IMG/VR virus record: IMGVR_UViG_3300047548_001594
Coordinates: 1-45,410 of that record
Source: a virus
Reading direction: 5' to 3' (one strand)
Length of the DNA: 45,410 nucleotides
Under the pieces are notes generated by a model. That model was not told the origin of the DNA and searched no databases. It worked only from the letters and a program-made list of their open reading frames with translations. Position 1 is the first letter of the stretch, and the number at the start of each line of letters is the position of its first letter. This document shows positions 1-45,410 of the stretch, piece by piece. The position numbers and the translations under genes were made by a program.

Positions 1-144
1 TCTACTGGACCAACTGGTTCTACTGGACCAACTGGTTCTACTGGACCAACTGGTTCTACTGGACCAACTGGTTCTACTGGACCAACTGGTTCTACTGGAC
101 CAACTGGTTCTACTGGACCAACTGGTTCTACTGGACCAACTGGT
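1..144 (+). repeat. Eight perfect 18-bp tandem repeats encoding STGPTG
   Basis: The 18-base unit TCTACTGGACCAACTGGT occurs eight times head to tail without a single base change and is cut by the left window edge, so the true copy number is unknown. Identity at silent positions suggests recent expansion by slippage or recombination rather than old, diverged collagen triplets. It would change fibre shaft length in steps of six residues. Confidence 0.95.
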
Positions 145-960
145 TTTGGTTATTCAGGACTAACAAGTTCCACAGATCCAAACACTTTAACTCCTGGTTT
201 TTTAACTTGGACAACAAATTTAACAAATACACAAACAGCATTCACTGTAGGACAAAGAATAAGAGTTGCTGCGACTGCTTATCCTAATGATTTGTGGTAT
301 GAAGGTATAATAACTTCGTTCAGTGGAAACAGTTTGCAAATGACGAATAATTTGTCATTTTCTAGTGGACCATTACCACCAATAACCAGCTGGTCCTTCG
401 TTTCAGCAGGAGCCAGAGGTTCAACAGGACCAACAGGACCAACAGGTTCAACCGGACCAACTGGCCCAACAACACCTGGACCAACTGGCCCAACAGGTTC
501 AACCGGTTCCACCGGACCAACAGGTTCAACTGGACCAACTGGACCCACAGGACCAAATTATTCAACAACAGCTAATGTGCAATTAGGTTATCTTGGTATT
601 GGTGTAGCAAATCCAGGTACAACATTAGGAACAATAGTCGCATCAAATGATATTACATCATGGTATTCTTCAGACAAAAATCTAAAAGAAAATATTGAAA
701 CAATTTCAAATGCATTAGATATTGTTAATTCAATTTCAGGTGTACGTTTTGACTGGAATGAAATTGCTAAAGAAATGTATCCAGAAAGAACGGAAAGAGA
801 TATTGGTGTTATAGCACAAGAAGTTGAAAACATTCTTCCTGAGATTGTGACAACACGTGACAACGGATACAAAGCTGTCAAATATGAAAAAATTGTTCCT
901 GTTTTAATTCAAGCAATTAAAGAACTTAAAGCTGAGATTGACGAATTGAAGAAGAAATAA
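1..960 (+). CDS. Collagen-like tail fibre with C-terminal S74 chaperone (5' partial)
   Basis: The reading frame is open from the first base, so the start lies outside the window; 319 codons are visible. The fragment begins with eight Ser-Thr-Gly-Pro-Thr-Gly units, then a short globular stretch (about residues 50-135), a second Gly-Pro-Thr patch (about 140-186), and a C-terminal Peptidase_S74 domain. The S74 signature S-D-x-x-x-K is at S224-D225...K229, matching the Ser/Lys dyad with which such chaperones cut themselves off after fibre trimerisation. A Lys/Glu-rich coiled-coil tail follows. Collagen-type triplets plus S74 is the usual make-up of a trimeric phage receptor-binding fibre. The role as a fibre is well supported; the receptor cannot be told. 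Confidence 0.85.
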
Positions 961-963
961 ATA
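956..963 (+). promoter_or_regulatory. Candidate late promoter (AATAAATA)
   Basis: Seven of eight bases match the T4 late promoter TATAAATA. The box overlaps the stop codon of the upstream fibre gene and ends 22 bases before the ATG at 985. The same placement recurs before several structural genes in the window. Confidence 0.5.
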
Positions 964-984
964 CCATATAAAATAGGATAAAAA

Positions 985-1350
985 ATGCCAGCAGGATATT
1001 CCGAACTATTCATGGAGCAAGGTGCTGATTTCAATGCATCGATTACACTGGATGATGTTGGTGGAGTAGCTTTCAATCTAACCACTTATACAGCATCTTC
1101 ACAGATGCGTAAATCATATTTTTCTTCAAACGCGGCCGCTACATTTGTAGTAAGTACAGGAAATGATCCAACTCTAGGTGTCGTAACTCTGTCATTGAGC
1201 GCGGCAAATACTGCAAATATTGCATATGGTAGATATGTTTATGATGTATACTTGACTGGAAACACTATAGGTAATACCAGCAGAGTACGTGTACTTGAAG
1301 GTATTATTAATGTTTCACCACAAGTAACCAAATTACCAGGAATGATGTAA
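985..1350 (+). CDS. Small beta-rich putative virion protein
   Basis: A 121-residue protein with no transmembrane segment or signal peptide, rich in Thr, Ser, Val and Ala with alternating hydrophobic residues, which suggests a beta sandwich. The order 'QGADF...ITLDD...YTASSQMRKSYFS...GRYVYDVY' resembles immunoglobulin-like upper-baseplate or fibre-attachment domains in tailed phages, but I cannot assign a named family with certainty. It sits between two fibre genes, and its stop overlaps the next start (TAATG). A role as a fibre adaptor or decoration protein is inferred from context only. Confidence 0.7.
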   Translation: MPAGYSELFMEQGADFNASITLDDVGGVAFNLTTYTASSQMRKSYFSSNAAATFVVSTGNDPTLGVVTLSLSAANTANIAYGRYVYDVYLTGNTIGNTSRVRVLEGIINVSPQVTKLPGMM

Positions 1351-1574
1351 TGTCTCAAACTATAAATACCGTAAGAGTTAGAGTTGACAGTGGAGCTACA
1401 TCAAGAGTTCAATCGATACAATACTTACCAAATATGATAAGTTTTGATATCAAAGATGCAGCCGATCTTCAAATATCAAATAATTTAACGGGTCGTGGCG
1501 TAATAACTTATAACGAAACAACACAAGAATTTGTGGTGCAAGATGTGCCACGACTAGACGGAGGCACATACTAA
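1350..1574 (+). CDS. Small conserved-looking virion-cluster protein
   Basis: A 74-residue protein whose ATG overlaps the stop of the previous gene, implying translational coupling. It has no recognisable domain; beta-strand-like stretches such as 'TINTVRVRVDSG' and a terminal Gly-Gly-Thr-Tyr are visible. That ending resembles the Gly-Gly-Thr-Phe end of the fibre protein encoded directly downstream. Position between fibre genes suggests a virion or fibre-assembly role, which is inference. Confidence 0.6.
   Translation: MSQTINTVRVRVDSGATSRVQSIQYLPNMISFDIKDAADLQISNNLTGRGVITYNETTQEFVVQDVPRLDGGTY
1361..1368 (+). promoter_or_regulatory. TATAAATA box inside a gene start
   Basis: A perfect match to the T4 late promoter consensus, but it lies four codons into the 74-residue gene and about 208 bases before the next start. 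It could serve the fibre gene at 1576, or be chance in AT-rich coding sequence (it encodes part of Thr-Ile-Asn-Thr). Confidence 0.25.
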
Positions 1575-1575
1575 A

Positions 1576-3309
1576 ATGGCTGGAGCAACAAACACAATCA
1601 TTCAAATTTTACGCTCTGATGTAACAGCGTATCCGACAACATTAAATCCTGGTGAACAAGCTTATTCGTATGTTTCAGGAAAATTATTCATAGGTAATAC
1701 TGATACATCCGTAATCACAATTGGTGGTGAATATTATGCCAATTTGGTTGATGGTGCAACAAGTTCAAATAGTTCAAATACCTTAGTTCGTCGTGATAAT
1801 TCAGGAAACGTTGCATTTAATATGGCAACCGTTTTACTTGATGCATCAAATTCCACAGATGTTGTTAACAAAAGCTATCTAGACAATAGAATTAATGCGC
1901 TGTCATCGAACACCATTTTCTCTGGTGTATTAGGTCAAGACGGTTATTCAAATGTTCATGTAAGTAGTACAGACAATGGTGGTTCAGTCATACTTGTTGC
2001 AAATAATGCAACTGTTGCAACCATAACAAAAACCACAACTTCTTTTGTACAAGATGTTACCGTTTCTGGAAACTTGACGGTCAAAGGCGCAACATCATAT
2101 ACAAACGTCGAAACGTTACTTGTAGATAACAATGAAATCGTAATGAATGCTAATGCAAGTGGAACACCACTTATTAATGCATACATTACTGTCAATCGTG
2201 GTGCTGCGGACAATGCAGCAATTATTTGGAACGAAGCAACAGACCAATGGCAGATCGATAATGCTGATGGTTCAATTTATGATATCGTTGATACCGGTGG
2301 TGGTCAATCGATTGGTGGAACAACAACACTAAATGCTGCTTCTGTAACAAACAATTTACATGTTGGTGTTTTAGAAGTTTCTGGGCATTCGAATGTTGCA
2401 TCACTGACTGCTAACGGAACAATTATTGCGGATCAAGTTATTGTTGCCGCAAACGTTCAGCTTGCTAACGTAGCGAATGTTGCAAACTTTGTTTCGGTAA
2501 CACATATAAATTATCCAGCATCATATAAACATAAAGTTTTAATGGGTGATGGTGTTTCAGGAAACAATGAAGTACAAGCAAACAACTTATTCACCTTCGA
2601 TGCTGCTAACACCACAGTAGAGGTTGGTTATTCTTCATATACACCATTACCTAATACAATGTATCAGGGTACTGGTTCAAGTTATAAGTACATACAAAGT
2701 AACTTACAGAACTTGAATAACGAAGGTTCTTCCGATTATGTTGCAACAGCAGATAATGGTTCAGACACAACAGGATATGTTGATGTTGGTATCGCTGGAG
2801 GCAATTATACATACGACACATTACATCACCCTAATGACGGTTTCATTCAAGTTGTAGGTTCAACTGGAATTGGAAGAGGTAACGTTTGGATTGGAACGGG
2901 TGCAGAGACAACAACATCACCTAATGTTGGTGACATTTATTTCCACATCGGTAATTTCGAAGCTGCTAATATTGTTGGTTTCATTACAAGAGAAAATAAT
3001 ACACAAACTGGTGTTCCAACCTGGGCTATTGGTAAAACAAGTTCCGCAAATTCATCCTATACTTTAGATGTTGCTGGTTCTGCAAACGTAGCTTCACTTT
3101 ACATCAATAATACGAAAGTTCTTGATGAATCTTTTGGTCTACCTGTACCTTTTGGTGGAACAGGTCTAACTTCCGTGACAGCAAATTCTGTACTCTATGG
3201 TAATGGTAGTGGCGCGCTTGGTGTTACAAATGCTCCTACTGCTGGTCAAGTTCTACAATATAGAACAGATGGTGTTAAATTTGGTGGGCTTGATGGAGGC
3301 ACATTCTAA
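1576..3309 (+). CDS. Tail fibre-like virion protein
   Basis: A 577-residue protein. The N-terminus (about residues 1-60: 'TIIQILRSD...NPGEQAYSYVSGKLFIGN') is the small domain many phage fibres use to dock, and the 402-residue protein encoded at 3864 has a relative of it. A motif of the type 'VSGNLTVKG...NEIVMNA' occurs near residues 155-195, again shared with that neighbour. The middle is Asn/Thr/Val-rich beta sequence. The C-terminus has the 'PVPFGGTGLTS' motif common in phage tail fibres and ends Gly-Gly-Thr-Phe. No catalytic motif is visible. It is most likely a beta-structured fibre or fibre segment. Confidence 0.8.
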   Translation: MAGATNTIIQILRSDVTAYPTTLNPGEQAYSYVSGKLFIGNTDTSVITIGGEYYANLVDGATSSNSSNTLVRRDNSGNVAFNMATVLLDASNSTDVVNKSYLDNRINALSSNTIFSGVLGQDGYSNVHVSSTDNGGSVILVANNATVATITKTTTSFVQDVTVSGNLTVKGATSYTNVETLLVDNNEIVMNANASGTPLINAYITVNRGAADNAAIIWNEATDQWQIDNADGSIYDIVDTGGGQSIGGTTTLNAASVTNNLHVGVLEVSGHSNVASLTANGTIIADQVIVAANVQLANVANVANFVSVTHINYPASYKHKVLMGDGVSGNNEVQANNLFTFDAANTTVEVGYSSYTPLPNTMYQGTGSSYKYIQSNLQNLNNEGSSDYVATADNGSDTTGYVDVGIAGGNYTYDTLHHPNDGFIQVVGSTGIGRGNVWIGTGAETTTSPNVGDIYFHIGNFEAANIVGFITRENNTQTGVPTWAIGKTSSANSSYTLDVAGSANVASLYINNTKVLDESFGLPVPFGGTGLTSVTANSVLYGNGSGALGVTNAPTAGQVLQYRTDGVKFGGLDGGTF

Positions 3310-3312
3310 ATA
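3305..3312 (+). promoter_or_regulatory. Candidate late promoter (TCTAAATA)
   Basis: Seven of eight bases match TATAAATA. The box overlaps the stop codon of the upstream fibre gene and ends 31 bases before the ATG at 3343. Confidence 0.45.
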
Positions 3313-3342
3313 AATTAGAACAATCAATGATGGAGTTTTATT

Positions 3343-3864
3343 ATGAATCAAGAAAAATTTGTTAATGCATACGTAGAATTATTGAACAAAACACTAACTG
3401 AAGCACTACAGAAAAATATAGTGCTTCAGGTGCAAAAGAAATTAGTTGAAGAAGATTTGTCAACACTGGAGCAAACGAATTCAAAATTGCAAGATGATGC
3501 AAAATCTTTATTGTTACAAAAACAAAATGAAATTGATTCTCTGAAATCTCAACTAAATGATACGAGAAAACAATCTGCTGTTGCAACAAATGAAAGAGAA
3601 GAATTAAAAAAGAGTATTCAACATGTTGACACTTTTAAAAATGAATTGTTGAAGGCAAGAAAAGAGATTGAAGATTTGTTGACGAAATTGAATAACAAAG
3701 ATGAAGAAGTGAATAATATAAGACAACTGTTGATTAAAAAAGAAAAAGAAATTTATGATTTGAAAAATCCTGATGCAAAGAAAACCGTCACAGGTAAAAA
3801 GAAAACTTCATCATTAGAAACTATTGCAAAAATAGAAACAATTAAGGACGCCGGTAGCTTCTAA
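3343..3864 (+). CDS. Coiled-coil protein of the fibre cluster
   Basis: A 173-residue protein dominated by charged heptads (Lys, Glu, Gln, Asn with regular Leu/Ile) from about residue 15 to 145, so an extended coiled coil is very likely. The C-terminus is short, basic and Ser/Thr/Lys-rich. A GGAG ribosome-binding site lies shortly before the ATG. The stop overlaps the next fibre gene (TAATG). No enzymatic motif is visible. Being coupled to a fibre gene, it may be a fibre chaperone or a rod-like connector; this is inferred. A perfect 11-bp inverted repeat lies near its 5' end. Confidence 0.75.
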   Translation: MNQEKFVNAYVELLNKTLTEALQKNIVLQVQKKLVEEDLSTLEQTNSKLQDDAKSLLLQKQNEIDSLKSQLNDTRKQSAVATNEREELKKSIQHVDTFKNELLKARKEIEDLLTKLNNKDEEVNNIRQLLIKKEKEIYDLKNPDAKKTVTGKKKTSSLETIAKIETIKDAGSF

Positions 3865-5072
3865 TGTCAGACAATACAGTAATTCAGTTAAAAAAATCAG
3901 GCGATACTGGTAACACACCAACATCCGCCAACTTAGCATACGGTGAACTTGCTCTCAATTACGCCGATGGTAAACTGTTTTATAAAAATGATTTAGATCA
4001 AATCAAATCAATATATTTACCAAATCTGTATGAAACGGTAAATGTAAATGGAACACTTTTAGTTCCAACAACTGCAACAGAAATATTAACCTATAAGCCA
4101 GATAATTATATAACTATCACTGGTGTATCTGGTAATGATACAATTATTATTGGTGAGACTATTTCTCCAATCGCTCTGTATGCAAATGCAATGGCGATTG
4201 CTTCATATGCACATGCAAATTCGGGCTATGATAAAGCAAATGCTGCAAATATTCTTGCTCAAGCTGCATTCAATGATTCAAATACCAGATTAAGTGCTTC
4301 TGGTGGTACAGTTTCTGGTAGTTTAACGGTTACTGGCAACCTTACGGTACAAGGTACTTTAACCTCAGTCAACACCCAAGTTCTTTCTGTTACTGATTCA
4401 TTAATTGAACTAGCAAATAATAATACTTCCGACACTCTCGATATCGGTTTTTATGGAAATTATTCCAACGGCACATCAAATCTCTATACTGGTTTAGTTA
4501 GAAGTGATGTGGATAAAATTTATTATTTGTTTGATACACTAACAGAAGCACCATCAAACACAAGTATAAATTTTTCTAATGCAAAGACAGCAACATTAAA
4601 TGCAAATGTTGTTTCGAATTCTGTTGTCATTGCTGGTGTTAACGTATTAGATTTTGCAAACTCATCTTTCAATTTAGCCAATACTTCCATACAGAATACT
4701 GGTGGAACAATTAATGGTAATTTAACCGTTAATGGATTATTGGCATTATCTGATGCACAGTATTATTCAAACACAGTTACGGTTACAACAGACACACAAG
4801 AGGTGGTCGATTCATTTTCATTATCAAATTGGAGAACCGCAAAATATACAGTTCAAATATCAGAAACATCCACAAACTATCATTCAACCGACATATTGTT
4901 AATACATGATGGTTCTGTCGTTCATAAAGTTGAATATGCGGTTGTAACGACAACTGGAGAACTTGGAGCATTTGATGCTGATATAAATACCGGATCAGTT
5001 CGTTTATTATTTACTGCGGCAAACGCAACAAACAAAACATTGAAAATTGTTAGAACTCTAATAGAAACATAA
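3864..5072 (+). CDS. Tail fibre-like virion protein
   Basis: A 402-residue protein whose N-terminus ('VIQLKKSGDTGNTP...YGELALNYADGKLFYKN') matches the docking-type domain of the 577-residue fibre protein at 1576. Around residues 150-220 it repeats that protein's second module ('SGSLTVTGNLTVQG', then 'DSLIELANN', a small domain and 'DKIYYLFD'). The C-terminal 130 residues look like a separate beta domain ('TVTTDTQEVVDSFSLSNWRTAKYTVQIS'). The two proteins are modular paralogues with different C-terminal ends. The start overlaps the preceding stop. A role in the fibre or adhesin set is inferred. Confidence 0.8.
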   Translation: MSDNTVIQLKKSGDTGNTPTSANLAYGELALNYADGKLFYKNDLDQIKSIYLPNLYETVNVNGTLLVPTTATEILTYKPDNYITITGVSGNDTIIIGETISPIALYANAMAIASYAHANSGYDKANAANILAQAAFNDSNTRLSASGGTVSGSLTVTGNLTVQGTLTSVNTQVLSVTDSLIELANNNTSDTLDIGFYGNYSNGTSNLYTGLVRSDVDKIYYLFDTLTEAPSNTSINFSNAKTATLNANVVSNSVVIAGVNVLDFANSSFNLANTSIQNTGGTINGNLTVNGLLALSDAQYYSNTVTVTTDTQEVVDSFSLSNWRTAKYTVQISETSTNYHSTDILLIHDGSVVHKVEYAVVTTTGELGAFDADINTGSVRLLFTAANATNKTLKIVRTLIET

Positions 5073-5110
5073 TAAAAATATAGTCCATTTAGTGGATAGT
5101 AGGGAAACTA

Positions 5111-6949
5111 ATGGCGACAGCAAATAACTTTGTAGTCAAAAACGGATTGACGGTTGGTAACACTGCTGTCATTACTTCTTCAGGTCAATGGATAGGTGAT
5201 CCAACAGGATTATATGGTCCAACAGGACCAACCGGACCAACAGGCTTTACTGGAGCAACAGGACCCACAGGTTCAACAGGTTCTACTGGTCCAACCGGTA
5301 ACACAGGTCCAACTGGACCACAAGGCGTATCAGGACCAACTGGTCCAACAGGCCCTTCAGGCGTTGCAGGCGTAGATGGTCCAACTGGACCAACAGGTTC
5401 TACCGGACCTACAGGACCAAGCGGTGTACAAGGTGTATCTGGACCCACAGGTCCTTCAGGTGTCGCAGGTGTAGATGGAGCTACAGGTCCCACTGGTCCA
5501 ACAGGTCCTTCAGGTGTCGCAGGTGTAGATGGAGCTACAGGTCCCACTGGTCCAACAGGTCCTTCAGGCGTTGCGGGTGTAGATGGTCCTACTGGACCAA
5601 CAGGTTCCACTGGACCAACAGGTCCTTCAGGTATTCCAGGTATAGACGGTCCAACTGGACCAACAGGTGCTTCAGGTATAGATGGTCCTACTGGTCCAAC
5701 AGGACCAACAGGACCCTCTGGTGCAATTGGCTCCACTGGACCTACTGGTCCAACCGGACCTTCAGGTGTCGCAGGTATTGCAGGTGTAGATGGACCCACC
5801 GGTCCTACTGGACCAACAGGACCCTCTGGTGTAAATGGTGAAATTGGACCCACTGGTCCAACAGGTCCTTCAGGTGTTGCAGGTGTAGACGGTCCAACTG
5901 GACCTACCGGACCAACAGGACCTTCAGGCGTAACCGGTTCTATTGGTCCAACCGGACCAACAGGTGCATCAGGTATAGATGGTACTATTGGTCCAACGGG
6001 TCCAACAGGACCAACTGGTCCTTCAGGTGCAGCTTCCACAGTTTCTGGTCCAACCGGACCAACTGGACCAACAGGTCCTTCAGGTTTAATTGGTACTACT
6101 GGTCCAACAGGACCAACTGGTCCTTCAGGTGCAGCATCGACAGTTTCCGGTCCAACGGGTCCAACAGGACCAACTGGTCCTTCAGGTGCAGATTCAACAG
6201 TTTCTGGACCAACGGGACCAACTGGACCAACAGGTGCTCCGTCAACAGTTTCTGGACCAACGGGTCCAACGGGTCCTTCTGGAACCGCATCGACAGTTTC
6301 CGGACCAACAGGTCCAACAGGACCAACTGGTCCTTCAGGTGCAGATTCCACAGTTTCTGGTCCAACCGGACCAACTGGACCAACAGGTCCAACAGGTGCT
6401 CCGTCAACAGTTTCTGGACCAACGGGTCCAACAGGACCAACAGGTTCCGCTTCAACAGTTTCTGGACCAACGGGACCAACTGGTCCAACAGGACCTTCAG
6501 GCTTAACAGGACCAACCGGACCAACTGGCCCAACAGGAACAATTACCGTTGATAAATTCTCGGGTAATGGAACAACAAACACATTTGCACTTTCTGTAAC
6601 ACCTTTAAATAAAGACTACACAATAATAAACATTGATGGTGTTATACAGTTAAAAAATGCCTATTCTCTCAGTGAAAGTACAATTACTCTAACTGAGAAT
6701 GCTCCCGCAAATTCAAATGTGGAAATTATGACTTTCCAAATGGGTGGCGGAGGAAGTGGTGGAGGTGGAGGTGGTGGAACGGCCAATATATCAATATTGG
6801 ACGAAGGTATTGTATTAACTAATACAGTAACAAGTATTAATTTTGTTGGTAACGGAGTTACTGGTAATGTTACAGGTAATGCAGTTACAGTGACTATTGC
6901 AACAAATTCTCAAGATATCTTAAGTCCATTTTTATTCATGGGCGCATAA
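5111..6949 (+). CDS. Large collagen-like tail fibre protein
   Basis: A 612-residue protein. Residues 1-33 are a short N-terminal docking segment ('[20 protein letters not shown]'). About residues 34-478 are collagen-type Gly-X-Y triplets, mostly Gly-Pro-Thr and Gly-Pro-Ser, interrupted by 'GVAGVDG' and 'STVSGPTG' units. Residues 480-550 form a small globular domain ('[18 protein letters not shown]'), followed by a poly-Gly/Ser linker (about 541-556) and a beta-rich tip of about 55 residues. Pro-Thr-rich collagen repeats form triple-helical shafts in phage fibres. The C-terminal domain should hold the trimerisation or receptor contacts. Unlike the fibre at 1, there is no S74 chaperone. Confidence 0.85.
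5212..6540 (+). repeat. Collagen-like GPT/GPS repeat tract
   Basis: About 1.3 kb of imperfect 9- and 18-base units coding Gly-Pro-Thr/Ser triplets. Inside it a 54-base stretch is duplicated in tandem (copies starting near 5449 and 5503), and larger units built on Ser-Thr-Val-Ser recur between about 6030 and 6470. Silent sites vary more here than in the perfect tract at 1-144. Long antisense reading frames through this tract are by-products of the repeat. Confidence 0.9.
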
Positions 6950-6958
6950 GGAAATAAT

Positions 6959-7288
6959 ATGGCAATAATTTATAAAGTTTTAGGACAAAGTAATCCAGCA
7001 GCAAATACGAATGCGGATTTATATACTGTCCCTTCTGCCACTTCCGCAGTATGTAGTACATTAGTTGTTTGCAATCAATCTTCAACCGCCGCAAGCTTTA
7101 GTATAGCAGTCAGACCCTCAGGTGCTGCAATATCAAATACACATTATTTGGCATTTAATTCAAATTTAAATTCTAATGATAGTGTGACATTAACAATTGG
7201 TATGACACTTGCTGCAACAGACGTTGTAACGGTGCGAGCAAGCACAACCTCAGTTAGTTTTAATTTATTTGGATCTGAAATAGTATGA
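6959..7288 (+). CDS. Small beta-sandwich putative virion protein
   Basis: A 109-residue protein. Its pattern ('IIYKVLGQSNP...ADLYTVPSATSAVCSTLVVCN...TLAATDVVTVRAST...SFNLFGSEIV') resembles a small protein often found in fibre clusters of aquatic T4-like phages, as I recall; I know of no assigned function. No signal peptide or membrane span. The stop overlaps the start of the giant LamG protein by four bases (ATGA), so the two are probably co-translated and may assemble together (inference). Confidence 0.7.
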   Translation: MAIIYKVLGQSNPAANTNADLYTVPSATSAVCSTLVVCNQSSTAASFSIAVRPSGAAISNTHYLAFNSNLNSNDSVTLTIGMTLAATDVVTVRASTTSVSFNLFGSEIV

Positions 7289-10200
7289 GTATAACATCGA
7301 TTGTTAATAACAATATTGGTGATTCAAGTTTTGTCAATGCACAGAAACCAACACCACCCACAATAACAAATTATTCTGTTGACGGAATAGATGATACTGC
7401 TTTATTACTTGAAGGTGGTCAAACAGTATTAATAAATGGAACAGGATTTCAAAGAGGTGCTACCGTTACTTTGGGTGGTGTCGCCATAGGAGTGGTGACT
7501 TGGATTAATTCCAATCAATTAAGTTTTACCAGTACAGCTAGAACCGCTGGAACTTATACATTGTTTGTAATAAATGCGGATGGAGGTACTGCAATTTATT
7601 TACCTGGCATAATATACAGTAGTAATCCAAATTGGGTAACTAATGCTGGAAGTTTAGGTAGTTACTATGAAACTAAAACAATTTCTAACACCATAATTGC
7701 AACTGATGATATTGGATCAAATATTTCTTATTCATTATCTTCAGGTAGTTTACCTGATGGAGCAACCTTATATGCTAACGGTGTGATTTCAGGTACAGCA
7801 CCAGTTGATAATGGAAGCACAACATATACTTTTACTATTGAAGCCACCGATGGTAATTTACAAAGTAGCACCAGATCATTTAGTTTAACTATTAACACAG
7901 ATGTGGTTACTTGGGTAAATCCATCAAATGAAGCAACATTAGTAATAGATGGATTACCTTATAATACAACACTGAATGCAACTAGCGCAGCAGGTTATAA
8001 TATTGGAAGCTATATTGCAAATACTTTGCCATCAGGACTTACTTTGACTAATAATATTATTTCAGGAACACCAACTGAGTCTGGCATTATTACGACATTA
8101 CTAACAGCAACATCCGCAAATACAAATCGTAGTGCTAATAACATAATAACATGGATTGTAACTATTAATGATCCATATTGGGAATATGTAAACACTTTAT
8201 TGAGCGCCAATAATAATACTTTACCTTTCACGCATGATGCTAGTACAAATAAATTTAATACTACAGTGTCTGGCGATCTTAAACCAAACAACTATGGACC
8301 GTATACTCTTGGTTATTACAGCAATTATTTTGACGGCACTGGAGATTTTTTAACTGTTCCTTCAAATGCCGCATTAAATATTACATCTGGTAGTACAGAT
8401 TCTTTTAGTTGTGAATTGTGGGTATATTTTACTACTGTTGGAGCAAATAGATCGATTGTTGACAATGGTGGTCTTAGTGGAACCTCATTCTCAAACTGGG
8501 CAATATATTTAAATGCTTCAAGTCAAATAACAATCACATGGGGTATTTCTGGTTCACCTGGAACTTCTGCTATTGGTACTCTTACATCATCTACTGTACC
8601 AGTAGCGGGGTTATGGTATCACATTGCATTAGTAAAAACAAATGCAGATTGGTCATTATTTATTAATGGAACAAGAACAAACACAGTCAATGGATTTAAT
8701 ACGGCTGACAAAACCAATTCTACTGCACTTTATATTGGTAATGGAATTATTGGAGCAGGTTTTGCTGGTTATATTAGTAATTTACGAATTTACAAAGGTG
8801 CCACTGGGTCTGCTCCTTATTCCGCCACATCAACTAAAATTACAGTACCTACTAATCCACTGACTGCTATCACAAATACCAGTTTACTGACTTGCCAAGG
8901 CAATAGACTTATTGACAACTCAACAAATAACTTTACAATCAATCGTAACGGTGATACTACAGTAAGTTCATTCGATCCATTCGCACCTAACAGTAGTTAC
9001 GCAACTTATGGTAGTGCATACTTCGATGGTGTAGGTGATTATCTAACTACACCCAGCAATTCGGCTTTCAATTTTTCCGGTAATTTTACTGTTGAGGCAT
9101 GGATATATCCCACTACTTTATCCTTAGCAAAACAAATTATTACTACTAGAGCCTCTAGCTCCACTTCAAATACTACTGCTTGGGCTTTAGGTTTAAACAA
9201 TAGCGCATTAACATGGTATACTAATGCATACAATGTTAGTGGAGGTACAGTAATTTTAAATTCATGGAATCATGTAGCTGCTGTTAGATCCGGTTCTACA
9301 CTTACTTTATACCTAAACGGAAATAGCATAGGCACAGCTACATCAAACAATAACTTTACAGATCAACAATTGTCAATTGGTGCATGTATCGATGGAACTG
9401 AACCTTATATTGGTTACATGTCAGATGTGCGTGTTATAAAAGACACAGCAGTTTACACTACAAATTTCACACCACCCACAAGTCCACTCACTGCCATTGC
9501 AAATACAAGTTTACTAACGCTGCAAACCAACCAACCAATGAATAACAATGTGTTCATTGACAACAGTAGCATTAATAATTTCATAACAAGAAATGGTAAT
9601 ACTACGCAGGGAACTTTTAGTCCATACGGTGAAAGCTGGAGCAATTATTTTGATGGAACTGGCGACTTTCTTACAGTTACAAATAACACAGCATTAAATT
9701 TGAGTTCCGGCAACTTTACGATTGAATGTTGGTTCTACACTACAGCATCAGGAGTTCAACAAACAATTATACAAAAAGATGGCATAAGTGGAACAAGGCA
9801 AAATCAATATGCATTTTATATACTCAATACTAATCAAATTCAGTTTACAGTAAGTCCAGCTTCTGGAGCATCCGGAAATCAAAACTTTATATATTCTACC
9901 GCAATAAATGTAAATACTTGGTATCATTTAGCAGCAGTTAGAAATGGAAACAACATAACGGTATTTTTAAATGGTCAAATTGTCGTAGGTCCAACTGCGT
10001 TGACAGTAACTATGGGTAACAATACAGGTGATTTGACTATTGGAGTCACACCTACATCGGCAAATACTTTTTATGGATATATTTCCAATGTTCGGATAGT
10101 CAAGGGCACAGCAGTTTACACTAACGCATTCACACCGAGCACAACTCCATTGCAACCTATTGCAAATACAGTTTTATTGACCTGTCAAAGCTCAAGAATA

Positions 10201-12150
10201 GTTGATAATTCTTTTAATAATTTTACTGTTACTCGTAGTGGAGATGTTAGTGTTCAAAAATATAGTCCATATGCAGGAACAACTTTACCCGCACCCTCTT
10301 ATAGTAATTATTTTTCTAGTGCAACAAACGATTATTTGAACGTTGGCGGAGTGCCTATACCCGCTACTGGACCATTTACTTTAGAGTTTTGGATATTTTA
10401 TCCAACCGCACCGTCAGAAAATAAGTGGATCTATAATCAAAGAAACTCCAATGATGCAAACAGATTCGGCATTGTATTAAAGCCAACTATGCAAATTGCA
10501 GTTTCACATGCTGCATCTTCACCTACAGAGCCAGTAGTAACTAGCGCAATGGCTACAAATGTATGGAATCATTTTGCATTAACTAGAGATGCGTCGAATA
10601 ATTTACGAGCGTTCCTCAACGGAAACTTAGAAGCAACATATGCTAATTTTGGCTCAGTGGCTCAAATCAATGCGGTAATTGGTAGAATTGCCGAATCTAG
10701 TTTATATTATATAACTGGATATTTAAGTAATCTTAGAGTAGTTAATGGAACTGCTTTATATACATCAAGTTTTACACCGTCAACAACACCATTAACAGCA
10801 GTATCGGGCACTAGTTTATTAATTTTCAACTCGGCAACCATAACTGATAATTCATCAAACAACTTTACCATTACTGTTAACGGAGCTATCAGACCAACCA
10901 CATTTAACCCATTCACAATCACATATTCAACTGGACAATCTTATACACGAGAGCTGTACGGTGGTAGTACGTATTTTGATGGAACGGGAGATTACTTAAC
11001 TACTCCTACCACCGGTACGTCACCGTTTGCATATAATACATTTTTTGGTACCGGAAAAACATTTACAGTTGAGGCTTGGTTATATCAAAATTCATTTGTA
11101 ACCGCCGCCTCATATTTTAATATTGTTTTAGGAGACGGGCAAGCCTCAGGAGCGGCTATGTATTGGAACTGCGGAACTGATAATAGTAATAAACCTGAAA
11201 TTTCATGGTATGATGGTGCAAGTAAATCAGCGACAGCATCTAACGCACTGCCGATAAATCAATGGAATCATGTTGCTTGGGTAGTTAATGCTGGAGTTAT
11301 TAAAATTTACGTTAATGGAATATCACAAACATTAACAGGTACAACAACATTAACTAATGCTACTGGCTCCGACACGATACTCATAGGAGTAGACAGAGCA
11401 AACTATTATACTGGATACATTTCTAGTTTACGTGTAATTAAAGGGCAAGCATTATATACTTCTAATTTTGTGCCACCATCAGCGCCTCTAACAGAAGTTC
11501 AAAACTCTATACTACTAGTGCCTGGAACGGCCGCAGCTATTGTCGATGCTTCAATGATTAACAACTTTGAAACAGCGAATGGTGCCAGTATTAATACATC
11601 GGTAACTAAATATGGAAACTCTAGTATGTATTTTGATGGCACCGGTGATTGGTTAACAACTCGTTATAATCCAAGTCAACAACCAGGTTCTGGCAATTTA
11701 ACGTGGGAAATGTGGATTAACACAACAAATTCAACGCAATATGCAACATTGTACAGTCGTACACCAGCCTCATTTGCATCAGGTATGTGGTCACTAATGA
11801 TGAATCATGCATCTAGCACTGCTGGAGATGTTGCTTTATATGTTGCGGATTATAGTGTCGGTACACCTTTATTGTTGACAACAGGAGCAAATGTTCGTGA
11901 TGGAAATTGGCATCATATAGCCGTTGTTAGAAACGGAAGTTCATGGGTATTATATATAAATGGAACATCCAGGGCGACGGGTACTTGGAGTGGAACAATT
12001 GCAAACTATAACTCTGGACCTTATATCGGCGCAGACCAATTTTATACTAGAGCATATACAGGTTATATAAGTGATTTACGTATAACAAATGGTATAGCGC
12101 GCTATACTTCCAACTTTACAGCACCATTGTCTACATTTATAAAGTATTGA
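7285..12150 (+). CDS. Giant multi-LamG-domain adhesin-like virion protein
   Basis: A 1621-residue protein. About residues 24-112 resemble an IPT/TIG immunoglobulin-like domain ('GGQTVLINGTGFQRGATVTLGG'). About 115-205 and 206-300 resemble He_PIG-type Ig domains ('LPDGATLYANGVISGTAP', 'LPSGLTLTNNIISGTPTESG'). Six concanavalin-A/LamG-type domains follow, marked by 'YFDGTGDFLT'-like motifs near residues 347, 578, 787, 1007, 1228 and 1447, each with 'W.H.A.V..G....ynG' and 'YtGYiSnlRi..g.a.Yt..F..P' signatures. Such folds typically bind carbohydrate. With Ig domains this is a host-surface or glycan-binding adhesin by inference. No catalytic motif was recognised. Confidence 0.85.
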   Translation: MSITSIVNNNIGDSSFVNAQKPTPPTITNYSVDGIDDTALLLEGGQTVLINGTGFQRGATVTLGGVAIGVVTWINSNQLSFTSTARTAGTYTLFVINADGGTAIYLPGIIYSSNPNWVTNAGSLGSYYETKTISNTIIATDDIGSNISYSLSSGSLPDGATLYANGVISGTAPVDNGSTTYTFTIEATDGNLQSSTRSFSLTINTDVVTWVNPSNEATLVIDGLPYNTTLNATSAAGYNIGSYIANTLPSGLTLTNNIISGTPTESGIITTLLTATSANTNRSANNIITWIVTINDPYWEYVNTLLSANNNTLPFTHDASTNKFNTTVSGDLKPNNYGPYTLGYYSNYFDGTGDFLTVPSNAALNITSGSTDSFSCELWVYFTTVGANRSIVDNGGLSGTSFSNWAIYLNASSQITITWGISGSPGTSAIGTLTSSTVPVAGLWYHIALVKTNADWSLFINGTRTNTVNGFNTADKTNSTALYIGNGIIGAGFAGYISNLRIYKGATGSAPYSATSTKITVPTNPLTAITNTSLLTCQGNRLIDNSTNNFTINRNGDTTVSSFDPFAPNSSYATYGSAYFDGVGDYLTTPSNSAFNFSGNFTVEAWIYPTTLSLAKQIITTRASSSTSNTTAWALGLNNSALTWYTNAYNVSGGTVILNSWNHVAAVRSGSTLTLYLNGNSIGTATSNNNFTDQQLSIGACIDGTEPYIGYMSDVRVIKDTAVYTTNFTPPTSPLTAIANTSLLTLQTNQPMNNNVFIDNSSINNFITRNGNTTQGTFSPYGESWSNYFDGTGDFLTVTNNTALNLSSGNFTIECWFYTTASGVQQTIIQKDGISGTRQNQYAFYILNTNQIQFTVSPASGASGNQNFIYSTAINVNTWYHLAAVRNGNNITVFLNGQIVVGPTALTVTMGNNTGDLTIGVTPTSANTFYGYISNVRIVKGTAVYTNAFTPSTTPLQPIANTVLLTCQSSRIVDNSFNNFTVTRSGDVSVQKYSPYAGTTLPAPSYSNYFSSATNDYLNVGGVPIPATGPFTLEFWIFYPTAPSENKWIYNQRNSNDANRFGIVLKPTMQIAVSHAASSPTEPVVTSAMATNVWNHFALTRDASNNLRAFLNGNLEATYANFGSVAQINAVIGRIAESSLYYITGYLSNLRVVNGTALYTSSFTPSTTPLTAVSGTSLLIFNSATITDNSSNNFTITVNGAIRPTTFNPFTITYSTGQSYTRELYGGSTYFDGTGDYLTTPTTGTSPFAYNTFFGTGKTFTVEAWLYQNSFVTAASYFNIVLGDGQASGAAMYWNCGTDNSNKPEISWYDGASKSATASNALPINQWNHVAWVVNAGVIKIYVNGISQTLTGTTTLTNATGSDTILIGVDRANYYTGYISSLRVIKGQALYTSNFVPPSAPLTEVQNSILLVPGTAAAIVDASMINNFETANGASINTSVTKYGNSSMYFDGTGDWLTTRYNPSQQPGSGNLTWEMWINTTNSTQYATLYSRTPASFASGMWSLMMNHASSTAGDVALYVADYSVGTPLLLTTGANVRDGNWHHIAVVRNGSSWVLYINGTSRATGTWSGTIANYNSGPYIGADQFYTRAYTGYISDLRITNGIARYTSNFTAPLSTFIKY
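8300..12130 (+). repeat. Six LamG-type domain repeats, about 660 bp each
   Basis: The domain-start motif recurs at intervals of 231, 209, 220, 221 and 219 residues. Between domains the linker 'P..PL.ai.nTsLLt.q.....DnS.nnFtit.nG' is also repeated, so the duplicated unit is domain plus linker. DNA copies are well diverged, implying old duplications. Confidence 0.85.
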
Positions 12151-12175
12151 GAATAATAAAAAAGTATAAAGAACC

Positions 12176-15100
12176 ATGCCATTAACAAAAATAAAATCAT
12201 TCGGTTTAGATTCCACTCAAGATTTTTCTGTAAATAGTCTCACAGCGAATACTGTAATCATTGGTGGGTCAACCGTAACTCCTTCTCCTTTCAGTGTTTG
12301 CAATACAACCAACATTGTAAGTTGTATAGGTGGTAACGGAGGTAGCGGCACAAACAACTTTTTTGCTGGTCAATGTGCAGGTATATGCAACATATCAGGT
12401 GGTAATAACAACAACTTCTTAGGTCAATGTGCCGGAAATAGAAATACAACCGGCAAAAATAATAATTTCTTGGGTTCTTCTGCTGGTCGTCTTAATACTA
12501 GTGGCAGCTACAATAATTTCTTCGGGCAAAATTCAGGTTGTTCAAATACTACCGGTCTTTATAACAACTTTTTTGGACAATCTGCCGGGCTTTCTAACAC
12601 AACAGGTTCAGACAATAATTTCTTTGGTAGTTACGCTGGTCGAAACATCACCACCGGTGGATATAACAATTTTTTAGGTCGAGCTGCGGGCCGTTGCAAC
12701 ACCATTGGCAATTACAACAACTTTTTCGGCAAATATGCCGGTCGAAACGGCACTTATTCTTCACACAACAACTTCTTTGGTCGTTGTGCGGGATTAAGAA
12801 ACACAGGATGTTATAATAACTTCTTTGGTAATTGTGCCGGCTCATGTAACACAACAGGTTCAGACAATAATTTCTTTGGTAATTACTCGGGAAAATATAA
12901 TAATACAGGATCCCAAAATATCTTTATGGGACGTTTTGGTGGCTACTCTAATACAACTGGCTCCAATAATATCTTCTTTGGTTGTAGATCAGGTATCAAC
13001 AATACCACAGGAAACAATAATTTATTTGCCGGTGAATGTGCAGGACACTATAATACAACCGGCAGTAATAATATATTCTTCGGTTGCAACGCTGGTTGCG
13101 CAGTAACGACAGGAACGAATAACTTAATTATTGGTCCTTTCATAGGCACTTCCGGTTTACAGAACATGATACACCTACGTGCCGGTAACAACTGTTTACA
13201 AATATGTGGCACTGGATGTTTAACAGTCAATGGTGTTGCCGTTGGTGGGGGCAGTGCATTCAATGTGTGTGGAACCAGAAATATCGTAAGCTGTATCAGT
13301 GGAACTGGTGGAAGCGGCAGTGATAATTTCTTTGTTGGTCGTTGTTCAGGTAAATACAATACAACCGGCGGCGGAAATAACTTTATAGGTAGATATAGTG
13401 GTAATAGTAATGGTACAGGATGCAACAACAACTTTTTAGGTACCAATGCAGGCTTCAATAATTCAACTGGTTGCTATAATAACTTCTTTGGTCTTAATGC
13501 GGGATTCTGCAACACTACAGGTTTTTCCAACAATTTCTTCGGCTGCCTTGCTGGTCGTAATAACACGACAGGCTGCCGTAACAACTTTTTTGGTGCTAAT
13601 GCCGGATATAACAATTCAACTGGTTGTTACAATAACTTCTTTGGTTATAATGTGGGGTGCAGCAATACAACTGGAATTTGTAACACCTTTATTGGCGCAC
13701 TTACAGGTAGTTATAACACAACAGGTAGTTTCAATGTTTTCATAGGACCCTCGGCCGGTTATTATAATGTCAGTGGTGTTAGCAACGTATTTATAGGTAG
13801 AAATACTGGTTGTAAGAACACATCAGGCAATTATAATGTATTTTTAGGTATGAGTGCAGGACGATGCAATACCACAGGCAGTAATAATACTTTTATTGGA
13901 AATAATACAGGTCTTAATAACACCACCGGCTGTAGTAATGTATTCATAGGAGAGGCTGCTGGAAGATGTAATGTTTGCGGGTTCGATAATGTTTTCATTG
14001 GTAAGTATGCTGGTTGGAAATCTACAGGTGGTTATAATAATAATTTTATTGGAGAACGTGCTGGCTATAATGCAGGTAGTTATGCTGCTGACAATAACTT
14101 CTTTGGAAAATTCACTGGATATTATATCACCAATGGATGGGGTAACAACGCGTTTGGACCAGAATCCGCTTATAATATCACCACAGGTGAATTAAATAAT
14201 TTTATGGGGTGGTTGTCGGGAACCAGTACAACAACAGGAACTAACAACAACTTCTTCGGTCATTTGGCTGGAGGAAGCAATACAACCGGTTCACATAATA
14301 TCGCCTTTGGTAAATATGCAGGACGATGCAATACTACAGGCAGTAATAATACTTTTATTGGACAAAATGCTGGTTCCTCGGTAACAACAGGAACAAATAA
14401 CCTTATTATAGGGTCATATTCTGGTACAGCCGGTTTACAGAACATGATACACCTACGTGCTGGCACCAACTGCCTACAAGTATGTGGTGCCGGATGTTTA
14501 ACTGTTAATGGTGTTGCCGTTGGTGGTGGAGCAAGTGTATTTAATATAAGCGGAACTAGAATTTATAGTTGTATTAGTAATGGTGGTGGTTACGATAGTG
14601 ACACTTTTATTGCAGGTTATTGCGCTGGATCCAATTCTTCTTTTGGTACTTACAATACTTTCATTGGTAGGTATGCAGGAGCAAGTATGTATTTGGGTGC
14701 CGGCAATAATTTTTTGGGGCAAAATGCTGGTCGATGCAATACTGATGGTTGTCACAACAACTTTTTTGGAACAAGTGCAGGTTGTTGCAACACAACCGGT
14801 ACCTGGAATAACTTTTTTGGCCTTACTGCGGGACGAGGTAATACAACCGGGAATAACAATAACTTCTTTGGTCAAGGCGCAGGTTCTCGCAATACAACAG
14901 GCAGTAATAACATTTTTATGGGACTGTGTAGTGGCTTCTGTAGCACAACCGGCGGTTATAATGTATTTTTAGGTTCGAATACAGGTTTCCTCAACACCAC
15001 AGGCGCTCATAATGTCTTCATTGGTTGTACTGCTGGCCGTAGTAATACCACTGGCAATAACAACTTCTTTGCAGGTCAAGGTGCTGGCTTTTCAAACACC

Positions 15101-15874
15101 ACAGGCGCTCATAATGTCTTCATTGGTTGCGGTGCCGGTAATTCCAACGTCAGCGGCATTTCAAACATAATGATTGGCCGAGGTGCTGGTCTCAATAATG
15201 TTAGTGGTAATAACAATATTTTTATCGGCTGTAATACAGGTCTACCCAACAGCACGGGGTTTAGCAACATATTCTTTGGACCTAATTCTGGTCGTTACAA
15301 CACCACTGGCAATAACAACTTCTTTGCGGCAGAACGTGCTGGTTATTGTAATACAACCGGCAGTTTTAACTTATTCCTGGGTTCCTGTGCTGGTTGTTGC
15401 AATACCACTGGAGTTAACAATTTATTCTTTGGTTGTGTGTCAGGTGTAGGTACGACTGGATTGGCTAATATTACCACAGAATCCAATCGAATCATCATGG
15501 GAAATAGTGCTCATACATGCGCTCAAATACAAATAGGTTGGACTACAGTTTCCGACTGCCGCGATAAATGTATCTATGGACCAGTACGATTGGGTCGTGG
15601 ATTCTTACAAGGTCTTGAACCAATTGAATATTCATTCAAAAATAGAATCACTGGCTGCATTACCGATCCGGAAGGTAAACGCAGATACGGATTTTCAGCG
15701 CAAAATGTTTTGGCCGCCGAAGGTGAAAAACCGGTCATTGTATCAGCAGATGATCCAGAAAAATTACAATTAACTAGCGACTATTTAATACCAGTTCTTG
15801 TTAATGCTATTAATGAACTATCAACCGAAGTTGATATCTTAAAGGTTAAAGTTGGCGCACTTGAAGCTAGGTGA
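12176..15874 (+). CDS. Cys-rich 17-residue-repeat fibre with S74 chaperone
   Basis: A 1232-residue protein. After a 59-residue N-terminus come three blocks of a 17-residue repeat with consensus 'NNFFGxxAGxxNTTGxx' (about residues 60-315, 383-742 and 809-1089; about 53 copies). Two near-identical connectors ('GLQNMIHLRAG', 'CLTVNGVAVGGG') separate the blocks. The C-terminus (about 1126-1232) is a Peptidase_S74 chaperone with S1126-D-C-R-D-K1131, then a leucine-rich coiled coil. Phe/Asn/Gly periodicity suggests a stacked beta-helix or trimeric beta shaft. Nearly sixty cysteines, usually at fixed repeat positions, are unusual for a virion fibre. Function as a receptor-binding or long tail fibre is inferred from S74 and context. 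Confidence 0.85.
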   Translation: MPLTKIKSFGLDSTQDFSVNSLTANTVIIGGSTVTPSPFSVCNTTNIVSCIGGNGGSGTNNFFAGQCAGICNISGGNNNNFLGQCAGNRNTTGKNNNFLGSSAGRLNTSGSYNNFFGQNSGCSNTTGLYNNFFGQSAGLSNTTGSDNNFFGSYAGRNITTGGYNNFLGRAAGRCNTIGNYNNFFGKYAGRNGTYSSHNNFFGRCAGLRNTGCYNNFFGNCAGSCNTTGSDNNFFGNYSGKYNNTGSQNIFMGRFGGYSNTTGSNNIFFGCRSGINNTTGNNNLFAGECAGHYNTTGSNNIFFGCNAGCAVTTGTNNLIIGPFIGTSGLQNMIHLRAGNNCLQICGTGCLTVNGVAVGGGSAFNVCGTRNIVSCISGTGGSGSDNFFVGRCSGKYNTTGGGNNFIGRYSGNSNGTGCNNNFLGTNAGFNNSTGCYNNFFGLNAGFCNTTGFSNNFFGCLAGRNNTTGCRNNFFGANAGYNNSTGCYNNFFGYNVGCSNTTGICNTFIGALTGSYNTTGSFNVFIGPSAGYYNVSGVSNVFIGRNTGCKNTSGNYNVFLGMSAGRCNTTGSNNTFIGNNTGLNNTTGCSNVFIGEAAGRCNVCGFDNVFIGKYAGWKSTGGYNNNFIGERAGYNAGSYAADNNFFGKFTGYYITNGWGNNAFGPESAYNITTGELNNFMGWLSGTSTTTGTNNNFFGHLAGGSNTTGSHNIAFGKYAGRCNTTGSNNTFIGQNAGSSVTTGTNNLIIGSYSGTAGLQNMIHLRAGTNCLQVCGAGCLTVNGVAVGGGASVFNISGTRIYSCISNGGGYDSDTFIAGYCAGSNSSFGTYNTFIGRYAGASMYLGAGNNFLGQNAGRCNTDGCHNNFFGTSAGCCNTTGTWNNFFGLTAGRGNTTGNNNNFFGQGAGSRNTTGSNNIFMGLCSGFCSTTGGYNVFLGSNTGFLNTTGAHNVFIGCTAGRSNTTGNNNFFAGQGAGFSNTTGAHNVFIGCGAGNSNVSGISNIMIGRGAGLNNVSGNNNIFIGCNTGLPNSTGFSNIFFGPNSGRYNTTGNNNFFAAERAGYCNTTGSFNLFLGSCAGCCNTTGVNNLFFGCVSGVGTTGLANITTESNRIIMGNSAHTCAQIQIGWTTVSDCRDKCIYGPVRLGRGFLQGLEPIEYSFKNRITGCITDPEGKRRYGFSAQNVLAAEGEKPVIVSADDPEKLQLTSDYLIPVLVNAINELSTEVDILKVKVGALEAR
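12353..15440 (+). repeat. 51-bp repeat array (17-residue units) in three blocks
   Basis: Repeat units are 51 bases, mostly diverged, but some are locally identical: a 35-base stretch at 14993-15027 recurs at 15095-15129, exactly two units later. A 30-base connector sequence at 13153-13182 recurs unchanged at 14431-14460. Recent recombination within the gene is the simplest reading. Confidence 0.9.
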
Positions 15875-15889
15875 ATAAAATAAGTGTGA

Positions 15890-15929
15890 AATAGGTGTTG
15901 ATATATACTATCAACACCTATTATTTTTT
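15890..15929 (+). terminator. Strong intrinsic terminator after the fibre cluster
   Basis: A perfect 13-bp stem (15891-15903 with 15909-15921), extendable by one A-T pair, a 5-base loop and a run of six T (15924-15929). It ends the fibre transcript just before the glycan island. Confidence 0.93.
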
Positions 15930-15938
15930 GAGGTTATT

Positions 15939-16580
15939 ATGAAAAAAATATTGATTGCTACACCATGTCTAGACCAAAAGGTTGATGCGTATTTCGTACA
16001 CAGTCTTTGTGAATCTATCAAGTTAGGGTTAAAACACAATCTAGATATTCGTTGCATCTTTCTTGCAAACGAAAGCATTTTACCTATGGCAAGAAACGAA
16101 CTTTTTGCTTTAGCGTATAATGAAAATTATGATACTATGGTTTTCATCGATGATGATGAATATTGGGATGAAAAAGCATTGATAGAAATTATCGAATCCA
16201 GTAAAGATGTAATTACTTTACCTGTCGTAAATAAAGGCGATAAGCAAATCACATTTAATGTTTGGTTAAATAATGATGCTGAAAAAGATAAAGACGGTTA
16301 TATCAAAATAAAAAAATGTGGTACAGGATTCCTTAAACTTTCCAGAAAAGTCATAGAAGACTTGTGGGAATCAAACACCGAATTATTTTTCAGAAACAGA
16401 AAAATTAAAAATATATGTGAATATACTTATGAAAATGGTAATTTTATAGGTGAAGACATAACTTTATCAAATAAAATAAATGAATTGGGTTATGATATTT
16501 GGTTAAATCCCAAACATACCGTGTCGCACATAGGAAATAAAATGTACAAAGGTGATTTTGCCAAACAAAAAAATTTATGA
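15939..16580 (+). CDS. GT-A-fold glycosyltransferase
   Basis: A 213-residue protein. The start 'KKILIATPCLD' and the acidic motif 'VFIDDDEYW' (Asp71-73) are those of GT-A glycosyltransferases, whose DxD-type acids hold the metal and nucleotide sugar. 'CGTGFLKLS' (about 127-135) and 'GEDITLS' (about 172) resemble acceptor and catalytic segments of this class. It is cytosolic, with no membrane span. It overlaps the next glycosyltransferase gene by four bases (ATGA). It has a good ribosome-binding site (GAGG) and directly follows a terminator, so how it is transcribed is unclear. The sugar and acceptor are unknown; phage fibre, DNA or host surface glycan are all possible. Confidence 0.8.
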   Translation: MKKILIATPCLDQKVDAYFVHSLCESIKLGLKHNLDIRCIFLANESILPMARNELFALAYNENYDTMVFIDDDEYWDEKALIEIIESSKDVITLPVVNKGDKQITFNVWLNNDAEKDKDGYIKIKKCGTGFLKLSRKVIEDLWESNTELFFRNRKIKNICEYTYENGNFIGEDITLSNKINELGYDIWLNPKHTVSHIGNKMYKGDFAKQKNL

Positions 16581-17857
16581 TCGACGTTATTATTCCCACA
16601 ATGTGGATGTCAAAAAATTTTGACGAAGCTTTATCTGTCTACGTAAAAAACAAAAATATTAAAAATGTAATTATCATAGACAACAATAAATTTAAAAGAC
16701 CAAAATACGATATTTTTAAAAATGATAAGATAATCTTAATATCTTATGGTCGAAATATTTACGTTAACCCGGCATGGAATGAAGGAGTTAACAGAGCAAC
16801 ATCGGAAATAGTTGCTATCATCAACGATGATATTATTGTAGACAATGATGTTTTTAATATGGTATTAAAATTTGGTTTAAAACAGGGTGATTTGATTGGC
16901 GTCAATCTCAGAGGTTATCAAGATAATTATAAAATAGATGATTACATTGAAACTAAAGAAGAAATTGTAAAAATAAATTATAACAACAATTATCCTATAG
17001 GTGGTCAAGCTTGGGCTTTCGGAATTTGTATGTTCATGCTTAAAAAATCGTACATACAAATACCTTCACTTTATCAAATTTGGTATGGTGATGACTATTT
17101 GACTCAAAGAGCAAAAAATGTATATGCAATAAACTCAAATAAAATCAAAGGAAATATTTCGGAGACACTAAAAAAATTCAATAATCCAGATAGTGATATA
17201 TCTAAAAGAATTGAATTAGATTCAAAAAATTTATTAAAGTTTAATCATTTCAAAAATTCAAGTAATTGGGATATTCCCAGAAATATGATTAATTTATATG
17301 CTAAACAAAGACTGGAAATGAAAAAAGATATTTTTGAAATAGAATATGAAAAAGCCAAAAAAATACCAAGTGACATTAACCAAAATGTTAATATATTGTA
17401 TGAATTAGCCAATCAATGTGAAACGGTTGTGGAGATGGGCGTAAGAACCGGTGTCAGTACAAGAGCATTCTTAAATACAAATGTACAACTAATTTCTTTT
17501 GATTTACAATTAGATCCTCAAGTTAATAAATTATTTGAGTTAGCAAAAAATAATGGCAAAAATGTTCAATACATTATTGATGATGTATTAAAAATCGAAA
17601 TAGAAGAAACCGATTTACTCTTTATAGATACTTTACACACATATGAACAACTTAAAAAAGAATTGAAGCTTCATGGAAATAAAGCAAAAAAATATATTGC
17701 TTTCCATGATACACACACTTTCGGTTTAATTGGTGAAGACGGTAGCAAAAACGGGCTTTTAAATGCCGTAATTGATTTTATGATTGAAAATCCACATTGG
17801 AAATTTAAAATCCACAAAACAAACAACAACGGATTGACTGTTTTGGAGAGAAAATAA
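16577..17857 (+). CDS. Glycosyltransferase-methyltransferase fusion
   Basis: A 426-residue two-domain protein. Residues 1 to about 215 are a GT2-like glycosyltransferase ('IDVIIPTMW', 'NPAWNEGV', 'AIINDDII' with N83-D84-D85, and 'WYGDDYLT'). Residues about 265-426 look like a class I SAM-dependent methyltransferase of the Methyltransf_24 or cephalosporin-hydroxylase-like type: a glycine motif 'VVEMGVRTGVSTRAF' near 283-297, 'LLFIDTLHTYEQ' near 349, and 'YIAFHDTHTFG' near 375. One protein may therefore transfer a sugar and methylate a glycan. It is coupled to the previous gene. The substrate is unknown. Confidence 0.8.
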   Translation: MIDVIIPTMWMSKNFDEALSVYVKNKNIKNVIIIDNNKFKRPKYDIFKNDKIILISYGRNIYVNPAWNEGVNRATSEIVAIINDDIIVDNDVFNMVLKFGLKQGDLIGVNLRGYQDNYKIDDYIETKEEIVKINYNNNYPIGGQAWAFGICMFMLKKSYIQIPSLYQIWYGDDYLTQRAKNVYAINSNKIKGNISETLKKFNNPDSDISKRIELDSKNLLKFNHFKNSSNWDIPRNMINLYAKQRLEMKKDIFEIEYEKAKKIPSDINQNVNILYELANQCETVVEMGVRTGVSTRAFLNTNVQLISFDLQLDPQVNKLFELAKNNGKNVQYIIDDVLKIEIEETDLLFIDTLHTYEQLKKELKLHGNKAKKYIAFHDTHTFGLIGEDGSKNGLLNAVIDFMIENPHWKFKIHKTNNNGLTVLERK

Positions 17858-17860
17858 ATA
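17853..17860 (+). promoter_or_regulatory. Candidate late promoter (AATAAATA)
   Basis: Seven of eight bases match the T4 late consensus. It overlaps the stop of the upstream gene and ends 32 bases before the ATG at 17892. It suggests that at least part of the glycan island is expressed late. Confidence 0.5.
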
Positions 17861-17891
17861 CTATAAAATGAATTATAAAATGGAGCAATAA

Positions 17892-18791
17892 ATGAAGTAT
17901 AGCATTTTTCACCTACAAGGTGGCATTGGTAAACATGTTGCAGCTACCGCGATTGCAAGAGTTATCAAAAATAATCATCCAGACCGAAAACTCATAGTAG
18001 TATGTGCATATACCGACATTTTCAACAATCTCGATTTTGTTGATAGGGTTTACCAATTAGGTAATACTTCCTACTTTTACCAAAATTACATTCAAGATAA
18101 AGATTCTATCATCTTTCATCATGAGCCATATTATACGACCGACCACATACACAAAAAATTACCTTTAATACAAAATTGGTGTAAAATGTATGGGCTTGAA
18201 TATAATGGTGAACAACCGATAGTAAAATATAATAAATTACAATTCGACCTTTCGAAAAAATTTTGGGTCAAAGGCAGCAAACCAATTATGGTTTTGCATA
18301 CAAATGGTGGTGTAATGTCCACAGATGCTAAGCCATACGCTTGGACTAGAGATATGCCAGAATCCGTAGCACAAGCATTAGTGGAACACTATAAAAAAGA
18401 CTATACAATTTACCAAATAACAAAGTTGAATTCTCCAAAATTGAAAGGAGCAAATCATATTTTTGCTACGCCACAACAGTCACTCACAATAATGGAGCTA
18501 TTCAGTGTTTTGTTACACAGTAACAAAAGAATTTTAATAGATTCGTGTTTACAACATGCAGCAGCAGCACTGAAAAAACCATCTACTGTACTTTGGAACG
18601 GAACAAGCCCAAAAGTTTTCGGTTATGATTTACATCAAAACATAACAACAAAAATTCCATATAATTTTAAATTACCCGGAAGTTATCTTTTTGATTTTGA
18701 TTTCAATGGTAATGAAATCGAATATCCATTCACAGAAGATCAAGAGCTTTTTAACGTTGATGAAATTATTAAATCTGTTGATGCACAATAA
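17892..18791 (+). CDS. GT9/heptosyltransferase-like glycosyltransferase
   Basis: A 299-residue protein. The N-terminus 'LQGGIGKHVAATAIARVI' (about residues 9-26) is the glycine-rich acceptor-side motif of GT-B, GT9-type proteins. The C-terminal half has 'LLHSNKRILIDSCLQHAAAA' (about 209-228) followed by a 'LWNGTSP' loop, as in the sugar-nucleotide site of heptosyltransferases. GT9 enzymes normally add heptose to lipopolysaccharide core. Its length is slightly below the usual 320-350. It has a GGAG ribosome-binding site. With the heptose-type nucleotidyltransferase downstream, transfer of a heptose-like sugar is plausible but unproven. Confidence 0.7.
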   Translation: MKYSIFHLQGGIGKHVAATAIARVIKNNHPDRKLIVVCAYTDIFNNLDFVDRVYQLGNTSYFYQNYIQDKDSIIFHHEPYYTTDHIHKKLPLIQNWCKMYGLEYNGEQPIVKYNKLQFDLSKKFWVKGSKPIMVLHTNGGVMSTDAKPYAWTRDMPESVAQALVEHYKKDYTIYQITKLNSPKLKGANHIFATPQQSLTIMELFSVLLHSNKRILIDSCLQHAAAALKKPSTVLWNGTSPKVFGYDLHQNITTKIPYNFKLPGSYLFDFDFNGNEIEYPFTEDQELFNVDEIIKSVDAQ

Positions 18792-18800
18792 GGAATTACT

Positions 18801-19730
18801 ATGAAGAAAAAATATTATTTTATGGCTGGTTTACCAAGAAGCGGAAGCACCATGCTATCAGCAATCTTAAACCAAAATCCCAAATTTTATTGTGGTCCGA
18901 GTTCACCAGTTGTACCAACAATGCTTGCACTGGAAAATTCATTATCTAATGATGAACTTTTTCTAGCATATCCGAAATATGATTTTGGTAAAAATTTGAT
19001 TTCTTCTGTGTTGGATCATTATTATTCTGACATAGAAAAACCTATAATTATCGAAAAAAATAGAAGCTGGATAAATCGAGTAAATTATATACAAGGTTAT
19101 TTCGACATACAAACTCCTAAAATTTTATATCCGGTAAGAGATGTGTCAGAAATATTAGCTTCATTTATTTCTATGATAAAGAGAAATCCAACCATCGTAA
19201 ACAATCGGTTGAATTTCATAGATCAAACACTCGTTCAGCAAGGTATGCCAATAACAGATGAAAATCGTTGCAGACTAATTGCAGGACCAGGTATTTTGGG
19301 TCAATCGTTCGATGGCCTTAAGAAAGCTTTATCTGAAGGATATCGTGCAAATATTCACTTCATAGAATACAAAGATTTGGTAAACAACCCAAGAGAAACA
19401 ATGAAAAAAGTTTATGAATTTTTGGGTGAACCAATGTATAACCACGATTATAAAAATTTGAAAAATGTTCACCAGGAAGATGATGCAAACATTTACGGAT
19501 TTACAGATATGCATGAAGTGAGACCGGAAGTGAAATCAACTTCACTTCCTCCAGAGGATGTTTTACCAAAAATTGTTTTGGATTCCGTTTCTGGGGCAGA
19601 ATTTTGGAGAGAAATCGATGATGTACCCCTAAATGAAGAAACAATAAATAATAAAACAGAAATCAATAAACAAACTTTCTTTGGAGAAATCGTTGAAGAC
19701 GAACAATCCTCAGATTCTAGGTTTATTTAA
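18801..19730 (+). CDS. PAPS-dependent sulfotransferase
   Basis: A 309-residue protein. The N-terminal P-loop-like motif 'GLPRSGSTML' (residues 10-19) is the 5'-phosphosulfate-binding loop of sulfotransferases. A second motif, 'YPVRDVSEILASF' (about 109-121), matches the 3'-phosphate-binding Arg...Ser element. Such enzymes move sulfate from PAPS to a hydroxyl or amine of a glycan, lipid or peptide. The last 40 residues are acidic and Asn/Glu-rich, probably flexible. It lies nine bases after the GT9-like gene and close to an APS-kinase-like fusion that might bear on PAPS supply. The acceptor is unknown; it is probably the glycan built by neighbouring transferases (inference). Confidence 0.88.
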   Translation: MKKKYYFMAGLPRSGSTMLSAILNQNPKFYCGPSSPVVPTMLALENSLSNDELFLAYPKYDFGKNLISSVLDHYYSDIEKPIIIEKNRSWINRVNYIQGYFDIQTPKILYPVRDVSEILASFISMIKRNPTIVNNRLNFIDQTLVQQGMPITDENRCRLIAGPGILGQSFDGLKKALSEGYRANIHFIEYKDLVNNPRETMKKVYEFLGEPMYNHDYKNLKNVHQEDDANIYGFTDMHEVRPEVKSTSLPPEDVLPKIVLDSVSGAEFWREIDDVPLNEETINNKTEINKQTFFGEIVEDEQSSDSRFI

Positions 19731-19748
19731 GTTTTAAAGGAGTAGAAA

Positions 19749-20036
19749 ATGTCAGAAGAAAATCGTACCTTAGAACAGATACAAAGATATATTCAGGTTG
19801 CAAGAGATAGTGTCTGGGTTGTCGAAGACTCAATTCAAAGAATAACAAATGGAGAAACACCATCAAATACTTTAAAAGGTAATATAGAAAGAAATGTTTC
19901 ACATTTAAAATTGGTTATATCAGCACAAGATGTTATAGATTCTGGTGAAAACATCAGTGATCTTGTTGCAGCAATTGCTGCGGGTGAAGCTAAACTTGCC
20001 GAAAATATTTGGCCAACAGAAACAACTACAGAGTGA
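19749..20036 (+). CDS. Small helical protein of unknown function
   Basis: A 95-residue protein with a strong AAAGGAG ribosome-binding site. It is predominantly helical and charged ('EENRTLEQIQRYIQVARDSV', later 'LVAAIAAGEAKLAENIW'), with no membrane segment. I do not recognise a family. It lies between the sulfotransferase and a 57-residue gene whose ATG follows eleven bases after its stop, suggesting a small co-expressed pair. Confidence 0.65.
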   Translation: MSEENRTLEQIQRYIQVARDSVWVVEDSIQRITNGETPSNTLKGNIERNVSHLKLVISAQDVIDSGENISDLVAAIAAGEAKLAENIWPTETTTE

Positions 20037-20047
20037 GGCGAAAGAAA

Positions 20048-20221
20048 ATGGAATTAATTTTGAAACTTAATGTAAATCAGGTGAATGCACTTATTTCGGC
20101 TATAGGTGAAATGCCCATTAAATCTGGTTTTGGCCCATTGGTTGATGTTATCGTACAACAAGTCACACCACAGCTTCCACAACAAGAAGAGCAACAAGAA
20201 GAACAAACCGAACAACAATAA
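20048..20221 (+). CDS. Small Gln/Glu-tailed protein of unknown function
   Basis: A 57-residue protein. I place the start at the ATG at 20048, which follows a purine-rich GAGTGAGGCG stretch; an upstream TTG in frame has no support. The first 40 residues are amphipathic ('MELILKLNVNQVNALISAIG'), and the last 17 are almost entirely Gln and Glu. Proteins with this 'ELKLNVNQVN.I...L..LP' look are common as short unknown genes in aquatic tailed phages, from memory. No function can be assigned. Confidence 0.6.
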   Translation: MELILKLNVNQVNALISAIGEMPIKSGFGPLVDVIVQQVTPQLPQQEEQQEEQTEQQ

Positions 20222-20238
20222 ATTGAATTGAGTTTGTT

Positions 20239-21000
20239 ATGGAAAAAATTGTTTTGTTTACTGGAGGTTTCGATCCAGTACATAGTGGTCACATTTCTTG
20301 CATACAAGAAGCGAGAAAAATTGGAAGAGTTGTTATAGGATTAAATTCCGACGAATGGCTTACCCGTAAAAAAGGTAAGCCATTTTTATCTTTCTACGAA
20401 CGGAAATTAATTTTAGATCAATTCAAAGATGTTTTGTGTGTATTAGATTTTGATGACAGTGACAATACTGCATCGGATGCGATACGAAAAACAAAAGAAA
20501 TGTTTCCAAATAATGAAATCGTTTTCGTGAATGGTGGTGATAGAACAAAAAATAATATTCCAGAACTGGAAAAATACCAAAATGATAATAAGGTATCTTT
20601 TTTGTTCGGAATAGGTGGAGAAAATAAACAAAATAGTTCAAGTCTTATATTGTCAGATTGGAAGTCACCCACAGAAAAACGTGTTTGGGGTGACTCTATG
20701 ACATATTATGATACGAAACAAACAAAAGTCAAAAGATTGGTTTTGGAACCAGGTAAATCTATATCAATGCAATACCATTTAAACAGAAATGAATTTTGGT
20801 TTATAGAATCTGGATCAGGAACAATTTATACTTACGACAAAGAAAAAATCATTAACTTAAAAAACATATATAAACATGAGATGCACCATGTCAGAGTTGG
20901 TGAGTGGCATAAAATAGAAGCCAGTTCGGAAGAAAAATTGTGCATCGTTGAAATCCAATATGGTATTAACTGTGATGAAGGAGATATAATAAGATTATGA
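20239..21000 (+). CDS. Nucleotidyltransferase-cupin fusion (heptose/mannose type)
   Basis: A 253-residue protein with two domains. Residues 1 to about 140 are an HxGH nucleotidyltransferase ('FTGGFDPVHSGH', H15 and H18; 'NGGDRTKNNIPE'; 'NSSSLIL'), closest in look to the RfaE/HldE C-terminal domain that activates heptose-1-phosphate with ATP. Residues about 150-253 are a cupin like the C-terminal domain of type II mannose-6-phosphate isomerases ('WGDSMTYYD', 'VKRLVLEPGKSISMQYH', 'EIQYGINCDEGDIIRL'). The pairing suggests a sugar-phosphate activation step for neighbouring glycosyltransferases. The stop overlaps the next start (ATGA). A terminator-like hairpin lies inside the gene at 20354-20388. 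Confidence 0.82.
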   Translation: MEKIVLFTGGFDPVHSGHISCIQEARKIGRVVIGLNSDEWLTRKKGKPFLSFYERKLILDQFKDVLCVLDFDDSDNTASDAIRKTKEMFPNNEIVFVNGGDRTKNNIPELEKYQNDNKVSFLFGIGGENKQNSSSLILSDWKSPTEKRVWGDSMTYYDTKQTKVKRLVLEPGKSISMQYHLNRNEFWFIESGSGTIYTYDKEKIINLKNIYKHEMHHVRVGEWHKIEASSEEKLCIVEIQYGINCDEGDIIRL

Positions 21001-21854
21001 AAAAAATATTAATTATGGGATTACCCGGCGCAGGCAAAACATATTTTGCAAATAGACTAAAAGAATATTTGGAAACAAACGGTGATCTATTAAAGATTAA
21101 TCCGGATAAATTATTGAATTATGAGGGCATACCCGGACCTGAAACTATGAGAGTTCATGTTGATTGGTTCAATGCCGATGAAGTTCGTAAACGGTTCAAT
21201 GACTGGGATTTTAGCCGTGAAGGTCGTATACGCCAAAGTTTGAGAATGTTCGAATTTGCCGCAAAATGCACCGGTGAATTTGCTATCTGTGATTTCGTTG
21301 CACCATTGCCTGAAATGAGGCATAATTTCAAAGCCGATTGGACCATCTGGATGGACACAATCGATTCTGGTCGTTATGAAGATACCAACAAAGCTTTTGT
21401 TCCTCCAGATGTTTATGACTTCAGAATCACTGAACAGAATGCTGAGAAATGGGCAGAATTTGTGGGAAACCACATACTGGAAAATCGCCGTAGACCAAGA
21501 TTTGATTGGAAAAAAGAAACCGTTCAGATGCTAGGAAGATGGCAGCCATGGCACGCGGGTCACCGAGCACTATTCGATAGAGCAATTGCTAAAACGGGTC
21601 AAGTAGTAATACAAATACGCGATTGCCAAGGTTGGCAAGGTTCAAATCCTTTTGCTATTGAGCAGGTAAAGAACTACATCCGTAGAGATTTGGATCCACT
21701 GTATCAGGGTCAATACGAAATTCAAGTTGTACCAAACATCGTCAACATCACATATGGTAGAGATGTTGGATACAAAATAGAACAAGAAGTATTTGATGAT
21801 GAAACGCATTCTATTTCTGCAACTAAAATTCGTAAAGAAATGGGTCTAAAATGA
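20997..21854 (+). CDS. APS-kinase-like P-loop kinase fused to nucleotidyltransferase
   Basis: A 285-residue fusion. Residues 1 to about 165 are a P-loop kinase with Walker A 'GLPGAGKT' (8-15). 'WFNADEVRKRFNDWDFS' and 'FVAPLPEMR' resemble adenylylsulfate kinase (CysC). Residues about 175-285 are an HxGH nucleotidyltransferase ('GRWQPWHAGH', H186 and H189; 'SISATKIRKEM' near the end), closer to NMN or sugar nucleotidyltransferases than to ATP sulfurylase. If the kinase makes PAPS it would feed the sulfotransferase at 18801, but a different phosphorylated substrate is equally possible. It overlaps both neighbours by four bases, so it is translationally coupled. Confidence 0.82.
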   Translation: MKKILIMGLPGAGKTYFANRLKEYLETNGDLLKINPDKLLNYEGIPGPETMRVHVDWFNADEVRKRFNDWDFSREGRIRQSLRMFEFAAKCTGEFAICDFVAPLPEMRHNFKADWTIWMDTIDSGRYEDTNKAFVPPDVYDFRITEQNAEKWAEFVGNHILENRRRPRFDWKKETVQMLGRWQPWHAGHRALFDRAIAKTGQVVIQIRDCQGWQGSNPFAIEQVKNYIRRDLDPLYQGQYEIQVVPNIVNITYGRDVGYKIEQEVFDDETHSISATKIRKEMGLK

Positions 21855-22066
21855 AAAATCGTTACCACATTCGGTATAATACAAAACACGGTGACACCGA
21901 ACTGTATTGGAGAGTATTTGAAAATGGTAAAGAAGTACTCGTTAGAAACTTGAACATAAAAGTTCCTGTTTTTGACGAGGTTACCATTGAACATGGTGTA
22001 GAAAAAAGAAATATTTGTTGTATGGGGACAATGAAAATCGTAAATAATACAGCAGTTATAGAATAA
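21851..22066 (+). CDS. Small conserved-looking unknown protein
   Basis: A 71-residue protein, coupled to the upstream fusion gene by an ATGA overlap. The sequence looks like a compact beta fold ('YHIRYNTKHGDTELYWRVFE', then 'LVRNLNIKVPVFDEVT', then 'KRNICCMGTMKIVNNTAVIE'). It has a Cys-Cys pair and no membrane segment. I recall similar short proteins near neck genes of aquatic T4-like phages, but I cannot name a function. Confidence 0.65.
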   Translation: MKNRYHIRYNTKHGDTELYWRVFENGKEVLVRNLNIKVPVFDEVTIEHGVEKRNICCMGTMKIVNNTAVIE

Positions 22067-22085
22067 TTTTATTAATTTACAACGG

Positions 22086-22093
22086 CATAAATA
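22086..22093 (+). promoter_or_regulatory. Candidate late promoter (CATAAATA) for gene 13
   Basis: Seven of eight bases match TATAAATA. It ends 29 bases before the ATG of gene 13 and would start the head-neck-terminase transcript. Confidence 0.55.
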
Positions 22094-22121
22094 GACCAGA
22101 CAACTCTTTTTCAAGAAAAAT

Positions 22122-22898
22122 ATGCCATCCGTAACAAATAGACAAACTTTTAAAGAATATTGCCTACGTAGGCTAGGTTTTCCGACAATAGAAATTAACG
22201 TCGATGATGACCAAGTTGAAGATAGGATCGATGATGCCTTGCAGTACTGGCAAGACTACCATTTCGATGCTCTTCAAAAGCTATATTATATTAAAAGATT
22301 GGATGCAACAGATATACAAAACAAATATATTAATCTGGACCCATCCGTAACGGTGGATTCACAGAATAACCACGTAAATATCATAGGTGTAACTCGCATT
22401 TTTCCAATCTCCGACAGCATAAATCAAGCAAATATGTTTGATTTGAGATATCAATTGAGATTGAACGAACTCTACGATTTTACTTCCGCATCGTATATCA
22501 ATTACACATTAACAATGCAGCATCTGCGCTCATTGGAGATAATGTTTACAGGTGAAGTACCGATTCGTTTCCAAAGACACATGCACAAATTGTTTTGTGA
22601 TTGGGGTTGGGGCAGTTCGGTGCAAGCTGGTACCGTTGTCATTGCAGAATGTTATGCAATAATTAATCCTTCTGATTACATTTCTGTATGGAATGACCGT
22701 TGGCTCAAAGAATATGCCACTGCACTTATTAAAAGAACATGGGGCAATAACCTTAAAAAGTTTGCCGGTGTTCAATTGCCAGGCGGAGTTACATTAAATG
22801 GTGACAAAATCTACGAAGAAGCTGTTGAAGAAATCAAAGCACTAGAAGACGAAATGTCATCTAACTATGAATTGCCAGTCGAGTGGTACATGAATTGA
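22122..22898 (+). CDS. 13: Neck protein gp13
   Basis: A 258-residue protein (T4 gp13 is about 309). The opening 'TFKEYCLRRLGFPTIEINVD', the helical 'RIDDALQYWQDYHFDA', and the end 'YEEAVEEIKALEDEMSSNYE' are typical of the T4-like head-completion/neck family. gp13 and gp14 form the collar that seals the filled head and joins it to the tail. It is followed by 14, 15, 16 and 17 in the T4 order, which makes the assignment firm. A candidate late promoter precedes it. Confidence 0.92.
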   Translation: MPSVTNRQTFKEYCLRRLGFPTIEINVDDDQVEDRIDDALQYWQDYHFDALQKLYYIKRLDATDIQNKYINLDPSVTVDSQNNHVNIIGVTRIFPISDSINQANMFDLRYQLRLNELYDFTSASYINYTLTMQHLRSLEIMFTGEVPIRFQRHMHKLFCDWGWGSSVQAGTVVIAECYAIINPSDYISVWNDRWLKEYATALIKRTWGNNLKKFAGVQLPGGVTLNGDKIYEEAVEEIKALEDEMSSNYELPVEWYMN

Positions 22899-22916
22899 TG
22901 GCCAAAGGAGATTAAA

Positions 22917-23789
22917 GTGGCCACAAACCTTTATTTCAATAATTATCAAAACACACCAGAACAGAGACTGATCGAAGATTTGATGATCGAAACGATCAAA
23001 ATTAATGGTGTCGATTGCTATTATATACCAAATATCAATGAAGAAAAAAGGGATTTACTTTACGGAGAAGATCCACTAAAGAAATTTACTGGTGCATATC
23101 CCGTCGAAATGTATGTCGTGAATGTTGATGGTTATGAAGGTGAAAGAGAATTCTTCTCAAAGTTTGGTTTAGAGATACGAAACAATATGTCCGTTTTAGT
23201 ATCAAAACGTTCGTTCGCAAGATGGGTACCACAAACATATGTAAGACCAAGAGAAGGTGATTTGATATACGTTCCGTTTCTATCTCAAAAAGGTGAGATG
23301 TATGAAATTCGTTATGTGAATTATTCGGAAGCTTTTTATGTTTTAGGTAATAAATATCCTTTCTTCTACAAACTTGAGCTTGAGAAGTTCAAATACTCAC
23401 AAGAAACTATCGATGTTGGTATTCCAGATATTGATGATCTTGTTTCGGATGAAGCTTATCAAATTGAATTGAATGTTAACACAAGCACAGGTAATGGCAA
23501 TTTTATTAAAGGTGAATCTGTACACAACACATCAAACACAGTTTATGGTACAGTTACATCATGGAATAAACCAACAGGTATACTCAAAGTTACCGATATA
23601 TACGGAACTTTTGCAAATAACATGTTACTGAGAGGTAACACAAGCAATGCTTCCTATACAACCTCAGCTTCACCTGACGAATTAAAAGACAATCTTGCAA
23701 GAGAAGAGTACGATAATAAGATTATTCAGACTGAGGCAAATACAATCATCGACTTTTCGGAATCAAATCCTTTTGGTAACATCACATGA
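22917..23789 (+). CDS. 14: Neck protein gp14
   Basis: A 290-residue protein starting with GTG after an AAAGGAG site (T4 gp14 is about 256). The core 'NLYFNNYQNTPEQRLIEDLM' and 'RPREGDLIYVPFLS' is typical of the T4-like neck family, which binds the portal complex with gp13. About residues 186-250 form an inserted module ('GTVTSWNKPTGILKVTD', 'LLRGNTSNASY') that recurs in the next gene's product. The stop overlaps gene 15 by four bases. Confidence 0.9.
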   Translation: MATNLYFNNYQNTPEQRLIEDLMIETIKINGVDCYYIPNINEEKRDLLYGEDPLKKFTGAYPVEMYVVNVDGYEGEREFFSKFGLEIRNNMSVLVSKRSFARWVPQTYVRPREGDLIYVPFLSQKGEMYEIRYVNYSEAFYVLGNKYPFFYKLELEKFKYSQETIDVGIPDIDDLVSDEAYQIELNVNTSTGNGNFIKGESVHNTSNTVYGTVTSWNKPTGILKVTDIYGTFANNMLLRGNTSNASYTTSASPDELKDNLAREEYDNKIIQTEANTIIDFSESNPFGNIT

Positions 23790-24787
23790 CAATAGGCTAT
23801 TCATACCACAGAATTATACGAAAGATGGTTGTTGCTTTTGGCAACCTCTTCAATGAAATTAAACTGGCTCGCTACGACACAAATGGTAAAGAACTAGAAT
23901 CTTTTCTGGTTCCGATTGTTTATGGTGGAAAAGAAAAATATGTTTCTAGACTTGAAGGTGATCCAAACTTAGACAAAAAGGTACAAGTCAGTTTGCCAAT
24001 CATGTCGTTTGAATTGGTTAACATGAATTATGATTCTGCTAGAAAATTAAACACGAATTTTAAAAATACTGTAGCATCAGGTACAACCGCGTTGGCAGTA
24101 TATAATCCAGTACCTTTCGATTTCGAATTTCAACTTTTTGTATATGTGAGAAATATTGAAGACGGTGCACAAATTGTTGAAAAAATATTACCGTTTTTTA
24201 CACCAGATTACACAGTGTCGGTAAATTTAATACCTGAAATGAATGTGGTAAAACAATTACCCATTTTACTGAAAGACATATCACAAGACATAGATTATGA
24301 AGGTGAATATGATAGTAAAGTTCGTACCGTTATTTGGACTTTAAATTTTACGATTAAAGGTTATTTGTACGGTCAAGTTTCTCAACCAAAAATTATTCGA
24401 AACTCTATCACAAATATCATTGATGATAATTCATTAAGTGGTTCACCAGTGACAACCTTAATGAACAGTGGTGGAACTGGAAATTATAAAGTTGGTGAAA
24501 AAATATATCAAGGGTATTCATATGATATGGCTACTGCTACTGGAACAGTTTATAGCTGGAATTCCGGTAGTAATACTTTAGTTTTTACTGACTCAACCGG
24601 ACACTTTGTTTCGAATACAAGTGTAATAGGTTTAGATTCAAATGCAACTTGGGTTGCAAATACATTTTCAATTTCAAATTATCCGACTGTTAGAGTTGAT
24701 GTTAAACCAAATCCACTTAATGTTGTATTACCAAATAATTATACATATACAGTAACAGTTGAAGAAGCACCAAACATAACAAATTAA
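23786..24787 (+). CDS. 15: Tail completion and sheath stabiliser gp15
   Basis: A 333-residue protein (T4 gp15 is about 272). 'GYSYHRIIRKMVVAFGNLFN', 'KEKYVSRLEGDPNLDKKVQV' and 'LPIMSFELVNMNYDSARKLN' are hallmarks of gp15. gp15 forms the hexameric ring that caps the tail and meets the neck. Extra length is explained by a module at about residues 228-296 ('YKVGEKIYQGYSYDMATATG', 'GTVYSWNSGSNTLVFTD'), homologous to the one in gp14. Its position between 14 and 16 agrees with the T4 order. Confidence 0.9.
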   Translation: MTIGYSYHRIIRKMVVAFGNLFNEIKLARYDTNGKELESFLVPIVYGGKEKYVSRLEGDPNLDKKVQVSLPIMSFELVNMNYDSARKLNTNFKNTVASGTTALAVYNPVPFDFEFQLFVYVRNIEDGAQIVEKILPFFTPDYTVSVNLIPEMNVVKQLPILLKDISQDIDYEGEYDSKVRTVIWTLNFTIKGYLYGQVSQPKIIRNSITNIIDDNSLSGSPVTTLMNSGGTGNYKVGEKIYQGYSYDMATATGTVYSWNSGSNTLVFTDSTGHFVSNTSVIGLDSNATWVANTFSISNYPTVRVDVKPNPLNVVLPNNYTYTVTVEEAPNITN

Positions 24788-24788
24788 C

Positions 24789-25220
24789 ATGTCAAAATTT
24801 GAAAAAAGTATGGAACAAATATTTGATGTGGTACCATCCACAAACAATAAACCACCCGTGCCTGTAGTTGCACCAAAAGAAAAAACTGATAGTTTGGATT
24901 TGGACCTAGAAGAAGACTACAAGGAAGCCAGGGATACCTTAAAAGAATTGGTCACAAAAGGCAATCATGCAATTGACCATCTATTGGCAATAGCTTCAGA
25001 CACCGAACACCCAAGAGCTTTTGAAGTTGTGGCTACATTGATAAAAAATACCGCAGAAGCAAACGAAAAACTTTTAAATATGCAAAAACAAATGCGCGAT
25101 ATGAAAGGTTTGACGAAGAAAGATTCTAGCGGTGTGAATGTGGATAAAGCAATCTTTGTTGGTTCTACTTCAGAACTTAACAAATTATTGAAAGCAAAAA
25201 ACAATAGTGACAACGAATAA
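24789..25220 (+). CDS. 16: Small terminase subunit gp16
   Basis: A 143-residue protein (T4 gp16 is about 164). A disordered, Pro-rich N-terminus is followed by a helical core ('DYKEARDTLKELVTKGNHAI' and 'LIKNTAEANEKLLNMQKQMR'), as in the ring-forming small terminase of T4-like phages. The C-terminus 'VFVGSTSELNKLLK'-like segment is also typical of the family. It regulates DNA recognition and the packaging ATPase. It starts one base after gene 15 ends and overlaps the large terminase by 14 bases. Confidence 0.85.
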   Translation: MSKFEKSMEQIFDVVPSTNNKPPVPVVAPKEKTDSLDLDLEEDYKEARDTLKELVTKGNHAIDHLLAIASDTEHPRAFEVVATLIKNTAEANEKLLNMQKQMRDMKGLTKKDSSGVNVDKAIFVGSTSELNKLLKAKNNSDNE

Positions 25221-26874
25221 AGATTCGTATAGAGATAATCCACTCCTAAAACGTTCAGGAGTTGAACATGCTTATACACAGGAGCAGATAGAGGAATACA
25301 TTAAGTGTTCAAAAGATCCTGTATATTTTGCTGCAAATTATATTAAAATCGTTAACGTTGATAAAGGTTTGATGCCTTTTGAAATGTGGGATTTTCAGAA
25401 AGACATGATTCGTCTTTTTCATGAAAATCGTTTTTGTATAACAAAGTGCCCTCGCCAGGTTGGTAAGACAACAACTTCTGTGGCATATTTACTTTGGCTA
25501 ACTTTATTTTCCGATTCACAAAATATTGCAGTTCTAGCCAACAAAGGTTCTTTGGCTAGAGATATTCTGGCAAAGTATCAACTAGCATATGAAAACTTAC
25601 CTATGTGGTTGCAACAAGGTGTTGTGACATGGAACAAAGGTAACGTTGAATTGGAAAATGGTTCAAAAATAATTGCAGCTTCCACATCCAGTTCTGCTGT
25701 TCGTGGTGGAGCTTTCAACGTAGTTTTCTTGGATGAATTTGCGTTCGTTCCAGCCAATATTGCTAACGAATTCTTTAATTCGGTTTATCCGGTTATCTCG
25801 TCTGGTAAAACAACCAAGATTATTATTGTTTCTACACCAAACGGCATGAATCTATTCTATAAATTGTGGATGGATGCAATTGGTAAAAAGAATGGTTACA
25901 AACCTTTCCAGATTCACTGGTCAATGGTACCAGGAAGAGATGAAAAGTGGAGAGAAGAAACAATCAAGAATACTTCCGAAGAACAATTCAGACAAGAGTT
26001 TGAATGTGAATTTTTGGGTTCTACAAATACACTCATTTCTGGTTCAAAACTTGCACAAATGGTGTACAACGATCCAATTGTCAAACATGAATTGTTGCAC
26101 ATTTATGAAGCACCAATCAAAGGTGATGAAGATGAAGGAACTCACGAACACATATATGCTATTTGTGTAGATCCTTCAGAAGGTAGAAATATGGACGACT
26201 CGGCGTTTTCCGTTTTCGATGTATCATCAGTACCATACAAACAAGTTGCAAAATATAATAGCTCTTCAATTTCACCAGTATTGTTTCCAACGGTAATCTG
26301 CAATACGGCAAAACTATACAATAATGCATATGTTTTAGTTGAAATCAATAACACTCCTCAAATCGCAGACACGTTGCACCAGGATTTAGAATATGAAAAC
26401 GTGGTTAAGATTGAGACTGGAAATAAAAAAGCACAAGCCATGGGTACAGGTTTTGGTCGTGGTATTCAGCTTGGGCTTAAAATGTCACCACAAGTTAAAA
26501 GAATTGGTTGTTCCAACTTAAAAACTCTGATTGAAAATGACAAACTAATCATCAATGACTTTGACACCATTTCTCAACTAACGACTTTCGTTTCATCACT
26601 GAACTCGTTTAAAGCGGAAGAAGGTGCTACGGACGATTTGGTTATGACCTTAGTTATGTTTGCATGGATGACGACACAACAATACTTCAAAGAAATAGTG
26701 AACCACGATTTGCGTAAACAAATGCAGTTGGAAATGATGAACCAGTCGGATGAAGATGCTCCTTCTTTCGGTTTATATGATGATGGTACTCAAGGAAATT
26801 ATGTCGTAGAAGGTGGTGACGTTTGGTTGACAAGAGAAGATGACGATTTTCGTTCACCACTATACATTAACTGA
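25207..26874 (+). CDS. 17: Large terminase subunit gp17 (packaging ATPase-nuclease)
   Basis: A 555-residue protein starting with GTG (T4 gp17 is 610). The ATPase domain has Walker A 'PRQVGKTT' (82-89) and Walker B 'NVVFLDEFAF' (about 170-179), with 'VSTPNG' as the coupling motif. The RNase-H-like nuclease domain has 'ICVDPSEGRNMDD' with the metal-binding Asp near 321, a 'VEINNT' acid, and 'GATDDLVMTL' near the C-terminus. It drives ATP-dependent headful packaging and cuts the concatemer. The GTG lies inside gene 16, so translational coupling is likely. The T4 N-terminal extension is missing. Confidence 0.97.
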   Translation: MTTNKDSYRDNPLLKRSGVEHAYTQEQIEEYIKCSKDPVYFAANYIKIVNVDKGLMPFEMWDFQKDMIRLFHENRFCITKCPRQVGKTTTSVAYLLWLTLFSDSQNIAVLANKGSLARDILAKYQLAYENLPMWLQQGVVTWNKGNVELENGSKIIAASTSSSAVRGGAFNVVFLDEFAFVPANIANEFFNSVYPVISSGKTTKIIIVSTPNGMNLFYKLWMDAIGKKNGYKPFQIHWSMVPGRDEKWREETIKNTSEEQFRQEFECEFLGSTNTLISGSKLAQMVYNDPIVKHELLHIYEAPIKGDEDEGTHEHIYAICVDPSEGRNMDDSAFSVFDVSSVPYKQVAKYNSSSISPVLFPTVICNTAKLYNNAYVLVEINNTPQIADTLHQDLEYENVVKIETGNKKAQAMGTGFGRGIQLGLKMSPQVKRIGCSNLKTLIENDKLIINDFDTISQLTTFVSSLNSFKAEEGATDDLVMTLVMFAWMTTQQYFKEIVNHDLRKQMQLEMMNQSDEDAPSFGLYDDGTQGNYVVEGGDVWLTREDDDFRSPLYIN

Positions 26875-26891
26875 CTCAAAAAATCACGTTT

Positions 26892-26899
26892 GATAAATA
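26892..26899 (+). promoter_or_regulatory. Candidate late promoter (GATAAATA) for gene 18
   Basis: Seven of eight bases match TATAAATA. It sits in the 77-base gap before gene 18, 53 bases upstream of the ATG, with an AAGGAG site just before the start. Confidence 0.5.
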
Positions 26900-26951
26900 T
26901 ACTATAGGTTATTACTGCCAAAAAATAACATCATAAAACAAGGAGAATAAA

Positions 26952-28646
26952 ATGGCGTTTCAATTATCTCCAGGCGTAAATTTCACAGAAATAGACTTAA
27001 CGACTGTCGTTCCTGCGATTTCTACTACAGCCGGTGCATTTGCTGGACCATTCCAATGGGGTCCAGTGGATCAAAGAACTCTCGTTACGAACGAAGTGGA
27101 TTTGGTCAACAAATTTGGAAAACCTGATACAAACACTGCTGTATCATTTTTTTCAGCAGCAAACTTTTTAGCATACGGAAACAATCTTCAAGTTGTTCGT
27201 GCTGCAAACTCATCAAGCTACAATGCTTCTGCAAATACTGTTACCCCTATTCAAATCAAAAACGAAAATGTATATGATACATCATACATTGCCGATTCGA
27301 ATAGCATTTCTTTTGTTTCTCGTTATCCAGGTGAACTAGGAAACTCATTGAAAGTTTCAGTATGTGCAGCAGGTGCAAGTGGTAGTAATTTCTCTTCTTG
27401 GGAATATAAAGGTTCATTTGCCTCAGCTCCTAATACTTCTACGTATGCAGCTACTGCTGGTGGTGCTTATGACCAACTCCACATAGCTGTTATCGATGAA
27501 GACGGATTATTCAGCAACGGTGCAAAAAATACTGTTCTGGAAGTATTTCCTTTCCTATCAAAAGCATCTGACGGAATTGGTGATGATGGTACTGCAACAT
27601 ATTACAGAACTGTTATCAGAAACCAGTCGAAATATGTCTATGCGTTAGGTCCAGTTGACTATGCAAATACGAGCGCAACTTGGGGTCAAACAGCGAACGG
27701 AAGAACGTTTGCTGGTCTCAGCAACACAGTGTCAATTTCAATGGCTGGTGGCGCAACAGCAGCCACAACGAATGCTGATTTAACAAGAGCTTATGATAAT
27801 TTTGCCGATAAAGATGTTATCGATATTTCATTAGTTGTGACCGGTGATGCTGGTGTTACTTTACAACAATATGTTATTGACAATATTGTTACATCACGTA
27901 AAGATTGCGTTGCATTCATTTCTCCTCCACAGGCTGGAATTGTTGGCGGTGCAACACCAAGCACATCAGTTACTTCATGGGTCACAACTCTTTCCAGAGC
28001 AACATCTTATGCCGTAGCAGATTCTGGTTGGAAATACCAATTCGACAAATACAATAATGTATATCGTTGGGTTCCATTGAACGGTGACATTGCTGGTCTA
28101 TGTGTTCGCACAGACCAAACAAATGATCCATGGTTCTCTCCAGCAGGTGTAAATCGCGGCGCAATCAAGAATGTTGTCAAACTAGCATGGAATCCAACAC
28201 AAACTGAAAGAGATGCAATCTATTCAATTGGTGTAAATCCTGTGGTTAGTATGCCAGGTCAAGGAACCATGCTATATGGTGACAAGACTTTTGTAACACA
28301 GCCTTCTGCTTTCGATAGAATCAATGTTCGCCGTCTGTTCATTGTTCTGGAAAAAGCCATCGTGAGCGCATCGAAATATTCATTGTTTGAACTGAATGAT
28401 GAATTTACACGCGCACAATTTGTTGCACTTGTTGAGCCATTCTTACGTGACGTAAAAGGCCGTCGTGGTATTTACGACTATAGAGTTGTTTGCGATACAA
28501 CAAATAACACTCCACAGGTAATTGACACGAATAGATTCGTTGGTGATATTTACATCAAACCAGCACGTTCGATCAACTACATTCAGTTGAACTTTGTTGC
28601 AGTCAGAACTGGTGTAAACTTCAACGAAATCGTTGGTGCGGTGTAA
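26952..28646 (+). CDS. 18: Tail sheath protein gp18
   Basis: A 564-residue protein (T4 gp18 is 659). The N-terminus 'LSPGVNFTEIDLTTVVPAIS' and 'AFAGPFQWGPVDQRTLVTNE' and the C-terminal 'FVGDIYIKPARSINYIQLNF' are classic contractile-sheath signatures. The C-terminal conserved core forms the inter-subunit mesh; the shorter length fits a smaller surface domain. It is expressed with a strong ribosome-binding site (AAGGAG), as expected for a very abundant virion protein. The tube gene follows directly. Confidence 0.97.
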   Translation: MAFQLSPGVNFTEIDLTTVVPAISTTAGAFAGPFQWGPVDQRTLVTNEVDLVNKFGKPDTNTAVSFFSAANFLAYGNNLQVVRAANSSSYNASANTVTPIQIKNENVYDTSYIADSNSISFVSRYPGELGNSLKVSVCAAGASGSNFSSWEYKGSFASAPNTSTYAATAGGAYDQLHIAVIDEDGLFSNGAKNTVLEVFPFLSKASDGIGDDGTATYYRTVIRNQSKYVYALGPVDYANTSATWGQTANGRTFAGLSNTVSISMAGGATAATTNADLTRAYDNFADKDVIDISLVVTGDAGVTLQQYVIDNIVTSRKDCVAFISPPQAGIVGGATPSTSVTSWVTTLSRATSYAVADSGWKYQFDKYNNVYRWVPLNGDIAGLCVRTDQTNDPWFSPAGVNRGAIKNVVKLAWNPTQTERDAIYSIGVNPVVSMPGQGTMLYGDKTFVTQPSAFDRINVRRLFIVLEKAIVSASKYSLFELNDEFTRAQFVALVEPFLRDVKGRRGIYDYRVVCDTTNNTPQVIDTNRFVGDIYIKPARSINYIQLNFVAVRTGVNFNEIVGAV

Positions 28647-28652
28647 TAAATA
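28645..28652 (+). promoter_or_regulatory. Candidate late promoter (AATAAATA) for gene 19
   Basis: Seven of eight bases match TATAAATA. It overlaps the stop of gene 18 and ends 21 bases before the gene 19 ATG; an AGGAG site lies between. Confidence 0.5.
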
Positions 28653-28672
28653 TTTAAAACAGGAGAAAAAAG

Positions 28673-29215
28673 ATGGCTTTTAATGTAACAGAATTTAGAG
28701 CAAATCTCATAGGAGATGGTGCCCGTCCAAATCTGTTCCAGGTCACTATGAATTTTCCTACATTTTCAACAGAATCTGTAGGATCTTCTCAAGCACTAAC
28801 ATTCTTGTGTAAGGCTGCACAGTTACCAGGTTCAACAATTGGAACAGTACCATTATTTTATTTCGGTCGTGAACTGAAATTTGCCGGAAATAGAAATTTT
28901 GCTGACTGGACTATTACCATTATCAACGACGAGAACTTCAAAGTTCGTAAAGCTTTTGAATCTTGGATGAATGGTATTAATTCACATGCTACTAACTTGA
29001 GAAATGGTGCTTCATTGACACCAACAGGTTATTCAGCCGATGCAAAAGTTGAGCAATATGATAAAGCCGGAAACATCATCAAATCTTATAAGTTTGTTGG
29101 TGCTTTCCCCGTTGATCTTTCACCAATTGATTTGGACTGGGGTGCTAACGATTCTATCGAAGAATTTACGACAACTCTGGCATATCAGTGGTGGGAATCT
29201 GATACAACATCTTAA
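28673..29215 (+). CDS. 19: Tail tube protein gp19
   Basis: A 180-residue protein (T4 gp19 is 163). 'RPNLFQVTMNFPTF', 'LCKAAQLPGSTIGTVPLFYF' and 'FADWTITIINDENFKVRKAF' are typical of the T4-like tube subunit, whose stacked hexamers form the DNA channel. It lies between the sheath and portal genes, as in T4, and is followed by an intrinsic terminator. A distant paralogue is encoded at 36215. Confidence 0.95.
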   Translation: MAFNVTEFRANLIGDGARPNLFQVTMNFPTFSTESVGSSQALTFLCKAAQLPGSTIGTVPLFYFGRELKFAGNRNFADWTITIINDENFKVRKAFESWMNGINSHATNLRNGASLTPTGYSADAKVEQYDKAGNIIKSYKFVGAFPVDLSPIDLDWGANDSIEEFTTTLAYQWWESDTTS

Positions 29216-29217
29216 TT

Positions 29218-29241
29218 AAAGGGGATATAATCCCCTTTTTA
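29218..29241 (+). terminator. Intrinsic terminator after gene 19
   Basis: An 8-bp stem with a GGGG/CCCC core (29218-29225 with 29231-29238), loop TATAA, and a T run. It ends the sheath-tube unit before the portal gene. Confidence 0.85.
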
Positions 29242-29271
29242 TGATTTTTTTGAAATGGAAATAAAAAACAT

Positions 29272-30969
29272 ATGGCGCTAAATTTATTCGGCTTCCAAAT
29301 ATCAAGGCAAAAAACTGACTTAGAGCAGCAAAGTGCCAAGACCTTCGCACCACCTTCCAATGAAGATGGTGCTTTAACCGTTTCTGCTGCGGCTTATTAT
29401 GGAACATATGTTGATTTAGATGGTACAGCAAAAAATGAAGTAGAACTCATTTCTCGCTATCGTGAAATGTCAATGCAGCCAGAAATAGAGTCTGCTATCG
29501 ATGATATCGTAAATGAGGCTATCGTACAGACTGACACCGGCGAATCGTTACGAATCATCATGGATGATTTGAAACAACCGGAAAAAATTAAAAAAGCAAT
29601 ACAAGAAGAGTTTGATACCGTTTTACGTTTGCTGAATTACCAAAACATGGGAACTGATATATTCAGACGTTTCTATGTTGATGGTCGTTTATTTTACCAT
29701 ATTATTATCGACGATAAAAATCCAGCTTCAGGTATTAAAGCACTTAGATATATTGATCCTAGAAAAATTCGCAAGATACGCGAAATTAAAAAAGAAAAAG
29801 ATCAAAATTCTGCAACAGATGTTGTCACTACAGTAAATGAATATTACATTTACAATGACAAAGTTGTTTCTGGAACTTCTTCAAGTTATGGTCCAGTTGG
29901 TGTACGTATTGCAAAAGATGCGATCATCAACGTTAATTCTGGATTAATGGACTCTCGTCGTGCTGCTGTTTTAAGTTATCTACACAAGGCAATTAAACCT
30001 CTCAATCAATTACGTATGATTGAAGATGCCACAGTTATTTACAGAATTTCAAGAGCACCAGAACGTAGAATATTCTATATTGATGTTGGTAATTTACCTA
30101 AGCTAAAAGCAGAACAATATCTCCGTGATATTATGGTCAAGTATAAAAACAAACTTGTCTATGATGCACAAACAGGAGAAGTTCGTGATGATAGAAAATT
30201 CCTTTCGATGATGGAAGATTTCTGGTTACCACGTAGAGAAGGTGGTAAAGGTACAGAAATTACCACATTACCTGGTGGGCAAAATCTCGGTGAATTAGAA
30301 GACGTAAAGTATTTTGAAAAGAAACTTTACAAAGCTCTAAATGTTCCAATCTCCCGTCTAGATCCAAATCAAACAGGTTTCTCTCTTGGTAGAGTAGGTG
30401 AAATTACTAGAGATGAGGTTAAGTTTTCTAAATTCGTTGATCGTCAAAGACAAAAATTTTCGGAAATTTTTGACCAAGCTTTGCGTGTACAGTGTGTACT
30501 AAAAGGTATCTGTACAGCAGAAGAATTCGATGAATTCAAAGAAAACATTTATTATGACTTCATGAAAGACAACAATTTTGCCGAACTGAAAGAGGCAGAA
30601 TTGGTACGTGAGCGTCTATCATTGTTAGGTTCAGTAGATCCATATGTTGGTCGTTATTATTCAATGCGTTGGATCCAGAAAAATGTTCTTCGTCTTTCGG
30701 ACGATGACATTAAAGAAATGGATAAACAAATTGAACAGGAAAGAAAACAAGGTAAGATTATGGATCCGCAACAAATTGCGGCTCAAGGTCAAGCCGAGTT
30801 GGCAGCAGATACCGCAGGTGCAGCAACAGATAATGCGCCTACGACAACACCAGTTTCTACTGTTTCACCAGAGTCTGGTGACGTTGCAGACAACCAACCA
30901 GTTAAGGGCGACCTCAGCTTGAAGGAAGACTATTCACCTGCAATGCGTATGATTAAACGTGTGTTATAA
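29272..30969 (+). CDS. 20: Portal vertex protein gp20
   Basis: A 565-residue protein (T4 gp20 is 524). Recognisable stretches include 'SRYREMSMQPEIESAIDDIV', 'ALRYIDPRKIRKIREIKKEK', 'PERRIFYIDVGNLPKLKAEQ' and 'VPISRLDPNQTGFSLGR'. The dodecameric portal nucleates head assembly and is the docking point for terminase and neck. The last 70 residues are Ala/Gln/Thr-rich and variable, probably surface-exposed. No clear promoter lies between the terminator and this start, so read-through or an unseen promoter is needed. Confidence 0.96.
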   Translation: MALNLFGFQISRQKTDLEQQSAKTFAPPSNEDGALTVSAAAYYGTYVDLDGTAKNEVELISRYREMSMQPEIESAIDDIVNEAIVQTDTGESLRIIMDDLKQPEKIKKAIQEEFDTVLRLLNYQNMGTDIFRRFYVDGRLFYHIIIDDKNPASGIKALRYIDPRKIRKIREIKKEKDQNSATDVVTTVNEYYIYNDKVVSGTSSSYGPVGVRIAKDAIINVNSGLMDSRRAAVLSYLHKAIKPLNQLRMIEDATVIYRISRAPERRIFYIDVGNLPKLKAEQYLRDIMVKYKNKLVYDAQTGEVRDDRKFLSMMEDFWLPRREGGKGTEITTLPGGQNLGELEDVKYFEKKLYKALNVPISRLDPNQTGFSLGRVGEITRDEVKFSKFVDRQRQKFSEIFDQALRVQCVLKGICTAEEFDEFKENIYYDFMKDNNFAELKEAELVRERLSLLGSVDPYVGRYYSMRWIQKNVLRLSDDDIKEMDKQIEQERKQGKIMDPQQIAAQGQAELAADTAGAATDNAPTTTPVSTVSPESGDVADNQPVKGDLSLKEDYSPAMRMIKRVL

Positions 30970-30972
30970 ATA
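30965..30972 (+). promoter_or_regulatory. Late promoter TATAAATA before gene 67
   Basis: A perfect 8/8 match to the T4 late consensus. It overlaps the gene 20 stop and ends 24 bases before the ATG at 30996, with GGAG between. Confidence 0.7.
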
Positions 30973-30995
30973 TTTTATGTTATTTGGAGACCATA

Positions 30996-31181
30996 ATGGA
31001 AAATGAAAATATTAAAGCGGTAGTAGATCATGCATTTAATGATAATGCCGTAGAAATGCGTGATGCATTATACAATGCAATTAATGATAAAGTTTTTGCG
31101 GCTATCGAAGCTAGAAAACAGGAAGTTGCAAGAAATTTAATTAATTCCTACGAAGAAGAACAAACAGAAACCGAAGAATGA
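30996..31181 (+). CDS. 67: Prohead core protein gp67-like
   Basis: A 61-residue protein. The start is set at the ATG at 30996, spaced correctly from a TTGGAG site; an upstream TTG in frame overlaps that site and is unlikely. 'DALYNAINDKVFAAIEARKQ' followed by 'EVARNLINSYEEE' matches the T4 gp67 pattern, with its acidic C-terminal tail. gp67 is a minor scaffold-core component, cleaved by gp21 during head maturation. Its place directly after the portal gene agrees with T4. Confidence 0.78.
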   Translation: MENENIKAVVDHAFNDNAVEMRDALYNAINDKVFAAIEARKQEVARNLINSYEEEQTETEE

Positions 31182-31891
31182 AAAGTCTAAAAGATTTTCT
31201 CCAGAAGGAACATATCAAAGAAGACGGATCACCAGATACAAATGGTGACGGCATCTTATCTCCTATGGAGTTGTATAATCATTTAGACATACAAAAAAGA
31301 GGTTTTGTTGATTTGGGTGATTATGCCGCGCACGTAATGTTTCATGCACATCATCCAGAATATTTGGCAGATGTTGCCGAAAAATTTAATGATGTGCAAA
31401 GAAGACATGCAGCAGGTGAAAATGTTTGTCCAGATGATGCTTTGATGCAGAGATTCAAAAATAAAGGAACATTGGTTGCAACGGATCAACCAATGATGGA
31501 AGGCAAAACATCACAAACAAAAGAATTGGATCCTCCAGCAGTTTTGATTATGCGTAGAAAATCCGTTAGACAATTTCCAAATGGTCAAAGGGTTGCTCTT
31601 TATTATGTGGATAAAATCAATAAGTATGTAACTGTACCGTATGAAGACATGCAGTGGTCTTCTACAGAAGAAGAAACGGTATTTGATAAATTAAAATTAT
31701 CAATCAATGAAAATAAAAAAATTGTTGTTGAACACCTTGACGGTTCAACTTCAGAAGTAACACCACAAATAGCCACAAAAATGATGGATCTTTATAAAAA
31801 AATTAATGAGGCTAATAAAGCAAAAATGAAAGATATGCTTGAAGCCAGTGCAAAACATTTTCAAGCTATATCTAAGTTTTCTAAGGAATAA
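31178..31891 (+). CDS. Unknown protein with an EF-hand-like loop
   Basis: A 237-residue protein, coupled to gene 67 by ATGA. Residues 20-31 (D-T-N-G-D-G-I-L-S-P-M-E) fit the canonical 12-residue EF-hand calcium loop. Residues 37-48 resemble a degenerate second loop only five residues later, closer than in normal EF pairs. The middle contains 'VLIMRRKSVRQFPNGQRVAL' and 'YVTVPYEDMQWSS'; the last 50 residues are a charged helix. It is not in the T4 core-gene block; such an insertion suggests a head-assembly or virion role, which is inferred. Confidence 0.75.
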   Translation: MKSLKDFLQKEHIKEDGSPDTNGDGILSPMELYNHLDIQKRGFVDLGDYAAHVMFHAHHPEYLADVAEKFNDVQRRHAAGENVCPDDALMQRFKNKGTLVATDQPMMEGKTSQTKELDPPAVLIMRRKSVRQFPNGQRVALYYVDKINKYVTVPYEDMQWSSTEEETVFDKLKLSINENKKIVVEHLDGSTSEVTPQIATKMMDLYKKINEANKAKMKDMLEASAKHFQAISKFSKE

Positions 31892-31893
31892 AA

Positions 31894-32436
31894 ATGGCAA
31901 ACGTTTATTCATATCAAGTTCTTAAAGACGACACACAACATGCGGTTATCAAATTAACCGGAACTTTTGATGGTTCGGAACAAGAAGATAATGTGCATCG
32001 TATTCAAGCAAACACATTGTACGGAGCGTTGGACGCAAATAATGTTCCTTTACGCACAGCTTTAAGTGTTAGTAACACTGCTTTACCGTATTATGGTTTG
32101 ACAGTTAACCGACTGTGGTATGATACTGACACATCTTCAGGATCAGTTGAACTATATTGGGCAAATACTGCAAGTTCTACCGCAGAAGATGGTGTACCAC
32201 TGTTTTTCATGCAAGGTAATGGTGAATTTGATGGTAATGGAAATTGGAATACAGTACAAAATCCTACAGTTACGGCAAACAATAATGGTGATATTGCAAT
32301 TCATACCCGTGGTCAAGTTGCCAATGCTTCATATACAATCATTATTGAACTTCGCAAAGACAATAGATATTATCAGCGTGGTCAATTCAATGATCCTGCG
32401 GCATTTAACTTCCCACCTTACGGTCTAACACCATAA
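31894..32436 (+). CDS. Putative virion protein inserted in the prohead block
   Basis: A 180-residue, beta-rich protein with no signal or membrane segment. Motifs such as 'VIKLTGTFDGSEQEDNVHRI', 'LTVNRLWYDTDTSSGSVELY' and 'GDIAIHTRGQVANASYTIII' look like a conserved structural protein of aquatic T4-like phages, as I recall, but I cannot name it. It begins two bases after the EF-hand-like gene ends and its stop overlaps the gp68-like start, so it belongs to the prohead transcript. Confidence 0.75.
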   Translation: MANVYSYQVLKDDTQHAVIKLTGTFDGSEQEDNVHRIQANTLYGALDANNVPLRTALSVSNTALPYYGLTVNRLWYDTDTSSGSVELYWANTASSTAEDGVPLFFMQGNGEFDGNGNWNTVQNPTVTANNNGDIAIHTRGQVANASYTIIIELRKDNRYYQRGQFNDPAAFNFPPYGLTP

Positions 32437-32852
32437 TGAGATTAGTTGATTGCATACTCTCTGGTAATTTGGAGGGAGCAAAGGAATTAATTGAAAATAG
32501 ATTGGAAGAAATTGCCAATCAAAAACTTGATGAGTTGAAAAAAGAAATAGCTAAAGAAGAATATGAAAACATGGGCATTGAGCTTGATGAGGCTAATGTT
32601 CAAAAAATGGGAAGAACAAAACTCATACGAATTCGTGTAAGAAAAGGTAAAGTACAAAGAAGAACCAAATTATCAGCAGTACCTGGCTACACGATTCGTG
32701 GAGGTAGACTCGTTAGAATGTCTACACAAGAAAGAAGAAAAAGAAAACTTGGTGCAAGAAAAGCAAAAATAAAGAGAAGAGGTAAGTTATCTCAAATTCT
32801 CAGAAAACGTAGAATGTCACTGAGAAAAAGAAAGGCAATGGGGCTAAAATGA
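32436..32852 (+). CDS. 68: Prohead core protein gp68-like
   Basis: A 138-residue protein. The N-terminal third is acidic-helical ('SGNLEGAKELIENRLEEIAN'), resembling the gp67-type segment. The C-terminal 60 residues are extremely basic ('TQERRKRKLGARKAKIKRRG', 'LRKRRMSLRKRKAMGLK'), as in the T4 gp68 core protein. Such scaffold proteins fill the prohead and are degraded by gp21. It overlaps the protease gene by four bases. The gp68 name rests on composition and position rather than on close motif identity. Confidence 0.7.
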   Translation: MRLVDCILSGNLEGAKELIENRLEEIANQKLDELKKEIAKEEYENMGIELDEANVQKMGRTKLIRIRVRKGKVQRRTKLSAVPGYTIRGGRLVRMSTQERRKRKLGARKAKIKRRGKLSQILRKRRMSLRKRKAMGLK

Positions 32853-33493
32853 AACTAATCAAAGAAATAACAGAAAGTGTTAGTTACTTAACCGAAGATG
32901 CAGACGGTAAAAAAGTTCTTCATATTGAAGGACCTTTCCTTGTTGCCGAAAGAAAAAATAAAAACGGTCGTATCTACGAATACAATACACTCAGAAAAGA
33001 GGTTCATAGATATACCGAAGATTATATCAATAAGAATCGAGCTTTTGGAGAATTAGGTCATCCAGATTCACCAACGATTAATCTTGATCGTGTATCACAC
33101 ATGATTACAGGTTTACGTGAAGATGGTAACCAGTGGATTGGTAAAGCAAAGATTCTTGATACACCAATGGGTAACATTGCAAGAAACCTTATCGAAGGTG
33201 GAGCACAATTAGGTGTCTCTTCTAGAGGTATGGGCTCACTTAAAATGGTCAACGGCGTCAACGTTGTTCAACCCGATTTTTATCTTGCCACAGCGGCAGA
33301 TATTGTGGCCGATCCTTCAGCACCTGGAGCTTTTGTTCAAGGTATTATGGAAGGCAAAGAATGGATGTTAGTAGACGGTAAGTGGACCGAAGTTCATCTT
33401 GAAGAAGCAGTACAACAAGTTCGTAAAGCTTCGAAAAAAGAAATAGAACAAGTAAGTTTACAAATTTTCGAAAACTTCCTTAAAAAATTATAA
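32849..33493 (+). CDS. 21: Prohead maturation protease gp21
   Basis: A 214-residue protein, almost exactly the T4 length (212). The catalytic His is in 'AFGELGHPDSP' (H71) and the Ser in 'GAQLGVSSRGMGS' (S124/S125), as in the gp21 (herpes assemblin-like) family. 'FLVAERKNKNGRIY' and 'YLATAADIVADPSAPGAFV' are further signatures. The enzyme lies in the prohead core, degrades the scaffold and trims gp23 after Leu/Ile-x-Glu. It is followed by the scaffold and capsid genes. Confidence 0.96.
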   Translation: MKLIKEITESVSYLTEDADGKKVLHIEGPFLVAERKNKNGRIYEYNTLRKEVHRYTEDYINKNRAFGELGHPDSPTINLDRVSHMITGLREDGNQWIGKAKILDTPMGNIARNLIEGGAQLGVSSRGMGSLKMVNGVNVVQPDFYLATAADIVADPSAPGAFVQGIMEGKEWMLVDGKWTEVHLEEAVQQVRKASKKEIEQVSLQIFENFLKKL

Positions 33494-33496
33494 TAT

Positions 33497-33504
33497 TATA
33501 AATA
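33497..33504 (+). promoter_or_regulatory. Late promoter TATAAATA before gene 22
   Basis: A perfect 8/8 match to the T4 late consensus. It ends 30 bases before the gene 22 ATG, with an AGGAG site between. It should drive scaffold and possibly capsid transcription. Confidence 0.72.
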
Positions 33505-33533
33505 TCCACATACGAAAACTAGGAGAGTTTTAA

Positions 33534-34733
33534 ATGGTTAAAAAATTTAATTTATCTGAAGCTGCCGCTGAAATTTTAAATGCAAGTGTAGCTTCCGCAA
33601 AATCGAAACAAGATAAGCCTGCCAAATTAGCTGGCAATGTTGCTTATGGAACAAAAGAAGTTGGTGATATTGGTACTGAAGTTACCAAAACAACCGACGG
33701 TGGTCCTGACGCAACAAAAGGTGTACCAACAGCAACTGCTCCTGGTGCAACACCTCCAGTTGGTTCAGAGCCAATGAAGAAACTGAAAGGTCAGCCAGCA
33801 GAATCTGGTTCTGCTGAACAGCCAGAAGGTAAACCAGGTCGTCAAATGATGCAAAAGAATCCTGGCGCTACATTCCAGCAATACGAAGAAGAAGATCGTA
33901 CAGACGAAGAATTGGTTGCTGAAGCTGAAGAAAAAGAAGACGAAGGTCACGAAGACGAAGCTGAAGACAAGAAAATGATTAAGAAAATGGTCAAGAAAGA
34001 TTCTCTGAAAGAAGATATTGATGCCATGTTGCAAGGCGAAAACCTTTCGGAAGAATTCGTTAAGAAAGCTACCACAATTTTCGAAGCGGCAGTAATGTCT
34101 CGCGTTGAACAAATTGCCGAAGAAGTTGAACAACAACTACAAGAACAATTCGAATTGGCTGTAGAAGAGTTGAAAGAAGACTTCGCCACAAAGATTGATG
34201 ACTACCTGAATTACATGGTAGAAGAGTGGATGAAAGAAAACGAATTGGCTATCGAATCAGGTCTTCGTGCAGAAATCGTTGAAGACTTCATTGGTGGTCT
34301 ACGTAACTTGTTCGCAGAACACTACATCGACATTCCAGAAGAGAAGGTTGACGTTGTTCAAGAAATGGCAGAAAAAGTTGAAGAACTTGAAGCCAAGCTA
34401 AACGAAGAAATTCAAAAGAGCGTTGATTATCGCAAAGAAATCAATGAGCACAAAAAAATTCAGGCCATACAAGCAGTTTGTGAAGGCCTAACGCAGACTC
34501 AGGTAGAAAAACTTAAGTCACTCGCAGAGGGTGTAGAGTTTACTTCTGAGGAAGAATTCGCTGAAAAACTTTCCACACTAAAAGAAGCATATGCTCCTGT
34601 GTCGGTTAAGGTTGGCGAAAAATCTGCCCTAGAAGAAGGCGTTGAAGTACCGGAAGATAAAGCAGAAAAGGTTTCTGTTGATCCTCTGATTAACGCTGTT
34701 GTTAATACAATTTCAAAATCTGTGCAAAAATAA
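33534..34733 (+). CDS. 22: Prohead core scaffold protein gp22
   Basis: A 399-residue protein, markedly longer than T4 gp22 (269). The C-terminal two-thirds are acidic and helical, with long coiled-coil stretches ('EQIAEEVEQQLQEQFELAVE', 'VQEMAEKVEELEAKLNEEIQ'), typical of the major scaffold. The first 130 residues are a low-complexity Gly/Pro/Lys/Thr then Glu-rich stretch that T4 lacks. The protein forms the core around which gp23 assembles and is cut to pieces by gp21. The gene lies between 21 and 23, as in T4. Confidence 0.9.
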   Translation: MVKKFNLSEAAAEILNASVASAKSKQDKPAKLAGNVAYGTKEVGDIGTEVTKTTDGGPDATKGVPTATAPGATPPVGSEPMKKLKGQPAESGSAEQPEGKPGRQMMQKNPGATFQQYEEEDRTDEELVAEAEEKEDEGHEDEAEDKKMIKKMVKKDSLKEDIDAMLQGENLSEEFVKKATTIFEAAVMSRVEQIAEEVEQQLQEQFELAVEELKEDFATKIDDYLNYMVEEWMKENELAIESGLRAEIVEDFIGGLRNLFAEHYIDIPEEKVDVVQEMAEKVEELEAKLNEEIQKSVDYRKEINEHKKIQAIQAVCEGLTQTQVEKLKSLAEGVEFTSEEEFAEKLSTLKEAYAPVSVKVGEKSALEEGVEVPEDKAEKVSVDPLINAVVNTISKSVQK

Positions 34734-34764
34734 GCACATAATTTAAAACATAGGAGTTACTTAA

Positions 34765-36114
34765 ATGTTTTTATCTGAAGAACTACAAGCAAAATGGAAA
34801 CCAGTTCTGGAACATCCTGAACTAGAAGCAATTAAAGATCCATATAAGAAAGCTGTTACAGCTATGGTTCTTGAGAACCAATCTCAAGCAATGGCATCTG
34901 ACCGCGCTCAAATGGGTATGTTGAATGAGACCACTTCTGTTGGTCCATCTAACGTTACCGGTGGCGTTCAGAACTTCGATCCAATCTTAATCAGCTTGGT
35001 TCGCCGTGCATTGCCTAACCTGATCGCTTATGACGTTGCTGGCGTTCAGCCAATGACAGGTCCTACAGGTCTTATTTTCGCTATGCGCGCAAAATATGGT
35101 CAAGATCAGTTGGCTAGCGGTAGAGAAGCTTTCTACAACGAAGCTAACACCCAGTTCTCTGGTATTGGTTCTGACACCAACCGTTTCGGTTTCGCTAACA
35201 ACACCACTGGTGACACAATCACCAACCCAGTTGGCAATGGTTTCACTTCTGCTAACACATTCACAACCGGTATCGGCATGCCAACAGGTACTGCTGAATT
35301 CTTGGGTTCTGAAGCAAATACACAATTCGGTCAAATGGCATTCAGCATTGAGAAGGTTACTGTTACCGCTCAAAGCCGTGCATTGAAAGCTGAATACTCA
35401 CTAGAACTTGCACAAGACTTGAAAGCAATCCATGGTCTTGATGCTGAAACAGAATTGTCTAACATTCTGTCTACTGAGATTCTTGCTGAAATCAACCGTG
35501 AAGTTATCCGTACAATCTACACTGTTGCTAAGAACGGTGCTCAGTATGGTACAACAACTCCAGGTACATTCGACCTAGACACCGACTCTAACGGTCGTTG
35601 GTCTGTTGAGCGTTTCAAAGGTCTGATTTTCCAAATCGAACGCGATGCTAACGTTATTGCTAAAGAAACCCGTCGTGGTAAAGGTAACGTTCTGATCGTT
35701 TCTTCAGACGTTGCTTCTGCTCTAGCTATGGCTGGCGTTCTGCAATATACTCCTGCTCTGTCTGCTGACCTACAAGTCGATGACACTGGTAACACCTTTG
35801 CAGGTCTGTTGCATGGTCGTATCAAGGTTTACATCGATCCTTACTTCGGTGGCTACACTTCTAACCAAGAATTGGTAACAATCGGTTACAAGGGTTCTTC
35901 ACCATACGATGCAGGTCTGTTCTACTGCCCATACGTTCCTCTACAAATGGTTCGTGCAGTTGACCAGTACACCTTCCAACCAAAGATTGGCTTCAAGACT
36001 CGTTACGGCATGGTTGCAAACCCATTTGCTGGCGGTCAGAACGTTGATCTGGGTCAGTTGTACTCTAAGCGCAACACCTACTATCGTATCTTCCGCGTTG
36101 CAAACCTAATGTAA
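34765..36114 (+). CDS. 23: Major capsid protein gp23
   Basis: A 449-residue protein (T4 gp23 is 521) with an HK97-type fold by family. Typical stretches are 'LVRRALPNLIAYDVAGVQPM', 'ALKAEYSLELAQDLKAIHGL' and 'NVLIVSSDVASALAMAGVLQ'. The expected gp21 cleavage site Leu-x-Glu occurs as 'MLNE/TTSVG', which would remove the first 55 residues. It has a TAGGAG ribosome-binding site. Codon choice is distinctly more GC-ending (GGT, CGT, GTT, AAC) than in neighbours, as expected for the most abundant protein. A terminator follows. Confidence 0.97.
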   Translation: MFLSEELQAKWKPVLEHPELEAIKDPYKKAVTAMVLENQSQAMASDRAQMGMLNETTSVGPSNVTGGVQNFDPILISLVRRALPNLIAYDVAGVQPMTGPTGLIFAMRAKYGQDQLASGREAFYNEANTQFSGIGSDTNRFGFANNTTGDTITNPVGNGFTSANTFTTGIGMPTGTAEFLGSEANTQFGQMAFSIEKVTVTAQSRALKAEYSLELAQDLKAIHGLDAETELSNILSTEILAEINREVIRTIYTVAKNGAQYGTTTPGTFDLDTDSNGRWSVERFKGLIFQIERDANVIAKETRRGKGNVLIVSSDVASALAMAGVLQYTPALSADLQVDDTGNTFAGLLHGRIKVYIDPYFGGYTSNQELVTIGYKGSSPYDAGLFYCPYVPLQMVRAVDQYTFQPKIGFKTRYGMVANPFAGGQNVDLGQLYSKRNTYYRIFRVANLM

Positions 36115-36155
36115 TGCGAATTACGAAATAAAACCACCGTTAAGAGTGGTCTTTG

Positions 36156-36186
36156 AAGAGGAGCAGAAATGCTCCTCTTTTTTTAT
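36156..36186 (+). terminator. Intrinsic terminator after gene 23
   Basis: A 10-bp stem (36156-36165 with 36170-36179) closed by a GAAA tetraloop and followed by a T run. A smaller ACCAC/GTGGT hairpin precedes it at about 36134-36150. Confidence 0.92.
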
Positions 36187-36214
36187 TCCTAAATAATAAA
36201 ATAAGGAGATACAT

Positions 36215-36706
36215 ATGTCAGGCGGCGCATCAAATAAACCAGAGAATACCAATTTATTACAGCCAACCAAATTTCTGATGACTTTTCCAGAAATTACGGA
36301 CACAACTTACTTTTGTCAAAAAGTAAATATTCCTGGTGTTGAATTGGATTCACCCATACATGTGACACCAAATCTAGACCTTTATGTTTCTGGTACAAAA
36401 ATTACCTACAACACTTTTGATATGGATTTTATGGTAAATGAAGACATTTCTTCTTGGTTGGTACTCTATAAGTGGATGGTAGATTTATCGTCTGTTGAAA
36501 ACTCATACAACATGAGAAAAAATAAACAGAGTACATTGACCATTATGTCTAACCTAAACAATCCAAAATTGCGTGTCAATTTCATCAACATTTTTCCGGT
36601 AAGTATCAGTGGTATTAATTTTGATACCACATTATCCGCTGAAGATCATATTATAGGTACCGCATCTTTCCGCTACGATTACTTTACAATTGAAAAGATT
36701 TCGTGA
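36215..36706 (+). CDS. Tail-tube-fold protein (gp19-like paralogue)
   Basis: A 163-residue protein. Its layout ('PTKFLMTFPEI', 'FCQKVNIPGVEL', 'ITYNTFDMDFMVNED' then 'LYKWMVDL') follows the same order as gp19 in this window ('...LCKAAQLPGSTI...ADWTITIINDE...FESWMNGI'), suggesting the tube-protein fold with low identity. It occupies the place after gene 23 where T4 has the vertex gene 24. It could be a tube-initiator, a tail-terminator or a hub-type protein. Which one cannot be told from sequence. It has an AAGGAG ribosome-binding site. Confidence 0.75.
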   Translation: MSGGASNKPENTNLLQPTKFLMTFPEITDTTYFCQKVNIPGVELDSPIHVTPNLDLYVSGTKITYNTFDMDFMVNEDISSWLVLYKWMVDLSSVENSYNMRKNKQSTLTIMSNLNNPKLRVNFINIFPVSISGINFDTTLSAEDHIIGTASFRYDYFTIEKIS

Positions 36707-36712
36707 TATAAT
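36683..36712 (+). promoter_or_regulatory. Sigma70-like promoter for uvsY
   Basis: TTTACA (36683-36688), 18-base spacer, and perfect TATAAT (36707-36712), ending 22 bases before the uvsY ATG. Its host-type shape and the absence of a TATAAATA box suggest early or middle expression of the recombination genes. Confidence 0.55.
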
Positions 36713-36734
36713 ATAGTTTTGTAATGGAGTTGTT

Positions 36735-37175
36735 ATGGAAAGTCTTGAAGATATTATTAAAAATTGGGACGTAGATAGCGTTATAGATTCTACTGAACCA
36801 GGTAAAGAATTGTTAAAAATACCCACACTACATAATAAGTATTTAAAATTTCTTGTTAAGCACAAGCTTGCTGTAAAAAGAATAAACTTCGACTATGCAA
36901 AAATGCGTAGAGTAAAAGAAGAATATTATAACGGTTCGCTATCTCAGGAAGAACTTGAAGAATACGGCTGGGAACCATTTTTGCTGAGCATTAAAACAAA
37001 AATGGGTGTCGAAAAATACCTAGAGTCGGATAAAGATTTGGTTAAAATTTTGGAAAAAAAGATTCACCATGACGAAGCAATTGCTGTGTGTGAATCGATT
37101 CTACAAGAATTAAAAAGTAGAACGTTCCAACTCAGAGACTATATTTATTGGGAACGATTCATAGGTGGAAACTAA
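36735..37175 (+). CDS. uvsY: Recombination mediator UvsY
   Basis: A 146-residue protein (T4 UvsY is 137). The helical, charged sequence with 'IPTLHNKYLKFLVKHKL', 'RVKEEYYNGSLSQEELEEYG' and 'FQLRDYIYWERFIGGN' matches UvsY. UvsY loads the UvsX recombinase onto gp32-coated single-stranded DNA. uvsW follows after 12 bases, as in T4. UvsX itself is not in this window. Confidence 0.93.
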   Translation: MESLEDIIKNWDVDSVIDSTEPGKELLKIPTLHNKYLKFLVKHKLAVKRINFDYAKMRRVKEEYYNGSLSQEELEEYGWEPFLLSIKTKMGVEKYLESDKDLVKILEKKIHHDEAIAVCESILQELKSRTFQLRDYIYWERFIGGN

Positions 37176-37187
37176 TTATGTCCACAA

Positions 37188-38699
37188 ATGAGCGACTTTC
37201 TTATTACGAAAAAAAATGATGTTTATGTTAAAATAAAATGTGAACGAGGCTTAGCTCAAGAGCTTTCCGAATACTTCACATTTTTTGTACCTGGATTTCA
37301 ATTCACACCAGCGTATCGTAATAAAATCTGGGATGGCCGTATTAGATTGTATGATTTGCGTAGTAATCTTATATACCATGGACTTTTACCTTACATTGAA
37401 GTCTTCTGTAAAGAACGCGACTACAGTTTTGAATATGGTGATCCAAGACCAGATTTAACCGACGATTACTCTGAATATCATGCCGACAAGTTCATCGGTG
37501 AACTAAATTTGCAGTCTAGAGGAGACGCAATAGAAGTTCGTGATTATCAAAAAAATGCGTTTGTAACAGGAATCAGAAACAGGCGAGGTTTGTTTTTGTC
37601 ACCAACTGCATCAGGTAAATCTTTAATCATTTATTTGTTTGTACGTCAAATGTTGATGTATAAAAATTGCAAAAAAGGATTAATTATAGTACCTACAACT
37701 TCTTTGGTTGAACAATTATACAACGACTTCAAAGATTATTCAAGTGCTAATGGTTTCGAAGTTTCAGAAAACGTACATAGAATTTATCAAGGAAAAGATA
37801 AAGTTTCTGAAAGTCCAGTAATTATTTCAACTTGGCAATCAATCTACAACTTACCTAAGGAATACTTTGAACAATTTGATTTTGTGATAGGAGATGAAGC
37901 ACACTTATTCAAGGCTCAATCTCTTACCAAAATTTTAACTCAATGTGTCAACACAAAGTATCGTTTCGGTTTAACTGGTACACTTGATGGTACGAAAACA
38001 CACAAGCTTGTTTTAGAAGGTCTTTTTGGTTCGGTAACAAAAGTGACCACAACCAAAGAATTGATGGACAATAAACAAGTGGCAGATTTCACAATCAAAT
38101 GTTTGATTCTTAAACATGATGAAGAAATCTGTAAATTGATGAAGTCCAAAACCTATCAGGAAGAAATAGAATATTTAATACTAAATGAATCAAGGAATAA
38201 ATTCATTAAAAATCTTGCGGTATCTTTGAAAGGAAATACATTAATATTGTATCAGTATGTTGACAAACATGGCAAGATCCTGTATGATATTATTTCCAAT
38301 ACCAAAAATATTGGTGAAAGAAAAGTTTTCTTTGTTTATGGCAATACAGATGCTGAAACAAGAGAAGACGTAAGAAAAATTACGGAGAAAGAAAACGATG
38401 CAATTATTGTTGCAAGTTATGGTACATTCTCAACAGGAATTAACATACGAAATTTGCACAATGTAATTTTTGCATCACCTTCAAAATCTAGAATACGTAA
38501 TCTTCAGTCTATTGGTCGTGGTTTAAGACTTGGTGAAAACAAAAGCAAAGCCGTTTTATACGACATAGCTGATGATTTAAGACATGGGAAACATATGAAT
38601 TTTACTTTGAAGCATTTCGTGGAAAGAACAAAGATATATAATGAAGAGAAATTCTCTTACAAACTCTATAAGATAGGGCTTAAAAATGGAAATAATTAA
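37188..38699 (+). CDS. uvsW: ATP-dependent helicase UvsW
   Basis: A 503-residue SF2 helicase. The N-terminal domain ('FTPAYRNKIWDGRIRLYDLR') is the UvsW DNA-binding part. Motif I is 'SPTASGKS' (about 138-145), motif II is 'DEAH' (236-239), motif III lies in 'FGLTGTL', and the C-terminal 'SIGRGLRLG' is motif VI. UvsW unwinds R-loops and branched DNA, helping the switch from origin- to recombination-dependent replication. The stop overlaps the next gene by 14 bases. Confidence 0.95.
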   Translation: MSDFLITKKNDVYVKIKCERGLAQELSEYFTFFVPGFQFTPAYRNKIWDGRIRLYDLRSNLIYHGLLPYIEVFCKERDYSFEYGDPRPDLTDDYSEYHADKFIGELNLQSRGDAIEVRDYQKNAFVTGIRNRRGLFLSPTASGKSLIIYLFVRQMLMYKNCKKGLIIVPTTSLVEQLYNDFKDYSSANGFEVSENVHRIYQGKDKVSESPVIISTWQSIYNLPKEYFEQFDFVIGDEAHLFKAQSLTKILTQCVNTKYRFGLTGTLDGTKTHKLVLEGLFGSVTKVTTTKELMDNKQVADFTIKCLILKHDEEICKLMKSKTYQEEIEYLILNESRNKFIKNLAVSLKGNTLILYQYVDKHGKILYDIISNTKNIGERKVFFVYGNTDAETREDVRKITEKENDAIIVASYGTFSTGINIRNLHNVIFASPSKSRIRNLQSIGRGLRLGENKSKAVLYDIADDLRHGKHMNFTLKHFVERTKIYNEEKFSYKLYKIGLKNGNN

Positions 38700-39078
38700 A
38701 ATTCTCAGACTAGTTACCGGAGAAGATATTATTTCTTATATCGAAAGATATAAAGAAGAAGTCATTGTTAGGTCTCCTATGGAAATTTTCTTAAAAAATG
38801 ATCCTAAAACAGGGAATGAAGTTTTGTTCTTGAACAATTGGTTACCTTCTTCGATTCTAAAAACTAATGAAACTTCATTGTCCGTACACAATCTTGTTTG
38901 TGTTATGGAACCAACAAAAGCTCTAATTGAGTATTATGAAAATTTTGTTATGGAAAAGGAATCGGATGTTTCTAATGAATCTGAACTCTCAGCTTCTGAC
39001 GAAGCTGAATTAAAATCTAGACTATTAAGGAATTACCTCCAGAATCTGGATCCTAATGAATTAGGACCTATCCAATAA
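38686..39078 (+). CDS. Unknown protein, possibly Sm-like fold
   Basis: A 130-residue protein overlapping the end of uvsW. The first 80 residues ('IIKILRLVTGEDIISYIERY', 'VIVRSPMEIFLKN', 'SLSVHNLVCVMEPTKALIEY') have the strand order of small Sm-like beta barrels common in aquatic phages. The rest is an acidic Ser/Glu-rich linker and a short helix. I know of no established function. It always seems to travel with uvsW in related phages, as I recall, but this could not be checked here. Confidence 0.7.
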   Translation: MEIIKILRLVTGEDIISYIERYKEEVIVRSPMEIFLKNDPKTGNEVLFLNNWLPSSILKTNETSLSVHNLVCVMEPTKALIEYYENFVMEKESDVSNESELSASDEAELKSRLLRNYLQNLDPNELGPIQ

Positions 39079-39153
39079 TTAATTAACTTGCAGAGGCTAC
39101 ATACTGGACTATACAGACTTGTCAAGCAAAAATCAACACTTGAAATGGTAAAC

Positions 39154-39690
39154 ATGACAACAAACACCAAAAAACACTATATTAATAATGCCGATTTTTG
39201 TAAGGCTTTGATTGAATACAAAGAATCGGTGGAAAAAGCAAAGAGAGAACATTCCGAAAAACCAAGAATTCCAAATTATATTGGAGAATGTTTCCTAAAA
39301 ATTGCAGAAGGTTTATCACATAAACCCAATTTTATCAACTATACATACCGAGATGAAATGATTGCTGACGGTGTGGAAAATTGTTTGATGTACTTTGAAA
39401 ACTTTGATCCAACTAAATCAAACAATGCATTCGCATACTTCACGCAAATTATTTACTATGCGTTTCTGAGGAGAATCCAAAAAGAAAAGAAACAGATGTA
39501 TGTGAAGTACAAATCTACAGAACAATTTGGTATCTTAGACGAAGCAGAAATGATGGGTTTCGACGATGTTACCGTTAAACCTTTTGAGATGTACGATAAT
39601 ATTTCTGAGTTCATTGAAAACTTCGAAGAGAACAAAAAGAAAAAGAAAGCTGCCAAAAAAACCAAAGGCCTTGAAAAATTTTTGGAGTAA
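39154..39690 (+). CDS. 55: Late-transcription sigma factor gp55
   Basis: A 178-residue protein (T4 gp55 is 185). I choose the ATG at 39154 because 'KKHYINNADF' aligns with the T4 start; in-frame ATG 39145 and TTG 39088 are less likely. 'LKIAEGLSHKPNFINYTYRD', 'EMIADGVENCLMYFENFDPT' and 'AFAYFTQIIYYAFLRRIQKE' correspond to sigma region 2. The tail is Lys-rich. gp55 directs host RNA polymerase to TATAAATA promoters, with gp33 and the sliding clamp. Matching boxes occur throughout this window. Confidence 0.92.
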   Translation: MTTNTKKHYINNADFCKALIEYKESVEKAKREHSEKPRIPNYIGECFLKIAEGLSHKPNFINYTYRDEMIADGVENCLMYFENFDPTKSNNAFAYFTQIIYYAFLRRIQKEKKQMYVKYKSTEQFGILDEAEMMGFDDVTVKPFEMYDNISEFIENFEENKKKKKAAKKTKGLEKFLE

Positions 39691-39693
39691 ATT

Positions 39694-40170
39694 ATGATGT
39701 TGAATACACAATTGGGAGCAATAAGAGGTAATCCAAAAGTAGGATTTACTTGTTCATGCTTTGATCTGTTTCATGCTGGGCATGTGATGATGCTAAAAGA
39801 AGCCAAGGATCATTGCGACTATTTGATTGTTGGATTACAAACAGATCCTACCATTGACAGAACTTGGAAAAATAAACCTGTGCAATCGGTATTTGAACGT
39901 TTTGTGCAGCTACAAGCATGTAAATATGTTGACGAAATTGTTCCATATGCAACGGAAAAAGAATTGTTAGACATATTGACTTCTTATCCAATAGATGTTA
40001 GAATTATAGGAGAGGAATACCGTGATAAACCTTTTACGGGTTCCGACTTGGAAATGGAAATCTACTTCAACAGTAGACAACATAGTTTTTCAACAACAGA
40101 ACTAAGACAACGTGTTTTGAATATAGGAACATTTAAACCGGCAAATGGTTTATCTGATCTAAAGGAATAA
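39694..40170 (+). CDS. TagD-like cytidylyltransferase
   Basis: A 158-residue protein. 'VGFTCSCFDLFHAGHVMMLK' carries the HxGH motif (H27 and H30), and 'SFSTTELRQRV' (about 131-141) is the C-terminal ATP/CTP-binding signature. It resembles glycerol-3-phosphate cytidylyltransferase or other small sugar-phosphate nucleotidyltransferases. Other tandem ATGs (39694 and 39697) make the exact start uncertain by one residue. It lies between gp55 and gp47 without an obvious link to either; it may supply an activated precursor for surface or glycan modification (inference). Confidence 0.82.
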   Translation: MMLNTQLGAIRGNPKVGFTCSCFDLFHAGHVMMLKEAKDHCDYLIVGLQTDPTIDRTWKNKPVQSVFERFVQLQACKYVDEIVPYATEKELLDILTSYPIDVRIIGEEYRDKPFTGSDLEMEIYFNSRQHSFSTTELRQRVLNIGTFKPANGLSDLKE

Positions 40171-40174
40171 TATA

Positions 40175-41233
40175 GTGAAAGTTGCCTTGATAACAGACCA
40201 GCACTTTGGTGCTAGGAATGACTCACTTCATTTTATGGATTTTTATGAGAAGTTTTACAGCGAAACATTCTTTCCTAAAATTCTAGAAGAAAAAATTGAT
40301 ACCGTATTCATTCTTGGTGATACGTTTGATCGTAGAAAGTATGTGAACTTCTACTCGTTACAACGTGCCAAAAAGATGTTTTTTGATCCTCTAGTGGAAA
40401 ACAACATCAAAGTGTACATGTTGGTCGGTAACCATGATACATATTACAAGAATACCAATGAAGTAAATTCACCAGAACTTCTCCTAGAAGATTATAAAAA
40501 CATTCAAGTGATTGAAGAGCCGACAACAATTCGCGTTAATGATGTTGCCATTTGTATGATGCCTTGGATTTGTGCTGAGAACTATGAACATTCTATGCAA
40601 ACGCTGAAGCTTACGGAAGCAACAATCTGTATGGGTCACTTTGAAATTGAAGGCTTCCAAATGTACCGTGGTGCTCCGTCGCACGAAGGTCTGAAGGCTT
40701 CGCTGTTTGATAAGTTTCATATGGTGTTCTCTGGTCACTATCACCACAAATCAAGTAAAGGTTTCATCCATTATCTTGGAAATCCGTATGAGTTGACTTG
40801 GCAAGATCATGACGATCCAAGAGGGTTTCATTTGTTTGACCTTGAAAGTCATGAATTGACTTTCGTGAAAAATCCAAATACCATTTTTAAGAAGTTTATT
40901 TACGATGATAAATTGGCTTCAATCAAAGACTATACCGACATGGATTTGTCGGAATATAAAAGCTCTTATGTAAAAGTTGTTGTAGTCAACAAAACAAATC
41001 CATATCTGTTCGATATGGTAATCAATAATCTATATCAAATTAATCCAATTGACATTACGGTAGCAGAAGATTTGGTTGAGATTGATGATATTGAAGACGT
41101 AGATCAAACCGAAGATACCACAACAATTCTGAATAAGTACGTGGATAACTTGACAACTGACTTAAATAAAGATAAACTAAAGACTTTGCTTAGAGAATTG
41201 TACGTTGATGCTTTGAACGGAGAAGATGAATGA
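40175..41233 (+). CDS. 47: Recombination nuclease subunit gp47 (Mre11-like)
   Basis: A 352-residue protein starting with GTG (T4 gp47 is 339). The metallophosphoesterase motifs are all present: 'ITDQHFG' (D7, H9 region), 'LGDTFDRR' (about 47-54), 'VGNHDTYY', 'CMGHFE' and 'SGHYHHKS'. It forms with gp46 the nuclease complex that resects DNA ends for recombination-dependent replication. It overlaps gene 46 by four bases. The C-terminal acidic region probably binds gp46. Confidence 0.95.
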   Translation: MKVALITDQHFGARNDSLHFMDFYEKFYSETFFPKILEEKIDTVFILGDTFDRRKYVNFYSLQRAKKMFFDPLVENNIKVYMLVGNHDTYYKNTNEVNSPELLLEDYKNIQVIEEPTTIRVNDVAICMMPWICAENYEHSMQTLKLTEATICMGHFEIEGFQMYRGAPSHEGLKASLFDKFHMVFSGHYHHKSSKGFIHYLGNPYELTWQDHDDPRGFHLFDLESHELTFVKNPNTIFKKFIYDDKLASIKDYTDMDLSEYKSSYVKVVVVNKTNPYLFDMVINNLYQINPIDITVAEDLVEIDDIEDVDQTEDTTTILNKYVDNLTTDLNKDKLKTLLRELYVDALNGEDE

Positions 41234-42945
41234 TTTTATTCACCAAGATAAGGTGGAAAAACTTTTTAAGCACAGGTAACGCTTTTACAGAAATTGATCT
41301 AACAAGATCACCGAATACTTTAATTATTGGACAGAATGGTGCCGGTAAATCTACTATTTTGGATGCGTTGACATTTGGGCTTTTTGGTAAACCATTTCGT
41401 AAAATTAATAAACCGCAGTTACTGAACTCAATCAACAACTCTAATGCGGTTGTTGAGATTGAATTTTCTATTGGTAAAAAGAAATATAAAGTTGTTCGTG
41501 GTATGAAGCCGAACATCTTTGAAATTTACTGTGATGATGTATTGGTGAACCAAGATGCCAAAGCCAAAGACTACCAAGAACATCTAGAAAAGTTTATCAT
41601 TAAATTAAACTACAAATCCTTCACGCAGGTTGTTGTTCTTGGTTCTGCATCATTTGTGCCATTCATGCAACTATCTGCGGCTGACCGCAGGACAATTATT
41701 GAAGAACTTTTGGATATCGGTATATTCTCTTCAATGAATGTTTTGTTGAAGAATAAACTTTCTACGCTAAAAGATGAACAGAAAGACAATGACTACAATC
41801 AAAAGTTGATTGTAGAAAAAATTAACTTACAGAAACAAAACATCGAAGAAAACAAAAAGAACCATTTGGTCGAAATCAATAAAAAAGAAAAAGAAGTTGC
41901 CGATAATAATGCTTACTTAACCAAGATAAGTAAAAATATTGTTTTGATACAAAAACATATTGAACAGCTATCTAATAAAATTAATGATGAGTTGGCAGTA
42001 AAAAAGAAAAGTACAAAGATTCAAACACTGCAATCCAAATTTGATGACAGCATTAAAAAATTGAACAAAGAAATTTCATTTTACGAAACGAATGATAATT
42101 GCCCAACTTGTCATCAAAATATAACTGTTGATACCAAAGATAAAAACATCAAAGAAAAACAAACGAAAATTACTGAGATAACGGATGCAACGGAGAAACT
42201 GAAAACGGAACTTGATATTGTTGAAAATCGTTTGAGTGAAATAACAAAAATACAAAAACACATTTCAGAACATAACTCTGAGATTGTTAAATTAAATACT
42301 CAAGTGACAAGTATTAATAACTACAATGCAAAAGTTCTGAAAGAAATTGATGAATTAAAAAGCCGATCAAATACAAATGAAGTTGATGATGAAAAGCTCA
42401 AGACACTAAACTCTGATTTGGAAAAAGCCAAATCTGTAGCTGAACAATTATCAATTGACAAACAGTATTATGAGTTTGCTTCGACCTTGCTTAAAGATAC
42501 TGGTATTAAAACCAAAATCATTAAACAATATTTACCTGTTATGAACAAGTTGATTAACAAGTATCTGACGGCAATGGACTTTTTTGTTAACTTCAATTTG
42601 AATGAGAGTTTTGAGGAGACTATCAAATCTCGTCACCGCGATGAATTTAGTTACGCATCATTTTCTGAAGGTGAAAAAATGAGAATTGATTTGGCACTGT
42701 TGTTTACATGGCGACAAGTTGCTAAGATGAAAAACTCCGTCAATACTAACTTGTTAATTCTTGATGAAGTTTTCGACTCTTCTCTTGACGGTGTTGGTAC
42801 TGAAGAATTTCTAAAACTGTTGAACAGCTTAGATACCAAAACAAATGTTTTTGTGATATCACATAAAGGTGACCAACTATTTGATAAATTCAGAAGTATA
42901 ATTAAATTTGAAAAGAAAAATAATTTTTCACAGGTGGTAAAATGA
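41230..42945 (+). CDS. 46: Recombination ATPase subunit gp46 (Rad50-like)
   Basis: A 571-residue SMC/Rad50-type ATPase (T4 gp46 is 560). Walker A is 'GQNGAGKS' (34-41). Long coiled-coil arms flank a zinc-hook 'CPTC' (291-294). The signature 'SFSEGEKMRIDLALLF' lies near 477-492, and Walker B 'NLLILDEVFD' near 507-516. It partners gp47. The stop overlaps the deformylase start (ATGA), so these genes form one operon. Confidence 0.96.
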   Translation: MILFTKIRWKNFLSTGNAFTEIDLTRSPNTLIIGQNGAGKSTILDALTFGLFGKPFRKINKPQLLNSINNSNAVVEIEFSIGKKKYKVVRGMKPNIFEIYCDDVLVNQDAKAKDYQEHLEKFIIKLNYKSFTQVVVLGSASFVPFMQLSAADRRTIIEELLDIGIFSSMNVLLKNKLSTLKDEQKDNDYNQKLIVEKINLQKQNIEENKKNHLVEINKKEKEVADNNAYLTKISKNIVLIQKHIEQLSNKINDELAVKKKSTKIQTLQSKFDDSIKKLNKEISFYETNDNCPTCHQNITVDTKDKNIKEKQTKITEITDATEKLKTELDIVENRLSEITKIQKHISEHNSEIVKLNTQVTSINNYNAKVLKEIDELKSRSNTNEVDDEKLKTLNSDLEKAKSVAEQLSIDKQYYEFASTLLKDTGIKTKIIKQYLPVMNKLINKYLTAMDFFVNFNLNESFEETIKSRHRDEFSYASFSEGEKMRIDLALLFTWRQVAKMKNSVNTNLLILDEVFDSSLDGVGTEEFLKLLNSLDTKTNVFVISHKGDQLFDKFRSIIKFEKKNNFSQVVK

Positions 42946-43574
42946 TAGATAATGACATTATTAAAATTGATACAAACCCTTATAAAAATGAACCAATAAA
43001 ACAGGTTGTTGAAACCTTTTCTTTGGTACCAGAAACGCACCCCGCATTAAAGAGGGTGTTACCTGTTTTTGATTTTTCTAATCCTCCAGTAGATGCAAAT
43101 AAGTTTGCTAGTTCGTTGGTTGAAACTTGTAAAAAGTATAACGGTTTAGGATTGTCTGCAAATCAGTGTGGATATGAATATCGGGTTTTTGTAATGGGAA
43201 CAGGAGAAAACTTCGTTGCATTTTTTAATCCTGAAATCATTTGGAAATCCGAAGAAACCATTCGTATGGAAGAAGGTTGTTTGTCTTTTATGGATTTGTT
43301 TATTGCTATTGAAAGACCCATCAGCATTAAGGTTAAATACCAAGATTTTACCGGAGAAACAAAAGAAGCTATGTTTGCCGGTTTGACCGCAAGATGTTTT
43401 CAACATGAGCTTGACCACATGAACGGAATAGTGTATACTCACCTTGCAAAGCCTCTGGCACTTCAAATGGCAATTAAGAAGCGTAAAAAATTAACCGAGA
43501 AGCGCCAGAAACTCAAAAAACAATTAATGAATAAAGCGAAAAATGTCTCAAAACAATTGGCCGGAATACGTTAA
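42942..43574 (+). CDS. def: Peptide deformylase
   Basis: A 210-residue protein with all three deformylase motifs: 'GLGLSANQ' (68-75), 'EGCLS' (111-115, metal-binding Cys113) and 'HELDH' (155-159). It removes the N-formyl group from new proteins. Phage deformylases are known mainly from cyanophages and other aquatic phages. An N-terminal extension of about 30 residues and a Lys-rich C-terminal helix (about 176-205) lie outside the catalytic core. Its stop region overlaps the next gene by 32 bases. All metal ligands and the catalytic Glu are intact, so it should be active. Confidence 0.95.
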   Translation: MIDNDIIKIDTNPYKNEPIKQVVETFSLVPETHPALKRVLPVFDFSNPPVDANKFASSLVETCKKYNGLGLSANQCGYEYRVFVMGTGENFVAFFNPEIIWKSEETIRMEEGCLSFMDLFIAIERPISIKVKYQDFTGETKEAMFAGLTARCFQHELDHMNGIVYTHLAKPLALQMAIKKRKKLTEKRQKLKKQLMNKAKNVSKQLAGIR

Positions 43575-44865
43575 TAAGCACTGGAAAAAATGGAGTGAAG
43601 AAAATCCTCCCATTAAAACCATCGATGAAGCTGAACTGAAAAAAGTTCTTATCGAAGATTTGACGTATGCATCACAGATGGATGTAAAAGAATATACACT
43701 CTACCAAAAGTGGTGCGAAATTCAGGAAAAATATCCTACACATTCCGACGTTTTTGGTGATTTTACGCTGGACGATCCAAAACAAGATCAACTCATTCGG
43801 GAAGTGAAATCCAATATTTGGGTTCCCGAGTCACCAGACGACTTTGACAAACTAAAACCCACGATGATTTACACGGACGATTCCGAAGAAATTGAACGTG
43901 TGTCGATGTTCGATGGTACAACAGTCAAACAGAAAACAAAACGTTCTGATTTACCTGAGCGTTGGAATACTGTACGCACTTTCATTTCGACAATGAAAAA
44001 CAATGCAAATATTGGTCGTAATCTAAACTTTATTGTTGCTGACGAAGTAACAGGTAAATATCTTGGTGTCATTTGTATTTCATCAGACTTTCTCGACTTG
44101 ACGCCTAGAGATAAAGTTATTGGTTGGGAAAGAGAAAAGAAGACTCAAGGTGGTATGATTAATCACACCGCCATCGGTTCGTCGATTGTTCCTTTGCAAC
44201 CACTTGGTTATAATTATATGGGCGGCAAATTACTTGCTCTATTGTGTTTGTCTGATACTGTTCAAAAACTTTGGAAGGAAAAATATGGAGATGTTCTTGT
44301 TGGTGTTACTACAACTTCTTTATATGGTAACACTAAATCCGGCGGTCTATCACAGTATGATGGTCTTGAATACTGGAACAAAATGGGATTTTCTAGTGGA
44401 TCTGTTGCCTTTGAACCGAGAAAATCTACGCTAAACATGATTTGGCAGTGGCTGAAAGAAAATCATCCGGAAAAATATTTCGAATGGTGGGAAGCCAAGA
44501 AAGAAAACGGTCTACCTTTTAAAAGAGACCATAAAAATCGTTCACTACATTTTGCATATCCTAAACTGGGTATCCCTAAAAATCTAACACGCACAGAACA
44601 TCAGAGGGGAATTTATTTTTCTCCTCTGTACAATAACACATATGATTTTCTGTGCAATAAAATTTCAGAGGATCAACTGGTCAAATCCTTTGATACAAGT
44701 GAGGAAGCTCTTTCAAATATTTGGAAAACCAAATATGCCAAAGGAAGAATTCGTCAACTGCAAAAGAAAAACTCGGTTTCCTACGAAACCCTGTTTTATG
44801 ATGACCTTATCTACATGACTTGGGAAGAAACTAAGCAAAAATATCTACCACAAGTTGGTCGGTAA
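43543..44865 (+). CDS. DUF4338/DruA-like protein
   Basis: A 440-residue protein. The middle third ('GKYLGVICISSDFLDLTPRD', then 'AIGSSIVPLQPLGYNYMGGK', 'LWKEKYGDVLVGVTTTSLYG' and 'YWNKMGFSSG') follows the order of conserved segments in the DUF4338 family, which includes DruA of the Druantia anti-phage system. I judge this from memory of the pattern only. The N-terminal 130 residues and the C-terminal 120 have no recognisable domain. No helicase or partner genes of Druantia are nearby. The start lies inside the deformylase gene, 32 bases before its stop. The role is unknown; DNA processing is a guess. Confidence 0.75.
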   Translation: MSQNNWPEYVNKHWKKWSEENPPIKTIDEAELKKVLIEDLTYASQMDVKEYTLYQKWCEIQEKYPTHSDVFGDFTLDDPKQDQLIREVKSNIWVPESPDDFDKLKPTMIYTDDSEEIERVSMFDGTTVKQKTKRSDLPERWNTVRTFISTMKNNANIGRNLNFIVADEVTGKYLGVICISSDFLDLTPRDKVIGWEREKKTQGGMINHTAIGSSIVPLQPLGYNYMGGKLLALLCLSDTVQKLWKEKYGDVLVGVTTTSLYGNTKSGGLSQYDGLEYWNKMGFSSGSVAFEPRKSTLNMIWQWLKENHPEKYFEWWEAKKENGLPFKRDHKNRSLHFAYPKLGIPKNLTRTEHQRGIYFSPLYNNTYDFLCNKISEDQLVKSFDTSEEALSNIWKTKYAKGRIRQLQKKNSVSYETLFYDDLIYMTWEETKQKYLPQVGR

Positions 44866-44890
44866 AAATGCAAGTTTACCAAAAAGAGTC

Positions 44891-44919
44891 TTGACAAAGT
44901 GACTACATAAGTGTAGAAT
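44891..44919 (+). promoter_or_regulatory. Sigma70 promoter for the helix-turn-helix gene
   Basis: Perfect TTGACA (44891-44896), 17-base spacer, and TAGAAT (44914-44919), a near-ideal host-type promoter in the only sizeable intergenic gap of the window (44866-44972). It suggests early, strong expression right after infection. Confidence 0.8.
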
Positions 44920-44972
44920 TGAAAAATCGCAACAAGCGATGTGTTTTTTAACTTTATTATTAGGAGTTTATT

Positions 44973-45245
44973 ATGAAGAAAGTTTCCGCCAAACAACGTA
45001 TGCTTGAAACCCTCACCAAATCCAATGGTTACAATACCTTTAGCGTTGCTCAAGCTCGCGCTCGTTTTGGTATTACCAACGTTGCTGCACGTATTGCTGA
45101 ACTTCGCCAAGAAGGATATTCCATTTACACCAATTTGAAAACTCGTGGTGATGGTAGCAAAGTTGCAGTCTATCGCCTTGGTTCTCCCTCTAAGTCTTTC
45201 AAAGCTCAATGCCGTGCTAACGGTGTTCGCCCTCAAGCCGTTTAA
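44973..45245 (+). CDS. Small helix-turn-helix protein
   Basis: A 90-residue protein with a TAGGAG site. 'KQRMLETLTKSNGYNTFSVA' then 'ARARFGITNVAARIAELRQE' and 'GYSIYTNLKTR' fit a winged helix-turn-helix (recognition helix about 33-46, wing 50-70). The C-terminal segment is basic. Codons end in C or G more often than elsewhere in the window. It forms its own transcription unit, bounded by a sigma70 promoter and a terminator. A DNA-binding regulator acting early in infection is the likely role, by inference. Confidence 0.82.
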   Translation: MKKVSAKQRMLETLTKSNGYNTFSVAQARARFGITNVAARIAELRQEGYSIYTNLKTRGDGSKVAVYRLGSPSKSFKAQCRANGVRPQAV

Positions 45246-45261
45246 AATTTGGCTTAAATGA

Positions 45262-45298
45262 GGAGAGTACCATTTTTAATGGTCTCTCCTTTTTTTTA
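45262..45298 (+). terminator. Intrinsic terminator after the helix-turn-helix gene
   Basis: An 11-bp stem with one bulged base (GGAGAG-t-ACCAT with ATGGT-CTCTCC), loop TTTTA, then eight T. It closes the single-gene unit. Confidence 0.93.
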
Positions 45299-45312
45299 TT
45301 TTTGGAGTACAA

Positions 45313-45410
45313 ATGGAAATTCAAATTAAAGTAGACGAATTAAAAAAGAAAAGTCTTTTTGTTGCAACACCTATGTACGGTGGAATGAATCATGGATTGT
45401 ACATGAAGGC
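45313..45410 (+). CDS. Glycosyltransferase-like protein (3' partial)
   Basis: Only 32 codons are visible before the window ends. It has a GGAG ribosome-binding site. 'SLFVATPMYGGMNHGLYMK' matches the N-terminus of a group of phage GT-A-type glycosyltransferases, and resembles the start of the protein at 15939 ('ILIATPCLDQKVDAYFV'). The identification rests on this N-terminus alone. Confidence 0.55.
   Translation, partial: MEIQIKVDELKKKSLFVATPMYGGMNHGLYMK

Follow-up and report, generated by a model that had tools for sequence, protein, structure and literature searches.

The gene at positions 12176 to 15874 of the window (the whole stretch of DNA analysed; 45,410 nucleotides, positions 1 to 45,410 of IMG/VR virus record IMGVR_UViG_3300047548_001594) raises the question of what an apparent phage fibre does with an exceptional number of cysteines. 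Phage structural proteins are typically Cys-poor. An exact count gave 58 Cys in 1232 residues (4.7%, versus 0.62% in the other open reading frames of the window), in line with the nearly sixty reported in the initial annotation, and the excess has a binomial tail of 9e-32 (background, the other 42 open reading frames, 82/13330).

With the register anchored on N-x-F-x-G, the 17-residue consensus is N-x-F-F-G-x-x-A-G-x-x-N-T-T-G-x-x, and the protein holds 55 units in three blocks, including three degenerate block ends (the initial annotation had given about 53 copies in three blocks). The blocks are parted by two mutually related spacers of 51 amino acids (aa) each; in relatives, spacer 1 is present as ..AAGTCERLKVDATGLSING... 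The reading frame closes with a TGA stop codon. The features are as follows.

12176..15874, + strand: fibre protein coding sequence, 1232 aa, 58 Cys (open reading frame list and composition).
12176..12355, + strand: N-terminal nonrepeat segment upstream of 12356, aa 1-60, presumed virion-proximal (sequence).
12356..13171, + strand: repeat block 1, aa 61-332, 16 units of the 17-mer, 13 Cys (register analysis).
13172..13324, + strand: spacer 1, aa 333-383, NMIHLRAGNNCLQICGTGCLTVNG..., 5 Cys (register analysis; low-confidence fold).
13325..14449, + strand: repeat block 2, aa 384-758, 22 units, 15 Cys (register analysis).
14450..14602, + strand: spacer 2, aa 759-809, 4 Cys (register analysis).
14603..15469, + strand: repeat block 3, aa 810-1098, 17 units, 15 Cys, mostly predicted two-stranded beta-solenoid turns (register analysis and AlphaFold2).
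15470..15871, + strand: C-terminal region, putative S74-like intramolecular chaperone (SDCRDK...GFSAQ...LVNAINEL; Pfam stretch aa 1126-1181; Pfam, phrog_23837, and PDB profile match).
15890..15929, + strand: hairpin resembling an intrinsic terminator, with a perfect 14-bp stem, a 5-nt loop, and a T run (direct sequence reading).

Cysteines inside the repeats (43 of the 58) fall at position 6 (7), position 7 (9), position 10 (6), position 11 (12), and position 16 (6), with 3 elsewhere; the conserved positions N1, F3, F4, G5, A8, G9, N12, and T13 have none. The spread over positions is nonuniform (chi-square versus uniform, p = 3e-13). Recurrence at a few fixed repeat positions is thus borne out (40/43 at 6, 7, 10, 11, and 16), and the contexts cited as examples, GRCN, QCAG, and TGCY, all occur in the sequence. 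The other 15 Cys lie outside the repeats, chiefly in the termini and in the spacers, where Cys makes up 8-10% of the residues.

Structure prediction supports the stacked beta structure that had been proposed for the repeats. In the AlphaFold2 model of aa 843-1232, many repeats reach a pLDDT of ~90, and each 17-mer is predicted to form two short strands, one at positions 2-4 and the other at 11-14. Model quality was poor for the C-terminal region, and the spacer fold came out with little certainty (mean pLDDT, 61). In strand 1, F3 and the hydrophobic residue 4 face opposite ways, so that each side of the strand would have to be buried; this suggests an oligomer, and we infer that the shaft is probably homotrimeric. 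A Foldseek search against the PDB gave no confident match (best E value, 0.12). A fold search of BFVD matched phage "intramolecular chaperone" proteins at 7.6e-6 and 3.9e-5, below an unnamed top match at 2e-7, and matched giant-virus adhesin-like proteins more weakly, including a pithovirus YadA-like head protein.

The fibre protein resembles the YadA-like head, the left-handed parallel beta-roll of trimeric autotransporters, in its Asn/Gly richness, in its short turns of two predicted strands, and probably in being a trimer. However, its turns are 14 residues long (15 in UspA1) versus 17 here (PMC9543794), the autotransporter anchor of YadA-type proteins is absent from the fibre protein, and Pfam YadA_head gave no match to it at E<=1. 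By turn length and by the Pfam and Foldseek results, the fibre protein does not match the YadA head model.

Profile searches placed the protein elsewhere. The strongest PHROG matches were phrog_23837 (virion structural, 1.4e-63, spanning aa 952-1227), phrog_4636 (tail spike, 1.3e-59), and phrog_6002 (9.4e-53), and the matches to these families take in the repeat region, in 7-8 stretches. Their members, among them the putative tail fibres of HTVC111P and HTVC112P, the "T4-like proximal tail fiber" of P-SSM2, and proteins of CRP-1 and CRP-7, share the 17-residue spacing and the Gly/Asn pattern, mostly have an S74-type ending, and are encoded next to tail genes, as in the window. PF13884 (Peptidase_S74) matched the window protein itself weakly (E, 0.28/0.064; 11.9 bits versus a gathering cut-off of 22), yet it matched 14/15 aligned family members (best, 2.5e-11), with which the C terminus of the window protein aligns throughout (SD-x-R-x-K ... 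G-F-x-A-Q ...), and in a PDB profile search the family hits S74-type fibre chains of solved structure. The same repeat is present in phages of Pelagibacter, roseobacters, Prochlorococcus, Synechococcus, Methylophilales, and Achromobacter and in a Methanosarcinales virus.

Identity as a fibre on this scaffold is therefore very probable. Judged by these profiles, the 17-residue scaffold with an S74 C terminus is already known and annotated in phages. The initial annotation knew of no described fibre of this type, while allowing for similar repeats in environmental phage sequence, and had proposed a profile search with the repeat; the strong tail-spike and virion-structural matches overturn that statement for the scaffold, while it stands for the heavy Cys decoration, of which no description was found. 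Two features set the window protein apart from the isolate NTTG-repeat fibres: these have 0.1-2.5% Cys, most with none at variable positions, versus 4.7%, and most have a strand-1 core of A(I/V)G versus FFG.

Gene order supports a role in host recognition. Tail sheath, tube, portal, scaffold, head-tail adaptor Ad2, head closure Hc2, and TerL follow the order in Pelagibacter phage HTVC008M, and the window DNA is similar to HTVC008M, Melnitz, and cyanophages; on this sequence evidence, the source is a T4-like (Kyanoviridae-type) myovirus that shares synteny with HTVC008M. The neck genes Ad2 and Hc2 lie downstream of the fibre gene, and the baseplate side is beyond the window; the genes around the fibre gene encode a collagen-like protein, a six-fold LamG protein, glycosyltransferases, and sugar-modifying enzymes. 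Since neighbours and order match the pelagimyophage host recognition cluster, which holds tail fibres and glycosyltransferases (PMC7029224), the gene is assigned to a host-recognition cluster of T4-like type. Collagen repeats and concanavalin and YadA domains have been reported in pelagimyophage structural proteins (PMC7029224), and a structural protein with a YadA domain is one target when cyanophage S-TIM4 adapts to new hosts (PMC6224464). HTVC008M and the examined part of Melnitz contained no comparable Cys-rich repeat protein.

Cysteine enrichment extends beyond this genome. Related-locus searches of IMG/VR gave about 35 distinct relatives, many with 3-6% Cys, and most relatives have Cys in the same register. 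Across 1264 repeats of relatives, Cys occupies position 11 in 26%, 16 in 20%, 7 in 18%, 10 in 10%, 17 in 8%, and 6 in 6%, with ~0 elsewhere; the query patterns partly included Cys, which biases this sample to Cys-rich forms. Such uncultured-phage fibres (about 34 distinct Cys-rich repeat proteins, e.g., at loci L002, L003, L004, L007, L010, and L020) share with the window protein the FFG repeat and the Cys register (7, 11, and 16 above 10, 6, and 17), lie side by side as several paralogues in some cases, and differ from it in repeat numbers, spacers, and C termini (S74 in some only). A T4-type portal protein also occurred in 8/21 relatives' records tested; the rest may be incomplete or belong to phages of another type. 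A search based on HTVC111P, whose repeat is A(I/V)G and not FFG, found 3.5-10% Cys at variable sites in most relatives and no Cys at variable sites in most isolate phages of other hosts; the cultured Pelagibacter phages HTVC111P and HTVC112P carry a milder form of the trait. A pattern search of cellular genomes gave no relative, and a related-locus search from an archaeal-virus relative (no Cys at variable repeat positions) found nothing. No description of the IMG/VR Cys-rich fibres as a group was found in the literature searched, and the Cys-rich form of the known scaffold is, as far as searched, undescribed.

Cysteines at such sites could be functionless, arising by mutation at unconstrained positions, as TGY codons lie near those of Tyr, Ser, Phe, and Arg. 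At positions 7, 11, and 16, TGY counts are indeed near those expected from multiplying first- and second-base frequencies (271/245, 366/332, and 281/254, respectively), but as the Cys-rich codons themselves enter this expectation, the test is partly circular. Phages of roseobacters, Prochlorococcus, Synechococcus, Methylophilales, and Achromobacter carry the repeat without Cys at these three positions, and the Cys-specific spacing described below argues for selection on the thiol. Drift is thus improbable, and as the whole cause it was rejected, given the circular test and the Cys-free relatives. Codons at the variable sites are biased towards NNY; this bias, which had brought template-directed hypervariation into consideration, is mostly a result of the residues used.

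The fixed register had been read as implying cysteine ladders, in which Cys of successive turns would share one column, giving an unbroken stripe of disulfides or metal ligands along the shaft. Restriction of Cys to few register positions fits such a stripe, as does the ~4.8-A separation of layers in the comparable left-handed beta-roll (PMC9543794). Neighbour statistics contradict it. Same-column Cys neighbours in the window protein are at chance (6 versus 5.4 expected), and in the pooled family, stacking of Cys at position 11 on position 11 of the next turn is strongly avoided, with 29 pairs versus 64 expected (z, -5.8) before redundancy removal and 38 versus 88.7 (z, -7.3) after it (1271 nonredundant adjacent repeat pairs; expected counts by permutation within proteins, which does not fully model repeat duplication). 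The avoidance is specific to Cys, as Ser11 neighbours are slightly enriched (99 versus 85 expected). Same-column Cys is avoided also at position 17 and shows no enrichment at 6, 7, 10, or 16. A ladder is accordingly extremely unlikely. Disulfide-ladder solenoids of the insect antifreeze type have a Cys at one fixed site turn after turn, and this type was rejected as a model on the same counts.

The remaining pair statistics, pooled over the family, describe how the thiols are arranged instead. Within a turn, Cys neighbours 10-11 and 16-17 are avoided and 6-7 more weakly so; turns with exactly one Cys are in excess (504 versus 444), and those with at least three are deficient (21 versus 46). 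After redundancy removal, two diagonals are enriched, from position 7 to position 11 of the next turn (82 versus 62.8; z, +3.1) and from position 16 to position 11 of the next turn (85 versus 68.2; z, +2.7). As many pair tests were run, these weaker z-scores are suggestive only, whereas the position-11 avoidance is far beyond any multiple-testing effect.

Metal or iron binding by Cys clusters of neighbouring turns, or of three chains, could exploit up to ~174 thiols per trimer, if the protein is a trimer, and iron-binding tail fibres have been proposed in print. However, no CxxC or HxH motif was seen in the fibre protein, nor any other recurrent set of closely placed ligands, and avoidance of nearby pairs (6-7, 10-11, 16-17, and 11 with the next 11) is the opposite of what single-chain metal clusters would produce. 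We regard this role as very unlikely.

The reading that we prefer, and hold to be moderately plausible, is an S74-type beta-solenoid host-recognition fibre with exposed thiols, perhaps sparsely disulfide-stapled after release. About 55 turns of the repeat would form a long beta-solenoid shaft, ended by an S74-type domain that, going by its family, probably serves as an intramolecular chaperone for trimerisation and is perhaps cleaved off. Cysteines would sit, at roughly one per turn, in the variable and presumably exposed parts of the turns (positions 6, 7, 10, 11, 16, and 17), with adjacent stacking at position 11 selected against. The thiols would most likely remain reduced during assembly in the cytoplasm; after lysis, some may oxidise into sparse diagonal staples from turn to turn or chain to chain (7 to the next 11 and 16 to the next 11), toughening the shaft, and the spacing of Cys would stop mispairing of directly stacked thiols.

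Nonstacking thiols in exposed turns could be explained by such staples, formed once release has brought the fibre into oxic water, or by free thiols whose spacing averts unwanted bonds. Of the two, staples are favoured by the diagonal enrichment, though this is only ~1.3-fold and leaves the majority of Cys without a constant partner in the sequence, and a disulfide role for the cysteines remains tentative. The literature search for Cys-rich tail fibres gave a sole relevant precedent, Agrobacterium phage Milano, whose tail has a disulfide network and whose structural proteins average 2.1% Cys (PMC10811340). Cys-rich virion parts and disulfide bonds formed after assembly liken Milano to the proposed fibre state; unlike the window protein, Milano has its bonds at sheath, tube, and baseplate joints (PMC10811340) and not in a repetitive fibre.

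Free thiols could also serve directly as contact residues, binding host molecules together with Tyr, Arg, Asn, and Ser on a hypervariable surface, possibly by thiol-disulfide exchange, with stability not the purpose. Cysteines do occur only at variable positions, among Tyr, Arg, Asn, and Ser, in a gene within the host-recognition cluster, and their spacing is as expected if intrachain bonding were selected against. Alignments by BLAST at 60% identity slip between repeats, which left one informative divergent homologous pair; there, Cys was swapped like other variable residues, with retention at variable sites (4/15) no better than that of Ser, Tyr, or Asn. Still, Cys is far above background, and above further candidate contact residues, e.g., His or Asp, at positions 7, 11, and 16, so that a Cys-specific reason is needed, and exposed thiols are expected to oxidise in oxic water. 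Contact by or reactivity of free thiols ranks second, a little behind stapling and ahead of drift and then metal, and is on balance rather unlikely.

Beyond the stapled shaft itself, one broader proposal is that a group of uncultured phages, many of them T4-like, converted a widespread fibre scaffold into a shaft studded with thiols, whose dozens of spaced Cys, barred from stacking by selection, act as a working surface, as interchain staples or through thiol reactions with metals or the host envelope; we offer this as speculation that is unlikely to hold in full. The Cys trait may go with certain hosts, for instance SAR11, a link drawn from the milder Cys form in the cultured Pelagibacter phages. 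Cys at positions 7, 11, and 16 of an FFG repeat provides a sequence signature for spotting the group in metagenomes, and chains with 40 to >100 Cys in fixed register, together with the no-stacking rule, suggest that these fibres engage in thiol or disulfide chemistry outside the cell.

Codon choice at the cysteines of the 17-residue repeat differed by register position: among the pooled fibre repeat proteins related to that of the window, position-7 Cys was encoded by TGT 262 times versus TGC 9 times, against 202 and 164 at position 11. The position-7 Cys codon is usually followed directly by GCN (Ala), and the TGT excess there appears to reflect avoidance of a CpG or GCGC spanning the two codons. 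Fibres of the cultured Pelagibacter phages HTVC111P (L033) and HTVC112P (L169) and their relatives (L087-L110) were also enriched in Cys, though more mildly (for the most part 4-10% of variable repeat sites), in contrast to phages of most other hosts, a trend possibly linked to host.

Further features of the window were as follows.

1-145, collagen-like (GPT/TGP) repeats, with an 18-bp unit occurring eight times without variation
5111-6949, collagen-like (GPT/TGP) repeats
7285-12150, lectin-domain protein of 1621 aa (six domains of the Laminin_G_3/ConA type, plus Ig-like He_PIG domains)
18801-19730, sulfotransferase-family gene (PF13469, 1e-15)
20997-21854, kinase/cytidylyltransferase-like gene (weak APS-kinase match)

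The window begins within the first repeat run, and a long antisense open reading frame (5185-6582) overlapping the second is probably a by-product of it. The lectin-domain protein matched baseplate wedge and virion structural proteins in PHROG and is probably a further receptor-binding protein. The sulfotransferase-family and kinase/cytidylyltransferase-like genes lie in the cluster holding the fibre, which suggests phage-encoded surface sugar modification, possibly sulfation.

Matches by predicted fold to the fibre repeat in BFVD included adhesin-like proteins (A0A2H4UUJ5, A0A481YXX9, and A0A481ZG68) of giant viruses (Bodo saltans virus, Marseillevirus, and Pithovirus). At three related loci (L003, L007, and L022), a single phage carries two or three Cys-rich repeat proteins close together; the family may therefore expand by gene duplication.
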